Assembly: GCF_010723305.1 (NCBI RefSeq)
Contig: NZ_BLKW01000002.1
Coordinates: forward strand, 1,364,001-1,428,000
Source of the DNA: Mycobacterium botniense
Lineage (GTDB): Bacteria; Actinomycetota; Actinomycetes; Mycobacteriales; Mycobacteriaceae
Reading direction: 5' to 3'
DNA length: 64,000 nucleotides
The position numbers and the translations under genes were made by a program. Within the stretch, counting starts at the first letter, position 1; every line of letters begins with the position of its first letter. Of the stretch, positions 1 through 64,000 are shown in pieces. The notes below the pieces were generated by a model, which saw only the letters and a list, made by a program, of their open reading frames with translations, did not search any database and had not been told where the DNA came from.

Positions 1-1385
1 CCCGAGATCGTCAGGTCACCGGTGCTCAGTACGTCGGCGTGCACCCAGCGGGGCAGCGGATCGAGCACCGGCGCCGGACCGGACCAGGAGAAACGCCGCA
101 TGGTGCCGGCGGGCAATACGGCCACCAGCCCGGGCTGACGGTCGATTGCCGCGGCCACCGCGGCCCATCCCGGTGGGTAGCGCACCGGCTTAACCTGCCC
201 CCACACGCCGTAGGCCAGGTCCGGCAGAGTGAGGATGAGCGCAGCCGAGAGCGCTGCAGCGCTGACCGCCGGCCTCAACCCGCGCCGCAGTGTGACCACG
301 GCGCCCGCCCCGGCCAGCGCGTAGCCGGGCATTGCCAGCGCCACCCATTTCTGGCCGTCGCGGAGCACGCCCAGTCCGGGCGCGGCCTGCACCACCGCGC
401 TCAGCACGTCCATGCCGGGCCGGGTGGCCAGCGCCGCGGGTACCAACAGCGACACGGCCGCCAGCACCAACAGCCGCAGCGCTGCCGGGCGGCGCAGCAC
501 AGCCGGCAGGCCGATCCCGACCACGCCCACTAACGCCACCGCCCCGCCCACCGCGAAAAATGTTGTCCGCGAGGTCGGTACGGCCTCGGCGTTCCAGATC
601 CCACCCAGGTTGGCCAGGCTGCCCAGCGTGCCCAAGCCCGGCTCGGCGCGAGCGGCGAAAGCGGCAACCGCGGCTGCAGCCGACCAGTCTTGTGCGGGAG
701 CCGACGGTCCCAGCGCCGACGCGGTCAACCACGGCAGCGCCGCCACTACCGCGACAGCCAGCGCCGCGGCGGCGCACAACCAGCGCGGCTGACCACCGCC
801 GGGGACCGTCGCGCACAACAACGCCACGGCGGCAGCCAACATCAGCCCGGTCGGTGTCAACCCGGCCAAACCGATCCACAACGCCAGGCCGAAGAAAGGA
901 GCCCGGCCGGATCCGTCGGCTGACCGCAGTGCCAGCATTGTCGCCGCCGTCCAGGGCAGGCAGCCGTAGCCCAGCAGCAGGCTCCAATGTCCCTGCAGCA
1001 GCCGTTCTGCAACATAGGGATTCCAGATCGCAAGCGTGGCTGCGACGAACTGGCCGCCCATCCCAGCGTCAGGCACGACCCCGGCGGCCAGCCGCGTCGC
1101 GCCCCAGCCGGCCAGCCACAGCCCCAGCACGAGAAGTGCCTTGACCACGACACCGCCGTCGATCAGATGCGATGTCAGCGCCACCGCGAAGTCCTGAGGC
1201 GTCGCCCGCGGCGGCGCCATCAGCCCGAGGGCGCTATCGGAGAGATAGGAACGCGGCGTGGACACCGCATCACGCAACAGGAGATAACCTGGCCCGAGCG
1301 CAGGCGCCAGAACCAGCAGCGCAAGGCCCAGTGCGTATCCGGGCAACGCCGTGGCATGTGCCCATCGAGAGCAGAGCAGGCGCAT
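1..1385 (-). CDS. Rv0226c-type multi-spanning membrane protein (3' part missing)
   Basis: The reverse strand holds an open frame of about 461 codons from an ATG at 1385 that leaves the window at base 1 without a stop. The translation is a polytopic membrane protein: many hydrophobic Leu/Ala/Val segments, for example PGYALGLALLVLAPALGPGY near the N terminus, and a soluble-looking stretch (QVKPVRYPPGWAAVAAAIDRQ) near the edge. Its start lies 8 bases after the stop of the DUF3068 gene, so the two are probably one operon. Position and topology match the Rv0226c family, which has no established reaction; the large-loop, many-helix layout resembles GT-C glycosyltransferases, but I see no diagnostic motif and leave the function open. 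Confidence 0.8.
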   Translation of the reverse strand, partial: MRLLCSRWAHATALPGYALGLALLVLAPALGPGYLLLRDAVSTPRSYLSDSALGLMAPPRATPQDFAVALTSHLIDGGVVVKALLVLGLWLAGWGATRLAAGVVPDAGMGGQFVAATLAIWNPYVAERLLQGHWSLLLGYGCLPWTAATMLALRSADGSGRAPFFGLALWIGLAGLTPTGLMLAAAVALLCATVPGGGQPRWLCAAAALAVAVVAALPWLTASALGPSAPAQDWSAAAAVAAFAARAEPGLGTLGSLANLGGIWNAEAVPTSRTTFFAVGGAVALVGVVGIGLPAVLRRPAALRLLVLAAVSLLVPAALATRPGMDVLSAVVQAAPGLGVLRDGQKWVALAMPGYALAGAGAVVTLRRGLRPAVSAAALSAALILTLPDLAYGVWGQVKPVRYPPGWAAVAAAIDRQPGLVAVLPAGTMRRFSWSGPAPVLDPLPRWVHADVLSTGDLTIS

Positions 1386-1393
1386 GACGCCGG

Positions 1394-2680
1394 CTATGAC
1401 GGAGTGGGCGGACCAGGCTGAGGCGGGCCCGAACTGGGTGCACCCGGATGGGGCCGACTGGGACTTGGCGGACTGCGTTTGCGCGGGCCCTGATCCGGCG
1501 GCACGTCATGATGCAGTTCGGGCAGCTTCTCGGTCTGGGCCTCCGCGCCGGGGACGGGTTCCTCGGACGGCCCCCGGTACAAGCCGTAGTCGGTGCCATC
1601 CAGACCGGGGCTGAGCAGCGCGGCTTCGGTGCGCAGGCTAAACGATCCGAGCAGCACACCGCCGATCAGCGCGACCAGTCCGGCCGCGGTGAAGGTGATC
1701 GGCAAAACCCGCGACCACAGGGCCAACCGGTCACGCTCGTCGCGTGCGGCATTGACCTGGGATTCGACAGTGTCTTCGTTGGTGGTGACCTTGTAGTCGG
1801 CCACCGCCACCTCCGGCTTCAGCGGATCGCGGGCGAAGTAGTGGTTGGCGTGCACCTCTTCTTTGACGATGGTGCCGGACACCGGGTCTACCCAGAAGGT
1901 CCGCTGCGCGGCGTAGTAGCGGGTCATGGTGATCTTCTCGTCCGGGTCGTCGCCGCCGATCCCCCACATCGCTGCGGATGCGGTGACTTTGCCGTCCTCG
2001 TCGTGGGCGTACAGCGACGGATATTTGACCGGGTCGACCAGTTTGCCGTCGGCGTCGTAGCCGACGTTTTGACTGAAGCGGTAGGTGGTCAAGCCGTTGA
2101 CGTCGTCTTCGCCCTCGTAGTTGGCGTCGAAAGCCTTCTGCGCGATGGGATCGAAGTACGGGTAAGTCTTTTTCTGGGTGTGGAAGGGGAACCGATAGTC
2201 CAGCCCTTCGTGCGGCAGCGCGATGTTGGTGGGCGGATTCTCGTCGCCGACGGTGCGTGGCTTCTGCACGGCCCCGCCGGGGTGGGTTTCGTCGGACACC
2301 GCCATCGCCGTTTTACGGTTGAGCGTGACCGTGTCGACCATGGCCAGCAGCAGACCGGTGTCCTTCTGCTTATCGGTGCGCCGGACCGACGTTCCGACCT
2401 GCAGGGTGACGACATCGGCGTTGGCCGGGGATTCGACGGTGATCTGCTGTTGCGATACCAACGGCACATTTTTGTCGACGACGAAATGGTCGCTGGATAA
2501 CGAGGCGGGGTCGAGAGCGGTTCCGCTGCCGTCGCTGATCAGTGTGGTGTCGATGTCGAGCGGGATCTTGGTGATTTTGCTGGTGGTATAGGTCCACAGC
2601 AAGACTGCGGCGATGAGCAGGGCGGCCCCGAGTCCCATAATTCCGCACGCGGCGATCCGCAACATGACTGCTCGGTTCAC
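1394..2680 (-). CDS. DUF3068 (PorA-family) membrane protein, Rv0227c type
   Basis: The 428-residue protein has an N-terminal membrane anchor (CGIMGLGAALLIAAVLLWTY), a long extracytoplasmic domain and a second membrane segment near the C terminus (LPITFTAAGLVALIGGVLLG), followed by a Pro-rich cytoplasmic-looking tail. This is the DUF3068 architecture, an actinobacterial envelope family annotated in Pfam as PorA-like; the reaction or partner is not established. The start is set at GTG 2680 because AAGGAGGT lies 8 bases upstream. The same frame stays open to 2773, but that extension is charged and unlike a signal region. The gene is followed closely by the Rv0226c-type gene and diverges from the acyltransferase gene. 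Confidence 0.88.
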   Translation of the reverse strand: MNRAVMLRIAACGIMGLGAALLIAAVLLWTYTTSKITKIPLDIDTTLISDGSGTALDPASLSSDHFVVDKNVPLVSQQQITVESPANADVVTLQVGTSVRRTDKQKDTGLLLAMVDTVTLNRKTAMAVSDETHPGGAVQKPRTVGDENPPTNIALPHEGLDYRFPFHTQKKTYPYFDPIAQKAFDANYEGEDDVNGLTTYRFSQNVGYDADGKLVDPVKYPSLYAHDEDGKVTASAAMWGIGGDDPDEKITMTRYYAAQRTFWVDPVSGTIVKEEVHANHYFARDPLKPEVAVADYKVTTNEDTVESQVNAARDERDRLALWSRVLPITFTAAGLVALIGGVLLGSFSLRTEAALLSPGLDGTDYGLYRGPSEEPVPGAEAQTEKLPELHHDVPPDQGPRKRSPPSPSRPHPGAPSSGPPQPGPPTPS

Positions 2681-2872
2681 GTTGCCGTGACCTCCTTCTG
2701 GTCGGTGACCGCCCAGCTTCTCGTCGCGACCATGCGAGGTGGCAGCGAGGCGAAACCCGTTTGACCCTAACAAGCGAATTTAAGGCGACCGTTTACTGGA
2801 TCGAGTGCCGGTTTGGCAGCCAACCGCCGGACCCGTCACCATGCCTGCGGTGAGCTCTGTGGAGGTACCGGT

Positions 2873-4081
2873 TTGTCCGCTCGTAGCGCACGGCAGACTG
2901 TGGTCGTGACCGATGGCCCGCCGGTCGGGGGCGCCCGCGGCTTCCTGCCCGCAGTCGAAGGGATGCGCGCCTGCGCGGCCATCGGGGTGGTCGTTACCCA
3001 CGTCGCGTTTCAGACCGGCCATTCCACCGGTGTCACCGGCCGGCTGTTCGGGCGTTTCGACCTTGCTGTGGCGGTTTTCTTCACGTTGTCGGGATTTTTG
3101 TTATGGCGCGGGCACGCCGCGGCCGTCCGAGGCTTTGGTTCACGGCCGGCCACCGGCCGCTATGTGCGCTCGCGGGCGGTGCGCATCCTGCCGGCCTACG
3201 TGGTGGCCGTCATCGTGATCCTCAGCCTGCTGCCTGATGCTGACCACGCCAGCCTGACGGTGTGGCTGGCGAACCTGTCGCTCACCCAGATCTATGTCCC
3301 GCTCACCCTGACCGCCGGTCTGACGCAGATGTGGAGTCTGTGCGTCGAAGTCAGCTTCTATCTGGCATTACCTGTTCTTGCTTTGGCCGCGCGCCAGATT
3401 CCGGTGCATGCCCGGGTACCGGCGATCACCGCTGTCGCGGTCGCGAGCTGGGCCTGGGGCTGGGTCCCGTTCGGGTCGCCGTCCGGGCAGAACCCGCTGA
3501 CCTGGCCACCGGCGTTTTTCTCCTGGTTCGCCGCGGGGATGCTGCTGGCGGAGTGGACCTACAGCCCTGTCGGGTTCCCGCATCGCTTGGCGCGGCGGCG
3601 CGTGGTGATGGGTGGGGCCGCGGTGATCGCTTATCTGGTGGCGGCCTCCCCACTGGCGGGTCCTGCGGGTCTGGTGCCCAGCACCGCGACCCAGTTCGCG
3701 GTGAAAACGGCGATGGGCGCCGTGGTGGCGTTCGCCCTGGTCGCACCGTTGGTGCTGGAGCGGCCCGGGACCGGCCATCGGCTGCTGGCGTCGCCCGGCA
3801 TGGTGACGCTGGGGCGGTGGTCCTACGGTGTGTTCATCTGGCATTTGGCGGCACTGACGATGGTGTTCCCGGTGATCGGGCGATTCGCGTTCAGTGGTGG
3901 CATGCCTATCGTTTTCGCGTTGACGCTGGTCTTCAGTATCGCAATCGCTGCGGTCAGCTATGCCCTTGTCGAGTCGCCATGCCGGGAAGCGTTGCGCCGC
4001 TGGGAGTTCCGCAGACACCAGTCAATGTCTGCACCAGAGGCGGACGCCAGAGAGGCGCAAGAGAACGCCATTGCGCCGTGA
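2873..4081 (+). CDS. Acyltransferase-3 family membrane O-acyltransferase, Rv0228 type
   Basis: The protein of about 402 residues has roughly ten membrane helices and acyltransferase-3 signatures: the N-terminal EGMRACAAIGVVVTHVAF with the conserved His, FTLSGFLLWRG, and SLCVEVSFYLALPVL with the conserved Glu. Such enzymes move acyl groups onto sugars or lipids across the membrane. The corynebacterial member at this locus has been described as the trehalose-mycolate acetyltransferase TmaT; applying that here is inference. I chose TTG 2873 because GGAGG sits 7 bases upstream. ATG 2813 and GTG 2900 are in frame and possible. It diverges from the DUF3068 gene, so both may serve envelope lipid assembly. 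Confidence 0.85.
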   Translation: MSARSARQTVVVTDGPPVGGARGFLPAVEGMRACAAIGVVVTHVAFQTGHSTGVTGRLFGRFDLAVAVFFTLSGFLLWRGHAAAVRGFGSRPATGRYVRSRAVRILPAYVVAVIVILSLLPDADHASLTVWLANLSLTQIYVPLTLTAGLTQMWSLCVEVSFYLALPVLALAARQIPVHARVPAITAVAVASWAWGWVPFGSPSGQNPLTWPPAFFSWFAAGMLLAEWTYSPVGFPHRLARRRVVMGGAAVIAYLVAASPLAGPAGLVPSTATQFAVKTAMGAVVAFALVAPLVLERPGTGHRLLASPGMVTLGRWSYGVFIWHLAALTMVFPVIGRFAFSGGMPIVFALTLVFSIAIAAVSYALVESPCREALRRWEFRRHQSMSAPEADAREAQENAIAP

Positions 4082-4100
4082 GGGCGCTGACTTTGGCCGC

Positions 4101-5081
4101 TCACGTGTAGGCGCCCTGGCGTTCGAAAATGCGCCGCGGGTTGTCGACGAGCATGGTGTGGAGCTGATCGTCGGTGACCCCGCGCTCTTTGAGTGCGGGG
4201 ATGACGTCATTGTGGATGTGCAGGTAATGCCAATTGGGCGCCGCCACCGGCAGCAGTTCCTCGGGCAGCGCGTCGAAATAGCAGTTCGCATCGTGGGAAA
4301 GCACCATCTTGTCGGCATGCCCCCGCTCGCACATCCGGGCCACCGTGTTGACCCGGTCCTCGAACGGAAGGATCACGTCAATACCGAACCGGTCCATGCC
4401 GATGTAGGAGCCGTTGGCGATGAGTTCTTCGAGGTAGTCGAGATCGGTGGTGTCGCCGGAATGCCCGATGATCACTCGGGACAGGTCAACACCCTCCTCG
4501 GCGAAAATCCGTTGTTGGTCCAGGCCGCGCCGCAGACCGGCGTGAGTGTGCGTGGAGATGGGCACGCCGGTGCGCTTGTGGGCTTGCGCGACCGCGCGCA
4601 GCACCCGCTCCACACCGGCGGTGACACCGGGTTCGTCGGTGGCGCACTTGAGGATCGCTGCCCTGATGCCGGTGTCGGCGATGCCTTGCTCGATATCGCG
4701 CACGAACATGTCGGTCATGATCTCCGGGCCATCGAGCTGGGTTCCCGGTCCGGTGTAGTGGAAGCGAAACGGCACGTCGTTGTAGGTGTACAACCCGGTG
4801 GCGACGATGATGTTCAACTCCGTGGCCTGTGCGATCCGGGCGATGCGCGGAATATAGCGGCCCAGTCCGATCACGGTCAGGTCGACGATGGTGTCCACTC
4901 CGCGGGCCTTGAGCTCGTTGAGCCGTTTGATGGCGTCGGCTTCGCGCTTGGCCTCATCACCCCACTCTTCTGGATAGTTCTGCATGATCTCGGTGGTCAT
5001 GATGAACACGTGCTCATGCATGAGAGTGACACCGAGGTCGGCGGTATCGATCGGTCCCCGTGCGGTATTTACCTGTGACAC
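4101..5081 (-). CDS. php: Phosphotriesterase-like lactonase
   Basis: This 326-residue amidohydrolase-fold enzyme of the phosphotriesterase/lactonase family has the binuclear metal ligands in order: HxH (H22, H24), the Lys expected to be carboxylated (AAILKCATDE), and His in ISTHTHAG and VIIGHSGD, with the late Asp in SHDANCYF. Family members hydrolyse lactones including acyl-homoserine lactones, with weak phosphotriesterase activity. GTG 5081 gives the same length, 326, that I recall for M. tuberculosis Php (Rv0230c); the frame is open further upstream but that part lacks similarity to the family. It diverges from the TetR gene across about 196 bases that contain a palindromic operator candidate. 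Confidence 0.93.
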   Translation of the reverse strand: MSQVNTARGPIDTADLGVTLMHEHVFIMTTEIMQNYPEEWGDEAKREADAIKRLNELKARGVDTIVDLTVIGLGRYIPRIARIAQATELNIIVATGLYTYNDVPFRFHYTGPGTQLDGPEIMTDMFVRDIEQGIADTGIRAAILKCATDEPGVTAGVERVLRAVAQAHKRTGVPISTHTHAGLRRGLDQQRIFAEEGVDLSRVIIGHSGDTTDLDYLEELIANGSYIGMDRFGIDVILPFEDRVNTVARMCERGHADKMVLSHDANCYFDALPEELLPVAAPNWHYLHIHNDVIPALKERGVTDDQLHTMLVDNPRRIFERQGAYT

Positions 5082-5245
5082 GCAGCCGATGCTAGGACGC
5101 TCGCGGGTCCGCGTCGGCGGAATGCCGAAGCCGGCTGAATTGGTTAGCGTGGCGCGCCCGGTGCCGGGGACCCGCATGCCCAGCCGTTTCGGCGGCGTAT
5201 CGCCGGCCCGGCAAAACCTTGAAGAGTGAATTGACTCACACTAGG

Positions 5246-5260
5246 ATGACCAGTGGTCAT
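5246..5260. promoter_or_regulatory. Perfect palindrome, candidate TetR operator
   Basis: ATGACCA-G-TGGTCAT is a perfect 7+1+7 inverted repeat 18 bases before the TetR start codon and within the php/TetR divergent region. TetR repressors commonly bind such sites beside their own gene. Autoregulation, and possible control of php, are inferred. Confidence 0.55.
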
Positions 5261-5277
5261 CGACGAGGAGGTCGTGG

Positions 5278-5973
5278 ATGCCGACGGTGACGTGGGCCCG
5301 GATCAACCCGGCCCGTCGGGCAGCGGTGGTGGAAGCCGCGGAGGCCGAATTCGCGGCGCACGGGTTCTCCCGCGGCAGCCTGAACGTGATCGCCCGGCGC
5401 GCCGGCGTGGCCAAAGGCAGCCTGTTTCAGTACTTCGCGGACAAGCGTGACCTCTACGCGTTCATTGCTGATATCGCCAGCCAGCGGGTGCGCGGTCACA
5501 TGGAGGCGCGCATCCGTGAACTCGACCCGAGCAGGCCGTTCTTCGAATTTCTCACCGACCTGCTCGACGCCTGGGTCGCCTATTTCGCCGACCATCCACG
5601 GGAACGCTCACTTCATGCCGCAGCGAGTTTGGAGGTCGACACCGAGGCCCGCATCAGTGTGCGAACTGTGATCCACCGTCATTACCTGGAGGTGTTGCGG
5701 CCGCTGGTGCGCGATGCGCACGTACGGGGCGACCTGCGGCAGGATTGCGACACCGACGCCTTGCTGTCGTTGCTGCTGTTGATCTTTCCGCATTTAGCGC
5801 TGGCTCCCTATGTGCGCGGTATGGACCCGATCCTCGGGCTCGATGAACCCACACCCGAGCAACCGGCGCTGGCCGTGCGCAGGCTTGTCGCCGTGCTGGC
5901 GGCCGCTTTTGCCGCGGTGCCGAGCACGAGCGGTCCCCCCGCCCACCGGTACGACCTGAAGGAGGTCACATGA
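5278..5973 (+). CDS. TetR-family regulator, Rv0232 type
   Basis: The 231-residue protein carries an N-terminal TetR helix-turn-helix (about residues 10-55: [17 protein letters not shown], then [20 protein letters not shown]) and a variable helical ligand-binding domain. GAGGAGG lies just upstream of ATG 5278. Its stop overlaps the start of the R2-like oxidase gene by 4 bases (ATGA), so the two are co-translated and the regulator probably controls the oxidase. A perfect palindrome at 5246-5260 is the likely binding site. The ligand is unknown. Confidence 0.92.
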
Positions 5974-6911
5974 CACGGACACGTTACGGCTCGCTCGGCG
6001 CGGATGGGCTTAACTGGGACAGCTTGCCGCTGAAGCTGTTCGCGGGTGGTAACGCGAAATTCTGGAATCCGGCCGATATCGATTTTTCCCGGGACGGCGA
6101 GGACTGGCAGATGCTCTCCGACCGGGAACGCGATTACGCCACCCGGCTGTGCGCGGAGTTCATCGCCGGCGAAGAAGCGGTCACCCAGGACATCCAGCCG
6201 TTCATGGCTGCTATGCGCGCGGAAGGCCGGCTGGGTGACGAGATGTACTTGACCCAGTTCGCTTTTGAGGAGGCCAAACACGTGCAGGTGTTCCGCTTGT
6301 GGCTGGACGCGGTCGGGGCCGATGACGACTTGCACAGCTATCTCGAGGAACTTCCGGCATACCGGCGAATGTTCAACGACGAATTACCCGAGTCGCTCGA
6401 GGCGCTGTTGACCGATCCGTCGCCCGTTGCCCAGGTTCGCGCGTCGGTGACCTACAACCACGTCGTCGAAGGAATGTTGGCGTTGACGGGATACTATGCC
6501 TGGCACAAAATCTGTGTGGAGCGCGGTATCCTGCCCGGGATGCAGGAGCTGGTCCGGCGCATCGGTGATGATGAGCGGCGACACATGGCGTGGGGCACCT
6601 TCACGTGCCGTCGCCACGTCGCCGCCGACGATGCCAACTGGACGGTGTTCGAAATGCGGATGAACGAGCTGATCCCGCTGGCACAGCGCCTCATTGAAGA
6701 GGGGTTTGCGCTCTACGGCGATGACATGCCGTTCGGTTTGTCGGTTGACGAGTTCACGGCCTACGCCACCGACAAGGGGATGCGACGCTTCGGGACGATC
6801 AGCAGCGCCCGCGGGCGCCCGGTCGGTGAGATCGACCTCGACTACTCACCGTTGCAGCTGGAGGACACCTTCGCCGTCGAGGACCAACGGACGTTGGCCG
6901 CCTCGGCGTAG
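5970..6911 (+). CDS. R2-like ligand-binding oxidase (R2lox), Rv0233 type
   Basis: The 313-residue ferritin-like protein has all R2lox hallmarks at the same positions as the M. tuberculosis protein: metal ligands E68, E101, H104, E167, E202 and H205, and the V71/Y162 pair that forms the Tyr-Val ether crosslink. This family assembles a Mn/Fe cofactor, binds a long-chain fatty-acid ligand and is not a true ribonucleotide reductase subunit, despite the old name nrdB. The natural substrate is unknown. AAGGAGGT lies inside the end of the TetR gene just before ATG 5970. Overlap with that gene indicates co-expression. Confidence 0.94.
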
Positions 6912-6987
6912 TGCCGACCTATAGCCGCACCGGCTCTGGGCCTCGGTCAAAGGATCCGAGAAAAAAAAGGGAGCGTTTCTCGGCGGG

Positions 6988-8367
6988 TCAGTCCCGGCCC
7001 ATCCATACCGTCTTGACGTTGCAGAACGCGCGGATCCCGTGCGCCGAGAGCTCGCGGCCGTAGCCGGAACGTTTGACACCGCCGAACGGCAGTTCGGGGT
7101 AGGACACCGTCATTCCGTTGATGAAGACCTGACCCGCCTCGATCTCATCGATGAAACGCTGTTGTTCGGCCGTGTCGGTAGTCCAGGCGTTGGAACCCAG
7201 CCCGAAAGAGGTGGCGTTGGCGATCTCGATTGCTTCGTCGATGTCGCTGGCCCGGTACACCGCCGCCACCGGACCGAACACCTCTTCGCAAAATATCGGC
7301 ATATCGGGGCTGATATCGGTGATCACCGTTGGCGGGTAGAACCATCCGGGACGGTCCAGGCGTTTACCGCCGCAGCGGATCACCGCACCGGCCGCGGCCG
7401 CTTGGTCGACCAAGTGCTCGACCTCAGCTCGGCCCTGTTCGGTGGCCAGCGGGCCCACATCGGTATCGGGGTCAGTCGGGTCGCCGACGCGCAGTGCGGC
7501 CATCTTTTCGACGAACTTGTCCACGAACTCGTCGTAGATGTCGCGGTGTGCGATGAATCGCTTTGCTGCGATGCAGGATTGGCCGTTGTTTTGCACCCGG
7601 GCGGTGACCGCCGTATTCACCGCGGCTTCCAGGTCCGCCGACGGCATCACGATGAACGGGTCGCTGCCGCCGAGCTCGAGCACGGTCGGCTTGACTTCGT
7701 CGCCAGCGATGGCGGCGACTGACCGGCCGGCCGGTTCGCTGCCCGTCAGCGTGGCGGCGGCCACGCGGCGGTCGCGCAGGATGTCTTCCACCGCCGTCGA
7801 TGGCACCAGCAAAGCGGTAAAACAGTCTGGCGGGAAACCGCCCCGGGTGATCACGTCAGCGAGGTACAGCGCGCACTGCGGCACGTTGGAGGCGTGTTTG
7901 AGCAGGCCGACGTTACCGGCCATCAGCGCCGGAGCAGCAAACCGGACCGCCTGCCAAAGCGGGAAGTTCCACGGCATGACGGCGAGCACGACCCCGAGTG
8001 GCTGGTAGCGGGCGTACGCTTTGGCCGCACCCACCGCGGCGGCGTCCGCGGGTTCGTCGGCCAACAGCGCTTCAGCGTGATCGGCATAATATCGAAAACC
8101 CTTGGCGCACTTAAGAACCTCAGCCTTTGCTGATGTCAGCGTCTTACCCATCTCCAGGGTTATCATCGCCGCGGTCTGCTCCGCTTCGGCCTCCAGCAGC
8201 GCTGCGGTGGCATGCGCCCACTGCGCGCGCTGCGCGAAGCTGGTGCGCCGGTAGTCGGCGAAGCGCTGATAGGCATGGGCTATCGCGGAATCAATTTCCC
8301 CGGAAGTTGCCGGTGCGAAGGTCTTGACCGTTTCCCCGGTGGCCGGGTTGATCGTGGCGATCGGCAT
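6988..8367 (-). CDS. gabD1: NADP-dependent succinate-semialdehyde dehydrogenase
   Basis: This 459-residue aldehyde dehydrogenase has the catalytic Glu231 (LELGGSDPF) and nucleophile Cys265 ([12 protein letters not shown]), the cofactor-binding stretch [20 protein letters not shown] and a full-length ALDH domain. It corresponds to Rv0234c (GabD1), which oxidises succinic semialdehyde to succinate, linking GABA or 2-oxoglutarate breakdown to the TCA cycle. It starts at ATG 8367 and diverges from the ThDP-enzyme gene across 106 bases. The preceding R2lox gene converges on it. Confidence 0.93.
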
Positions 8368-8473
8368 GCTGACATCCTTCGGTGAGTGGTTTAAGAATCA
8401 CGATCGCTAACCAGCGTGCCACTATCGTGGCCTGAGTAAACAGATCTGGGCACAATTTGAGACGGAGGTGCTG

Positions 8474-10120
8474 ATGAGTACGCCCGCCCAGCTAATGGTG
8501 AGGTGCCTCGAATCCGAAGGCGTTACCGTCGTGTTCGGGCTGCCCGGCGAGGAGAACATCCGCTTCCTGCAGGCGCTGGCCGCATCGAATATCCGCTATG
8601 TCTTGACCCGCCACGAGCAGGCGGCGGCGTTCATGGCCGAGATGTACGGGCGCGTCACCGGCCGCGCGGCAGTGGTCTCGGCCACACTGGGCCCAGGTGC
8701 TATCAATATGCAATTGGGGGTGGCCGACGCCAGCACCAACAGCACCCCAATGGTCGCGATCTCCGCCCAGGTCGGCCACGATCGCCAGTACAAAGAGTCG
8801 CATCAATACGTCGACTTGGTATCGATGTTTGCCCCGATCACCCGCTGGTCTGCTGGCGTGCCCACCGCGCAAGCGATACCGGAGATGGTCCGCAAGGCCT
8901 TCAAGCTCGCCGAGACCGAGCGCCCGGCCGCCGTTTACCTGGCGGTGCCTGAGCATATCGATACCGACACCGCCGACTATAACCTCACGCCATTACCGCG
9001 CAACGTTGTGCGCCCAGAGGCGCCGTCCGCGGGGCAAATCGCGAGGGCGGTCGATGTCTTGCGCACCGCCCGGCGTCCGGTTGTGCTGGCCGGACATGGC
9101 GCCGCGCGGGGTAACGCGACCGCGGCCTTGATCCGATTCTCCGAGCAACTCCGGATACCGGTCGCCAACACTTTTCATGGCAAAGGGGTGATACCCGACG
9201 ACCATCCCAACAGCATCGGGACCATCGGATTCATGCGGCGCGATTACGTCAACTTCGGATTCGACAACGCCGACGCCATCATCGCGGTCGGCTACGAGCT
9301 ACAAGAGTTCGACCCGATCCAGATCAATCCCCACGCCGACAAAAAGATCATCCATGTGCATCGCTTCCCGGCTGAAGTGGATATGCACTATCCGGTCGCG
9401 GTGGGCATCATCGGTGATATCAGTGCCTCGCTGAATGCACTCACCGATGCGCTGACGGGCCACCGCTTCAGCCTCGACGTGATCACGCCTGGCCGCGACT
9501 CACTCGCCGAAGAATTGACTCGCGGACAACAAGATGCACGGTTTCCGCTGGCACCGCAGCGGGTGGTCGCTGATACGCGTGCTGCGCTGGGGCGCAGCGA
9601 CATCGTGCTCGTGGACACCGGCGCTACCAAAATGTGGATGGCGCGGTTATACCCAACCTACGAACGCAACACCTGCCTGGTATCGAATGGATTGTCCGCC
9701 ATGGGTTTTGCCTTACCAGGAGCACTCGGCGTAAAGCTGGCGCGTCCCGAGGCCAAGGTGCTCGCGGTGGTGGGTGATGGGGCGTTTCTGATGAACTCGC
9801 AGGAGATCGAGACCGCCGTCCGGGAGCAGATACCGCTGGTGGTGTTGATCTGGGAAGACGGCGGTTACGGCCTCATCGAATGGAAGATGGATCTCGAACT
9901 CGGTGAACACCACTATGTTCGCTTCGGCAACCCCAACATGATAAGTTACGCAGAAAGCTTCGGCGCCAAGGGATATCGGATTACCAGTGCCGACGAGTTG
10001 TTGCCGACGCTGAAAGCAGCCCTCAGTGACGACGGGGTGTCGATAATCTCCTGTCCGGTCGACTACTCGGAAAACCTTCGCCTTACTGAAAGGCTCGGTC
10101 AACTGCAGGAGGCCCTGTAG
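8474..10120 (+). CDS. Thiamine-diphosphate enzyme, acetolactate synthase large-subunit type
   Basis: The 548-residue protein has the three-domain ThDP layout: Pyr domain with the cofactor-activating Glu (VLTRHEQAAAFMAEMYGR), a central domain, and PP domain with the ThDP/Mg motif (VVGDGAFLMNSQEIETA). The sequence resembles catabolic AlsS-type acetolactate synthases more than anabolic IlvB, and no small subunit gene is adjacent. ATG 8474 is preferred because GGAGG is at 8464-8468; a GTG at 8468 sits inside that ribosome site. It diverges from gabD1, so a role as a 2-oxoacid decarboxylase feeding an aldehyde to that enzyme is possible but unproven. I recall no counterpart at this position in H37Rv. 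Confidence 0.88.
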   Translation: MSTPAQLMVRCLESEGVTVVFGLPGEENIRFLQALAASNIRYVLTRHEQAAAFMAEMYGRVTGRAAVVSATLGPGAINMQLGVADASTNSTPMVAISAQVGHDRQYKESHQYVDLVSMFAPITRWSAGVPTAQAIPEMVRKAFKLAETERPAAVYLAVPEHIDTDTADYNLTPLPRNVVRPEAPSAGQIARAVDVLRTARRPVVLAGHGAARGNATAALIRFSEQLRIPVANTFHGKGVIPDDHPNSIGTIGFMRRDYVNFGFDNADAIIAVGYELQEFDPIQINPHADKKIIHVHRFPAEVDMHYPVAVGIIGDISASLNALTDALTGHRFSLDVITPGRDSLAEELTRGQQDARFPLAPQRVVADTRAALGRSDIVLVDTGATKMWMARLYPTYERNTCLVSNGLSAMGFALPGALGVKLARPEAKVLAVVGDGAFLMNSQEIETAVREQIPLVVLIWEDGGYGLIEWKMDLELGEHHYVRFGNPNMISYAESFGAKGYRITSADELLPTLKAALSDDGVSIISCPVDYSENLRLTERLGQLQEAL

Positions 10121-10129
10121 GAGGGCTCA

Positions 10130-10147
10130 GTGGGCCTGCCCGCCCAC
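10130..10147. terminator. Hairpin between convergent genes
   Basis: GTGGGC and GCCCAC form a 6-bp GC stem around a 6-base loop, 10 bases after the stop of the ThDP gene and 23 bases before the end of the converging Rv0235c-type gene. There is no T-run, as is common in mycobacteria. Confidence 0.4.
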
Positions 10148-10169
10148 AGATATTTGGGTCGAATCGCGC

Positions 10170-11624
10170 CTAGTCGCCTGAGGCGGGCTGCGACGGCTCT
10201 TTTTCGAGCGTAATAGGTGGGGCATACTGACCGATCAGCGTGCGATGCCACCACGCGTGCTCTCGCCACAGTTCCCGCCACGTAGTGAACCGATAGTGGT
10301 AGAGCTGTGCACGCACAAACCGCGGCGGGGATTCGGGGAATGGATTGTGCCGCAACAGCCGCAGTGTGTCCCGGTCATTTCGCAGCAGCCGCAACAAAAA
10401 CGGGGTCATCCACTGGTACGCGTAGAGCGGTGAGATCGCGGCAAACCACATCAGCCAGTCCAGACGCAGATGATAGGGCGCCCATTGCCGTGGCAGTCGG
10501 CGTACCGCGCCGGGTTTGCCTTTGAACTCGTATTCTTTCCACACCGTCTGGTCGGTGATCTCGTCGTCGTCGGTGCCTTCGATCACCACCTCGCGGCGGA
10601 TGCGGCCCACACTGCCGAATGCTCCATAGGTGTTGACCAGGTGAAACGGGTTGAACGACATGTTCATCCGCTGATTGCGGGAGATCAGGTTCCGCACGGG
10701 CCAGTAGCTCAGGAATGCCACCAGCACCGTGAAGCCAATCACCAGGGCGGCAAACCAGGAGGGTGGCCCGGCCAGTGCGGGTGGGTTGGGCACGGGCAGA
10801 ACTGCCGCGAGCGATGAGCGGTCGAATACGCTGCAGGCGAGGATGATCGTCAGCCAATTCAGCCAGGCGAAGTTGCCGGAGATCACCAGCCAGAACTGGG
10901 TAATGACAACAATTGCCGCTGCCAGGCTGGCGATCGGCTGCGGTGCGAACAATCCGAAAGGCACGATGAGTTGGGCGAAGTGGTTGACCGCTGCCTCGAC
11001 ACGGTGGAGGGGTTTGGGCAGGTGGTGGAAGAACCAGCTCAGCGGACCCGGCATCGGCTGAGTCTCGTGGTGGTAGTACAAACAGGTGAGGTTACGCCAG
11101 CACGAGTCACCGCGCAGTTTGATCAGCCCTGCCCCGAACTCGAGCCGGAACAGCAGAAACCGCGCCAGCCACATCGTCAGCACCGGTGGGGCTGTGCGCT
11201 CGTTGCCGAGAAATATCGCCAGGAAGCCCGTCTCGAGCAGTAAGGACTCCCAGCCGAACGAATACCACGTCTGCCCGACGGCGACAATCGACAAGTAGAG
11301 CACCCAGAGCAGCAGCCACATCAGCATGGCGGCCCATAGCGGCACCAGGTCGGCCAGCCCGGCGACGATCGCGCCGCTTGTCACCGCCCCCACCCAGCAA
11401 ACCGTCGCGAACAGCCGATCCGAATAGTGGAAATGAAAAAGGCTCGGCGCCTCCCAGAAGGATTCCCGGGCTAAAAACCGCGGCACCGGCAGCATGCCGT
11501 GTTCGCCGATGAGTGGCCGAAATTGTCTCGCGGCGGCGACGAATGCGATCAAATAAATCGCCGCGACGCCCCGTTCCAGGGCCAGTCTTCCCAACCAGTA
11601 TTCGGGTGCGCTGAACCATTCCAT
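10170..11624 (-). CDS. DUF1222 / lipase maturation factor-family membrane protein, Rv0235c type
   Basis: The 484-residue protein has several membrane helices and the lipase-maturation-factor signature in its second half: RNQRMNMSFNPFHLVNTYG, then VVIEGTDDDEI and WAPYHLRLDWLMWFAA. Animal LMF1 helps lipases fold in the ER; bacterial members are widespread but their task is unknown, though it may concern folding or export of secreted lipolytic enzymes. It starts at ATG 11624 with GAGGAG upstream. The next gene upstream is the LppA-like lipoprotein of an accessory cassette, 207 bases away. Confidence 0.85.
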   Translation of the reverse strand: MEWFSAPEYWLGRLALERGVAAIYLIAFVAAARQFRPLIGEHGMLPVPRFLARESFWEAPSLFHFHYSDRLFATVCWVGAVTSGAIVAGLADLVPLWAAMLMWLLLWVLYLSIVAVGQTWYSFGWESLLLETGFLAIFLGNERTAPPVLTMWLARFLLFRLEFGAGLIKLRGDSCWRNLTCLYYHHETQPMPGPLSWFFHHLPKPLHRVEAAVNHFAQLIVPFGLFAPQPIASLAAAIVVITQFWLVISGNFAWLNWLTIILACSVFDRSSLAAVLPVPNPPALAGPPSWFAALVIGFTVLVAFLSYWPVRNLISRNQRMNMSFNPFHLVNTYGAFGSVGRIRREVVIEGTDDDEITDQTVWKEYEFKGKPGAVRRLPRQWAPYHLRLDWLMWFAAISPLYAYQWMTPFLLRLLRNDRDTLRLLRHNPFPESPPRFVRAQLYHYRFTTWRELWREHAWWHRTLIGQYAPPITLEKEPSQPASGD

Positions 11625-11831
11625 GGCGCAACTCCTCGGGCAGCGGCCTTGATACCACCTCCTCCTATCCAGTCAACCAGCTTCAAACGCGCAGGCCAAC
11701 CGGCTGAACCCGGTGCGGCCGATGCGCCCGCTGGTTCAGCCGCGCTGTTGCGCCAAACAACCGTCGCGGCGGGCCTCACGCCGCAGGCCACATCCCGTAC
11801 GGCTGGGTTCATCGAGCCGCCGCTACTGGCG

Positions 11832-12404
11832 TTATTTCTGGTCGCGGGGTAGCCGGCAGCCGGTGGAACCGGAGACCACCAGGTTGCCCCGGTAGCCGAC
11901 CTTGATGAACAGCCCGGCCGGACCGTAAAAACCCACATCATGGTTTGCCGGCCCGTTTTGCATGACCTGAACCTCGGTGGCCTCCAGTTTGGCGGCCGCC
12001 TGTTTGGCGGCCTCCTGAATTTTGGCCCAGTCCTGCTCAGACACTACGACATTCTCCGCGACCGCGCGGGGGAAAAAGTATTCCCGCCCGTCGCTTTGTT
12101 CGTAGGGCCGCGCGCAGGTACTGCTGCCCGAGCCTTCGTTGAGGGTTTCCCAGCTGATGGCGGGGATGAGTGTGCTGGCGGCCGTTTTGATCTCATCGAT
12201 GGCGGCTTGCACCTGGGCTTGGGTGTCCTGCAGCGAAGGCAGGGATTTGAGCACCTCGAGGGCCTTGGCGGCCACCGAGGGTGGGGTGTGGTCATAAGGT
12301 CCTGTCACGTGACATCCTGCGGCGGTGAGGGTGGTGGTGAATAGGGCGGCACCCAGCAATCTGTGGTGTCGCCGGCGCGGGGGAGGGTCAGCGGGTTTCT
12401 TCAC
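11832..12404 (-). CDS. LppA-family lipoprotein
   Basis: The 190-residue protein has a basic N terminus, a hydrophobic stretch and the lipobox LTAAGC (Cys31), marking a lipid-anchored exported protein. The C-terminal NLVVSGSTGCRLP and the overall layout match the LppA/LppB family of M. tuberculosis (Rv2543/Rv2544), whose function is unknown. Its ATG overlaps the stop of the upstream hydrolase gene by 4 bases, so it is the last gene of a three-gene operon. I recall that LppA in M. tuberculosis also lies beside an alpha/beta hydrolase (Rv2542), which supports a conserved module. Confidence 0.8.
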   Translation of the reverse strand: MKKPADPPPRRRHHRLLGAALFTTTLTAAGCHVTGPYDHTPPSVAAKALEVLKSLPSLQDTQAQVQAAIDEIKTAASTLIPAISWETLNEGSGSSTCARPYEQSDGREYFFPRAVAENVVVSEQDWAKIQEAAKQAAAKLEATEVQVMQNGPANHDVGFYGPAGLFIKVGYRGNLVVSGSTGCRLPRDQK

Positions 12405-14257
12405 TGGCCGGCAACCGCCTTATCACCCAGCCCGGCCACCACGGCGGCGATGTTGTAGTTGGTGGTCCGGATCCCCCCGTCGTCGGGAAAACGCGGGTAG
12501 TCGCCGTGGCCGTGCGCGCCCTCCAGCTGCAGGGTGCCGCCGTGGCCGTCGGGAACGGTGGTGGCGCCGGTGGCCAGGCGGGTGAAGGCGGGGTTGGTGG
12601 CCGGGTTGGGCCCGAAATGCCCGGCGCCGGTGGCGTCGGCGCCGCCGACGATACCTTCGGCGATGGTGTTGAACGGCGGCGGCAAAAACGGGGCCACATC
12701 ATGGGCGATACGCGGGCCGTCGTAGGTCCACTGGATGAGATCGTCGGGGGTTTCCATGGCGAACACCTGGCCCGGTTGCAGGTGCAACTGGGCCGGCGTG
12801 GATGCTTCGACGCCGGGTGAGCCGTAAAACAGCGCCCGCGACACCCCGTGCTCACCGGGCTGCTGCAACGCCAGCCCGGTCGTGAGCGAGCCGTAGGAGT
12901 GCCCGATCGCGGTCAGATCGGCCCGCCCGCCCTGGTGGGAGGCTTGTATCCCGTCGTAGAAGCGGGCCAGGTCATGCGCGCCGGCGCGGGCCAGGGTGTC
13001 GTGGCTGACATCCCACGCGCCGGCCAGGGACTCACCGGTGTTATCGAAGCCGGGCACCTGCGGGGCGTCATAGCCGATCCAGGCGATCGCCGACACGCTG
13101 TCGTTCCCGTGGCCGGGGGTGAGGCTCAGCTGGCGAAGCGTTTCGCCCCTGAGGCGATTTGCTTCGTCGGCCATGGTCTCGATGCTGCCGTGCACGGTGG
13201 TGTTGAGCCCGGGGGCGGTGACCGACACGTGGGTGGCGGTGTCGGGGTCCCCGACGGCGATCGCGGCGTGGACTTGTTTGCCGGTTTGGGTGTCCAGCAG
13301 CATCAGTTTGCGATCCGGGCCGGCTTTGAGGGCTTTGTCGACCGCCTGCAGATCGGGCAGGTTTTTCGCGGCGTTTCGGGCGGCGTCGTAGCGCCGCTGC
13401 CAGGCCTCATAGGCCAGCCGGTCGGTAAAGATCGCGCCCGGCTCGTTGGGAGGCGGAATATTTTTGCCCTGCGCCCAGTCGGGGTGCTGGGCTTGCAGCG
13501 CGTCGGCTTGCGCGGCGGCGGCCCGGGCGCGCGCCAGCTGGTCATCAAGATTGAGCCGGTTGTAGTGGTCGTAGCCGAGGTGGTCCGGGGGATCGCAGGG
13601 CATCCCGGGATGGTTGCCGATGTTGTGGTCTTGGGCGTAGAGCCAGTCTTTTTCTTCCGGGGTCAGCTGATTCCACAGCGCGGTGAACTGCTGCGGATCC
13701 TCGGGCAGGGGTTTAGACAGCGCCTCTTGAATCTCGGGGCGATTCTCGTGGGGGCCGGCCGGGATGGGAGCATCGCCGTCGGCCATGTTGATCGCCGCCG
13801 CCAAATCCGCGTCGACCGCGGTCGCCTCGGCCACGATCGCGTTCAGCCGTGGCTGCAGCTGGGCTTGCGCTGCGGCCAGCTGCTTGTCGTCGCCGCGGAA
13901 ACCCGACCCGGCCACCACCGTGTTGGCCAGCGGATCGATCCATAGACCCATCTCGGCGGCATCAGCGCGCAACCGGCGCAACTCGCCCTGCACCTTATCG
14001 ATGCCGTCGGCGGCTTTGCCCGCCGCGGCGCCCACCGCCAGCGCCTCGTTGCCATGCGCATCAAGGTCCTGGCGGATCAGCGCATTGTGGTGTTTGCGGG
14101 CCGCAGCGGTTTGGCCCTCCCAGGTGTCAAACACCGCCAACGAGGACAGCTGACGCGACACCTCCACGGTGGCCTGCCCGCGCGCGGTGGCCGCGTGAAA
14201 CACCGCCCGCACCGCATCCGAGCTCCACCGATCAATATCGGCCACCGTCAGCGCCAC
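12401..14257 (-). CDS. Alpha/beta hydrolase with N-terminal WxG-like helical domain (DUF1023 type)
   Basis: The 618-residue protein has two parts. Residues 1 to about 150 are Ala-rich helices with a WEG motif at 46-48 (VFDTWEGQTAAARKHH), like the helix-turn-helix hairpin of type VII secretion substrates. Residues from about 310 form an alpha/beta hydrolase of the DUF1023 type with nucleophile elbow GHSYGS (Ser454); a catalytic His is likely in GAHGHGDYP near the C terminus. No signal peptide is present. The gene starts 3 bases after the stop of a small WXG-like gene and overlaps the LppA-like gene by 4 bases. I infer an esterase or lipase-like enzyme sent out through an ESX-type system. The substrate is unknown. 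Confidence 0.85.
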   Translation of the reverse strand: MALTVADIDRWSSDAVRAVFHAATARGQATVEVSRQLSSLAVFDTWEGQTAAARKHHNALIRQDLDAHGNEALAVGAAAGKAADGIDKVQGELRRLRADAAEMGLWIDPLANTVVAGSGFRGDDKQLAAAQAQLQPRLNAIVAEATAVDADLAAAINMADGDAPIPAGPHENRPEIQEALSKPLPEDPQQFTALWNQLTPEEKDWLYAQDHNIGNHPGMPCDPPDHLGYDHYNRLNLDDQLARARAAAAQADALQAQHPDWAQGKNIPPPNEPGAIFTDRLAYEAWQRRYDAARNAAKNLPDLQAVDKALKAGPDRKLMLLDTQTGKQVHAAIAVGDPDTATHVSVTAPGLNTTVHGSIETMADEANRLRGETLRQLSLTPGHGNDSVSAIAWIGYDAPQVPGFDNTGESLAGAWDVSHDTLARAGAHDLARFYDGIQASHQGGRADLTAIGHSYGSLTTGLALQQPGEHGVSRALFYGSPGVEASTPAQLHLQPGQVFAMETPDDLIQWTYDGPRIAHDVAPFLPPPFNTIAEGIVGGADATGAGHFGPNPATNPAFTRLATGATTVPDGHGGTLQLEGAHGHGDYPRFPDDGGIRTTNYNIAAVVAGLGDKAVAGQ

Positions 14258-14260
14258 GGC

Positions 14261-14602
14261 TCACCCCCGGCCCACACCGGCCACCCGATCGGCATCCCCG
14301 CCGACCGCACGCAACCGCTGGGCGTTCTCACGCTCCATCGCCGCGAAATCGATGGCGTCATTGTGCAGATCCAGCGCGTGCGCACCGACGTCGGTCAGCA
14401 GCCGCCGCGAGCTCTGCCCCCACCGGTCCATGCGGGCGGCCAGCGCCGCCGCCGACGCCCCCACCCAACCGGACTGCGCGGCCTCGATCGCGTTATCCGA
14501 CGTGAGATGCGCCGCCGCCAAGTCCTCCCCCTGCCCGCTGACATGCGCCGCCGAGCACACCAACGCCTCCAGGTCAACCCGGAATTCGCCCGCCACCGCC
14601 AT
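14261..14602 (-). CDS. Small WXG100/EspC-like protein, putative type VII secretion partner
   Basis: The 113-residue protein from ATG 14602 is helical and Ala-rich, with VDLEALVCSAAHVSGQGEDL followed by SGWVGASAAALAARM, a WxG turn at mid-protein as in WXG100/EspC-type proteins. The C-terminal region has FAAME, a loose form of the YxxxD/E export signal. The open frame extends to 14749 but residues before this ATG look non-coding. The hydrolase gene follows after 3 bases. I infer that it pairs with the hydrolase N-terminal hairpin for ESX export; no dedicated ESX machinery is next to it. Confidence 0.7.
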   Translation of the reverse strand: MAVAGEFRVDLEALVCSAAHVSGQGEDLAAAHLTSDNAIEAAQSGWVGASAAALAARMDRWGQSSRRLLTDVGAHALDLHNDAIDFAAMERENAQRLRAVGGDADRVAGVGRG

Positions 14603-14755
14603 GCCACCATCTCGCCAGCTGACATTGCTCAGAGTTAGGTAACACCGTCCGTTACCGATGCACAAGTCAGTCGGCGCCGCGATCGCAGCATGCGCAAGGT
14701 CGTACCGGTCCGGCCGGCGAGTGCTCGGCCACTGGCCGGATCCCGGCATCTGCGG

Positions 14756-17700
14756 CTAGCCTCGCTTCGCGGTCATTTTCTCGGCGCGTGTGGTCGCCGA
14801 CGCGGCCACCGCGGCCAGCGAGACCAGCGCCAGCAGCTGCACAGCCGCCGAATGCCCGGCATAGCCGTCGACTGAGCGCCACGGATGGCGGGACAACGCC
14901 GCCCCGGCCAGGATCAGCCCGCCCGCGCTCAACCCCACGGTGATCGCGTCACGCAACCGCTGTCGGCCGCGCAGCGCGTAGCGCACACCGAGCGCAGCGC
15001 CGAAGACCGCTATCCCCGCTGCGCCAGCGATCACCGCCCCTGCGGCCAGCAGCGCTGCCGCCGCCCATGGCCCGGTCGCCCAGGGGAGCGCGGCCGGCTG
15101 GTCAGGGGTTCGCCGTGCCGGCCACCATGCCAGCAGCGCCAACAGCGGCAGCAGTAGCAGGCCAGCCGCCAGGCCGACGCGGTAAAGCGGGTTGGGGGCG
15201 TAGGTCAGCGTGATCGTCCCGGATTTCCCTGCGGGCACCACCCACCCCTGCTGCCAGCCGTTGACCGCGACAGGTGTTAACCGGGTCCCGTCGCCGGCCC
15301 GCCCCACCCAGCCGGGGTTGATGCTTTCGGGCACCACCAGGACCCGAGACGCCGGGGCCGCTTGCATGTGCACCTGGCGGCGGGCCGGGCCCCAAACCCC
15401 TGTTGCGGCGGGTACCGGCGCCGTGTCGGTGGCGCCCGGCAGCGCAGCGGCCTGCGGGGCAGACAGCTGGGCTCCGTCGACGACGAACTGCTCGCCGGGG
15501 CTGATCAACAGCTCCTGCTGACCCGTCGGCAACATGATCGGCCGGCGATCGCACACCTGGGCGGCAACCGGTTCGCCGTCCAGCAACGCGCCCACAGTCG
15601 TGGTGATCGAGGTGTGCACGAATCGGCCCGCGACCGCGATGACGGGGCCGTGGGCGCAGTCCACGGTGATCTCGCGGGACCGATTGCGGGCTGCGTCGGC
15701 AACACCCACCGGTGTGCCGTCGCGGCCGAGCACCGCGACCTCGGCCAGTCCTGGTGGTTTGAGCTGATCGAAGCCCAGAGCGGTGCGGTCGATCACATCG
15801 TCCCAGTCGAGCAAGCTCACGGTGACGGTGTCGGTGAGCCGGGGTTTGAGCCGCAGCGTTTGGGGCCGCCCGGGTCCGTCACTGCTCGGGTTCAGCTGCC
15901 GAACCTGCGGGCCGTCACCGAGGTCGACCGCGACCACGCTCGGGTGCGCGGGCACCGCTGATGCGCTGGGGGTGAGCCGCAGCCCGGTCACTTCGGCAGG
16001 CCCGGGCAGGCTAAGGGTCAGGGTCGGCGCGGTCTTGTGCTGCACGACCCGCTGCGGCGCCGTCCATGCGGTGGTCGGATCCCCGTCGGTGGCCGCGTAT
16101 GCCGAGCCGAGGACATCGACCAGGTCGGAGTCACCGCGGGCCCGGGTGGTGCCCGGCTGGGCGATCAGGTCAGCCAGTTTGGGGCCCTGCCGGGCCCGCA
16201 CCCACACCGTCGGAGTCACCTCGACCGGGCGGGGCACGGTCAGTGTGCGGCTGAACGTGGCCGGCTCTTCGGGGGCGAGGGCCATCGAGGCGGCGCAGCG
16301 CACGGTGTCGAGCCCTTGGGCGCAGCCGGGTCTGCCCACCAGCTCAGGTCCCAGATCCCATTGGGCGACAGTCGAACCGGGCGGGGGACCCGGCACCAGC
16401 ACGGTGTGCCGCAGATCGACCGGGTGGGCGAAGCCGGAGGCGTCGTATTGGGTGATCGCCAGGTCGGTGATACCGAATTGCACACCGGCGGAGCCGTCGT
16501 CGGCGCCGATCGCGGTGATGCGCACCCACGGGGTTTCCCCGTAGGGCAGGGCTGCGGTGAGCGGCTTGCCGGGTTCGTCGAACTGCAGCGTTGTGGTGCC
16601 GTTGATGGTGGCGATCTGGATTCGGCGGATCTGGGCGCCGACGGCGGTGGCGCTGGGTGTGAGGGTGATGACGGCATTGGTCACCGGGTGGTCGAAATCC
16701 ACTTGCAGCCATTGACCCACGGCGGACTGCAGCGCGTTAGACACCCAGGCGGTGCCCGGATCGCCGTCGATGGCGGCGGCAGGTGAGGCCGCGGGCGCGA
16801 CATCGGGCAACGCGGTGGCATCCGACGACGAGCTGGACGCGGTGAGCCGTCCGCCCATCCACCCGCCGACGACCATGTCGGCGCCCGGGACGGGGTAGTC
16901 GGGCACCCGGTTGAACGTATGTCGTGGATCGCCGGCGGCACGGATCGCCGAGGAATGGTCGTCGACCCGCCCGTAGTCGGTCTCCCGGGCCAGCGGAGTG
17001 TCGGTGACGGTGACCAGGGGGGCGGACAGACCGGCGCGGCGGGCGTCGGCGGTCAACAGCACCGGGCCCAGCGGAGCTTCGCCCAGCAGACGGCGATGTT
17101 CGTCGAGGCGCAGCAGCACCTCCGGGCCGCCGTCGATGCGTGCGAGCTGATCGGTGTTGACGAAATACGGCGCCGCAGGATCGCCGTGGACACTCACCCG
17201 GTAGATCTCCACCGCCGGATACCGCGGTCGCAGACCGCTGTCGGTGACGAAGCCCGGTAACGAACCCGGGCCGACCGGCGCCCCGAACTGCGCCACTTTC
17301 TGTAGTCCCGGCGAACCACTGACAGCGCGATGTACCAGGATCGGGCGCGCTGAACGCGATTTCTCCGGGTCTAGATCGTTACGCAGCACCAGATACGAAA
17401 TGCCTTGCCGGGCCAGTGTATCGGCCAGACCGGCTGAGGGTCGGCCAGCGGCAAGAAGGCGCTGCACGGAATCGAGCGCCCGGATGGTTTGGGGGGGTGT
17501 CAGCGGGATAGAGTCACGCACCCCCCACGGACCGGGGCCCAGCACCTGCAATGGTTCGTCGTGGCTGGTGCCCCACACCTGGGTGGCGAACGGCGCTCCC
17601 GGGATAACGAGCACCCGTCCGGGAACCGGGTTACCGGTATTGTGCTCAGCCAGCCAGGCGGCGGCCTCATGCCAGTACGCGGGTATGGCGGTGAACGTGC

Positions 17701-18988
17701 CCGGCGGGGCGAGCCGGCCGGTCCACGCCAGCGACGTGCTGACCATCAGTGCGGTCAGCACGACGATGCCGACCGCAACCCGCTTGTCACGTTCGGGATG
17801 GGCGAAAGCACGAAGCCACACCGGTGCCGGCGCGCTGGCCGGTAGTGGTATGCGGCCCAGCAGCTGGGCCAGTCCCAGCACCAACGGGATACGGATCACT
17901 GGCTCCAGCTTGTGGACATTACGGAGCGGCGCACCGCCGGCATCGAGAAACGACTGAACCTGCTGCGCCAGCGGTGATCCCGGATGTCCCGAGTAGCCGA
18001 CGGCCAGCAAGACCAGCCCGACCAGCAGCATCGTCACCAACCGCCCGCTCCCGGGTACGCCGCGCGCGGAGAGCATGGCCAGGCCCGCCAGCCCGGCGGC
18101 GGCGACCAGGCAGGTCCCCACAATGGCCACCGACGTGGTCACCAGCGGCGCCCCCGCGGTGGCGTTGGGCGCCACGAACGGTGTCCAACCGGCAGTGCCG
18201 CGAAGCACCTCGACCAACGACGTCCATTGTGTGGTGACGCCCGAGGATTCGATGAAGTCCAGAAACGGTGGGCTGATCCGCGCCAGCAGCAGCAACGGCA
18301 CCAGCCACCACGCCATTGCCAGCAGAAGAGCCAGCAGCCACCACCCCGTGTAGCACCACCACCGCCGATTCGGTCTGTGGCAGGCCCACCAGATCACCGC
18401 GGGCAGGCATCCCGCTAGTGTTGCGATGGCGTTGACGGCTCCCATCAGCGCCACCGCAAGCCCAGCTTGCGCGCCCAGCACTCGCACCGATCGGCCCGCC
18501 TCGCCGCGCAACGCCACGATGGTCGGCAGCAGCACCCACGGCGCCAGCATCATCGGCAGGGTTTCCGACGAGATCGATCCGAGCGTGGACAACACCCGCG
18601 GCGACAGCGCGAACGCCGCTGCGGCGATCACGCGCGACGTGGGGCTGCCGATGCCCAACGCTTCAGCGACCCGCAGCACGCCCCAGAACCCAACCGTCAG
18701 CAGCAGCGCCCACCACAGCCGCTGGGTGACCCAACCCGGTAGCCCCACGAGGTGGCCGATCAGGAAAAACGTGCCGTGCGGAAACAGATAGCCGTAGGCC
18801 TGGTTCTGCGCTTGGCCGAACGGCAGTTCGCTGTTCCACAGGTTGGTGGCGCGGGCCAGGAAGCGCAGCGGGTTGGCGGTGAGGTCGAGTTTGGTGTCCG
18901 ACGAGATCCGGCCCGGGGATTGCGCGAGGGCCAGCGCCAACGCGACAGCCGCGACCACCCACAACTGGCGGCGCGGCAGCGGTGTCAT
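14756..18988 (-). CDS. aftD: Arabinofuranosyltransferase AftD
   Basis: At 1410 residues this matches AftD (Rv0236c, about 1400 residues), the large membrane alpha-(1->3)-arabinofuranosyltransferase that builds branches in arabinogalactan and lipoarabinomannan. The N-terminal half is a GT-C membrane domain with conserved acidic residues in the first loop (GRISSDTKLDLTANPLRFLA) and many helices; the middle and C-terminal parts are carbohydrate-binding-like beta domains (DGDPGTAWVSN and DGDPTTAWTAP are typical F5/8-type turns), ending in more helices and a basic tail. It uses decaprenyl-phospho-arabinose on the periplasmic face. ATG 18988 has a plausible ribosome site (GGGAGGAACTTGCC). The type VII-like cassette lies just downstream. 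Confidence 0.95.
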   Translation of the reverse strand: MTPLPRRQLWVVAAVALALALAQSPGRISSDTKLDLTANPLRFLARATNLWNSELPFGQAQNQAYGYLFPHGTFFLIGHLVGLPGWVTQRLWWALLLTVGFWGVLRVAEALGIGSPTSRVIAAAAFALSPRVLSTLGSISSETLPMMLAPWVLLPTIVALRGEAGRSVRVLGAQAGLAVALMGAVNAIATLAGCLPAVIWWACHRPNRRWWCYTGWWLLALLLAMAWWLVPLLLLARISPPFLDFIESSGVTTQWTSLVEVLRGTAGWTPFVAPNATAGAPLVTTSVAIVGTCLVAAAGLAGLAMLSARGVPGSGRLVTMLLVGLVLLAVGYSGHPGSPLAQQVQSFLDAGGAPLRNVHKLEPVIRIPLVLGLAQLLGRIPLPASAPAPVWLRAFAHPERDKRVAVGIVVLTALMVSTSLAWTGRLAPPGTFTAIPAYWHEAAAWLAEHNTGNPVPGRVLVIPGAPFATQVWGTSHDEPLQVLGPGPWGVRDSIPLTPPQTIRALDSVQRLLAAGRPSAGLADTLARQGISYLVLRNDLDPEKSRSARPILVHRAVSGSPGLQKVAQFGAPVGPGSLPGFVTDSGLRPRYPAVEIYRVSVHGDPAAPYFVNTDQLARIDGGPEVLLRLDEHRRLLGEAPLGPVLLTADARRAGLSAPLVTVTDTPLARETDYGRVDDHSSAIRAAGDPRHTFNRVPDYPVPGADMVVGGWMGGRLTASSSSSDATALPDVAPAASPAAAIDGDPGTAWVSNALQSAVGQWLQVDFDHPVTNAVITLTPSATAVGAQIRRIQIATINGTTTLQFDEPGKPLTAALPYGETPWVRITAIGADDGSAGVQFGITDLAITQYDASGFAHPVDLRHTVLVPGPPPGSTVAQWDLGPELVGRPGCAQGLDTVRCAASMALAPEEPATFSRTLTVPRPVEVTPTVWVRARQGPKLADLIAQPGTTRARGDSDLVDVLGSAYAATDGDPTTAWTAPQRVVQHKTAPTLTLSLPGPAEVTGLRLTPSASAVPAHPSVVAVDLGDGPQVRQLNPSSDGPGRPQTLRLKPRLTDTVTVSLLDWDDVIDRTALGFDQLKPPGLAEVAVLGRDGTPVGVADAARNRSREITVDCAHGPVIAVAGRFVHTSITTTVGALLDGEPVAAQVCDRRPIMLPTGQQELLISPGEQFVVDGAQLSAPQAAALPGATDTAPVPAATGVWGPARRQVHMQAAPASRVLVVPESINPGWVGRAGDGTRLTPVAVNGWQQGWVVPAGKSGTITLTYAPNPLYRVGLAAGLLLLPLLALLAWWPARRTPDQPAALPWATGPWAAAALLAAGAVIAGAAGIAVFGAALGVRYALRGRQRLRDAITVGLSAGGLILAGAALSRHPWRSVDGYAGHSAAVQLLALVSLAAVAASATTRAEKMTAKRG

Positions 18989-19034
18989 GGCAAGTTCCTC
19001 CCGCGAGCAGGAGGTGAGGGCCGGGGTGCTCAGG

Positions 19035-19208
19035 CTAGCTACGGGTGCCGTACTCGACCCGGTTGAGCACCGAGGACGCGGGATCGCCGCCGGGCAGCGG
19101 CGGCTTCGTGTTTTGTTCCACCATCAGGGTGACCCCGAAGATCGCGGCCGCGCCCAGCAACAAACCAACCACGATGCTGGCGGCGGCGGGCGCAACGAAC
19201 CGGTTCAT
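19035..19208 (-). CDS. DUF2613 small membrane/secreted protein, Rv0236A type
   Basis: The 57-residue protein starts at ATG 19208 with AAGGAG correctly spaced upstream. It has one hydrophobic segment (APAAASIVVGLLLGAAAIFG) followed by a short polar tail ending GTRS. This is the DUF2613 family, always beside aftD in mycobacteria. It may be an AftD accessory subunit, but this is not shown. A diverged second copy follows upstream. Confidence 0.85.
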   Translation of the reverse strand: MNRFVAPAAASIVVGLLLGAAAIFGVTLMVEQNTKPPLPGGDPASSVLNRVEYGTRS

Positions 19209-19342
19209 CGATGGCTCCTTGGTTGCGGTCGTGGTTTGTCGCCAACCTAGCAGATCGGCAATCGCGCACCGCGGGAGCGAATCTGCCCGACAGCCCATCA
19301 GGCCCACAACGGGGACACCGCGCGGCGCCCGCGGTTTCGGAC

Positions 19343-19714
19343 CTAGGGCCGCAGCTGCGGCGGCAGCTTATTCAAGCACTCCTGCTTGCTGGCGCACGGC
19401 AGGCAGTGCCCGTGATAACAGCGATTTCCGTACTGCACCAGGTGCGATATCGACGGGTTAGGGTCACGCGGCGGTTGCGGCGCTCGGCCATGGTGCTGCA
19501 CGACGAATGTCCCACCGAACATCGCGACGGCGCCGAGAATCGCGCCTACGACGACGCTGCTCGCCGCGTACGGAACCAGCCGCCGTAGCGAGGGCTTCTT
19601 GGTTGTGGTCGCGTTGGTTGTGGTCGCGTTCGTCTCGGCAGCGTTTGTCACCGTTGCGGCAACGTCGGTCGTCGCCCGCCACCAACGCCCTGCGGACGTG
19701 GTGAGCCGTGCCAC
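19343..19714 (-). CDS. Second DUF2613-like protein with N-terminal extension and Cys-rich tail
   Basis: The frame encodes a second DUF2613 segment (LVPYAASSVVVGAILGAVAM) and a tail with four cysteines spaced C-x4-C-x2-C-x5-C (NRCYHGHCLPCASKQEC). DNA alignment with the first copy puts its ATG opposite CTA and its AAGGAG opposite AAGAAG, so the ancestral start is lost. Translation would have to begin upstream; GTG 19714 gives 123 residues including a Thr/Asn repeat from a tandem DNA duplication, and ATG 19783 or GTG at 19651 are alternatives. Either the copy gained a new N terminus or it is decaying. Start confidence is low. Confidence 0.5.
   Translation of the reverse strand: MARLTTSAGRWWRATTDVAATVTNAAETNATTTNATTTKKPSLRRLVPYAASSVVVGAILGAVAMFGGTFVVQHHGRAPQPPRDPNPSISHLVQYGNRCYHGHCLPCASKQECLNKLPPQLRP
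19601..19630. repeat. Tandem 15-bp duplication
   Basis: GGTTGTGGTCGCGTT occurs twice back to back (19601-19615, 19616-19630). On the minus strand it encodes repeated Asn-Ala-Thr-Thr-Thr in the extension of the second DUF2613-like gene. The matching part of the first copy is its untranslated leader, where a single unit is present. Confidence 0.8.
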
Positions 19715-19789
19715 CCGCCATGCTCGCGCTGTGCCCCGCCCCGGGTGGGGTCGTGTCAGCCGACATCGGCGTCGTGACAGCATGGGCCG

Positions 19790-20947
19790 ATGGTATTCGC
19801 GCGCATCGCGGTCGTGCTGGCGGCGGCATCTCTGCTGGTGACGGCGTGCTTCTCGCACCCGCACCCGACCCTGCCCGCAGGGCAGTCGCCGTCGCCCCCG
19901 GCTCGTCAGCCGGCAGCCCGGCCGGCGCCGCCGCTGTGTGGAGAAGCTACGGGCCTGTCAGCCCGTGACAAGTTGGCGCAGCTACTGATGGTCGGGGTGC
20001 GGGACGCCAGCGACGCCCGGGGTGTCGTCACCGGCTATCACGTGGGCGGCATTTTCATCGGGAGCTGGACTGACCTCACGATGCTCAGCGACGGCTCATT
20101 GGCCGACATCGCCGCCAAGGCTGGCCCACTGCCGCTGGCGGTAAGCGTTGATGAAGAAGGTGGCCGGGTGTCGCGGCTGTCGCCAATGATCGGCTCCGCT
20201 CCTCCACCGCGAGTGTTGGCGCAGACCCACACCCCGGACGAGGTCTACCGCCTCGCCCGCGACCGCGGCCGCAAAATCCGCGAGCTCGGGGTCACCATCG
20301 ATTTCGCTCCCGTGGTCGACGTGAGCGACGCGCCGGCTGACACCGTGATCGGTGACCGATCGTTCGGCTCGGATCCGGCAGTGGTGACCGCCTACGCCGG
20401 CGCTTATGCCCGCGGATTACGCGATGCCGGGCTGTTACCTGTGCTCAAGCATTTCCCCGGCCACGGGCACGGCTCCGGTGATTCGCACACCGGCGCGGTT
20501 ACCACCCCGCCGCTGGACGTTTTGAAAGTCAGTGATCTGGTGCCGTACCGGACGCTGGTGGCCGCGACCCCGGTTGGCGTGATGATCGGTCATGTGCAAG
20601 TGCCCGGTCTGACCGGCAATGAGCCCGCCAGCCTCAGCGCCGCCGCGGTACAGCTGCTCCGCGACGGCAGCGGCTACGGCGGCCCGCCCTTCAACGGACC
20701 GGTGTTCAGTGACGATCTGTCCAGCATGGCCGCCATCGCCGACCACTATGGGATAGCGGAAGCGGTGCTGCGCACTTTACAGGCTGGCACCGACACCGCC
20801 CTGTGGGTCACCACCGAGCAGGTGCCGGCGGTGCTGGACCGGTTGGAGAAGGCGCTGGCCGCAGGCGAGTTGACGATGCCGGCGATCGACGCCAAGCTCG
20901 CGCGCGTGGCGGCGATGAAGGGGCCAGACCCCAGGTGCGGGAGGTAG
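19790..20947 (+). CDS. lpqI: Family 3 glycoside hydrolase lipoprotein (beta-N-acetylglucosaminidase)
   Basis: The 385-residue protein has a signal peptide with lipobox LVTAC (Cys20), a Pro-rich linker and a GH3/NagZ domain. The NagZ signature KHFPGHGHGSGDSH is intact, giving the catalytic His/Asp dyad, and the nucleophile Asp lies in FSDDLSSM. It corresponds to LpqI (Rv0237), which removes N-acetylglucosamine from muropeptide fragments in cell-wall recycling, here at the outer face of the membrane. It diverges from the DUF2613 pair, and the TetR gene follows 87 bases downstream. Confidence 0.93.
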   Translation: MVFARIAVVLAAASLLVTACFSHPHPTLPAGQSPSPPARQPAARPAPPLCGEATGLSARDKLAQLLMVGVRDASDARGVVTGYHVGGIFIGSWTDLTMLSDGSLADIAAKAGPLPLAVSVDEEGGRVSRLSPMIGSAPPPRVLAQTHTPDEVYRLARDRGRKIRELGVTIDFAPVVDVSDAPADTVIGDRSFGSDPAVVTAYAGAYARGLRDAGLLPVLKHFPGHGHGSGDSHTGAVTTPPLDVLKVSDLVPYRTLVAATPVGVMIGHVQVPGLTGNEPASLSAAAVQLLRDGSGYGGPPFNGPVFSDDLSSMAAIADHYGIAEAVLRTLQAGTDTALWVTTEQVPAVLDRLEKALAAGELTMPAIDAKLARVAAMKGPDPRCGR

Positions 20948-21034
20948 CACGTGAGCGGCACGAGCGGCGTGTTTACCCTGAAGTCAGATACCGTTTAAGC
21001 GCACACAGCAAGGCGGCTGGGAGAAGGACACGGC

Positions 21035-21682
21035 ATGGCAGGTGGTACCAAACGGCTGCCCCGTGCTGTACGTGAACAGCAGATGCTTGACGCTGCCGTA
21101 GAGATGTTCTCGGCCAACGGCTACCACGAAACATCGATGGACACCATTGCCGCCAAGGCACAGATCTCCAAGCCGATGCTGTACCTCTATTACGGCTCCA
21201 AGGAGGAGTTGTTCGGTGCGTGTCTGAACCGCGAGCTGGCTCGGTTCATCGACGCGGTGCGTGCCGACATCCGACCCGACCAGAGTCCAAAAGACCTGCT
21301 GCGCAACACGATCTCCTCATTCCTGCGCTACATTGACGCCAACCGGGCGTCGTGGATCGTGATGTACACGCAGGCCACCAGTTCAACGGCGTTCGCGCAT
21401 ACCGTACGCGAAGGACGGGAGCGGATCATCGAGTTGGTTGCCGCACTGCTGCGGGAAGGCACCCGAAACCCCCACCCGGACACCGATTTCGACACGATGG
21501 CTGTGGCGTTGGTGGGTGCCGGCGAGGCAGTGGCCACCAGGCTGAGCACCGGAGAAACCGACGTCGAGGAGGCGGCTGAGCTGATGATCAACCTGTTCTG
21601 GCACGGCCTTAGGGGCACACCCGGCGAAACGGACACCACTGACGCCGATATCGGAATGACCGCCACCCGCAGGCCCGGCTGA
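21035..21682 (+). CDS. TetR-family regulator, Rv0238 type
   Basis: The 215-residue protein has a standard TetR DNA-binding domain at about residues 10-55 (QMLDAAVEMFSANGYHETSMD, AQISKPMLYLYYGSKEELF) and a helical effector domain. ATG 21035 follows GGGAGAAGGA. It sits between lpqI and a ClC channel gene 82 bases downstream, both in the same direction. Targets and ligand are unknown. The fatty-acid genes nearby carry palindromes that some TetR protein could read, but linking them to this one is a guess. Confidence 0.9.
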   Translation: MAGGTKRLPRAVREQQMLDAAVEMFSANGYHETSMDTIAAKAQISKPMLYLYYGSKEELFGACLNRELARFIDAVRADIRPDQSPKDLLRNTISSFLRYIDANRASWIVMYTQATSSTAFAHTVREGRERIIELVAALLREGTRNPHPDTDFDTMAVALVGAGEAVATRLSTGETDVEEAAELMINLFWHGLRGTPGETDTTDADIGMTATRRPG

Positions 21683-21764
21683 GAACCCCGACGTCCCGGC
21701 CGCTGGAAATCGGCCCGACTGAACCGGGGCGCGGCTGGATTGCGGATGGGCATACATTCATCCC

Positions 21765-23000
21765 GTGGCCCGCCGTAACCTCGATTTCGTCACCGCACTC
21801 CTGATTGTCGGATTGCTCGCCGGGGTCGCGGGCCTATCGACCAGTCTGGCCCTGCGATTCGTTGAACACCTCACCTACCACTACAGCTTCGGATCGCTGC
21901 TGTCCGGGGTCAGAGGCAGCAGTCGGTTTCGCCGTGCCGTGGGACCGATGGTCGGTGGCGCACTGGCGGGCTTGGGCTGGTGGATGCTGCGATCCAGGAC
22001 CGATGTCCGGCCCCTGATTCAAGCTATTGTGGACCGCGATCGGATACCGCTGCTGCCGTTCGGTATCGACGCCCTCTTACAGGTGGTCCTGGTCGGATCT
22101 GGCGCATCACTGGGCCGCGAGGGGGCCCCCCGGCAATTTGCCGCGGCTCTCGCCGATCTCGGCATTGGGTGGCTCAAACGGCTGCCGCCGCGAGACCGCG
22201 AGATCCTCCTGGCCTGCGCAGCCGGCGCAGGACTCGGTGCGGTGTATGCCGTGCCGGTGGGCGGGGCGCTCTTCAGTGCGCGGATCGTGCTGAAAACCTG
22301 GCATCCGCGTGCGGTGGGTGCGGCACTGGTCACGTCGAGCGTGGCGGTTGCGATCGGTTCCGCCGCGACGCATGACAAACCCACCCTGGCCTGGCCAACC
22401 GCGGCCTCCTCGCCACTGCTGGCCGCTCATGCCCTTGCCCTGGCGCCGCTGACTCTCGTCGTGGGGTTGGGGTTCAACCGGCTCATGGCACTGGCCAGCA
22501 ACCCGATGCGGTCGTGGGTACTGGTTCCGGCGATCGCCGCCGCCGGTTTGCTGATCGGTATCTGCTCACAATGGTGGCCCGAGCTCCCCGGCAACGGTAA
22601 AAGCATCCTGACAGTGAGTCTCACCAGCGGCATGACCCTGACAGCGGCGGCCGTGATCCTGGTTTTAAAACCGGCCCTGACGGCACTGTTTCTGCGCGCC
22701 GGCGCCGCTGGCGGGATGCTGACTCCCTCACTGGCCACCGGCGCTGCCACAGGATCGGTGTTCGTGCTGACGGTCAACACCTTGGCGGGCGCCGATATCC
22801 ACGTTCCGGCAATCTCTTTGGCAGGCGCTGCCGGAGTGCTTGCGGTCACTCAGCGCGCACCGTTGTGGGCCGCGGTGTTCGTCTGGGAACTCGCCGCCCC
22901 ACCCTTGTGGCTGTTGGCGGTTTTCTTGGCGGCAGCAGCCGGTTCGCATGGGCTAAGGGTGCTCACCGAACGTCACCGTGTTATCGCGGCGGCTGCCTGA
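21765..23000 (+). CDS. ClC-family chloride channel or H+/Cl- exchanger
   Basis: The 411-residue protein has about ten to twelve membrane helices and ClC signatures: GSGASLGREGAPRQ, the GREGP-type motif with the gating Glu, and AGGMLTPSLATGA, the GxFxPxL-type motif. It lacks cytoplasmic CBS domains, as is usual for compact bacterial ClC proteins. Pro in place 5 of the first motif is shifted by one (GREGAP), so selectivity may differ from EcClC. It starts at GTG 21765. As I recall, H37Rv has a VapBC toxin-antitoxin pair at this place, so this is a local replacement. Confidence 0.88.
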   Translation: MARRNLDFVTALLIVGLLAGVAGLSTSLALRFVEHLTYHYSFGSLLSGVRGSSRFRRAVGPMVGGALAGLGWWMLRSRTDVRPLIQAIVDRDRIPLLPFGIDALLQVVLVGSGASLGREGAPRQFAAALADLGIGWLKRLPPRDREILLACAAGAGLGAVYAVPVGGALFSARIVLKTWHPRAVGAALVTSSVAVAIGSAATHDKPTLAWPTAASSPLLAAHALALAPLTLVVGLGFNRLMALASNPMRSWVLVPAIAAAGLLIGICSQWWPELPGNGKSILTVSLTSGMTLTAAAVILVLKPALTALFLRAGAAGGMLTPSLATGAATGSVFVLTVNTLAGADIHVPAISLAGAAGVLAVTQRAPLWAAVFVWELAAPPLWLLAVFLAAAAGSHGLRVLTERHRVIAAAA

Positions 23001-23039
23001 ACCGCGGCCCTGGTGGGTTCGCCTGAGACGTCAAAGCAG

Positions 23040-23882
23040 CTACAGTGCGCGGATTGTGCCAGTCAGGTGGGGGTACCCTGCGGTGATGTGGCGCAGCGCG
23101 AGATCCCAGCCGTCTTCGACCGGATCGACGTACAGTCCCACCTTCGCGGGCAGCACCACCGGCTTGCCGAACCGTACCGAATAGGTCACGGCATCTGGAA
23201 GACGGGCTTCGATATTAGCTAAAACCGCTGCTGCACTGTACATTCCGTGCGCAATAACGGTTGGAAATCCGAATAGTCTGGCCGCGATCGGATTGGTGTG
23301 GATTGGGTTGTGATCACCGCCGATGGCCGCATAGCGCCGGATCTGTGCCGGGGTGATCTGCAGGATCGCGTTCGGTGGAGGGAGTTTGGGCTGTTTCTGC
23401 GGGGGCGGTTTAGGCTCGTCGGATAAGCTAGTCCGCTGTTGGTGCAAAAACGTCGTCACCTGGTGCCAGGCAATGTCGTTACCGATCCTGATGTCGGCCA
23501 CCAGGTCCGCCAGCAAGCCCCTGCGGTGTTCGCGAAGGTTTTCGGCGTGCACCGCGATTCCGACGGTGTCAGTCACCGTGATCGGCCGGTACTGCGTGAT
23601 GTGGTTTTCGGTATGTATCGCTCCAATTGCGGCGAAGGGGAAATCAAATCCGGTGACCAAGGACATCATCGGCGGAAAGGTCAGCGTGAATGGATATGTC
23701 AGCGGCACAGCGTTGCGGTAACGCAGCCCGGTGAGCGCGGCGTAGTCGGCGACGTTCGCGCGGTCGATTGGCACGTCGTCGACGGTCACGGTCCGGCTGG
23801 GCAACTGGTCGCCACGCGGCACCAGCGGCAACGCGCCGGCCGCCGCGCGGAGCATGTTCATCAGGCCATGTGATTGAGTCAT
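23040..23882 (-). CDS. htdX: MaoC-like (R)-3-hydroxyacyl dehydratase
   Basis: The 280-residue protein is a double hot-dog enzyme; the second half holds the hydratase-2 motif YAAIGGDHNPIHTNPIAARL with the catalytic Asp/His pair and the downstream FPTVIAHGMYS. It matches HtdX (Rv0241c), which interconverts (R)-3-hydroxyacyl and trans-2-enoyl thioesters. It lies 94 bases after fabG4 in the same direction. With fabG4, fadA2 and fadE5 nearby, the locus holds every activity needed for one turn of a beta-oxidation or chain-extension cycle through (R)-hydroxyacyl intermediates; that assembled pathway is inferred. Confidence 0.92.
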   Translation of the reverse strand: MTQSHGLMNMLRAAAGALPLVPRGDQLPSRTVTVDDVPIDRANVADYAALTGLRYRNAVPLTYPFTLTFPPMMSLVTGFDFPFAAIGAIHTENHITQYRPITVTDTVGIAVHAENLREHRRGLLADLVADIRIGNDIAWHQVTTFLHQQRTSLSDEPKPPPQKQPKLPPPNAILQITPAQIRRYAAIGGDHNPIHTNPIAARLFGFPTVIAHGMYSAAAVLANIEARLPDAVTYSVRFGKPVVLPAKVGLYVDPVEDGWDLALRHITAGYPHLTGTIRAL

Positions 23883-23976
23883 GTCACCCCGTTACGATTT
23901 GTTGTCCGGCACAGGCGCTGGGTTGTGTTCGCCGGCCCGGCTTCTCGCTAGGGCCGCTGCGGGCCGTGCATTGTGC

Positions 23977-25341
23977 TCAAGCACCCATCATGGCTTGGCC
24001 GCACACACGAATCACGTTGCCGGTCACAGCATTGGAAGCGGGGTTGGCAAAGTAGGCGATTGTTTCGGCGACATCGACAGGTAGGCCGCCCTGCAATAAC
24101 GAGTTCAGCCGGCGCCCGACCTCGCGGGTGACCAGCGGAATCGCTGCGGTCATCTGGGTTTCGATGAATCCGGGGGCGACGGCGTTGATCGTGATGCCCT
24201 TGTCGGCGAGCGCGGGAGCCAGTGCCTGGGTCAGACCAATCATGCCGGCCTTGGTGGTGGCGTAGTTGGTTTGCCCGCGATTGCCCGCAATGCCGGCCAT
24301 CGATGACAGCCCGATCACTCGCCCGCCTTCGCCGATACTGCCGTTGCCAACGAGTCCCTCGGTGAGACGCAGGGGAGCGAGTAAATTGACCGCGATGACC
24401 GCATCCCAGCGGGCGTCGTCCATGTTGACCAACAACTTGTCACGGGTGATGCCGGCGTTGTTGACCAAGATGTCCGCCCGCCCGCCGTAATGCCCGCTCA
24501 GGTGGTCGGTGATGCGATCGACCGCATCGTCTGCGGTGACGTCGAGTGTCAGGGCGGTGCCGCCCACCCGGGACACCACCTCGGCCAGGGCCTCGGCAGC
24601 AGCGTCGACGTCGATCCCGATGACGCGGGCACCGTCGCGAGCAAACACCTCAGCGATGGTCGCACCGATACCGCGGGCGGCTCCGGTGACAATGGCAACC
24701 TTGCCGTCCAAGGGGCGGTCCCAGTCGGCCGGGGGCGTGGAGTCGGCCGCCCCGACATAGAACACCTGGCCATCCACATACGCCGATTTCGCCGACAAGA
24801 TGAACCGCATCGTCGATTCCAGGCCGGTGGCCGCCGGTTTGGCCTCCGGGGACAAGTACACCAGCTGGACGGTTGCGCCGCGACGCAGTTCTTTACCCAG
24901 CGAGCGGGTGAAGCCCTCCAGCGCACGCTGGGCGATCCTTTCGTGGGCGCCGGTGATCGCCTCGGGTGTGGTGCCGACGACAACCACACGTGCGCAGCGG
25001 CCCAGATTGCGCAACAGCGGGCTGAAGAACCCGTGGAGCGCTTTCAACCCCGCCGGGGCGGTGATACCGGTGGCGTCGAAAACCAGCCCGCCGAACGAAT
25101 CGGCCCAGCGGCCACCGAGGTTGCGGCTGACAACCTCGTAGTCATTAGCCAGCGCGGCCCGCAGCGGCTCGACCACCCGCCCTTCTCCGCCGATCAACAG
25201 CGATCCTTCCAGCGGAGGGTCGCCGACCCGATAGCGGCGCAATGTCTCGGGCTGCGGAATACCCAGTTGCTTGGCCACAAACGATCCAGGACCTGATTTG
25301 ACAACCTGGGAGAACAGATCCGATGAAAGCTTGGGTGCCAC
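23977..25341 (-). CDS. fabG4: High-molecular-weight 3-oxoacyl-ACP/CoA reductase
   Basis: The 454-residue protein has the two-domain build of FabG4 (Rv0242c): an N-terminal flavodoxin-like degenerate domain (1 to about 205) and a C-terminal SDR reductase with [16 protein letters not shown] and the catalytic YATTKAG. FabG4 is NADH-dependent and reduces 3-oxoacyl thioesters. It starts at GTG 25341 ([10 protein letters not shown]), diverging from fadA2. A 16-bp palindrome at 25400-25415 lies between the two and probably controls both. htdX follows. Confidence 0.94.
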
Positions 25342-25399
25342 TGACCTGCCTTCCGTGTCGGGAATGCCTGATAGTGATAACCGTATCGATCACCCTGAA

Positions 25400-25415
25400 C
25401 TTACTCCAGAGTAAG
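25400..25415. promoter_or_regulatory. Palindrome in the fabG4/fadA2 divergent region
   Basis: CTTACTC-CA-GAGTAAG has 7-bp arms around 2 bases. A related 16-bp palindrome with the TTAC...GTAA frame lies before fadE5 (28991-29006), so the two may be sites for one regulator. It is not the KstR consensus. Confidence 0.55.
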
Positions 25416-25488
25416 AATGGTGAGTACTATGGACCCCGGGACGAATCCCCACAGCGGTAACTGCCAGACAGATAATCGGGAGACACAC

Positions 25489-26829
25489 GTGGCCCCTGAA
25501 AGCACCCAGGCTTCTCAGAAGAGTTCGCTGACTAGGCGACGCGTCGCGGTGTTAGGCGGTAATCGCATCCCGTTCGCGCGATCCGACGGCGCTTACGCCG
25601 AGGCGTCCAACCAGGACATGTTCACCGCCGCTCTGGGCGGGCTCGTGGAGCGATTCGGTCTCGCCGGCGAACGACTCGGCGCAGTCATCGGCGGCGCGGT
25701 GCTCAAGCACAGCCGCGATTTCAACCTCATGCGTGAATGCGTGCTGGGTTCAGCGCTGTCGCCGTACACTCCGGCGTTTGACCTGCAGCAGGCGTGCGGC
25801 ACGGGGCTGCAGGCCGCAATCGCCGCAGCGGACGGGATCGCCGCCGGCCGCTACGAAGTGGCCGTTGCCGGCGGGGTGGATACCACCTCCGATCCGCCGA
25901 TCGGTTTCGGCGACGAGCTGCGCCGCACGTTGCTGAAGCTGCGCAGGTCCACGTCGAACCTGGAACGGCTGAAGCTGGTCGGCAAACTGCCCGCCACCCT
26001 CGGGGTGGAGATTCCCGTCAACAGCGAGCCGCGCACCGGGCTTTCGATGGGGGAGCACGCCGCCATCACCGCCAAGCAGATGGGGATCACGCGGGTCGAC
26101 CAGGACGAGCTGGCAGTCGCCAGCCACCGCAACATGGCGGCTGCCTACGACCGCGGCTTCTTCGACGACCTGATCACACCGTTTCTGGGACTGTACCGCG
26201 ATGACAATCTGCGGCCCGACTCGACGGTGGAAAAGTTGGCCGCATTACGTCCGGTTTTCGGGGTGAAATCCGGTGACGCGACGATGACCGCGGGCAATTC
26301 CACTGCGCTGACCGACGGTGCCTCGGTCGTGTTGCTGGCCAGCGAGGACTGGGCAGCGCAGCATTCGCTAACCCCGCTGGCCTATTTCGTTGATGCCGAG
26401 ACCGCCGCGGTCGACTATGTCAACGGCGACGACGGGCTGCTGATGGCGCCGACCTATGCTGTGCCCCGGCTGCTGGCCCGCAACCAGCTGACCTTGCAAG
26501 ACTTCGACTTCTACGAGATCCACGAAGCATTCGCTTCGGTGGTGCTGGCGCACCTGCGGGCTTGGGAGTCCGAGGAATATTGCAAACGACGACTGGGCTT
26601 AGATGCCGCACTAGGTTCAGTTGATCGCTCCAAGCTCAACGTCAATGGTTCGTCGCTCGCCGCCGGGCATCCCTTTGCGGCCACCGGTGGGCGAATCCTC
26701 GCGCAGATGGCAAAACAGCTTGCCGAGAAAAAGGCGCAGCTAAAAGGGTCCGTGAGCAAACCAGTCCGCGGGCTGATCTCCATCTGTGCCGCTGGTGGTC
26801 AGGGCGTAGCCGCGATCGTGGAGGCCTGA
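25489..26829 (+). CDS. fadA2: Acetyl-CoA acyltransferase (thiolase)
   Basis: The 446-residue thiolase has the acyl-binding Cys in LQQACGTGLQAA, the His of FYEIHEAFAS, the GHPFAATGGR motif and the second Cys in ICAAGGQG, so all catalytic residues are present. It matches FadA2 (Rv0243), catalysing the last step of beta-oxidation. GTG 25489 (VAPESTQ) is chosen because GGGAG lies 6 bases upstream and the length fits; the frame stays open to 25417. It diverges from fabG4 and converges on fadE5. Confidence 0.93.
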   Translation: MAPESTQASQKSSLTRRRVAVLGGNRIPFARSDGAYAEASNQDMFTAALGGLVERFGLAGERLGAVIGGAVLKHSRDFNLMRECVLGSALSPYTPAFDLQQACGTGLQAAIAAADGIAAGRYEVAVAGGVDTTSDPPIGFGDELRRTLLKLRRSTSNLERLKLVGKLPATLGVEIPVNSEPRTGLSMGEHAAITAKQMGITRVDQDELAVASHRNMAAAYDRGFFDDLITPFLGLYRDDNLRPDSTVEKLAALRPVFGVKSGDATMTAGNSTALTDGASVVLLASEDWAAQHSLTPLAYFVDAETAAVDYVNGDDGLLMAPTYAVPRLLARNQLTLQDFDFYEIHEAFASVVLAHLRAWESEEYCKRRLGLDAALGSVDRSKLNVNGSSLAAGHPFAATGGRILAQMAKQLAEKKAQLKGSVSKPVRGLISICAAGGQGVAAIVEA

Positions 26830-26984
26830 TCCCCGGCGGAGGCCGTAATTTTGGTGCCGGTGGTTTGGTAACGAAACACGGCGGGTAGCCGATGCTCTGG
26901 ATAGCTCCGTGTTGTCGTCCGACCCCCGACCCGATGACAACGCGGGGCATCCCTGACGTGCGTGACGGGGTTCGGGGAAGGGCT

Positions 26985-27013
26985 CACCGCCGGACCGAGG
27001 GGATCCGGCGGTG
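26985..27013. terminator. Hairpin between convergent fadA2 and fadE5
   Basis: CACCGCCGGA (26985-26994) and TCCGGCGGTG (27004-27013) form a perfect 10-bp GC-rich stem with a 9-base loop. It lies between the two convergent stops and could end transcription from either side. Confidence 0.6.
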
Positions 27014-27058
27014 CCCTGTTCCGGGATCAGTCCCGGTGGCGGTGTACTGGTAAAACAA

Positions 27059-27096
27059 CACCGGACTGCGGACGTCTCACCGGACTGCGGACGTCT
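27059..27096. repeat. Exact tandem 19-bp repeat
   Basis: CACCGGACTGCGGACGTCT is present twice with no spacer (27059-27077 and 27078-27096), 7 bases beyond the fadE5 stop. It is probably a replication-slippage duplication or a short variable-number locus. Confidence 0.85.
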
Positions 27097-27102
27097 CGCG
27101 GA

Positions 27103-28938
27103 TTAAAAGGCCGCTTCCTCGAGCTCCATGATGTCGTTGTCCAGCGTCTCAATGATCTGGCGCGTGCTGGTCAACATCGGCAGGAAGTTCTTGGCGAAAA
27201 ACGAAGCCGCCGCAACCTTGCCCTCGTAGAAGGCACGATCCTCACCGGCCGCCCCGGCGTCAAGCGCCTCGACGGCGACCGCTGCCTGACGCTGCAGCAA
27301 CCAACCGATCATCAAGTCGCCGACGGCCATCAGGAAGCGCACCGAACCCAGCCCAACCTTGTAGACATTGGTGGGATCCTCTTGGCTGGCCATCAGGTAG
27401 CCGGTCAGGGCGGACGCCATCGCCTGCACGTCGGTGAGCGCAGTCGCCAGTAGTTGGCGCTCGGCCTTCAGCCGCCCGTTACCCGATTCGCTTGTGACGA
27501 ACTCCTCGATCTGGCCTGCCACATGCGCCAGCGCCACACCCTTGTCGCGGATGATCTTGCGGAAGAAGAAATCCTGGGCCTGGATGGCGGTGGTGCCTTC
27601 GTAGAGCGAGTCGATCTTAGAGTCCCGGATGTACTGCTCAATCGGGTAGTCCTGCAAGAACCCGGATCCGCCCAGCGTTTGCAGGCTCTCGGCCAGTTTG
27701 GCGTAGGCCTGCTCGGAGCCCACGCCCTTGACAACCGGCAGCAGCAAATCGTTAACCCGTTCCGCCAGCTGGGCGTCCACCCCGTGCACCGCCTCAGCCA
27801 CGGCGGCGTCCTGGTAGGTCGCGGTGTAGAGGTAGAGCGCGCGCAGACCTTCGGCGTAGGCCTTCTGGGTCATCAGTGATCGCCGCACGTCGGGGTGGTG
27901 CGTAATCGTCACCCGCGGTGCGGTCTTGTCGGTCATCTGGGTCATGTCGGCGCCCTGTACCCGCGATTTGGCATACTCCAGGGCGTTCAGGTAGCCGGTA
28001 GATAGCGTCGCGATCGCCTTGGTGCCGACCATCATTCGTGCCTGCTCGATGACATCGAACATCTGTGCGATACCGTTATGTACTTCACCGACCAGCCAAC
28101 CTTTGGCGGGCACACCGTGCTGGCCGAACGCCAGCTCACAGGTCGCCGACACCTTCAGGCCCATTTTGTGCTCGACATTGGTGACGAAGACACCGTTGCG
28201 CTCACCGGGCTCACCGGTTTCGGGGTCGAACAAGAACTTCGGCACGAAGAACAGCGACAGACCCTTGGTGCCCGGGCCCGCGCCCTCGGGGCGGGCCAGC
28301 ACCAGATGGAAGATGTTCTCGAACAGGTCACCCGAGTCAGCGGAGGTAATGAATCGCTTAACGCCGTCGATGTGCCAGGACCCGTCGTCCTGCTTGACGG
28401 CCTTGGTGCGCGCGGCGCCCACATCGGAGCCGGCGTCCGGCTCAGTCAGCACCATGGTGGCGCCCCAGCCGCGCTCAGCGGCCAGCACCGCCCACTTCTT
28501 CTGTTCGTCGGTTCCGAGTTTGTAGAGAATGTTCGCAAAGCCGGCGCCGCCGCCATACATCCACACGGCCGGGTTGGCGCCGAGGATGTGCTCGTGCAGT
28601 GCCCACACCAGCGCTTTGGGCATCGGCGTACCACCAAGCGCCTCTTCGATGCCGATTTTGTCCCAACCAGCCTCAAGAGTCGCTTTCACTGACTTCTTGA
28701 ACGCCTCAGGCAGCGTCACCGAGTGAGTCTCAGGATCGAAAACCGGCGGGTTGCGGTCGCCCTCGACGAACGACTCGGCGATCGGGCCTTCCGCCAGCCG
28801 GCTCATCTCCGCCAGCATCTCGCGGGCAGTGTCCACGTCCAGTTCGCTGTAGCGGCCGGTGCCAAACGCTTTGTCGACACCTAAGACCTCGAACAGGGTG
28901 AACTCCTGGTCGCGGACATTGCTTTTGTAGTGGCTCAC
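27103..28938 (-). CDS. fadE5: Acyl-CoA dehydrogenase FadE5
   Basis: At 611 residues this equals FadE5 (Rv0244c), a long acyl-CoA dehydrogenase with an extra C-terminal domain. It has the FAD/substrate motif [16 protein letters not shown] and the catalytic-Glu region [16 protein letters not shown]. The enzyme forms trans-2-enoyl-CoA in fatty-acid breakdown and accepts chains of widely varying length. ATG 28938 has GAGGAGG-type sequence upstream (GAGGAGGAACACGTG). Its upstream region has palindromes (28991-29006 and a further CAGTAAC half-site at 29026-29032). Confidence 0.95.
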
Positions 28939-28990
28939 GTGTTCCTCCTCGCTGAGAACGCCACTTCATGGTTGAGTACTTAGCGATTAA

Positions 28991-29006
28991 GTTACCCACC
29001 AGTAAC
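28991..29006. promoter_or_regulatory. Palindrome upstream of fadE5
   Basis: GTTAC-CCACCA-GTAAC is a 16-bp inverted repeat 53 bases before the fadE5 start. Its outer arms resemble the fabG4/fadA2 site CTTAC...GTAAG with the same arm spacing. Confidence 0.5.
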
Positions 29007-29075
29007 ACCGATAAACTATACCGATCAGTAACTTCAACGCAACAAACTGTGAGCTAAATTCCATGAGCTAATTAA

Positions 29076-29087
29076 CCAACTAGTTGG
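29076..29087. promoter_or_regulatory. Perfect 12-bp palindrome
   Basis: CCAACTAGTTGG is fully self-complementary and of the kind bound by TetR or MarR proteins. It differs from the TTAC...GTAA sites nearby and may serve the rightward gene. Confidence 0.4.
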
Positions 29088-29286
29088 ATAGTGTGGTGCT
29101 GCCGTACTGGCAACGACGTGACCTGCGATGACGGTATCCAAACGGCAGGTGTGTCCGGTCTCACGATGTGCGTCGAGGGAAGCCAGGCACAGCTTGTGGC
29201 CAACTGCTGAGAGGTCAGCGTGAACGGTTTTGCCGTGTCCGGATGGTCCCGCGCGCGCCGCGCCGCGGGTAGGCTCAGGCGAGTAG

Positions 29287-29820
<534 letters not shown>

Positions 29821-29913
29821 CGGCGATCCAGCGTCCCAGGAAACGTGCTTCTCAGCAACTCCGGATGCGCCGCTCAAGGGTTACGTCATACCCGGGCTCA
29901 GCCGTGTGGTCCC

Positions 29914-30660
29914 TCAGCGGCGGAATAGCTTGTTACCCAGCCATACCACCGGATCGTATTTGCGATCGACAACCCGCTCCTTCATCGGGATCAGCGCGTT
30001 GTCGGTGATTTTGATGCTTTCCGGGCAGACCTCGGTGCAGCATTTGGTGATGTTGCAGTAGCCGAGGCCGTGCTCCTCCTGCGCCTGACTGCGCCGGTCG
30101 AGAGTGTCTAGCGGGTGCATTTCCAGTTCCGCGATGCGCATCAGAAAGCGCGGGCCCGCGAACGCTTTCTTATTTTCCTCGTGGTCGCGGATGACATGGC
30201 AGACATTCTGGCACAGGAAGCATTCGATACATTTGCGGAATTCCTGTGACCGCTGCACATCGACCTGCGCCATCCGGTATTCCCCGGGCTGCAGCTCCTT
30301 GGGCGGTGTGAAAGACGGGATCTCGCGGGCTTTCTCGTAGTTGAACGACACATCGGTGACCAGATCACGGATCACCGGGAATGTCCGCATCGGCGTCACC
30401 GTGACGACCTCGTCTTTGCCGAACGTGGACATCCGGGTCATGCACATCAACCGAGGTTTACCGTTGATCTCCGCCGAACACGAACCGCACTTGCCCGCTT
30501 TACAGTTCCAGCGCACCGCGAGGTCAGGCGTCTGCGTCTGCTGGAGACGGTGGATGACGTCCAGCACCACTTCACCCTCGTTGACCTCGACGGTGAAATC
30601 CTGCAGGGCGCCGCCGGTTTTGTCGCCGCGCCACACCCGCATGCTCGCCTTGTAGGTCAT
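29914..30660 (-). CDS. Succinate dehydrogenase 1 iron-sulfur subunit
   Basis: The 248-residue SdhB-type protein has the [2Fe-2S] ligands in WNCKAGKCGSCSAEIN...MC and the [4Fe-4S]/[3Fe-4S] Cys groups in CIECFLCQNVC and CNITKCCTEVCPE. It carries electrons from the flavoprotein to the membrane quinone site and corresponds to Rv0247c. Its ATG overlaps the flavoprotein stop by one base (TAATG), so the subunits are co-translated. It is the last gene of the operon. Confidence 0.94.
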   Translation of the reverse strand: MTYKASMRVWRGDKTGGALQDFTVEVNEGEVVLDVIHRLQQTQTPDLAVRWNCKAGKCGSCSAEINGKPRLMCMTRMSTFGKDEVVTVTPMRTFPVIRDLVTDVSFNYEKAREIPSFTPPKELQPGEYRMAQVDVQRSQEFRKCIECFLCQNVCHVIRDHEENKKAFAGPRFLMRIAELEMHPLDTLDRRSQAQEEHGLGYCNITKCCTEVCPESIKITDNALIPMKERVVDRKYDPVVWLGNKLFRR

Positions 30661-32579
30661 TAGCGTCTCCGTCCTGGGTGCCCGACCAGCTCTTCGTCGG
30701 TGTAGTACTTCTCGAGTTCAGAGATTTCGAAGAGCTCCAGTAAGTCGGCTCGCATCGGAACTTGCGGCTCGCGGGTGATGCTGATACGGGGGATCGCTGA
30801 ATCGCCGTCGTCCACGGCACGGCATACCAACAACACCTTGCGCCAATTCGCGTCCATTCCAGGATGGTCGTCACGGGTATGGCCGCCCCGGCTTTCGGTG
30901 CGCTCCAGCGCGGCCCTGGCCACGGACTCGCTCACCAGCAGCATGTTGCGCAGGTCGACGGACAGATGCCAGCCCGGGTTGTACTGGCGGTGCCCTTCCA
31001 CCTGCAGGTTGGCGTACCGGGCGCGCAGCTCCTCCAACCGCGTCAGCGCCTGCGACACTTCGTCGGCGGTGCGGATGATCCCGACCAGATCGTTCATGCA
31101 CTCCTGCAGTTCAATCTGCAGCTTGTACGGATTCTCGGCTGGTGAGCCGCCTTTGGGTCCTTCGAACGGCGCCAGTGCCCGTTTGGCGGCAGTCTCGACC
31201 GCCTCGGCTGGGATCGTGGGACGGCTGCGTAAAGCCCGCACGTAGTCGGCGGCGCCCAGGCCGGCGCGCCGGCCGAACACCAGCAGGTCCGACAAGGAAT
31301 TGCCGCCAAGCCGGTTGGAGCCGTGCATACCGCCGGAGCACTCGCCGGCGGCGAAAAGACCGGGCACAGTGGCTGCACCGGTGTCCGGGTCGACCTCGAT
31401 GCCCCCCATCACGTAATGACAGGTCGGTCCGACTTCCATCGGCTCCTTGGTGATGTCTACCCCCGCTAGTTCCATGAATTGGTGATACATCGACGGCAGG
31501 CGGCGTTTGATCGTCTCGGCCGGCAGCCGCGACGCGATGTCGAGGTAGACGCCGCCATGGGGGGTGCCCCGGCCGGCTTTCACTTCGGAGTTGATCGCGC
31601 GCGCCACCTCGTCGCGCGGCAACAGATCCGGGGTGCGACGGGCCGAGTCGTTGTCCTTGAGCCACTGGTCGGCTTCCTGCTCAGTTTCGGCGTATTGGCC
31701 TTTGAACACCGGCGGGATGTAATCGAACATGAATCGCTTGCCGTCGGCGTTCTTCAGCACGCCGCCGTCACCGCGCACACCCTCGGTGACCAGAATCCCC
31801 TTGACGCTGGGCGGCCACACCATGCCGGTCGGATGGAACTGAACGAACTCCATGTTGATCAGCGTGGCGCCGGCCCGCAGCGCCAGGGCGTGTCCGTCGC
31901 CGGTGTATTCCCAGGAATTCGACGTCACCTTGAACGACTTGCCGATCCCGCCCGTGGCCATCACCACCGCGGGTGCCTCGAACACCACGAAGCGCCCGCT
32001 TTCACGCCAGTAGCCGAATGCTCCGGAGATGGCGTCGCCGTCTTTGAGCAGCTCGGTGATCGTGCACTCGGCGAACACCTTGATGCGCGCCTCATAGTCT
32101 CCGAGCTCGGCGTAGTCCTCCTGCTGCAGCGAAACGATTTTCTGCTGCAGGGTGCGGATCAACTCCAGGCCGGTGCGGTCGCCCACGTGCGCCAGCCGGG
32201 CGTAGGTGTGTCCGCCGAAGTTGCGTTGGCTGATCCGGCCGTCCTTGGTGCGATCGAACAGCGCGCCGTAGGTTTCCAGCTCCCAGATCCGGTCGGGTGC
32301 CTCTTTGGCATGCAGCTCGACCATCCGCCAGTTGTTGAGGAATTTCCCACCCCGCATGGTGTCGCAGAAGTGGGTTTTCCAGTTGTCCTTGGGGTTGGTG
32401 TTGCCCATCGCGGCCGCAGCGCCCCCCTCGGCCATCACGGTGTGAGCCTTGCCGAATAACGACTTACACACCACGGCCACCTTCAAGCCGCGTTCCCGTG
32501 CTTCGATCACCGCACGTAGCCCCGCGCCGCCGGCACCGATGACGATTACATCGAAGGAGTGCCGTTCGACCTCAACCAT
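30660..32579 (-). CDS. Succinate dehydrogenase 1 flavoprotein subunit
   Basis: The 639-residue protein has the FAD-binding VIGAGGAGLRAVIEA, the HTVMAEGGAAAAMGN region where FAD is covalently held by His, the substrate-loop HPTG, and RLGGNSLSDLLVFGRRAG near the C-terminal end of the flavin domain. It matches SdhA of mycobacterial Sdh1 (Rv0248c), oxidising succinate in the respiratory chain. ATG 32579 lies 52 bases after the stop of the membrane subunit. Confidence 0.94.
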   Translation of the reverse strand: MVEVERHSFDVIVIGAGGAGLRAVIEARERGLKVAVVCKSLFGKAHTVMAEGGAAAAMGNTNPKDNWKTHFCDTMRGGKFLNNWRMVELHAKEAPDRIWELETYGALFDRTKDGRISQRNFGGHTYARLAHVGDRTGLELIRTLQQKIVSLQQEDYAELGDYEARIKVFAECTITELLKDGDAISGAFGYWRESGRFVVFEAPAVVMATGGIGKSFKVTSNSWEYTGDGHALALRAGATLINMEFVQFHPTGMVWPPSVKGILVTEGVRGDGGVLKNADGKRFMFDYIPPVFKGQYAETEQEADQWLKDNDSARRTPDLLPRDEVARAINSEVKAGRGTPHGGVYLDIASRLPAETIKRRLPSMYHQFMELAGVDITKEPMEVGPTCHYVMGGIEVDPDTGAATVPGLFAAGECSGGMHGSNRLGGNSLSDLLVFGRRAGLGAADYVRALRSRPTIPAEAVETAAKRALAPFEGPKGGSPAENPYKLQIELQECMNDLVGIIRTADEVSQALTRLEELRARYANLQVEGHRQYNPGWHLSVDLRNMLLVSESVARAALERTESRGGHTRDDHPGMDANWRKVLLVCRAVDDGDSAIPRISITREPQVPMRADLLELFEISELEKYYTDEELVGHPGRRR

Positions 32580-32631
32580 GAAACCTCGCTACAATGATCC
32601 GGGAATGTCCACTGGAATGTGTAATTACTTG

Positions 32632-33453
32632 TCATCCAACAAATCTCAAGTCATGGATGGTGCCACTCGCCACTAGCATGATGTAGAAGTCGGTGAGCAC
32701 CAAGGTTCCTAGCGTGATCCATGCCCAGGTCATGTGCCGGGCGTTGATCCGGCTGACCTGCGTCCAGAGCCAGTACCGGATCGGGTGCTCGCCGAAGTGT
32801 TTGAGCCGGCCACCGATGAGGTGGCGGCAGGAGTGGCACGACAACGTGTAAACCCACAGTAGCACCACGTTGACGACGAGAATGACGTTGCCCAAACCGA
32901 ATCCGAAACCGGACGGCGAGTGAAATGCCATGATCGCGTCGTATGTGTTAATCACCGAGACGACCATGGCGACGTAGAAGAAATATCGGTGGCTGTTCTG
33001 AATGATCAGTGGTAGCCGAGTTTCTCCGCTGTAGTGTGCACGCGGCTCAGGCACCGCACAACTCACCGGGGACTGCCACACCGAGCGGTAATAGGCCTTC
33101 CGGTAGTAGTAGCAGGTGATGCGGAACGCCAGCAGAAAGGGCAAGACCAGCATCCCCAACGGCACCCATGGCGGGAAGTGTCCCAGCCATACGCCGAGAT
33201 GGCTGGATCCCGGCACGCACGACGCGCTGATGCACGGCGAGTAGAAGGGTGTGAGGTAGTGGTACTCAGGGACCCAATAGGCGCTTCCCCAGATTCCCCG
33301 GATGAACCCGTAGAGCAAAAAAGCGCCCAGGCCGAGGTCGGTGATCAGCGGCGACAACCACCATCGGTCAGTTCGCAGCGTACGTTGGGGTATCTGGGCA
33401 CGCGCCGGTGAGAAGACTCCGGTCGCAGGACGGTTCGCTGTGGGTGCGCTCAT
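32632..33453 (-). CDS. Succinate dehydrogenase 1 membrane anchor, Rv0249c type
   Basis: The 273-residue protein has about five membrane helices and an unusual set of cysteines: Cys74, Cys79, Cys114, Cys132, Cys206 and Cys209, with His207 and His211 in SCHSCRH. The published M. smegmatis Sdh1 structure reports a membrane-embedded Rieske-type [2Fe-2S] cluster in this subunit, and the Cys/His pairs here are suitable ligands; exact assignment is inference. It is unrelated in sequence to E. coli SdhC/SdhD. ATG 33453 lies 39 bases after the remnant of an Rv0250c-type gene. Confidence 0.9.
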   Translation of the reverse strand: MSAPTANRPATGVFSPARAQIPQRTLRTDRWWLSPLITDLGLGAFLLYGFIRGIWGSAYWVPEYHYLTPFYSPCISASCVPGSSHLGVWLGHFPPWVPLGMLVLPFLLAFRITCYYYRKAYYRSVWQSPVSCAVPEPRAHYSGETRLPLIIQNSHRYFFYVAMVVSVINTYDAIMAFHSPSGFGFGLGNVILVVNVVLLWVYTLSCHSCRHLIGGRLKHFGEHPIRYWLWTQVSRINARHMTWAWITLGTLVLTDFYIMLVASGTIHDLRFVG

Positions 33454-33492
33454 CTGGTGTAATCCTGTTCGGGTGGTCTTGTCGGAGGGTAC

Positions 33493-33802
33493 TCAGGCAG
33501 GAGCACCCCGTTTCGCGGGGGGTGCGTCAGAACCTCCCGCGCCGCCGATCCCCGCGTCCTCGGCGTCGCCCCAGAAGCCAGTGTCCTACGGCGTGTCGGG
33601 AATCGCGACCTTTGGGTCTGACTGCGTTTCCGGGGAGGGGCTCAAAACCAACTCCTGGGCGTCGACCTCATTCGGTGTCACTCAGAATCCCCTTGGCGCG
33701 CTTGGCGATGCGCCGCAACCCAGGGTGTCACCGTATCGCGCTGTCAACGATGGCAGCCAAGGCCACAGGTCCTGATCGGTTCGTGAGGTCGGACAAGTTC
33801 AC
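33493..33802 (-). pseudogene. Broken Rv0250c-type gene at the head of the sdh1 operon
   Basis: Reading the minus strand joins three coding-like pieces: VALAAIVDSAIR, then TGA, then HPGLRRIAKRAKGILSDTE; after a one-base shift EVDAQELVLSPSPETQSDPK up to PDTP; then TAG, then DTGFWGDAEDAGIGG ending in KRGAPA and TGA at 33493. Restoring CGA for TGA, removing one T, and replacing TAG gives one protein of about 91-103 residues, the size and place of Rv0250c. The start is uncertain (GTG 33802 or 33766). Two nonsense codons plus a frameshift make a sequencing error unlikely. The protein's role is unknown; a small extra subunit of Sdh1 is possible. Confidence 0.65.
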
Positions 33803-33965
33803 TAACGTCGGACAACGCAACTGCCTGCCCTGAGGAGTGTCTCGGATCACAGCCCCGATACCATCCACCGAACCGGCAGTGAGATAGATCACCTGGGCCG
33901 GTGCGGCAATTGCCGGGGCGGGACAGTGCCGACCGCGCACGCGGATCGTGGGCCGCCGCTCTACA

Positions 33966-34006
33966 GCCGAATCCGGCCGAGCCGCAACGGCTCGGCCGGA
34001 TTCGGC
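33966..34006 (-). terminator. Strong hairpin after hsp20
   Basis: An 18-bp perfect stem (33966-33983 with 33989-34006, arms GCCGAATCCGGCCGAGCC and its complement) encloses a 5-base loop. It starts 9 bases beyond the hsp20 stop on the minus strand. No T-run follows. Confidence 0.75.
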
Positions 34007-34015
34007 GCCATGGGA

Positions 34016-34456
34016 TTACGTGGTGACGGCGATGCGTCTCGCCTCAGGCCGGGCATAAGCACCGGCGACCCGGATGGTCAGCACACCGGCCTCATAGGAG
34101 GCCGAGACGGCGTCGCTGGTGACGTGCTCCGGTAGCCGAAACGACCGGCGGAACGATCCGTAACGGATCTCCCGCAAGCTGCGGCCGTGCTCGTGCTCCG
34201 CGTGTTCGTCGCGGTGCTCGCCGTGGATGACCAGCCACCCGCGATCTAGCTCAACAGCGACGTCTTTGTCGACATCGATACCCGGCAGCTCCAGCCGCAC
34301 AACCGCGTCATCACCATGTCTGATGATCTCAGCGGCGGGCGTGAACTGGTCGTGTGCGCGGGGCTGAATCCAGTCGACCATGGCGGCAGGTCCGAAAAAA
34401 TCGCGCAACCACCGCTCGGTGTCCCACGGTCGCGACCACAACGTCAGATTGCTCAT
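34016..34456 (-). CDS. hsp: Hsp20-family small heat-shock protein (Acr2 type)
   Basis: The 146-residue protein has an alpha-crystallin domain: FTPAAEIIRHGDDAVVRLELPG, IHGEHRDEHAEHEHGRSLREIRYGSFRRSFRLP and ASYEAGVLTIRVAG. It is clearly the Rv0251c (Acr2) type, an ATP-independent holdase. ATG 34456 is chosen because GAGGAGAC precedes it; the frame is open to 34513 but that part is not conserved. I see no HspR (HAIR) repeat upstream; a GGAAC...GTT pair could be an ECF sigma promoter. A strong hairpin follows the gene. Confidence 0.93.
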   Translation of the reverse strand: MSNLTLWSRPWDTERWLRDFFGPAAMVDWIQPRAHDQFTPAAEIIRHGDDAVVRLELPGIDVDKDVAVELDRGWLVIHGEHRDEHAEHEHGRSLREIRYGSFRRSFRLPEHVTSDAVSASYEAGVLTIRVAGAYARPEARRIAVTT

Positions 34457-34508
34457 CTGCTGTCTCCTCGTCGTTGCCGGCCGGCACCACGCCGGCTCTG
34501 CAGAGATA

Positions 34509-34535
34509 AACATGAGTCGACCACGCTAAAGTTCC
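34509..34535 (-). promoter_or_regulatory. Candidate ECF-sigma (SigE/SigH-type) promoter of hsp20
   Basis: On the minus strand GGAAC (34535-34531) and GTT (34511-34509) are separated by 19 bases, one more than the usual 17-18. The GTT lies 52 bases before the start codon. Confidence 0.3.
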
Positions 34536-34582
34536 GCCTGGGAGTTCGCTGGTGGCGAACCCGCACCTCACAGCCCTGCCGC

Positions 34583-34621
34583 CCTGATGTGAGGAGATGG
34601 TGATCTGCATGTCACATCAGG
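34583..34621. promoter_or_regulatory. Long-spaced inverted repeat before nirBD
   Basis: CCTGATGTGA (34583-34592) and TCACATCAGG (34612-34621) are exact complements separated by 19 bases, ending 37 bases before the nirB ATG. It may be a dimer-of-dimers operator or a stem in the nirBD leader. It does not look like a GlnR box. Confidence 0.5.
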
Positions 34622-34658
34622 CGACATCGCCGCAACGTCGCCGTTCTACGTTGGCCCT

Positions 34659-37268
34659 ATGAGTTCCGTGGGGGGTTCGGCGACTCGCGACCTCGTCGTG
34701 GTCGGCCATGGCATGGTGGGTCACCGGCTTGTCGAGGCGCTGCGTGCTCGTGATGTCGACGGCCTGTGGCGCATCACCGTGCTGGCCGAGGAATCCACCG
34801 CCGCCTATGACCGGGTGGGGCTGACCGGCTATACCGAGCATTGGGACCGGGAGCGGCTGGCGCTGCCTGGTAACGATTACAGCGGTGACGAGCGGGTGCG
34901 GCTGCTGCTGAACAGCCGCGTCGTCGCCATCGATCGGGATGCCAAATCCGTGCTGACCGCCGACGGCCACCGGTATCGCTACGACAAACTGGTACTGGCG
35001 ACCGGATCCTCCGCGTTCGTGCCGTCGGTTCCCGGCCACGACTTGCCTCGCTGCCACGTCTACCGCACCTTCGACGACCTCGACGCCATCCGCGCCGACG
35101 TCCAGCGCACGCTGGAGGCCGGGCACCCGAAAGCTGCCGTGGTCGTCGGTGGCGGCCTGTTAGGGCTGGAAGCTGCTCATGCATTGCGCCAGTTCGGATT
35201 GCAGATCCATATCGTGGAGATGATGCCGCGCCTGATGTCTCAGCAGGTCGACGAGGCCGGCGGAGCGCTGCTTGGCACGATGATTACCGACCTTGGCATC
35301 ACAGTGCATCTGGCGGTGAAAACCGAGTCCTTACAAGCCGTCGAGCATGCCGACGGCTGGCAGTCTGTGCGGGTCAGCCTGTCTGACGGCACCGTCATCG
35401 ACGCGGGCCTGGTGATCTTCGCCGCTGGCATCCGCCCCCGTGACGAGCTGGCTGCGGCCGCGGGTCTCGCGATCGCCGAGCGCGGCGGCGTGCTTACCGA
35501 TTTATCTTGCCGGACAAACGATCCGGACATCTACGCGGCGGGCGAGGTGGCCGCGATCGAGGGCCGCTGCTATGGATTGGTCGGGCCGGGCTATACCAGC
35601 GCAGAGGTGGTAGCCGATCGGTTACTGGACGGCGCTGCGGAATTTCCCCAAGCCGATTTGTCGACCAAGCTCAAGCTGCTCGGGGTCGACGTCGCCAGTT
35701 TCGGCGATGCCATGGGGACCACGCCGAACTGCCTGGAGGTCGTCGTCAACGACGCGGTGAGCCGAACCTACGCCAAGCTGGTGCTCTCTGATGACGCCAA
35801 GACCTTGCTCGGCGGAATCCTGGTGGGCGACGCGTCCAGCTACGGGGTGCTGCGGCCGATGGTCGGCTCCGAACTGCCCGGTGACCCGCTCGCGCTGATC
35901 ACCCCGGCCCAATCGGGTGGTGGCGCAGCGGCGTTAGGGGTGGGCGCGCTGCCTGACTCGGCGCAGATCTGCTCGTGCAACAACGTCACCAAAGGCGAGC
36001 TCAAGTGCGCGATCGGTGACGGCTGCTCCGACGTTTCTGCGCTCAAGACATATACCGGGGCCGGCACATCATGCGGCTCGTGCATCCCGATGCTCAAAAA
36101 GCTCCTCGAAGCCGAAGGCGTGCAACAGTCCAAGGCACTCTGCGAGCACTTCAGTCAGTCGCGCCAAGAGCTGTTCGACATCATCATGGCCACCGGCATC
36201 CGGAGTTTCTCCGGTCTGTTGAAGCGCTTCGGAAACGGCAAAGGTTGCGACATATGCAAACCCGCGATCGCCTCGATCCTGGCATCCACCGGCTCCGAAC
36301 ACATCCTTGACGGCGAGCAGGCATCGCTTCAGGACTCCAACGACCACTTTCTGGCCAACATCCAAAAGAACGGCAGCTATTCGGTGGTGCCGAGGGTTCC
36401 CGGCGGCAGCATCGAACCGGATCACCTCATCCTCATCGGCCAGGTCGCGAAAGAGTTCGGGTTGTATACCAAGATCACCGGTGGCCAGCGCATTGACATG
36501 TTCGGCGCCCGAGTCGATCAGCTGCCGGCAATCTGGAAACGTCTGGTGGACGGCGGCATGGAATCCGGGCACGCCTACGGCAAGGCGGTCCGCACGGTCA
36601 AGAGCTGCGTCGGCAACGACTGGTGCCGGTACGGCGTCCAAGATTCCGTGCAAATGGCCATCGACTTGGAGCTGCGCTACCGCGGTCTGCGCGCACCGCA
36701 CAAGATCAAGATGGGCGTGTCGGGATGCGCACGCGAATGCGCCGAGGCCCGCGCCAAGGACGTGGGTGTCATCGCAACTGACAAGGGCTGGAATCTCTAC
36801 GTCGGCGGCAACGGCGGTTTTTCACCCAAGCATGCGCAGCTGCTGGCCAGCGATCTTGACGGTGAGACGCTGATTCGCTACATCGACCGGTTTTTGATGT
36901 ATTACATCCGCACTGCCGACCGGCTTCAGCGCACCGCGACATGGATCGAAACCCTCGACGGCGGACTGGATCATGTGCGTGAGGTGGTGTGCAACGACTC
37001 GCTGGGCCTGGCTGCGGAATTCGAGGCGGCGATCGAGCGCCATGTGGCTAACTACCGGTGTGAGTGGAAAGGGGTGCTGGAAGATCCGGACAAGCTTGCC
37101 CGCTTCGTGTCCTTCGTCAACGCTCCCGACGCCCCCGACCCCACCGTGACGTTCATCGAACACAACGGGCGCAAGCGGCCGGCGCTTCCCAGCGAGCGGC
37201 CTGATCCGGTGCTGATCGGCATGCCGCGAATGCGGACATCGAGCGAGGGGAACAAGGAGATCTCATGA
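34659..37268 (+). CDS. nirB: NADH-dependent assimilatory nitrite reductase, large subunit
   Basis: The 869-residue protein has an N-terminal FAD/NAD(P)H domain (DLVVVGHGMVGHRLVEAL; AVVVGGGLLGLEAAHALR), a BFD-type [2Fe-2S] segment (ICSCNNVTKGEL, TSCGSCIPMLKK), and the siroheme/[4Fe-4S] domain with the four Cys in SCVGNDWC and GCARECAEAR. It reduces nitrite to ammonium in the cytoplasm (Rv0252). It overlaps nirD by 4 bases. The genes for a HemD/winged-helix regulator and NarK3 lie close by on the other strand, fitting a nitrate/nitrite use locus. Confidence 0.96.
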   Translation: MSSVGGSATRDLVVVGHGMVGHRLVEALRARDVDGLWRITVLAEESTAAYDRVGLTGYTEHWDRERLALPGNDYSGDERVRLLLNSRVVAIDRDAKSVLTADGHRYRYDKLVLATGSSAFVPSVPGHDLPRCHVYRTFDDLDAIRADVQRTLEAGHPKAAVVVGGGLLGLEAAHALRQFGLQIHIVEMMPRLMSQQVDEAGGALLGTMITDLGITVHLAVKTESLQAVEHADGWQSVRVSLSDGTVIDAGLVIFAAGIRPRDELAAAAGLAIAERGGVLTDLSCRTNDPDIYAAGEVAAIEGRCYGLVGPGYTSAEVVADRLLDGAAEFPQADLSTKLKLLGVDVASFGDAMGTTPNCLEVVVNDAVSRTYAKLVLSDDAKTLLGGILVGDASSYGVLRPMVGSELPGDPLALITPAQSGGGAAALGVGALPDSAQICSCNNVTKGELKCAIGDGCSDVSALKTYTGAGTSCGSCIPMLKKLLEAEGVQQSKALCEHFSQSRQELFDIIMATGIRSFSGLLKRFGNGKGCDICKPAIASILASTGSEHILDGEQASLQDSNDHFLANIQKNGSYSVVPRVPGGSIEPDHLILIGQVAKEFGLYTKITGGQRIDMFGARVDQLPAIWKRLVDGGMESGHAYGKAVRTVKSCVGNDWCRYGVQDSVQMAIDLELRYRGLRAPHKIKMGVSGCARECAEARAKDVGVIATDKGWNLYVGGNGGFSPKHAQLLASDLDGETLIRYIDRFLMYYIRTADRLQRTATWIETLDGGLDHVREVVCNDSLGLAAEFEAAIERHVANYRCEWKGVLEDPDKLARFVSFVNAPDAPDPTVTFIEHNGRKRPALPSERPDPVLIGMPRMRTSSEGNKEIS

Positions 37269-37645
37269 CGGTGCTCGACGACACCACCGAACGGCAGAGG
37301 TTTTCCGGCGAAACCTGGACCGCGGCCTGCCCCTACGATCACCTGATTCCCAACCGCGGTGTGGGGGTGCTGCTCGACGACGGATCGCAGGCAGCGTTAT
37401 TCCGGCTCGACGACGGATCGCTGTATGCGATCGGCAATATCGACCCGTTCACCCAGGCTGCGGTGATGTCACGCGGCATCGTCGGAGACCGCGCGGGGCA
37501 GGCCATGGTGCAATCACCCATCGGCAAGCAGGCTTTCGGTTTGGCGGACGGCCAGTGTCTTGACGATCCGACGGTAGCGGTGCCGGTGTACCCGGTGCGC
37601 GTCACACCCGGCGGGCACGTGTATGTCGGTCGGCCTGCCGCCTAG
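37265..37645 (+). CDS. nirD: Nitrite reductase small subunit
   Basis: The 126-residue protein has the Rieske-like NirD fold (VGVLLDDGSQAALFRLDDGSLYAIGNIDPF, then FGLADGQCLDD and VYPVRVTPGGHVYVG) but lacks the CxH...CxxH cluster ligands, as is normal for NirD. It pairs with NirB for activity. Start and stop codons of the two genes overlap (ATGA). Unlike in H37Rv as I recall it, no cobU/cobQ1 genes follow; the next gene is a convergent Rv0260c-type gene. Confidence 0.93.
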   Translation: MTVLDDTTERQRFSGETWTAACPYDHLIPNRGVGVLLDDGSQAALFRLDDGSLYAIGNIDPFTQAAVMSRGIVGDRAGQAMVQSPIGKQAFGLADGQCLDDPTVAVPVYPVRVTPGGHVYVGRPAA

Positions 37646-37757
37646 GAGGTTGTGCTTCGCGGCGGCGACAGCTATCACACGACCCGGCGCACAGCGCGCC
37701 CTTTTCTCAAACGACACCCTCAGCACAGGGGTTTTGTCACTGGCGTCCGGCACAACC

Positions 37758-37802
37758 GCTACCCGGCCCGCGACGGCGTGGGCATGAGGTCTACCGGGTA
37801 GC
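37758..37802. terminator. Stem between convergent nirD and the Rv0260c-type gene
   Basis: GCTACCCGG (37758-37766) and CCGGGTAGC (37794-37802) pair perfectly over 9 bp around a 27-base loop, ending 6 bases before the Rv0260c-type stop. Confidence 0.35.
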
Positions 37803-37807
37803 CGGGT

Positions 37808-38953
37808 TCACGCCACCTCGGTCGCGTCGTCGACCGCCAAACGATACCCGCGCTTCACCACTGTCGTCACAATCTTCTTGTCACCCAACGCTGATCGCAA
37901 ACGCAGCACTGCCGTGTCGACGGCATGGGTGTCACTGCCATGGCCGGGCAGCACCCGCAGCAGCTCTTCGCGGGCCACCACGGTGCCCGGTTGCCGCGCA
38001 AGCGCCCGCAGAGTAGCCATCGCCGACCGCGACATCGGCTTGACTACGCCGTCGACCACCACACAGGTTCCGCGGATTTCGATCACGTGACCGGCGGCTT
38101 TCACGATGCGAGACCGTAGCGATGGCAGCGTGTCGACGACGTGACGGGCTAGCGCTCCCAACCGCATTCGCTCCGGTGACGACGTCGGAACGCCCTCCCG
38201 CCGCAACGGCTGGGCTGTCACCGGACCCACGCACATGGCATGTACGTCCGAGCGCAGGGCGTCGAGCAGCTGGTTTTTGATGCGCATCTCATGGGCGCGC
38301 ACCAGCGTCGCCGCTGCCGCGGGTGCAGACGTGAACGTCACCGCATCGAACTGTCGCTGCGCGATCTGGGTGATCAGCTGGTCGAATTCGCTGCCTGCCG
38401 GTGCCGGCCGCCAGCGGTACACCCGGATGGGAACGACGTCAGCACCTGCCGAACGCAGTCGGTCAAGAAATTCCGGGAACGGGTCCCAGTCGTCGGTAGC
38501 GCCGTGCAACTGGACCGCCAGACGCAGGCCCGCAACCCCGGATTCGAGCAGGTATCCCAGCACTTCGCGAGACGATTCGGATTCGGGTGACCACTCCTCG
38601 GGCAGGTTGGTGGCGCGCAGTGCGCCTTTCGCCTTCGGTCCGCGAGCAACGATCCTCGCTTGGGACAAGGCCGTGATCAACTCGTTTGCGAGCCCCCACC
38701 CGTCGGCCGCGGCGATCCACCCGCGGAACCCGATCCCGGTCGTGGCCACTAAAACGTCGGGCGGCTGGGCGATCAAAGCCTCGGTTTGACTGTGCAATTC
38801 GTCGTCTTCAGGCAGGGCGACCATAGTGATCGCCGGGGCACTGCACACCGTGGCGCCATGCCGCCGCAATAATGCGCACAGCTCCTCGGCGCGGTTTGCT
38901 GAGGTCACCGCCACCCGATACCCGGTGAGCGCGGCCGCGTCGGGCTGGCCCAT
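37808..38953 (-). CDS. HemD-like domain fused to OmpR-type winged helix, Rv0260c type
   Basis: The first two-thirds (LTGYRVAVTSANRAEELCALLRRHGA to about residue 255) is a uroporphyrinogen-III synthase fold; the C-terminal 95 residues are an OmpR/PhoB-type DNA-binding domain (GVVKPMSRSAMATLRALARQ, then GHGSDTHAVDTAVLRLRSAL). The fusion suggests a regulator that senses a tetrapyrrole, sensible beside a siroheme nitrite reductase; that is inference. ATG 38953 gives 381 residues, the length I recall for Rv0260c. A GTG at 39034 overlaps the narK3 stop and is an alternative that would couple the two genes. Confidence 0.88.
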   Translation of the reverse strand: MGQPDAAALTGYRVAVTSANRAEELCALLRRHGATVCSAPAITMVALPEDDELHSQTEALIAQPPDVLVATTGIGFRGWIAAADGWGLANELITALSQARIVARGPKAKGALRATNLPEEWSPESESSREVLGYLLESGVAGLRLAVQLHGATDDWDPFPEFLDRLRSAGADVVPIRVYRWRPAPAGSEFDQLITQIAQRQFDAVTFTSAPAAAATLVRAHEMRIKNQLLDALRSDVHAMCVGPVTAQPLRREGVPTSSPERMRLGALARHVVDTLPSLRSRIVKAAGHVIEIRGTCVVVDGVVKPMSRSAMATLRALARQPGTVVAREELLRVLPGHGSDTHAVDTAVLRLRSALGDKKIVTTVVKRGYRLAVDDATEVA

Positions 38954-39030
38954 ATGACGTATGTATGCCCGCCAGGTTTCCGTCGGGTTACCACACAATT
39001 GCTGACACGTTGCTGCCGCTGCGTTTCCGA

Positions 39031-40428
39031 TCACGCACGAGCCGGCGCTGACGCGCGGTCCGGTTCGGGCACGGAGGCTCGGGCCGGGCGGCGGACATAC
39101 ATTGTCCAGGTGACAGCCAAAGCCACGAGGTAGAAGATGAGGAAGCTCCAGAACGCCGTCGTCTCCTCACCGGTGCTCATGTAGGACTGACGGAGCGCCA
39201 GGTTAATGGCCACACCACCGAACGCGCCGATTGCGGCGGCGAATCCGATCAACGCACCGGACATAGCCCGTGACCAATGACGCCGTTCCGCTTCGGTGAC
39301 TTCCAACGAGCGGCTGCGTGCATCGAACACCGAGGGGATCAGCTTGAACACCGACGCATTGCCGACCCCCGAGAGCACGAACAGGGCGATAAAGCCGATG
39401 ACGTAGCCGACCAATGCGACACCACTTGTCACGGGACCGGTGTGCTCATCGTAGGTGCTGACGCCGACCAGCAGCCCGGCGGCGACGATCATCCCGGCGA
39501 ACACCGTCAGGGTGACACGGCCGCCGCCGAAGCGGTCGGCCAGGCGGCCGCCGTATATCCGGGAGAGGGAGCCCAGCAGTGGCCCCAAGAAAGCGATTTG
39601 GGCGACGTGTAGGGCGGCCTGGGCGGCACTTTGCCCGGTGGTCAGGAAGTTGATGTAGAGCACCCGGCCGAACGCGAACGAAAATCCGATGAACGAGCCG
39701 AAGGTGCCGATATACAGCAGTGAGATTGCCCAGGTATCGCTGGTGGACAAGATCGAGCGGATGTGGCCGACCTCGATGCAGTGGTCCAGGTTGTCCATGA
39801 ACAGTGCCGCTGCGGTGCCGACAACGGCCAGCAGCACCAGGTAGATCGCACACACCCAGTACGGTTGACGGTCACCGGCGAGCGCGAGCACGAGCAGTCC
39901 GACGATCTGAACCACTGCCACCCCGAGGTTTCCCCCGCCGGCGTTGACCGCAAGCGCCCAGCCCTTGAGCCGCTGCGGGTAGAACGCGTTGACGTTGGCC
40001 AGTGACGCCGAATAATTGCCGCCACCCAAACCGGTCAGCGCTGCGCACACCACATACGGCCACAGCGGCAGGCCGGGGTGCGCCAGCAGGACGATGGTGG
40101 TGACGGTCGGGATGAACAGCACAAAGGCCGAAAACACGGTCCAGTTACGCCCGCCGAACCGGGCTATAGCCAACGCATAGGGGATGCGCACACAGCCCCC
40201 CACCAGTGTGGCAACCGCGCCTAGCAGGAACTTGTCACCCGCGGAAAACCCGTAGACGGACTGGGGCATGAACAGCACCATCACCGACCACAGCGACCAG
40301 ATCGAGAAGGCGACGTGATCAGCCGCCACGGTGCAGACCAGGTTGCGGCGGGCTATCTTGTGGTTGCCGGCGTCCCAGGCCGCCCGATCCTCAGGGTTCC
40401 AGTCGACGATCCGATGTGAACGGGCCAT
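39031..40428 (-). CDS. narK3: Nitrate/nitrite transporter, NarK family
   Basis: The 465-residue major-facilitator protein has about twelve helices and NarK-type sequence in the first half (SIWSLWSVMVLFMPQSVYGF, GNYSASLANVNAFYPQRLKGWAL with the nitrate-signature glycines). It corresponds to Rv0261c (NarK3). It probably imports nitrate or exchanges nitrite and serves the neighbouring nirBD. ATG 40428 follows GGAGGCTGC. The 236 bases upstream to the aac gene show no further gene or clear operator. Confidence 0.9.
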   Translation of the reverse strand: MARSHRIVDWNPEDRAAWDAGNHKIARRNLVCTVAADHVAFSIWSLWSVMVLFMPQSVYGFSAGDKFLLGAVATLVGGCVRIPYALAIARFGGRNWTVFSAFVLFIPTVTTIVLLAHPGLPLWPYVVCAALTGLGGGNYSASLANVNAFYPQRLKGWALAVNAGGGNLGVAVVQIVGLLVLALAGDRQPYWVCAIYLVLLAVVGTAAALFMDNLDHCIEVGHIRSILSTSDTWAISLLYIGTFGSFIGFSFAFGRVLYINFLTTGQSAAQAALHVAQIAFLGPLLGSLSRIYGGRLADRFGGGRVTLTVFAGMIVAAGLLVGVSTYDEHTGPVTSGVALVGYVIGFIALFVLSGVGNASVFKLIPSVFDARSRSLEVTEAERRHWSRAMSGALIGFAAAIGAFGGVAINLALRQSYMSTGEETTAFWSFLIFYLVALAVTWTMYVRRPARASVPEPDRASAPARA

Positions 40429-40664
40429 GCAGCCTCCTCGTGCCTCGATACCGCGGCCAGCGCCCGGAAGGCCCCAATCCCGTCACGCCGTCACATTGTG
40501 GCCGCGGCGCGAAATTACCTGGAACGGCTGGGAGGTGACAGTGAAAAAGCTGGGAGTCAGCAGTGACCGGCGGCCACCCGGATCAGCGACGGCCCCGGCG
40601 CGCGCGGCTCCGCCCCACCGTGAGCACGTGCGAAATCCCGCGCTGCCGGGCCGTTGCCAGGTGG

Positions 40665-41219
<555 letters not shown>

Positions 41220-42134
41220 TTACCAGTCGATTCCAGCGGCCGAACGGACAACGGCGGGGGCCGGCTGTTGACGCGGGCGCGACCAGTGCAGCCGCACTCG
41301 CTGGCCGGGCCGCACCTGAGCCACCTTGTCGATGTCCTCGTCGATCACCACGCCCACCACCGGGTAACTGCCCGTCACCGGATGATCGGGCCCCAAGATG
41401 ACCGGTAACCCGTTGGGCGGCACCTGGATCGCCCCACGTGCGGTGCCCTCAGCCGGCAGCTGCCGGCCCGCACAGCGATATGACAGCGGGTGGCCGACCA
41501 ACTGCATGCCCACCCGGTTACTGCGGTCGGAGACTTCCCAATCGGTGTGCACCAGTGCGTCGGGATCGACCAGCCAGTCGTCGCGCGGGCCCGGCACCAC
41601 TCGCAGCTCGAGCGGGCCGTTGGTGATGGCTGCGACCGGAGCCTGGTCGAGTTCGGGGTAATCCGGGGTGTGCTCGCCGACGGGCAGCAGGTCGCCGCGC
41701 TGCAGCGGCGCCGGACCGATCTTCGTCATCACGTCATAGCTCCGCGAGCCCAGCACCGGTGGCACGTCGATGCCGCCACGCACCGCCAGATAGGAGCGCA
41801 GCCCAGCGCGCGGCACACCCAAAGAGATGACCTCACCGTCGCGAACGTGATGAATACTGTTGGTGCCGAACATAATTCCGTTGACAGTTGGGTTGGTGTC
41901 AGCGCCGGTGACCGCGATATCGACATCGCCGCCGCGCACCCGCGCCGCGAACCCGCCGAACGTCACCTCCACGGTGGCGCGGTCGGCGGGGTTGGCCACC
42001 AGCCGGTTGGCCAGCCGGTGCGAACGGCGGTCGGCGGCCCCGGAGCGGGTGACACCGAGGTGCGCCGCTCCGGCCCGGCCGAGGTCCTGGACGAGGGCCA
42101 GCGGTCCGGTACGCAGGATTTCCAGAGTGGTCAT
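41220..42134 (-). CDS. pxpC: 5-oxoprolinase subunit C (KipA/biotin-dependent carboxyltransferase family)
   Basis: The 304-residue protein has the PxpC/KipA pattern: [33 protein letters not shown] at the N terminus and [33 protein letters not shown] near the C terminus. In bacteria PxpA, PxpB and PxpC together hydrolyse 5-oxoproline with ATP. The upstream partner pxpB is frameshifted here and pxpA is absent from the window, so this subunit may have lost its function. GGAAAGG precedes ATG 42134. Confidence 0.88.
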
Positions 42135-42154
42135 AACCCTTTCCTTTCAGGCGC

Positions 42155-42795
42155 TTACGCGGCTCGGAATTGGACCCACATGCCCGGCGTCAGCAGCGCC
42201 GGGTTGGGGCGGTCGAGGTTCCACAACACCGCGTCGGTGTGCCCGATCAGCTGCCAGCAGCTGGGGGACCGGCGCGAGCAGATCCCGCTGAATTCATCGG
42301 CAAGCCCAACTGATCCGGGCGGCACCGCTGCCCGCGTTCGGGCCGCGGCGGCACTTTCAGCCGCGGGTCACCCCCGACGAGGTAGGCGAAACCCGGGGCG
42401 CATCCGCTGAATCCCACCCGCCACGGGGTAGCGGTGTGGGCGTTGATCACTTGCGCCGTAGTGAGTCCGGCCAGGGAGGCGACCTCGGTGAGGTCGGCAC
42501 CGTCGTAGACGACGTCGATGACCAGCTCCGCACGCCGGTCCGCGCCGAGTGCTTCGGGGCTGATGCGCGACCTGCGGAGACGCTGGCGGGTGACCCCTTG
42601 ATAGCGCGGCCCGTCGAGCTTGACCAGCACGGTGCGGCGGGCCGGCACGATATCGAGCACACCGGGCAGCTCCGCCTCCCGCAGCGCCGCGGTAACTGTC
42701 AACACCTCGGCGGCAGTGCCGAACTGCAGAAGCAGAGCCCGGTCGCCATAGTCGAAGATGGTATCGGCCACTGCCAAATCCGTTGCCACACTCAT
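42155..42795 (-). pseudogene. pxpB: 5-oxoprolinase subunit B (KipI family), frameshifted
   Basis: From ATG 42795 the frame reads as KipI/PxpB ([36 protein letters not shown]), then turns into [16 protein letters not shown] and stops at 42247. Another frame continues the family sequence: [40 protein letters not shown] and GMWVQFRAA, ending TAA at 42155. The whole is 641 bases, one short of a codon multiple, so a single base is missing near 42344-42354, in a GC-rich run (GCCGCCGCGG). The intact protein would be about 213 residues. It could be a true mutation or a sequencing error in that run. Confidence 0.8.
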
Positions 42796-42914
42796 TACTC
42801 GACGGTAATCCCGGCCTATGGGGCAGGCGAGCGATTTTCGAGCACTGCCAGAGGTGCCTTAGCGAATGCTCAGACGACGCTGCCACCGGCGCGGCCGCGG
42901 GATCAGTCCCGGTG

Positions 42915-43907
42915 TCAGAAGCCCAGAATCTTGGCGATCAACGGGGGCAGCTGATCAGCCACCAGCGGGTAGCTCAGGGGCGAGGCGAAGGCGATCGCTC
43001 CGGCCTGATCTTTGGTGGTGAAAATGCTGCGGGCCCGCAACGCCGCCACATCTGCGACGGCCAACAGCGCGTGTTGATCCTCGGGGCTGTCCGTGGTCCA
43101 GATCAGCACGTCGGCGGCCCCCAGCACTTCGGCGACGTGATCGTGCGGGATGAATGCCCGGTAGTCGACACCGTAGGGTGTGATGCTCTCAGCGATAACA
43201 AGACCCATCTGGGTCAGAAACTCGGTCCGCCAGCCGGGCATGGTGGCGACCACATTGCCGTCGCTAAGGCCGCCCTGTAGCAGCAACACTTTCTTGCCCT
43301 TGAATTGCGGGTTTTTCTGGGCGATCCCGGCGAATTTCGCGTCCACGGCATCGATGAGCGAGGCCATCTGGTCGGCCTGAAACACCGCCTGCGCAATCAC
43401 ACGGGCCTGCTCCTTCCACGGTTCGAAGAACGGGTCGCCGTCCGACTGCGGCACGGTCGGGGCGATCGCCGACAGCTTCTGGTAGGTGTCGGCGTCCACG
43501 CCGGCGTTGATCGCCACGATCAGGTCGGGTTCCAGGCCGGCGATCTGGCCAACTGGAATCCCGTTGTCCAGGCTCAACACCACGGGTTTGGCGTCCCCGA
43601 GTTTGGGCTGGGCCCACGGCCACACCGCGAACGGCTGGTCACCGAACCAGTTGGTCACCGCGATCGGCACCACCCCAACAGCCAGCAGATCGTCCTGCTC
43701 GGTGTATCCGGCGCTGACCACGCGCTGGGGTGGCGCGGGGATAGTCGTTTCACCGAAAACATGTTTGATCGTCACTGGCCGGCTGCCCGCCGTGCCCGCG
43801 GCCGGTTTACGCGGGGAGCAGGCTGGTGCGGTGAGCAGGCCGACGGCCCCGGCGGCGCGCAAGAATCTGCGTCGACTCCAGAGCTGTTGCACTGCTGAGG
43901 AACTCAT
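42915..43907 (-). CDS. fecB2: Iron-siderophore-binding lipoprotein, FecB2 type
   Basis: The 330-residue periplasmic binding protein has a twin-arginine leader ending in a lipobox (SRRRFLRAAGAVGLLTAPAC), so it is probably exported by Tat and lipid-anchored. The mature part is the FecB/FepB fold (VVSAGYTEQDDLLAVGVVPIAV, then GLEPDLIVAINAGVDADTYQ). It corresponds to Rv0265c (FecB2), linked to ferric-siderophore or heme handling. It overlaps a truncated TetR frame by 4 bases and is followed by pxpB. No permease genes are adjacent. Confidence 0.9.
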   Translation of the reverse strand: MSSSAVQQLWSRRRFLRAAGAVGLLTAPACSPRKPAAGTAGSRPVTIKHVFGETTIPAPPQRVVSAGYTEQDDLLAVGVVPIAVTNWFGDQPFAVWPWAQPKLGDAKPVVLSLDNGIPVGQIAGLEPDLIVAINAGVDADTYQKLSAIAPTVPQSDGDPFFEPWKEQARVIAQAVFQADQMASLIDAVDAKFAGIAQKNPQFKGKKVLLLQGGLSDGNVVATMPGWRTEFLTQMGLVIAESITPYGVDYRAFIPHDHVAEVLGAADVLIWTTDSPEDQHALLAVADVAALRARSIFTTKDQAGAIAFASPLSYPLVADQLPPLIAKILGF

Positions 43908-44248
43908 GACAGCGGCATGCCTGCATCGAGGAAGTCCAGGGCACGGTAGACCAGTTCCGGCGTTCCCGGCGCGCGGTCGAAAGCGGCCATCATAGCGCCA
44001 GTCAGCGCGCCGGAGAAAACACGCACTTCGAAATCATGTGGTTCACAGCCGATTCGACGGGAGACCGCTTTGGCGATCACCGTGACAGTGCGGAGGTACT
44101 CGTCGTGCATGGCGGCTTTGAGTTCGGGTATCGAGAAGATCAGTCGTTGCCGGGTCTTCTCGAATTCCCGCTGACCCTCGGACATGGCCACAGTGGTCTC
44201 ACAGGCCCTGTGCAGCGCCCGGGTCAGTGAGAGGTCGGGTGGCTGCAT
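43904..44248 (-). pseudogene. TetR regulator remnant: ligand-binding half only
   Basis: The frame from ATG 44248 encodes 114 residues resembling the C-terminal domain of TetR proteins (EKTRQRLIFSIPELKAAMHDEYLRTV, DFEVRVFSGALTGAMMAAFDR). No helix-turn-helix precedes it: the upstream DNA is the end of oplA, which overlaps by about 50 bases. The stop overlaps the fecB2 start by 4 bases. I read this as a TetR gene whose 5' half was lost by a deletion that also reshaped the oplA tail. Confidence 0.6.
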
Positions 44249-47200
44249 GACGTGATTGTCTCGCAGTGCCTGCGGGCGGCCCGTATCCGCCGCCACCGGG
44301 GGTCTGGATCTCCAGAATGTCTCCGGGGTAGACCTCGACCGAATCGCAGCCCGCGAGTTGGAGCACGGTGCCGTCGGCGCGGCGCACCAGGTTGCGGCCC
44401 AGCGCGCCGGGCGCGCCTCCGGCCATCCCGTAGGGCGGGACGCGGCGGTGCTGTGAGAGTGTGCTGACCGTCATCTGCTCGCGGAATTGCAGCCGCCGCA
44501 CCGCACCGTCCCCACCGCGCCAGCGTCCGTCACCGCCGCTGCCGCGGCGGATTGCGAAACTGTCCACCAGCACCGGGTAACGCCACTCCAGCACCTCAGG
44601 GTCGGTCAGTCGGGAGTTGGTCATGTGGGTCTGCACCACGGCTGTGCCGTCATATCCCGGTCCCGCACCGGATCCGGAGGCGACGGTCTCGTAGTACTGG
44701 TGGCGATCGGTGCCGAACGTCACGTTGTTCATCGTCCCCGATCCCTCGGCCTGCACCCCCAGGGCGGCGAAGAGGGCACTGGTGATGGATTGCGACGTTT
44801 CGACATTGCCGGCGGCAACCGCGGCCGGGTAGACCGGCGCGAGCATGCACCCGGCGGGGATGAGCACCCGCAGGGGTTTCAGACAGCCCGCGTTGAGCGG
44901 GATGTCGTCGTCGACTAGGGTGCGGAACACATACAGCACCGCGGCCGTCACCACCGATGACGGCGCGTTGAAGTTGGTGCTCAGCTGCGGTGATGTACCA
45001 GTGAAATCGATAGTGGCCGAACGCTGTTGCCGATGCACCGTGACACGGACGTGGATGACCGCGCCGCTGTCCATTTCGTAGGTGCACTCTCCGCCGCCGA
45101 GCGTATCGATCACCCGCCGCACCGCTTCCTCGGCGTTGTCCTGAACGTGGCGCATGTAGGCTTGCACCACATCCAGCCCGAAGTGCTCGATCATGGCGCG
45201 GACTTCTGCCACGCCCTTCTCGGTGGCGGCGATCTGGGCGCGCAAGTCCGCCAGGTTGGTCGCCGGGTCACGTGAGGGATAGGGCGCGCGGGTGAGCAGC
45301 TCGCGGGTTTCGGCCTCGCGGAAACGCCCGTGCTCGACCAGCAGCCAGTTGTCCAGCAGCACCCCCTCCTCGTGCACCTGCCGGCTGTGCGGCGGCATGG
45401 ATCCCGGGCTCATCCCGCCGATCTCGGCGTGGTGGCCCCGGGCGGCGACGAAGAACAGCGGCCGGTCGGCGTCGCCGAACACCGGTGTGACGACCGTGAT
45501 GTCGGGCAGATGGGTGCCGCCGTGGTAGGGGTCGTTGATGGCGAAGACATCGCCGGGCTTCATCCGGGTATTGCGGGCGATGATCTCGTGCACGGCCGCG
45601 CCCATCGAACCCAAATGCACCGGGATGTGCGGGGCGTTGGCGACCAGATTTCCGTCCGGGTCGAACAGCGCGCAGGAAAAGTCAAGTCGTTCCTTGATGT
45701 TCACCGACTGCGCGGTGGCCTCCAGGCGCACCCCCATCTGCTCGGCGATCGACATAAACAGGTTGTTGAAGATCTCCAGCATCACCGGATCGGCCTCGGT
45801 GCCGGCCCCGCTCGTGCCGATGCGTGCGCGCACCCGCTCCAACACCAGATGGCCCAGCGGGGTCACCTCAGCCGACCAGCCATCCTCGACGACGGTGGTC
45901 GCGTTGGCCTCGGCGATGATCGCCGGCCCGGTGACCGTCGCACCGACGTGCAACCGCTCTCGCCGGAACAGTGGCACCCGCCGCCAGGCCCCCCGGGTGT
46001 ACATGCGGACGCTATCCACCGGCCCCCGCAGTGGTCCGTCCCGGCCGGGCGTCCGCTGCGCGCCGGCCAGGTCGGGCTGCTCGGTGAGGCCCACAGTCTC
46101 CACCGAGACGGCCTCCACGATGAGGGGACGGTCCATCAGGAACGAATAGCTGCGTCGGTAATTCGCCTCGAATTCGGCGACCATCGTCTGCATATCGGCA
46201 AGGCCCACCTGAACGGCAGTGTCGGTGCCGTCGTACCGCAGGTGCACCCGCCGGGTCACCCGGATGCGTTCGGCGGGCACATCCTCGTCGCGCAGCCGGG
46301 CGCGGGTCGCCTCCTCCAGCGCGTCGGCCACCTCACCCAGCCGCTGCATTGCCTCTGGGGCAAGCACGCATTCAACCGACTGCTCGCGCATCGCGGTGAT
46401 ATCGGCGAGCCCGATGCCCAGCGCCGAGAGCACCCCGGCCAGCGGCGGCAGGAGAACGGTGCGGATGCCCAGCGAATCGGCCACCGCGCAGGCATGCTGG
46501 CCACCGGCGCCGCCGAACGTGGTCAGCACGTACGCGGTAGCGTCGCGGCCTTTCTGCACGGTGATGCGCTTGATCGCATTGGCCATGTTGGCGACCGCGA
46601 TGCGCAGAAAACCCTCCGCAACCTGCTCGGGAGTTCGGTCGTCGCCGGTCGCGGCCGCGATCTCGCGGGCCAACTCGGCGAAACGGTCCCGGACGAGCGC
46701 GGCGTCAAGTGGCTGGTCACCGTCGGGACCGAACACCGCGGGGAAGTACTGCGGCTGGATGCGCCCGAGCATGACGTTAGCGTCGGTGATCGTCAGCGGA
46801 CCGCCGCCCCGGTAGCAGGCCGGACCCGGATCGGCGCCGGCCGAGTCAGGGCCCACCCGGTACCGGCTGCCGTCGAAGTGCAAGATTGAGCCGCCGCCGG
46901 CGGCGACGGTGTGGATGTCAAGCATTGGGGCGCGCAGCCGCACCCCGGCGACCTGGGTGTTGAACACCCGCTCGTACTCGCCGGCGTAGTGCGACACGTC
47001 GGTGGAGGTGCCGCCCATATCGAAGCCGATGACATGGTCAAAGCCCGCCAGCGCGGACGTGCGGACCATTCCGACGATACCGCCGGCCGGGCCGGACAGG
47101 ATCGCGTCCTTACCGCGGAAGTGACCAGCCTCGGCCAGCCCGCCGTTGGACTGCATGAACATCAGCCGCACGCCGGGCAGCTGAGACGTCACCTGGTCGA

Positions 47201-47879
47201 TGTAGCGGGACAGGATCGGCGAGAGGTACGCGTCGACGACGGTGGTGTCACCCCGGGACACCAGTTTCATCAGTGGGCTGACGTCGGATGACAGCGAGAT
47301 CTGCGGGAAGCCGATCTGCTCGGCGATCTTGCCAATGGCCTGCTCGTGAGCCGGATGCAGGTAGCTGTGCAGGCAGACCACCGCCACCGCACGGATCCCG
47401 TCGTCATACGCCGCCTGCAACTGGGTGGCTAGCCGGCCCAGGTCCGGCGGCCGCAGCACCGTGCCATCGGCGGTGATCCGCTCGTCGACCTCGACCACCC
47501 GCTCGTATAAAAGATCCGGCAGGATGATGCGGCGGCTGAAGATATGCGGACGGTTCTGGTAGCCGATGCGCAGTGCATCCCCGAATCCGCGGGTGATGAC
47601 GAGCAGCGTGCGCGCGCCTTTTCGCTCCAGCAGCGCGTTGGTTGCCACCGTGGTGCCCATGCGGACCGCGTCGATGCGCTCGACCGGGATTGGTTGGTCC
47701 GCGGCGAGGCCAAGGAGCGCGCGGATGCCGGCCACCGCGGCATCGGCGTAGCGGGATGGATTGTCCGACAACAGCTTGAGCGTCACCAGCTGCCCGTCGG
47801 GGCGGCGTGCGACGATATCGGTGAACGTGCCGCCGCGGTCGATCCACAATTGCCACTTACCGGTCACTGGCTCAGGCAT
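44199..47879 (-). CDS. oplA: ATP-dependent 5-oxoprolinase (HyuA-HyuB fusion)
   Basis: The 1226-residue protein joins a HyuA half ([39 protein letters not shown]) to a HyuB half beginning near [19 protein letters not shown] and ending at PGGGGYGPP. OplA (Rv0266c) opens 5-oxoproline to glutamate using ATP in the cytoplasm. ATG 47879 follows the polymerase stop by 2 bases; 47906 is in frame but inside that gene. The last 20 or so residues after GGGGYG are unlike the family and lie over the TetR remnant. With pxpB broken, OplA may be the only working oxoprolinase here. Confidence 0.92.
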
Positions 47880-47881
47880 CG

Positions 47882-49120
47882 TCACCGGGTCCCACGCGTG
47901 GGCCATGGGCTGTAATCGGCGATCAGCGTTTCCTGCGGTGGGCGCTGGTCGGGCGGCACATGCTGCAGGTTGACGCGGATCCGATACCAGATCGAACTCG
48001 GTCCGCGCATGCTGTCGACGAGAACATCGGCCGGCTGTAGTCGGGCGGCCACCGCCGGATAGCGCTCGCGCCAGGTTTCCAGTGCGGCCATCGCCGCATC
48101 CTTGGTTTTGGTGCGGGCGATCTCGATCAGCGGCTTCGTCGAAACCCGCCGCCGGGCGCCGCCTTTCCCGGATTTCGGCGGCTTCTCGGCGGGGCCCAGC
48201 TCCTCGGCCAGCGCCAGCAGTCGCTCGAGATCACCGCGGGCATCGTCCATGCCGACCCACGGATCGCCGCTCGCGGCGAACCGCTCGGGCACGGTCGCCA
48301 GTGTGAACGCCTCCGGGCGGCAGCCGATCACCTCGTCCCAGCGCAGGGGAGTGGACACCCGGGCATCCGGGGTGGCGCGCACCGAATACGCCGAGGCGAC
48401 GGTGCGGTCGAAGGCGTTCTGGTTGAAATCGACGAATACCCCGTGGCGCTCTTCCTTCCACCAGCGGCTGGTCGCCAGATCGGGTATGCGCCGTTCGACT
48501 TCGCGGGCCACCGCCTGAGCAGCCAGCCGCACCTGGCGAAACGGCCAGCGCGCGGTGATGCGGGCATACACGTGAAAACCGCGAGACCCCGATGTCTTGG
48601 GCCATCCGGTCAGCCCATGGTCGGCCAGCACGTCACGGGTCACCAGCGCAACCTCGATGATCTGCGGCCAGTCCACCCCGGGCATCGGATCCAGGTCGAC
48701 CCGCAGCTCGTCGGGATGCTCGAGGTCGTCGGCGCGCACCGGGTGCGGGTTGAGGTCGATGCAACCGAGGTTGATCGCCCAGACCAGCCCGGCCGTGTCG
48801 CGGATGACGGCCTCCTTGGCCGAGGCGCCCGAAGCGTAGCGCAGTTCGGCCACCTCCACCCAGTCCGGCCGCGTGGCGGGCGCGCGTTTCTGGAAGATGG
48901 CCTCCTGATTGATTCCCCGCGTGAACCGTCTCAGGATCATCGGGCGTCCCGCCACGCCGCGCAGCGCACCGCCGGAGACACTCAGGTAATAGCGGATCAG
49001 GTCGAGCTTGGTGTAACCGGCCGCGCCGTTACCGGCCGGAAAGATGACCTTGTCCGGGTGAGTGATCGCGACCCGGCGCCCGTCCACCTCCAATGACAGC
49101 GGGCCGGCCATGCGGTTCAT
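47882..49120 (-). CDS. LigD-type primase-polymerase, Rv0269c type
   Basis: The 412-residue protein is a stand-alone archaeo-eukaryotic primase-polymerase domain like that of LigD, with the metal-binding RVDLDPMPG (DxD), the [13 protein letters not shown] motif and [15 protein letters not shown], but no nuclease or ligase domain. Such proteins fill gaps or add ribonucleotides in DNA repair; Rv0269c is the counterpart (PolD2 type). The start at 49120 is followed by an alternative ATG at 49111. It diverges from fadD2 and runs into oplA, an unrelated gene. As I recall, H37Rv has narU and Rv0268c between them, absent here. Confidence 0.88.
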
Positions 49121-49167
49121 GCTAATTTCCCCGCCGGACTGCGATCGTTGTCACATATTGTGAGGTC

Positions 49168-50859
49168 ATGCCCAAGCTCACTGACGCGCCCCGGCAGACT
49201 CCCGCCACAGTCAAAGCCAAGCTCCGGCAGTACGCGGAACGTGGTGCGGCCGAACTGCATTACTTACGCAAGATCATCGAATCCGGCGCACTACCGCTGC
49301 GCGCGCCGCAGTATTACGCCGCGATGGTGGCGGATGCGCTGCGGTGGGGCGAGATCGGAATGATGCCCGCGCTCAATGCCCGGCGCGCGCCGAACCGCGC
49401 GGCGATCATCGACGACGAGGGTCCGTTGACGTTCCAGCAGCTTGACGAGGCCGCCAATGCGGTGGCTCACGGGCTGCTGGCCAAGGGCGTACGTGGCGGC
49501 GACGGCGTGGCAATCCTGGCCCGCAACCATCGCTGGTTTCTGATCGCCAACTACGGCTGCGCCCGCGTCGGCGCGCGCATCATCTTGCTCAACAGCGAGT
49601 TCTCCGGCCCCCAGATCAACGAGGTCGCCCAGCGCGAGGGTGCCAAGCTGATCATCTACGACGACGAGTACACCCGGGCCGTCAGCGCGGCGGATCCGCC
49701 GCTGGGCAAGCTGCGGGCCCTGGGTGTCAACCCGGACGCTGACCAGCCGTCCGGCAGCACCGACGAGACCCTGGCTGATCTGGTGGCCCGCCACAGCACC
49801 TCACCGGCACCCAAGGCGACCAAGCATGCGTCGATCATCATCTTGACCAGCGGAACCACCGGAGCTCCGAAAGGCGCGAACCGCAGCACTCCGCCGACCC
49901 TGGCACCAGTCGGCGGCATTTTGGCGCACGTGCCGTTCAAGGCCGGCGAGGTGACGGTGTTGCCGGCGCCCATGTTTCACGCGCTGGGTTATCTGCACGC
50001 CACTATCGCGATGTTTCTGGGTTCCACCCTGGTGCTGCGGCGCCGGTTCGCACCGGCCACCGTGCTCGCCGATATCGAGAAGTACAAGGCGACGGCCGTG
50101 GTCGTGGTCCCGGTCATGCTCTCGCGCATGCTCGACACCCTGGAAAAGTTGGAAACCAAGCCCGACCTGTCGAGCCTGCGCATCGTGTTCGCCTCCGGCT
50201 CAGCACTGGGCGCCGATCTGGCCACCCGTGCGCTCGAAGACCTCGGGCCGGTGGTGTACAACATGTACGGCTCGACCGAGGTCTCGTTTGCCACCATTGC
50301 CGGACCGAAAGACCTGGAGCGCAACCCGTCGACCGCCGGACCGGTAGTTGCCGGCGTCAAGGTCAAGATTTTCGACGACAACGGCAAGGAGGTGCCGCAG
50401 GGGCAGGTGGGGCGGATCTTCGTCGGTACCACCTTCCCGTTCGCCGGATACACCGGTGGTGGCGGCAAGCAGATCATCGACGGGCTGCTGTCTTCCGGTG
50501 ACGTCGGCTACTTCGACGAGCATGGCTTGCTCTATATCAGTGGTCGTGACGACGAGATGATCGTCTCCGGCGGTGAGAATGTTTTCCCCGCCGAGGTTGA
50601 AGACCTCATCAGCGGGCACCCCGACGTGGTGGAGGCGACCGCGGTCGGTGTCGAGGACAAGGAGTGGGGGCAGCGGCTGCGCGCATTCGTCGTCAAAAAG
50701 CCCGGCTCAGCTTTGAGCGAAGACGACGTCAAGCGGTACGTGCGCGAGCACCTGGCGCGTTACAAGGTGCCCCGCGACGTGGTCTTCCTCGACGAGCTGC
50801 CGCGCAACCCGACCGGCAAGATCCTCAAACGCGAGCTGCGCAACCTGGCAGTGGAGTAG
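49168..50859 (+). CDS. fadD2: Fatty-acid-CoA ligase
   Basis: The 563-residue adenylate-forming enzyme has the ATP loop IILTSGTTGAPKGANRS, NMYGSTEVSFATIAG, the SGDVGYFDEHGLLYISGRDDEMIVSGGE-type hinge and the catalytic Lys in NPTGKILKREL. It activates fatty acids as acyl-CoA through acyl-AMP and corresponds to FadD2 (Rv0270). It starts at ATG 49168, diverging from the polymerase gene across 47 bases. fadE6 lies downstream on the opposite strand. Confidence 0.93.
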   Translation: MPKLTDAPRQTPATVKAKLRQYAERGAAELHYLRKIIESGALPLRAPQYYAAMVADALRWGEIGMMPALNARRAPNRAAIIDDEGPLTFQQLDEAANAVAHGLLAKGVRGGDGVAILARNHRWFLIANYGCARVGARIILLNSEFSGPQINEVAQREGAKLIIYDDEYTRAVSAADPPLGKLRALGVNPDADQPSGSTDETLADLVARHSTSPAPKATKHASIIILTSGTTGAPKGANRSTPPTLAPVGGILAHVPFKAGEVTVLPAPMFHALGYLHATIAMFLGSTLVLRRRFAPATVLADIEKYKATAVVVVPVMLSRMLDTLEKLETKPDLSSLRIVFASGSALGADLATRALEDLGPVVYNMYGSTEVSFATIAGPKDLERNPSTAGPVVAGVKVKIFDDNGKEVPQGQVGRIFVGTTFPFAGYTGGGGKQIIDGLLSSGDVGYFDEHGLLYISGRDDEMIVSGGENVFPAEVEDLISGHPDVVEATAVGVEDKEWGQRLRAFVVKKPGSALSEDDVKRYVREHLARYKVPRDVVFLDELPRNPTGKILKRELRNLAVE

Positions 50860-50911
50860 CAGCGGCCACACCCAGGTCCGATCACGCCCCGGGTCGCGAC
50901 TTGGTCGCAAC

Positions 50912-50931
50912 AGCAGCTGCCACTGCTTTTT
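50912..50931 (+). terminator. Short hairpin with T-run after fadD2
   Basis: AGCAG (50912-50916) and CTGCT (50923-50927) pair over 5 bp around 6 bases, followed by a run of T to 50931, between convergent fadD2 and the DinB-like gene. Confidence 0.35.
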
Positions 50932-50952
50932 CGCGGCGCTCAGCTGTGCGGT

Positions 50953-51465
50953 TTAGCCATCGAATCCTGTTGTACCGTCGAGCTGTTCGCGCAAGATATC
51001 CAGCTGACCCGTGTGGCGGGCGGTCTCTTCGATCATGTGCACGTAGATCCAGCGCAGCGACACCCGGCCAAGGCGAACGTGCGGAACCTGGTGATCTAGT
51101 GAATACCGTGCCGCGATACGCCGTGACTCCTCGCACTGGGCCCGGTATTCCCCGATCAGGGTGGCCAGTGACTCCTCGGGGAAAAACTCGAATTCCCAAG
51201 AGCGCTTGTGGGTGCGGCGGTTGTCGTTGGTTCGTTCTTGCAGCAGCTGACTGAACCAGCCGTATTCCACCCAGCGCAGGTGCTTGACCAGCCCGCCGAC
51301 CGTCGTGGCCGACGTGACCAGGCGGCGGCGGGCTTCGGCATCGGACAGACCGGTCACCTTGCGTAACACGATGTCGCGGTAGTCGTCCAGAAACGCCTCC
51401 AGCGTTTCGCGCTCACCGACGGGTCTTTGTTCGCGTCGGCGGGGGCGCGGCGGGACTTCGGACAC
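50953..51465 (-). CDS. DinB-family (DUF664) protein
   Basis: The roughly 170-residue protein is a four-helix DinB/DUF664 fold with the metal-site pattern LVKHLRWVEYGWF and HMIEETARHTGQLDILRE. Actinobacterial members include mycothiol- or bacillithiol-dependent enzymes, but many are uncharacterised; the thiol cofactor is only a possibility here. GTG 51465 (VSEVPPRP) is chosen because the frame upstream to 51501 is not conserved; no clear ribosome site is visible. I recall no counterpart between fadD2 and fadE6 in H37Rv. Confidence 0.8.
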   Translation of the reverse strand: MSEVPPRPRRREQRPVGERETLEAFLDDYRDIVLRKVTGLSDAEARRRLVTSATTVGGLVKHLRWVEYGWFSQLLQERTNDNRRTHKRSWEFEFFPEESLATLIGEYRAQCEESRRIAARYSLDHQVPHVRLGRVSLRWIYVHMIEETARHTGQLDILREQLDGTTGFDG

Positions 51466-51574
51466 CCCGGCGAGGCTAACATCGCCCCGCGCCGTGTGCA
51501 CATCAGGGTAGCCGTCGACGAAAATCTAAGCTCAGCAGACGATTTCGACGGAAGCGCTGATGCCCGCAGAGCCG

Positions 51575-53776
51575 CTACGGATCGCGGGGCAGGCCCAACA
51601 GCCGTTCGGCGATGATGTTGAGCTGCACCTCCGACGTACCACCGTAAATGGTGGTGGCACGGCTGGCCAGCAGGTAGTCATTCCACTTCCCGGGCAGCTG
51701 CTCGGGGTCGCCGATCGCGGCTTCGGTGCCGAACGTGGATACCGCGAACTCCGCGTAACCCTGCGTGGTGCGCATCGACAACAGCTTGGAGATTGCCGCC
51801 GAAGGCATAGCGTCCCCGCCGGTCAGCGTCAGCAGAGTGGAGCGGAGGTTCAGCAACTTGACGGCGTGACCCTCGGCGATCAGCTGCCCGGCCCGGTTCT
51901 GCGCGATCTGGTCGAACTGACCGTCGCGCATGAACTGTACGAGTTCATCGAGGGTGGCCAAAAACGGTGCTTCGCTGCTGCCTATCGACACCCGTTCGGC
52001 GGTCAACGTGTTGCGGCTGACCTCCCAGCCCCGGTTCACCTCGCCGAGCACACAGTCGTCGGGCACGAACACGTCGTCAAGGAACACGGTGTTGAACATC
52101 TCCCCACCGGTGAGCTCACGCAACGGCTTCACCTGCACGCCTTCGCTTTTCATATCCACCAGGAAATAGGTGATGCCGTTGTGTTTCGGCGCCGACGGGT
52201 CGGTGCGGGCCAACAGCGCACCCCAGTCTGAGAACTGTGCGGCGGTTGTCCAGATCTTTTGCCCGGTGATGCGCCAGCCGCCGTCGACCCGGGTGGCCTT
52301 TGTGGTCAGCCCGGCCAAATCCGACCCGGCACCGGGTTCGGAAAACAGTTGGCACCACAAGATCTCGCCCCGGAAGGTCGGCGGCAGAAACCGCTGCTTC
52401 TGTTCTTCGGTGCCGAACGCCACGATCGAGGGGACGATCCACGACGCGATCCCCATCTGTGGGCGTTTGACCCGCCCCGCGGTGAACTCCTGGGCGATGA
52501 TGATCTGCTCCACCGGGCTCGCCGCCCGCCCCCACGGCCGGGGCAGATATGGCAGCACCCACCCGCCCTCGGCGATGGCGACGGTGCGCTTTTCTCGGGG
52601 CATCGTCTTGAGTGCGGCGACCTCGGCGCGGATCTCGGCGCGCAGCTTCTCAGTTTCGGGATCCAAGTCGATGTCGACCTTGCGCATACCCGCGGTTGTC
52701 GCGGTGTCCAGCACTCGCTGCGGATGGTCCACGTGACGGCCGAATGAGGAGGCCAGCATCAACGCCCGCCGGTAGTACACGTTCGTGTCGTGTTCCCAGG
52801 TGAAACCGATGCCGCCGTGCACCTGGATGCAATCCTGAGCGCAGCGCTGGGCAGCCGCCGGCGCCAGCGTGGCCGCCACGGCGGCAGCGAACTCTGCGGC
52901 GCAGCCAGTGGTGTCCCACCCGTTTTGGCGGGCTTCGTCGATCGCGCGGGCGGCGTCCCATACCGCGGCGGTAGCCCGCTCGGTGTCGGCGACCATCTCC
53001 GCGCATCGGTGCTTGACGGCCTGGAACTGCCCGATGGGGCGGCCGAACTGCTCGCGGATCTTCGCGTAGGCCGACGCGGTGTCGGTAGCCCAACGCGCCA
53101 CGCCGACGGCCTCCGCGGACAGCAGCGTCGAGATCAGCGCATAGGCGGCGGGTGCGCTCAGGTTGCTCAACACCGAGTCCGCGCCGACCTCGACGGCGTT
53201 GGCCCGCACATGCGCAATCGGCCGGAGCGGATCAACGCTTTTGACCGGTTCAATTTCTAGCTGATCGGCGCGCAGCATGACCCATTCTTCGCCGCTGTCG
53301 ATTGCCGCCGGCAGCACCAGCAGCGAGGCTTGTGCCGCGGCGGGAACCGCCCGGATCTCGCCGCGGATCACCAGCGCGTCGCCGTGCCGGGTGGCGGTCA
53401 GCCCGCCGGCATCGAGCGCGTAACAGGCGATGAGCGCACCGGACGCCAGTTCGGCGAGCACCCCGGCGTCGGGGTCGTGCGCGGAGATCAGCGCGCTGGC
53501 GATCGCCGACGGCACGAATGGGCCGGGCACCGCGCCGTAGCCGAATTCAGCCAGCACGACCGCCAATTCCAGAATGCCGAACCCCTGGCCGCCGACGGAT
53601 TCGGCCAGGTGCACACCGTGCAGTCCCTGGTCGGCGGCCGCCTGCCAGTACGGCGGGGGGTTGTCGATGGGGGTTTCCATCGCCGCGTGCAGCACGTCCG
53701 ACGGGGCGACCCGCGCTACCAGGGAGCGCACCGAGTCGGCCAGTTCTTGATGCTCAGGGGTTATCGCGATCGGCAT
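51575..53776 (-). CDS. fadE6: Tandem acyl-CoA dehydrogenase FadE6
   Basis: The 733-residue protein is two acyl-CoA dehydrogenase domains in one chain: about 1-365 (degenerate-looking, with IQVHGGIGFTWEHDTNVYYRR) and about 375-733 (with FSEPGAGSDLAGLTTKATR and the late TTIYGGTSEVQLNIIAERLL). Many actinobacterial dehydrogenases for sterol or branched substrates are made of two different subunits; here they are fused. It matches FadE6 (Rv0271c). Substrate is unknown. ATG 53776 lies downstream of the 2-hydroxyacid dehydrogenase stop by 39 bases. Confidence 0.92.
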   Translation of the reverse strand: MPIAITPEHQELADSVRSLVARVAPSDVLHAAMETPIDNPPPYWQAAADQGLHGVHLAESVGGQGFGILELAVVLAEFGYGAVPGPFVPSAIASALISAHDPDAGVLAELASGALIACYALDAGGLTATRHGDALVIRGEIRAVPAAAQASLLVLPAAIDSGEEWVMLRADQLEIEPVKSVDPLRPIAHVRANAVEVGADSVLSNLSAPAAYALISTLLSAEAVGVARWATDTASAYAKIREQFGRPIGQFQAVKHRCAEMVADTERATAAVWDAARAIDEARQNGWDTTGCAAEFAAAVAATLAPAAAQRCAQDCIQVHGGIGFTWEHDTNVYYRRALMLASSFGRHVDHPQRVLDTATTAGMRKVDIDLDPETEKLRAEIRAEVAALKTMPREKRTVAIAEGGWVLPYLPRPWGRAASPVEQIIIAQEFTAGRVKRPQMGIASWIVPSIVAFGTEEQKQRFLPPTFRGEILWCQLFSEPGAGSDLAGLTTKATRVDGGWRITGQKIWTTAAQFSDWGALLARTDPSAPKHNGITYFLVDMKSEGVQVKPLRELTGGEMFNTVFLDDVFVPDDCVLGEVNRGWEVSRNTLTAERVSIGSSEAPFLATLDELVQFMRDGQFDQIAQNRAGQLIAEGHAVKLLNLRSTLLTLTGGDAMPSAAISKLLSMRTTQGYAEFAVSTFGTEAAIGDPEQLPGKWNDYLLASRATTIYGGTSEVQLNIIAERLLGLPRDP

Positions 53777-53815
53777 TGGTCGCCTTTCCTCGGGCAGTTT
53801 CGGCCAGTGCTTAAT

Positions 53816-54787
53816 CTAATAACCGGTCGGTTGGTTGACTACATGGGCCAGCCGTTCGCCGTCGCGCAGCCTGCGGCAGTTGGCGATCGCCTCGGTCAGG
53901 TAGCGGCGCATGGTGTCGACGGTGTACCAGGTGACGTGCGGGGTCAGCACGACGTTGTCCAGGCCCAGCAGCGGGTTGTCCGCCGCAACCGGTTCCACGG
54001 CGTACACGTCGAGCCCGGCAGCGGCCAGCCGACCGGCGCGCAGCGCGTCGACCAGAGCGTCTTCGTCGACGATCGCGCCGCGCGAGGTGTTGACCAGCAC
54101 GGCGGTGGGTTTCATCGCGGTCAGCTCAGCGGGGCCGAGCAGACCGCGGGTGGCGGGGGTGAGCGGCACGTGCAAGGACACAATGTCGCTGGCCGCCAGC
54201 AGTCGCGGTAACGGCCGCCAGCGTGGCAGCCCGTCGTCACGGGTGCTGGTGTGCACGACGTCAGCACCCATCGCGGTGACGATGGCCTCTACCCGCCGCG
54301 CAATATTCCCGTAGCCGACCAGCCCGACCGTGCAACCGCCGATCTCACGCACGATGTCGCCCAGCTGCGGATCCGCCGGCCAGCCACGACCGGTGCGGGT
54401 AGCGTGGTCCAGCGCCGGCAGCCGGCGTAGCGCGGCCAACATTAACATCACCGTGCCTTCGGCCACCGACGGCGCGTTAGCGCCGGGCATATTGGCCACT
54501 GCGACACCGCGCGCAGCCGCGGCTTCGATATCGATTGTGTTGACTCCCGTCCCGAACTTGTGCACCAGCCGCAGTTTCGGTGCCCGCCGCAGGTCTGCGG
54601 CCGAGAGTGGTCTCAACACATGCCAGATCACCTCAGCATCGGGCAGCTCACGGTAGAAGGTGGTGTCATCGTTGTCAGCGCACCACCGAATGTCAAGCCA
54701 ATCAGCTTCGGGTGCAACGAGATCACGGACCGTGGAGCCGGGAACGAAATGAGCGAGAACCCTCAGCGCCACCGTTTGCTGATCCAC
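53816..54787 (-). CDS. D-isomer-specific 2-hydroxyacid dehydrogenase
   Basis: The 323-residue enzyme has the Rossmann motif VGLVGYGNIARRVEAI, the catalytic Arg region VLVNTSRGAIVDEDAL, the Glu in YAVEPVAADNPL and the His in VLTPHVTWY, so the Arg-Glu-His set is complete. It reduces or oxidises an unidentified 2-oxo/2-hydroxy acid with NAD(P)H. GTG 54787 overlaps the upstream hydrolase gene by 25 bases; GTG 54772 is an alternative with little overlap. Tight packing with the hydrolase suggests one transcript. I recall no counterpart at this place in H37Rv. Confidence 0.88.
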   Translation of the reverse strand: MDQQTVALRVLAHFVPGSTVRDLVAPEADWLDIRWCADNDDTTFYRELPDAEVIWHVLRPLSAADLRRAPKLRLVHKFGTGVNTIDIEAAAARGVAVANMPGANAPSVAEGTVMLMLAALRRLPALDHATRTGRGWPADPQLGDIVREIGGCTVGLVGYGNIARRVEAIVTAMGADVVHTSTRDDGLPRWRPLPRLLAASDIVSLHVPLTPATRGLLGPAELTAMKPTAVLVNTSRGAIVDEDALVDALRAGRLAAAGLDVYAVEPVAADNPLLGLDNVVLTPHVTWYTVDTMRRYLTEAIANCRRLRDGERLAHVVNQPTGY

Positions 54788-55899
54788 TTGGCGATGATGT
54801 CGGCCTGCTCGCTGCGCGCCCCCGGGGTGGTGAAGTAGTGGTCGGTGTCGATGGTGACAAGGGTTTTATCGCTACTGGCCAGGGCTTGGTAGATGCGTTG
54901 CGCATCGGAGGGGAAGACTCCGGTGTCGGCTTCGGCGTTGATGACCAACGCCGGACAGCTGATGCGTGCCAGATGCGGTTCAGCCCGGGTTTGCGCGGTG
55001 CGCAGGCTCCACATGCCCAGCCAGTTGCGCAGCGTGCAGGCCGCGGCGATCCCGTGCGCGGAGCGGTTGGCTTTGGCCGGGACGCCGGCATAACACATGT
55101 TGGGCTGGCGTTTGGTCGGCTCAATACTGGGATCGACCATGCGCGGGTCGGCCCACGTTCTCATCACTGTGAACGGGCGGTCGGAAAACCCCGCCGCTCG
55201 GACGCGTTTCAGTTCGGTTTCGGCCCAATCGGTGATGGCGTGGTTGCGGGCGACCTGCGCTGACCGGTAACGAGTGAGAAAGTCGTGCGAGTAGGGCGGC
55301 CCGTTATGCTCGTTAAACAGGTCCAGATCGGGATCGGTTGCGACCGGGTCATTTTCGTCGACGACAGCGGCATCCATCCAGGCGGTCAGCACGTCTGGGC
55401 GTCCGGGATGAGCAGCGCTGGCTACGTAGCCGTCGGCGGGTGGCAGCTCGGTCAGTCCGGCAGCGGGACGCATACCGGCGACCGGTGTCACGTTCGGCTC
55501 GACCGCTTGCGACTGGTAGGCTGCCATCAACGAGCCGCCTCCGGAATTACCCAGCAGCACAACAGTTTCCACGCTCTGAACTTCACGAAGCCAGCGTACG
55601 CCCACGCCGATGTCCACCAGTGCGTGGTCGAGCAAGAAGCTGCTTTCGAACCCGCGGAAGCGCGTGTTCCAGCCTAAAAATCCGATGCCGCGGGTGGCCA
55701 TGTAATCGGCGAGGTAGTGCTCGGAGAAATCGATCTGGTAGTGCGTGGCAATCATCGCCACCTTCGGCTTGCGTCCCAGGCCACGGTGGTAGAGCCCCTG
55801 GCAAGGATGACCGCCGGCGCCGGCACGTCGCGCGGTCGGCGATGGCAGCCCGACGAACTCACGGATAACTCCGAGCGCGCCGCCGCTTACGCGAGTCAT
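54763..55899 (-). CDS. Alpha/beta hydrolase, Rv0272c type
   Basis: The 378-residue protein is an alpha/beta hydrolase with the nucleophile motif VVLLGNSGGGSLMAAYQ (Ser in GNSGG), an Asp in ALVINAEADTGVFPSDAQ and a His in VTIDTDHYFTTPG, giving a full triad. The middle lid contains many Arg and Trp. It corresponds to Rv0272c, whose substrate is unknown. ATG 55899 has GGAGG correctly placed (AAGGAGGACGGCTGTA). It overlaps the 2-hydroxyacid dehydrogenase gene downstream. Confidence 0.9.
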   Translation of the reverse strand: MTRVSGGALGVIREFVGLPSPTARRAGAGGHPCQGLYHRGLGRKPKVAMIATHYQIDFSEHYLADYMATRGIGFLGWNTRFRGFESSFLLDHALVDIGVGVRWLREVQSVETVVLLGNSGGGSLMAAYQSQAVEPNVTPVAGMRPAAGLTELPPADGYVASAAHPGRPDVLTAWMDAAVVDENDPVATDPDLDLFNEHNGPPYSHDFLTRYRSAQVARNHAITDWAETELKRVRAAGFSDRPFTVMRTWADPRMVDPSIEPTKRQPNMCYAGVPAKANRSAHGIAAACTLRNWLGMWSLRTAQTRAEPHLARISCPALVINAEADTGVFPSDAQRIYQALASSDKTLVTIDTDHYFTTPGARSEQADIIAKWISKRWR

Positions 55900-56218
55900 T
55901 ACAGCCGTCCTCCTTGGAGTAGATCGCTCGGAAAAAGATACTGGCCGCGGGCTTGATGCAGGGACGTATTCGCTAATTCAGCGGTTAGTGTCCGCAAGCC
56001 GGTGCCACACAGTTTCGCGGTAGTGATCGCATCGCCTCTGGGCCAGCAGCGGGTATCCTGCGGCGCACATGCCTTCATCCCGGGCGTGTTCAGTGTATCG
56101 ACGCGCCCTGGGTTTCGCTGCGCCAGCAAACCCCGCGACACCCTGGAATCAGCCTGAAGCCGATGCTAAATTCAGTTTCACCTCTGGGCAGCGCGGCCGG
56201 GCCGATGGGAGCAACGAG
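55900..56218. other. Divergent intergenic region
   Basis: These 319 bases separate the hydrolase gene from the VOC gene. An open frame from 56069 continues into the VOC gene, but that leader is not protein-like. I see no palindrome, RNA gene or other named element. Confidence 0.5.
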
Positions 56219-56794
56219 ATGATCAAGCCGCATAACGTCAACTCCGAGTTCGAACTCAGCGGAATCAACCATGTGGCGCTGGTGTGCTCGGACATGGCGC
56301 GCACGGTGGAGTTCTACAGCGAGATTTTGGGCATGCCGTTGATCAAGTCGCTCGATTTACCCGGCGGCCGGGGCCAGCACTTCTTCTTCGACGCCGGTAA
56401 CGGCGACTGTGTCGCATTTTTCTGGTTCGCCGACGCGGCGGACCGGGTGCCAGGGGTGTCTTCGCCGGGGGCCATCCCCGGTATCGGCGACATCACCAGC
56501 TCGGTAAGCAGCATGAACCACCTGGCTTTTCATGTTCCGCCCGACAAGTTCGACTCCTACCGGCAGCGGCTCAAGGACAAGGGCGTGCGGGTAGGGCCGG
56601 TGCTCAACCACGACGACAGCGAGATCCAGGTCTCGCCGACGATGCATCCCGGTGTCTACGTGCGGTCATTCTACTTCCAGGATCCCGACGGGATCACACT
56701 TGAATTTGCTTGTTGGACCAGAGAATTCACTGAGAACGACACGCAAGCTGTGCCGAAGACGGCAGCCGACCGCAAGGTGCCGGTGACCCGCTAG
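56219..56794 (+). CDS. VOC (glyoxalase/dioxygenase-fold) protein, Rv0274 type
   Basis: The 191-residue protein has two betaalphabetabetabeta units with the usual metal ligands: His in SGINHVALVCSDMARTVEF, His in MNHLAFHVPPDKFDSY and Glu in GITLEFACW. Members are glyoxalases, extradiol dioxygenases or fosfomycin-type resistance enzymes; nothing here settles which. ATG 56219 has GGGAG 7 bases upstream; a longer frame starts at 56069 but its N-terminal part is not conserved. It converges with the TetR gene and their ends overlap by 4 bases. Confidence 0.88.
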   Translation: MIKPHNVNSEFELSGINHVALVCSDMARTVEFYSEILGMPLIKSLDLPGGRGQHFFFDAGNGDCVAFFWFADAADRVPGVSSPGAIPGIGDITSSVSSMNHLAFHVPPDKFDSYRQRLKDKGVRVGPVLNHDDSEIQVSPTMHPGVYVRSFYFQDPDGITLEFACWTREFTENDTQAVPKTAADRKVPVTR

Positions 56795-57432
56795 CCGCAG
56801 TACAGGTTGGGGTCGGCGAGCCGGTCGAGCAGCGACGCCAACTGATCGACGAGCTGTTCAGGACTCAGGCGCACCTGGCCGGCCAGCCAGGCGCTGATGG
56901 TTTGGCCGACTCCGCCGACGACGAAATACGCTGCTGCTCTTATCCGATCGTTTTCCGGCACTCGCAGGACAGCCCCCACATGCTGGCCGGAGAGCATCGC
57001 GAACAGAGCAGTCGATTCGACCCGTTTACGCACCACTACGGCGTTGGCCAGTTGCGTACTGAACAGCAGGCGCCCGATCCGGGCATCCCCGGCGATCGTG
57101 CGCACAATAGTGGCCATGCCTGCCCGGGTCTGCTTCCCGGCGGGGACCGCGGCGACGGCCGCCGCGGTGGCGGCGGCCAAGTCGTCGACCACCCAGTCGA
57201 ACACCGCGCTGACGAATTCGTCCTTGTCGGCAAAGCTTTCGTAAAAATAGCGCGCGGCCAAACCGGCTCGGCGGCAGATGCCGCGCACGGTCAATTCTTC
57301 CGGTATTTCGGCGCCCAGCAGGTCCAAGCCGGCGGCCAGTAGCCGGTTTCGGCGGCCGGACAGTCGCTCGGCGGCCTCGATACCGCGGTAGGGCCGCACG
57401 CTCGAGGTTCCGGCTGACGTCATGGGCATCAT
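56791..57432 (-). CDS. TetR-family regulator, Rv0275c type
   Basis: The protein of about 213 residues has a TetR DNA-binding domain (RNRLLAAGLDLLGAEIPEELTVRG, AGLAARYFYESFADKDEFV) and a helical effector domain. ATG 57432 or 57423 are the likely starts; the frame stays open to 57573 but would run across the promoter and start of the divergent DUF2236 gene. It probably controls that neighbour, 62 bases away. Confidence 0.87.
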   Translation of the reverse strand: MMPMTSAGTSSVRPYRGIEAAERLSGRRNRLLAAGLDLLGAEIPEELTVRGICRRAGLAARYFYESFADKDEFVSAVFDWVVDDLAAATAAAVAAVPAGKQTRAGMATIVRTIAGDARIGRLLFSTQLANAVVVRKRVESTALFAMLSGQHVGAVLRVPENDRIRAAAYFVVGGVGQTISAWLAGQVRLSPEQLVDQLASLLDRLADPNLYCG

Positions 57433-57494
57433 CTTGACACCGGCCCGCACCCGCGGCAATATCAGGAAACGCGCGTTATCAGATTTAGCGGCAG

Positions 57495-58397
57495 GTGGCG
57501 ATGACGGTGAGCGAGTCAGTCCGGCAGGTTGAGCGGTCGATCGCCGATCCGCCGCGGCCCGGGCGCCGGCCAAGGTTTTGCCGGAAGGGCATCGACGACG
57601 GTTTGATGGGTGTGGCGCTGCTGGCCGGCCCGGCCAACGTGATCATGCAGCTGGCGCGTCCCGGTGTCGGCTACGGGGTGCTGGAAAGCCGGGTGGAAAG
57701 CGGCCGGCTGGACCTGCATCCGATCAAGCGGGCGCGCACCACGTTCACCTACCTGGCGGTGGCGACTGCGGGCACCGAGGCGCAGAAGGCGGCTTTCCGG
57801 CGGGCGGTGAACCGCGCACACGCCCAGGTGTATTCGACACCGGAGAGTCCGGTGCAATACAACGCCTTTGACCCCGAGCTGCAGATGTGGGTCGGGGCGT
57901 GTCTGTACAAGGGCGCGGTGGATGTTCACCGCATGTTCATCGGCGAAATGGACGACGAGGCCGCCGACCGCCACTACCGCGAGGGCATGGCACTGGCCAC
58001 CACGCTGCAGGTGCCGCCGGAGATGTGGCCACCGGATCGAGCCGCTTTCGACCGCTACTGGCGCAAGTCGCTGGAGCAGGTGCACATCGACGACGCTGTG
58101 CGAGATTATCTCTATCCGATCGCTGCGGGGCGCATCCGCGGTATGACGTTGCCCGGCCCACTGCAGCGCTGGTCGGAGCGTGTCGCGCTGCTGATCACCA
58201 CGGGCTTTCTGCCGCAACGGTTCCGCGACGAGATGCGGTTGCCCTGGGATGCCGCCAAGCAGCGCCGCTTCGACCGGTTGATCGCCGTGCTCCGCACGGT
58301 AAACAGCCTGATGCCACACGTGGTGCGCCGCTTCCCGTTCAATGTGCTGTTGTGGGATCTCGACCGGCGCATCAGGACCGGCCGGCCGCTGGTGTGA
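57495..58397 (+). CDS. DUF2236 (MpaB/latex-clearing-type) oxygenase-family protein, Rv0276 type
   Basis: The 300-residue protein has DUF2236 features: GVALLAGPANVIMQLARPGVGYGV, the LDLHPIKRARTTFTYL block and VRAHAQVY-like stretch with His/Arg (RAVNRAHAQVYSTPESPVQYNAFDPELQMWVG gives the core). Characterised relatives bind heme b and act as oxygenases or peroxygenases, so a heme enzyme is likely but not shown. GTG 57495 or ATG 57501 may start it. It is divergent to a TetR gene, its likely regulator. In H37Rv the next genes are PE_PGRS3/4 and PPE3; the PE_PGRS genes are missing here. Confidence 0.85.
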   Translation: MAMTVSESVRQVERSIADPPRPGRRPRFCRKGIDDGLMGVALLAGPANVIMQLARPGVGYGVLESRVESGRLDLHPIKRARTTFTYLAVATAGTEAQKAAFRRAVNRAHAQVYSTPESPVQYNAFDPELQMWVGACLYKGAVDVHRMFIGEMDDEAADRHYREGMALATTLQVPPEMWPPDRAAFDRYWRKSLEQVHIDDAVRDYLYPIAAGRIRGMTLPGPLQRWSERVALLITTGFLPQRFRDEMRLPWDAAKQRRFDRLIAVLRTVNSLMPHVVRRFPFNVLLWDLDRRIRTGRPLV

Positions 58398-58651
58398 GCA
58401 ACCTGGATCAGATCTGCGACAGTTGCTGGCCGCGGCGCCGGCACACGTCCTCGGCAAACGTAGGTTCTGTTGAGTCGGCTGATCAGCATGATCGGCGACG
58501 AGCCGGGGCAGGGGCACTGCCGGCACCGTCGGAGCCCACGCTGCTGACACCGCAACACTGACTGTGCACCGGCCCGCCGGCGGTGTACGACGCAACGGCT
58601 CGCGCCCACCCCACACACGGTGCAGCTGGCCGATGACGTAAGGTCTGTTGG

Positions 58652-59557
58652 GTGCGTACGGAAGGTGACAGTTGGGACATCACAACAAGTGTCGGTGCGA
58701 CCGCGTTATTCGTCGCCACCGCACGCGCCCTGGAGGCGCAAAAACCCCAGCCGCTCGCTGTCGACCCCTTCGCCGAGGTGTTCTGCCGCGCGGTAGGCGG
58801 TCCCGCGGCCGATGTTCTCGACGGCAAAGCACCTGAGCACCCGCTTAAGACCGCCGATTTCGGCGAACATTTCGTCAACTTCCAGGGCGCTCGTACCCGA
58901 TATTTCGATGTCTACTTCCGCCGGGCGGCCGACGCCGGTGTGCGGCAGATCGTCATCTTGGCCGCTGGACTGGACTCTCGCGCCTATCGGTTGACATGGC
59001 CCGCCGGCACAACGATTTTCGAGTTGGACCAGCCGCAGGTGCTCCAGTTTAAACGCGACGTACTCACCGCGCACGGTGCTAAACCCAACGCGGAGCGTCG
59101 CGAGGTTGCAGTCGACCTACGGGAAGACTGGCCGCAAGCCTTGCGGGACAGTGGCTTTGACACCGGCAAGCCTTCAGCCTTTATTGCCGAAGGTCTGCTG
59201 ATCTATCTGCCGGCTTCCGCGCAGGAGCAACTGTTCGTCGGCGTCAATGGGTTAACCAGTACGGGAAGTCACTTTGCCGTAGAAGACGGCGCACCCCTTC
59301 ATCCGGATCACTTCGCCGCCAAAGTCGAAGAAGAGCGCGCTGCTGTCGCTCAGGGTGGCGGGCGCCTGTTCTTTCAGTTGGTCTACAACGAGCAGTTCGC
59401 TCCGGCCGATCGGTGGTTGGGCGAGCATGGCTGGACGGTGGTTGCGACTCCGCTGGCCGACTATCTACGCGAGGTCGGCCGGCCGGTGCCCGGGCCGGGT
59501 ACCGAAGCCGAACCGATGGTCGCCCGCAATACTCTCGTCAGCGCGGTCAAGAACTGA
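58652..59557 (+). CDS. SAM-dependent methyltransferase, Rv0281 type
   Basis: The 301-residue protein belongs to the mycobacterial family of putative O-methyltransferases (TIGR00027): [21 protein letters not shown] at the N terminus, SAM motif [17 protein letters not shown], then [14 protein letters not shown] and [10 protein letters not shown]. Substrates are unknown; related proteins are numerous in mycobacteria. It starts at GTG 58652. In H37Rv this gene lies directly before eccA3; here a PPE gene stands between. Confidence 0.9.
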
Positions 59558-59718
59558 CCCGGTGAACCACGGCACCTGAAGCATGCCGAAGGTTCGGGCG
59601 GGCTGACGCCAGCGTGGTGATCGGGTGAGCGTGCGGGCTGGCGAGCCGGTCTTCGGGTTGATGGTGGGCCGCCGCTGAATGGATAGACGATCTGCGGGCT
59701 GCAACATACCGCGTCGAA

Positions 59719-59732
59719 ACCGTATATACGGT
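59719..59732. promoter_or_regulatory. Perfect 14-bp palindrome
   Basis: ACCGTATATACGGT is fully self-complementary in an AT-rich stretch 160 bases after the methyltransferase stop. It looks like an operator; no family is assigned. Confidence 0.4.
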
Positions 59733-59971
59733 GTGAAATCGGTCTACACATTCGCAACGGCGAAACTTTATGCTATATCTCTCCGTGTTTGCGTAACTAT
59801 GATCGGGCCGTGGTAACCGGTGCGACGGGACGAGCAGTGGGTGTTGACGATCACGTGACGCCGGTGGCGGGCGGGTGGCCCGACTCATCACCGACCCGAC
59901 GGGCCGGCGGTCAGCGGACGCCACGGCGGCGCCGCCCGGCCCATATAGCCCCATCTCGTCTCATATAGTAA

Positions 59972-59986
59972 TGAAAGTCATTTTCA
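59972..59986. promoter_or_regulatory. Zur-like zinc box
   Basis: TGAAAGTCATTTTCA is nearly palindromic (TGAAAA/TTTTCA arms) inside AT-rich flanks and resembles mycobacterial Zur sites, which occur before the ESX-3 genes in M. tuberculosis. It lies 557 bases before the PPE start. Confidence 0.5.
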
Positions 59987-60343
59987 ACTTATCCGGATTG
60001 CGGTATCGTCCGTCCTGGTCAGCGCGGGTCGGGGGCACGCACCGGGGGAGAGCACTGGGCTCGGGAGCGCCGGCTGCACCCTGAGCTAGCCCGGTCGGTA
60101 ACCAGCGATGTGATGAGGAGGCGATCGACGTGGAAGGTGGGGAGTCCGCGACGTTCCCGGTCGGCCGGGCGACTCTGCGGCCGGGATTGGCCGCACTCAC
60201 CCGGACCACCTCGTTCACCGCGGGGCCGGCCCCGCGGTGCGGGCACCCCAAACCCACGCGGGCCGCTGATTGCCTGGAGCACTTCGGTGAGCGCCCCCAG
60301 CATGAGCGCCGTCGACAATTGACGCAAACTACCGTCTCGACAC

Positions 60344-60362
60344 TTAGCTTATGCAATGCTAA
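60344..60362. promoter_or_regulatory. IdeR-like iron box 1
   Basis: TTAGCTTATGCAATGCTAA matches the 19-bp IdeR consensus TTAGGTTAGGCTAACCTAA at 14 of 19 positions and is itself nearly palindromic. It lies 181 bases before the PPE start. Confidence 0.6.
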
Positions 60363-60376
60363 CTTCACCACCGAAG

Positions 60377-60395
60377 TTAGGTTAGGCAATGCTCG
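60377..60395. promoter_or_regulatory. IdeR-like iron box 2
   Basis: TTAGGTTAGGCAATGCTCG has a perfect left half (11 bases) and matches 14 of 19 consensus positions. Its centre is 33 bases from box 1, and CTAACTTC/GAAGTTAG pair across the space between them. Paired boxes are typical of IdeR-repressed promoters. Confidence 0.6.
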
Positions 60396-60543
60396 CCAGA
60401 GGGGGCGCACGCGTGGGAACGGGTCGTTTTGCCGCGCTGGCGGCTCGACCACATCGGCCGGAGCGCGATGGTCTGCGCCCGGCCGCGTCATGGTGCGGGG
60501 CTCTCACCGGGGGGGCACCACCGAAGCGTCAGGCCGACGGGCG

Positions 60544-62097
60544 ATGACTGTCCCCGTGTGGATGGCCTCACCACCGGAGGTGCACTCTGCGCTGCTGGCC
60601 AGCGGGCCCGGCGCCGGTGCATTGTTGACGGCCGCTGGAGCGTGGACATCCCTGAGCGCTGAATACGCCTCAGCGGCAAATGAACTCACCGCAATCCTGG
60701 GCGCGGTGCAGGCCGGTGCGTGGCATGGCCCCAGTGCCGAGCGCTATGTCGCCGCCCATGTCCCGTATCTGGCCTGGCTCACCCAGGTCAGTGCCGACAG
60801 CGCGAGCATGGCCGCCCAGCATGAAGCCGCTGCCGCGGCCTACGCGGCCGCCTCAGCCGCCATGCCAACCCTCGCCGAGTTGGCCCTGAACCATGCCCTC
60901 CACGCGGTGTTGGTGGCGACGAATTTCTTTGGGATCAACACCATCCCGATCGCGCTCAACGAGGCAGACTACGTGCGGATGTGGATCCAGGCTGCCACCA
61001 CAATGGCGACGTACCACGCCGTCTCCGGCGCCGCGCTGGCCTCCGCGCCGCGTACCACCCCCGCACCCCCAGTGGTCAAACCCGGTGAAGCCGGCGGCAC
61101 CATGGCTATCGCCGACCACACCGCGGCGCAGGCACAAGCCGCGCAGTCCGGCGCATCGCTCAGCCTCTCCGATCTGCTGTCGGCTTACCTGAACTTCTAC
61201 GAGGGCGGGTTCACCGAGATTGTCGCCTTCCTCCACAATCCGATCGGCAACTCGCAGGCGATACTCAGCTCCTTCTTGACCAATCCATCTGCGGCGCTGG
61301 TGACTTTTGGGCCTTTCCTGTTTTTCGTCGGCTATGAGGTGGTGAGCAACATCCTGGGCTGGCCGACCTGGGGAATGATCCTGAGCTCTCCGTTCGCGCT
61401 GCCGCTGGCGATCGGTGTGGGCATCAACTCACTCCAGTCGCTGCTCATGACGCTGACCCCCGCCCTCGTGCCCGTCGCCGCACCCCCAGCAGCCCTCGCG
61501 GCCACCGCAGCCCAGCAGCCGGCCATGTGGTCGATCGCCGGCCTTCCGCCCACGGTGACAAGCGCCCCGCTGCCGTCAACGGCAACGTCGATCGGCGGCG
61601 TCGCGACCGTGGGCGCCGCACCGCCGGCCAGCGCCCCCGCGTTCGGCTATCTGGTGGGCGGTCACGATCCCGGGACCGGGCCCGGCCCCACGCTCATCGA
61701 CCGCCGCGGCGCCAGGGCACCGGCCAGCTCCTTGCCGGCCACGGCGACAGCGGCAACGGTGTCGGCCCGGGAGGTCAGACATGCCCGGCGGCGCCAGCGG
61801 CTGACCATGCGGGACTATGCCGACGAATTCATGGATATGGACGTGGATATGGAGGCCGGGCCGGGAGGTTCTCCACCGCAGCAGCAGCCGGCGTCGATCG
61901 CCGCGTCCGATCAGGGCGCCGGCGCGGTGGGGTTTGCCGGAAGCGCGGCCAAAGCCGGCGTCGCACAGGCTGCCGGCCTGACGACGCTGGCCAGCGATGA
62001 TTTCAGCGACGGCCCCACCGTGCCGATGATGCCGGGCTGCTGGGGCAGCGATACCGACGAGACCGGTAACCCTGCGGACGGTGACAAGCGCACCTGA
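60544..62097 (+). CDS. PPE-family protein, PPW subgroup
   Basis: The 517-residue protein starts [12 protein letters not shown] (PP at 10-11), has the WxG turn at 60-62 ([13 protein letters not shown]) and the [21 protein letters not shown] block of PPE proteins. The C terminus ends with [20 protein letters not shown] and [11 protein letters not shown], the PPW signature. PPE proteins leave through ESX systems and locate at the surface. Upstream IdeR-like and Zur-like boxes and the eccA3 gene 308 bases downstream suggest metal-responsive expression with ESX-3. No PE partner is adjacent. PPE3 (Rv0280) is the positional neighbour in H37Rv but gene order differs, so no symbol is given. Confidence 0.92.
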
Positions 62098-62405
62098 AGC
62101 CACCCGTGAACTGGCCATCGATGGGAGAGAGGGATGACGACACGCGTTGCCGAGGCGTTGACGTGCTCAGCCCGAGCAGTCGCGACCGGCGGGCATTCCA
62201 CAGCGACCAACCACAGACCGCTGTTTGCGGGTCAGCAGGGCGCGAGCGGGGATCGCGGTCTGACCGCCGTCGACCGCAGCGGACGTTAGCTGATGTCTCG
62301 CTCGCAGACCCCGGTCACCCTATCGCCATGTCTGCAAATCGCTTGCATGACGAGCTGGCGCGGCGTTAGCCTACCCACTACTGGCTCGAGGGGACGGGTG
62401 TAGCC
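62098..62405 (+). other. Region between PPE and eccA3
   Basis: These 308 bases show one small candidate: ATG 62134 to TAG 62289, 51 residues (MTTRVAEALTCSARAVATGG at the start), with GGGAGAGAGGG directly before it. Codon pattern alone does not prove it. Near 62371-62381 TTAGCCTACCC resembles half of an IdeR box. Otherwise nothing is recognised. Confidence 0.3.
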
Positions 62406-64000
62406 ATGGAAAACCGTGACGCCAGTGTGCTTGTGGCTCGGCCGCCCCGGGTAGATGGGGACGTCGTCAGCCGCTTTGCGACCTGCTGCCGGGCGCTCGG
62501 CCTGACGGTCTATGACCGGCGGCGCCCGGCGGACCTCCCGGCCGCCCGCGCAGGGTTTACCGCGCTGACTCGAATCGCTTATGACCAGTGCGACGCATGG
62601 ACCGGACTGGCCGCCGCCGGCGACGTCTCACCCCGTGTGCTGGAAGCGGTTTCGCAGACCGCCGCGACCGCAGGCGTATTGCAGCGCCAGATACAACTCG
62701 AGCCCAAAGCTCTGGGATTCCATTACGACACCGGGCTGTATCTGCGTTTCCGGGCGACCGATCCGGACGACTTCCACCTCGCCTACGCCGCGTCGCTGGC
62801 AATGGCCGGACAGTATGCCGATGCGCACAAGCTGGTCAGCGATGTCGCCGCACGCCGGCCAAGCTGGCGCGAGGCGCGCTGGGTGGAAGTCACCATCCAC
62901 AACCGCGCCGAGCGCTGGTCGGATGTGGTCAAACTGCTCACCCCGATCATCAACGATCCCGGCCTCGACGAACTCTTCTCCCATGCCGCCAAGATCACCC
63001 TCGGCATCGCGCTGGCCCGGCTGGGCATGTTCGCTCCGGCATTGTCGTACCTGGAGGAACCGGGCGGGCCTATCGCGGTGGCTGCTGTCGACGGCGCACT
63101 GGCCAAGGCGCTGGTGCTGCGCGCAGATGGTGATGAGGACAGCGCCACTGAGGTTCTGCAGGAGCTGTACGCGGCCAATCCGGAAAACAAACAGGTCGAA
63201 CAGGCGCTCTCCGACCCCACCTTCGGGATCATCACCACCACCGCGGCCCGGATCGAGGCCCGCAGCGATCCGTGGAACCCCGGCACTGAGCCGGGCGCGG
63301 AGGACTTCATCGATCCCGAATCCCGTGAGCGCAAGAAAGTGCTTCTCGCTGAGGCGGAAAAAGAGCTCGACGAGTTCATCGGTCTTGAACAAGTGAAAAA
63401 CCAAGTGGCGCGGCTGAAGAGCTCGGTAGCCATGGAGTTGGTGCGCCGGCAGCGCGGGCTGGAAGTCGCGCAGCGCACCCACCACCTGGTCTTCACCGGG
63501 CCGCCCGGAACCGGCAAGACCACCATCGCCCGCGTCATCGCGAAAATCTATTGCGGCCTGGGTCTTTTGAAAAAAGAAAATATCAAAGAGGTGCACCGTG
63601 CCGATCTGATCGGCCAGCACATCGGGGAGACCGAGGCCAAGACCAACGCGATCATCGACAGCGCACTAGACGGGGTGCTGTTCCTCGACGAGGCCTACGC
63701 GCTGGTCGCCACTGGCGCCAAGAACGACTTCGGATTGGTGGCCATCGACACACTGCTGGCCCGTATGGAAAACGACCGCGACCGGCTGGTCGTGATTGTC
63801 GCCGGCTACCGCGCCGACCTGGACAAGTTCCTCGACACCAACCAGGGTCTGCGATCGCGTTTCACCCGCAGCATCGACTTCCCTTCCTACACACCGGCGG
63901 AGCTGATCGAAATCGCCAACTTCATGGCCCAAAAGCGCGACAGCGTCTTCGAACCGGCCGCGCTCGAGGATATGGAACGACTTTTCGAGCAGCTGGCCAC
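62406..64000 (+). CDS. eccA3: ESX-3 type VII secretion AAA+ ATPase EccA3 (3' end missing)
   Basis: From ATG 62406 the frame is open for 531 residues to the window edge; the full protein should be about 630. The N-terminal 280 residues are TPR-like helices (AYAASLAMAGQYADAHKLVSD), followed by a CbbX-type AAA+ domain with Walker A GPPGTGKTT near residue 365, Walker B VLFLDEAYAL, and the sensor/arginine region LRSRFTRSIDFP. EccA proteins are cytosolic and help dissociate chaperones from PE/PPE substrates. It corresponds to Rv0282, the first gene of ESX-3, needed for mycobactin-mediated iron uptake. The rest of ESX-3 should follow outside the window. Confidence 0.95.
   Translation, partial: MENRDASVLVARPPRVDGDVVSRFATCCRALGLTVYDRRRPADLPAARAGFTALTRIAYDQCDAWTGLAAAGDVSPRVLEAVSQTAATAGVLQRQIQLEPKALGFHYDTGLYLRFRATDPDDFHLAYAASLAMAGQYADAHKLVSDVAARRPSWREARWVEVTIHNRAERWSDVVKLLTPIINDPGLDELFSHAAKITLGIALARLGMFAPALSYLEEPGGPIAVAAVDGALAKALVLRADGDEDSATEVLQELYAANPENKQVEQALSDPTFGIITTTAARIEARSDPWNPGTEPGAEDFIDPESRERKKVLLAEAEKELDEFIGLEQVKNQVARLKSSVAMELVRRQRGLEVAQRTHHLVFTGPPGTGKTTIARVIAKIYCGLGLLKKENIKEVHRADLIGQHIGETEAKTNAIIDSALDGVLFLDEAYALVATGAKNDFGLVAIDTLLARMENDRDRLVVIVAGYRADLDKFLDTNQGLRSRFTRSIDFPSYTPAELIEIANFMAQKRDSVFEPAALEDMERLFEQLA

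What the first reader, a model, noticed from the sequence alone, without database searches (positions are those of the whole stretch)
11832..14602. Three-gene type VII-like cassette: WXG-like protein, WxG-headed hydrolase and LppA lipoprotein
The genes are packed with 3-base spacing and a 4-base overlap, so they act together. Both the 113-residue protein (SGWVGA) and the 618-residue hydrolase (DTWEG at 46-48) have WxG hairpins, as expected for a pair exported by an ESX system, and the hydrolase has an intact GHSYGS nucleophile. The third gene is a lipid-anchored LppA protein that could receive or block it. M. tuberculosis has a related pairing at Rv2542/lppA by my recollection. The cassette interrupts the Rv0235c-aftD order, so it is accessory. 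A toxin-like or lipase effector with an immunity or docking lipoprotein is conceivable.
Basis: partly seen in the sequence, partly recalled or inferred. Interest (0 to 1): 0.7.

Follow-up and report, generated by a model that had tools for sequence, protein, structure and literature searches.

The report
Mycobacterial lipase-toxin cassette with immunity lipoprotein
Three neighbouring mycobacterial genes look like an exportable weapon kit (a carrier protein, a probable lipid-cutting toxin and a membrane-anchored antidote), which suggests a job for a lipoprotein family of unknown function that the tuberculosis germ also has.

Summary
The three genes are real and intact: a WXG100 protein (113 aa), a 618-aa protein (WxG helical head, linker, Abhydrolase_8 domain) and an LppA-family lipoprotein (190 aa). 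They sit between aftD and a lipase-maturation-factor gene; in a 29-genome sample that junction lacks the cassette in 19 of 19 measurable cases.

Comparison makes this a polymorphic toxin-immunity cassette. In relatives the same head carries TNT, nuclease and RNase domains, and the same hydrolase plus LppA rides on two other heads, once inside an ESX locus. Over 33 loci the small WXG protein co-varies with the head (partial r 0.54) and the lipoprotein with the hydrolase (0.85), not crosswise. In a close relative, toxin tail and LppA were replaced together, and the old tail with its LppA remains downstream.

Closest known kind: WXG100-toxin-immunity (PEST) cassettes of M. abscessus prophages; two prophage records examined show the same gene order with a hydrolase toxin and a lipoprotein. 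S. aureus TslA/TilA is the experimental analogue.

Export, lipid target and neutralisation are inferred. Four of 51 full-length hydrolases lack an adjacent lipoprotein, and 13 of 51 lack a detectable WXG partner.

The parts
14261..14602 (-). WXG100 partner, 113 aa (delivery module)
   Evidence: PF06013 E 2.9e-8; co-varies with the head, partial r 0.54; among 58 aligned partners W in 49, G in 49, and an acidic residue at position 5 of the F/Y/H-xxx-D/E signal in 56
12401..14257 (-). 618-aa polymorphic toxin: head, linker, alpha/beta hydrolase
13733..14257 (-). WxG helical head, residues 1-175 (delivery module), shared with other toxin domains
   Evidence: alignment A1; 244 of 396 genus genomes; TNT, GH-E, CdiA_C_tRNase, RNAse_A_bac payloads; model confidence low (pLDDT 56-67) at residues 21-70
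12728..13279 (-). Abhydrolase_8 domain match, residues 327-510
12890..12904 (-). GHSYG nucleophile motif, residues 452-456
   Evidence: Ser454 in 51 of 51 full-length relatives; candidate partners Asp506 50 of 51, His584 51 of 51
12404..12817 (-). variable toxin tail, residues 481-618, the part exchanged with LppA in L001
   Evidence: 35-72% identity in 40-residue windows against L001, where most of 1-480 is 85-100%
11832..12404 (-). LppA-family lipoprotein, 190 aa (payload module, probable immunity protein)
   Evidence: PF16708 E 1.6e-38; co-varies with the hydrolase, partial r 0.85
12312..12314 (-). lipobox cysteine, residue 31 of LppA
   Evidence: invariant in 34 aligned relatives, with C97 and C183

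Best explanation
A chromosomal, ESX-type polymorphic toxin-immunity cassette. The WXG100 protein and the head of the large protein form a helical pair that carries it through an ESX (type VII) system (inferred). Its C-terminal serine hydrolase, of the esterase/lipase kind, acts outside the cytoplasm on lipids of a target envelope, most likely of competing mycobacteria (inferred). The LppA lipoprotein, anchored on the outer face of the producer's membrane, binds the variable part of the hydrolase and blocks it (inferred). Shown here by comparison: the domain make-up, the conserved nucleophile and candidate triad, the sharing of one head among several toxin domains, the co-variation of two modules, and one joint exchange of toxin tail and lipoprotein with the old pair kept as an orphan.
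For: Head shared with TNT, GH-E nuclease, CdiA_C_tRNase and RNAse_A_bac domains (4 of 8 non-hydrolase representatives scanned). Lipobox in the downstream partner of 45 of 55 hydrolase payloads against 1 of 26 others. Lipoprotein follows hydrolase and WXG partner follows head; holds inside each lipoprotein family. L001: tail and LppA changed together, old tail (91%) plus old LppA (81%) displaced downstream. Remnant, tandem and lone LppA copies. Same hydrolase plus LppA on head PF22905 and on a third head, in L010 between eccC and two WXG100 genes. Homologous WXG - 'polymorphic toxin' - 'LppA lipoprotein' order in two prophage records. Triad candidates conserved.
Against: Four of 51 full-length hydrolases have no lipoprotein beside them (L022, L088, L111, L140), two of them at the same aftD-LMF junction; in the own genome the hydrolase at L159 (without this head) has none directly downstream either. 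13 of 51 hydrolase and 8 of 26 other proteins have no detectable WXG partner. One lipoprotein precedes its hydrolase (L202) and one stands alone (L201). Abhydrolase_8 is found in 34 of 41 genomes but LppA in 11. In the second lipoprotein family a weak residual correlation with the head remains (0.17, p 0.026). The co-variation test is not corrected for genome phylogeny beyond using the head as control. Secretion, toxicity, substrate and binding are untested; the head model is of low confidence around the WxG turn.
Confidence: 0.72

Rival explanations
1. An exported lipase for the cell's own use: the ESX-exported hydrolase remodels or harvests envelope or environmental lipids, and LppA is a lipid-anchored chaperone or docking site, not an antidote.
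For: Fold matches are generic esterases, cutinases and lipases; tight pairing of hydrolase and lipoprotein would also fit a dedicated chaperone; the prophage papers leave the roles open.
Against: The head carries cytotoxic domains elsewhere; lipoprotein copies occur in tandem (three in L203, two in the own genome), behind a toxin remnant (L200) and alone (L201), which a chaperone or dock would not need; exchange is tail-specific.
Confidence: 0.15
2. Toxin-immunity cassette aimed at host or protozoan cells rather than bacteria, LppA protecting the producer from its own enzyme.
For: The same head carries TNT domains, a domain named after a host-killing toxin; the prophage authors list host-directed action as one option.
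Against: The diversity of tails, orphan payloads and nuclease/RNase domains named after CdiA are usual for conflict between bacteria; nothing here tests the target cell.
Confidence: 0.09
3. A decaying relic without present function.
For: Several relatives carry interrupted or frame-broken copies (L019, L023, L024, L030, L031, L071, L073, L077).
Against: All three window frames are open and Ser454 is kept in 51 of 51 full-length relatives (these were selected for the GHSYG motif, but all 4 hydrolase-type proteins without it are truncated).
Confidence: 0.04

Closest known systems
PEST cassettes (WXG100 - polymorphic toxin - Imm) of M. abscessus prophages (PMC10654092 and PMC8092301, passages; records MW584157.1, MW584173.1)
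   Same: Gene order, small WXG100 partner, WxG head, variable C-terminal toxin domain, co-evolving Imm, some Imm predicted lipoproteins. The prophage toxin has PF06259, aligns to the window protein over 519 residues (31%), matches the head profile (64-65 bits) and its partner the WXG profile (41 bits).
   Different: The window cassette is not in a prophage but between aftD and LMF; a plain search with its head finds no phage record at E 0.01. The prophage lipoprotein, called LppA by the depositors, belongs to the second lipoprotein family and does not match PF16708; homology of the two families is not established.
TslA/TilA of S. aureus (PMC10730906, passages)
   Same: Type VII-secreted lipase toxin, immunity lipoprotein, small helical partners.
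   Different: TslA has the lipase at the N-terminus and the helical domain at the C-terminus; T7SSb; DUF576 lipoprotein. Works like it, not a member.
Tox-ABhydrolase-3 of Zhang et al. 2012 (PMC3482391, passages)
   Same: Alpha/beta hydrolase toxin with GHSxG, listed for Actinobacteria with WXG (T7SS) delivery.
   Different: Listed immunity proteins are Imm66 and Imm69; whether that family equals PF06259 was not tested.
M. tuberculosis LppA, PDB 2V7S
   Same: Matches the LppA-family lipoprotein of a related cassette, L134 (E 1.4e-6).
   Different: Match to the window subfamily profile is weak (E 0.17).

Membership tests
WXG100 - polymorphic toxin - Imm cassette (PEST kind) | small WXG100 gene directly upstream | tested here: met
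   PF06013 over cut-off, 3-base gap
WXG100 - polymorphic toxin - Imm cassette (PEST kind) | toxin with N-terminal WXG-like domain joined to varied C-terminal toxin domains | tested here: met
   81 head proteins, 55 hydrolase and 26 other C-termini; named toxin domains in 4 of 8 non-hydrolase representatives scanned
WXG100 - polymorphic toxin - Imm cassette (PEST kind) | downstream Imm co-evolving with the toxin domain | tested here: met
   partial r 0.85, n=33; 0.77 and 0.62 inside the two families; joint exchange in L001
WXG100 - polymorphic toxin - Imm cassette (PEST kind) | phage-encoded (the P of PEST) | tested here: not met
   lies between aftD and LMF, no phage hit for the head at E 0.01; hence called a chromosomal relative, not a PEST in the strict sense
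WXG100 - polymorphic toxin - Imm cassette (PEST kind) | toxic without Imm | not testable with these tools
   shown in print for two prophage cassettes only
Type VII (ESX) substrate pair | WxG hairpins and YxxxD/E-type signal | tested here: met
   W46/G48 in both proteins; signal position 1 is F in the window (family of 58: F 39, Y 11, H 6), position 5 acidic in 56 of 58
Type VII (ESX) substrate pair | ESX-dependent export | not testable with these tools
   own genome has four EccB genes; no secretion data
LppA family PF16708 | profile match over cut-off and lipobox | tested here: met
   132.5 bits, cut-off 26.4; Cys31 invariant in 34 aligned sequences
Abhydrolase_8 PF06259 serine hydrolase | profile match, nucleophile and candidate triad | tested here: met
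   162.3 bits, cut-off 20.5; S454, D506, H584 conserved; geometry and activity not measured
TslA/TilA lipase toxin system | reverse domain order, lipase first and helical domain last | tested here: not met
   helical head first, hydrolase at 327-510
TslA/TilA lipase toxin system | DUF576 immunity lipoprotein | tested here: not met
   third protein matches PF16708; the only other Pfam row up to E 1 is a weak DUF3253

The most novel reading that the evidence does not exclude
The LppA family as a whole, including the highly diverse lppA/lppB pair of M. tuberculosis, consists of immunity lipoproteins against ESX-exported lipase toxins. Mycobacteria would then use ESX systems for antagonism between cells, and the diversity and recombination of lppB would record toxin-immunity turnover rather than antigenic variation.
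Probability: 0.55. Interest if true: 0.82.

Novelty: new member of a known kind. Interest (0 to 1): 0.62.

Why it matters
It offers a testable function for a lipoprotein family described as confined to pathogenic mycobacteria, with a solved structure (2V7S). In M. tuberculosis lppA and lppB stand out for diversity, recombination and selection (43% of lppB codons), read so far as possibly antigenic (PMC4770551, passages). It also links ESX-type delivery to a lipase toxin with a membrane-anchored antidote, a pairing shown experimentally in S. aureus. The displaced payload in L001 and the two-module behaviour give natural pairs for specificity tests. My searches of the held library (listings, capped at 15 of 35 and 15 of 74 papers) did not turn up a paper that names PF16708 LppA as immunity protein of a lipase toxin; subscription journals and preprints are not covered.

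Tried and rejected
Docking or chaperone role for LppA: kept as a rival, disfavoured by orphan and tandem copies and by the tail-specific exchange. Chance neighbours: rejected. Homology of the two lipoprotein families: not established (hhalign probability 1.1%, E 0.047), although both keep two cysteines 86 residues apart. PDB sequence searches: nothing for the single hydrolase; the profiles of the full protein and of the head gave only weak rows, among them an LXG-domain protein at E 0.077 (8gmh) and many haemoglobins. Single-sequence LppA search hit only designed TIM barrels, taken as chance. The fold list covers mainly residues 304-618 and shows no match for the head; its rows are tied generic esterases, cutinases and lipases, so the substrate is not identified. 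Search with the usher family was a wrong accession and says nothing. An LppA model, a plain Foldseek search, and a WXG-head or hydrolase-LppA complex prediction were not obtained. Rows dropped: 6 of 108 head frames without a usable start or N-terminal part; then 21 of 102 as duplicates, incomplete or under 250 aa; 16 of 49 hydrolase loci lacking one of four parts in the co-variation test; in the site survey 10 of 29 stretches showed no aftD and were not counted. The 80 fetched head loci were chosen from the upper part of the list, which is itself cut and scored only 8 candidates per genome, so payload counts describe this set, not the genus.

Full report

The head is a delivery domain. A profile of residues 1-180 finds a match in 244 of 396 genomes of the genus, with up to 8 per genome (8 candidates per genome were scored). 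I fetched 80 of the listed places and pooled them with 33 loci from a translated search. After dropping unusable frames and duplicates, 81 proteins remain: 55 with the hydrolase (51 full length, 4 truncated) and 26 with other C-termini. Of eight non-hydrolase representatives scanned, four carry a named toxin domain (TNT, GH-E nuclease, CdiA_C_tRNase, RNAse_A_bac) and four (L135, L117, L033, L027) gave no payload match; two further types (L082, L146) were not scanned. The hydrolase therefore stands where toxins stand. A WXG partner is detectable upstream of 38 of 51 full-length hydrolase proteins and 18 of 26 others.

Hydrolase and lipoprotein are a second module. By an automatic rule a lipobox-bearing protein follows 45 of 55 hydrolase payloads and 1 of 26 others (Fisher p 7.5e-12). 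Read one by one, of 51 full-length hydrolases 20 are followed by an LppA-like protein (window and L005 included), 26 by a second lipoprotein family without Pfam match, one (L139) by another lipoprotein, and four (L022, L088, L111, L140) by none. Over 33 loci with all four parts, the lipoprotein follows the hydrolase (partial rank correlation 0.85 given the head, p 0.001) and not the head (-0.07), while the WXG partner follows the head (0.54, p 0.001) and not the hydrolase (0.06). This holds inside each family (LppA 0.77, n=19; second family 0.62, n=26, with a weak residual with the head of 0.17, p 0.026). Window and L014 differ by 65% in the head but 16% in the hydrolase and 28% in the lipoprotein.

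The payload on other heads. In L006, L010 and L013 the same linker, hydrolase and LppA follow a different head, PF22905 Hydro_N_hd; L011 has a third, WXG-like head with a small gene before it. In L010 (M. attenuatum) hydrolase and LppA lie between eccC (TIGR03924 and TIGR03925) and two genes with sub-cut-off WXG100 matches, that is inside an ESX locus.

A natural exchange. L001, from the relative whose LMF is closest among those compared (85%), has a WXG protein 89% and toxin residues 1-437 91% identical to the window; its tail 438-618 is 64% identical (35-72% in 40-residue windows from 481) and its LppA 44%. Directly downstream lie an orphan toxin tail 91% identical to window residues 437-618 and a second LppA 81% identical to the window's. 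Tail and lipoprotein were thus replaced together and the old pair was kept. L200 shows an LppA behind a remnant of a toxin tail, L203 three tandem LppA behind one toxin, L201 a lone LppA, L202 an LppA upstream of its hydrolase. In 41 genomes LppA occurs 20 times in 11 genomes, all of this genus, 17 times directly behind a hydrolase or in a tandem array there; the hydrolase family occurs in 34 of 41. In the own genome all three LppA copies follow a hydrolase, two of them in tandem, while one further hydrolase (L159) has no lipoprotein directly downstream.

Location. Of 60 genus genomes 30, the window's included, have a strong LMF match. For the 29 others aftD was found beside LMF in 19, none with the cassette (gap 2-1249 bp, 14 of 19 at most 168 bp); 10 showed no aftD in the fetched stretch. 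Four hand-picked relatives are also empty (90-328 bp). Three genomes found through the head search hold hydrolase cassettes at this junction: L016 with a second-family lipoprotein, L088 and L111 without one. The G+C of the three genes (63-72%) brackets that of the window (65.7%) and gives no clear sign of foreign origin.

Mechanism (inferred). The WXG protein pairs with the head and the pair leaves through an ESX system: of 58 aligned partners W and G of the WxG are kept in 49 each, and position 5 of the F/Y/H-xxx-D/E signal is acidic in 56; the own genome has four EccB genes, one 328 bp beyond the window. Which ESX system is not known. The hydrolase attacks lipids outside the cytoplasm. LppA, lipid-anchored and with two further invariant cysteines, blocks it on the producer. 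The place of the antidote fits the payload: lipid-anchored for the hydrolase, without lipobox for nearly all other payloads.

What is known. WXG100-toxin-Imm cassettes of M. abscessus prophages are described, and two were toxic to M. smegmatis without their Imm (PMC10654092, passages); several Imm are predicted lipoproteins (PMC8092301, passages). Of four prophage records with a hydrolase match I examined two: both list WXG, 'polymorphic toxin' and 'LppA lipoprotein' genes in order. The toxin of one has PF06259 and aligns to the window protein over 519 residues at 31%, head included; its lipoprotein belongs to the second family, not PF16708. Alpha/beta hydrolase toxins with WXG delivery were listed in 2012 (PMC3482391, passages). 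TslA with TilA is the experimental analogue (PMC10730906, passages). The window cassette is thus a chromosomal member of a known kind. What my searches did not turn up (listings) is PF16708 LppA named as immunity protein of a lipase toxin. That matters because M. tuberculosis lppA and lppB stand out for diversity, recombination and selection, read so far as possibly antigenic (PMC4770551, passages).

Noticed in passing
L010:1119-10765: A hydrolase with head PF22905 and its LppA lie between eccC and two WXG100-like genes, inside an ESX locus.
   Followed up: partly
G021:C49:28486-37458 and G011:C1:4624002-4630859: Very long open frames (4,997 and 4,292 residues) hold six and four listed Abhydrolase_8 matches.
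   Followed up: no
L024:6001-9542: The hydrolase frame is interrupted by two opposite-strand genes that look like an insertion element (not searched), while the LppA-like gene behind it is open.
   Followed up: no
L088:802-2442 and L111:835-2460: Hydrolase toxins at the same aftD-LMF junction with GHSYG kept but no lipoprotein gene beside them.
   Followed up: partly
L117:3200-4282 and 2618-3184: A glycine-rich C-terminus without Pfam match on the same head, followed by a protein with a match to Lpp-LpqN but no lipobox found; six such proteins form one cluster, one of which (L121) the lipobox rule did flag.
   Followed up: no
window 11832-12404: A public entry of this LppA (P0001) is called at 158 aa and several relatives at 157 aa, which would leave out the signal peptide and lipobox.
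   Followed up: no
window right end (G000:C2:1428328): An EccB gene begins 328 bp beyond the window; ESX-3 by position, recalled.
   Followed up: no
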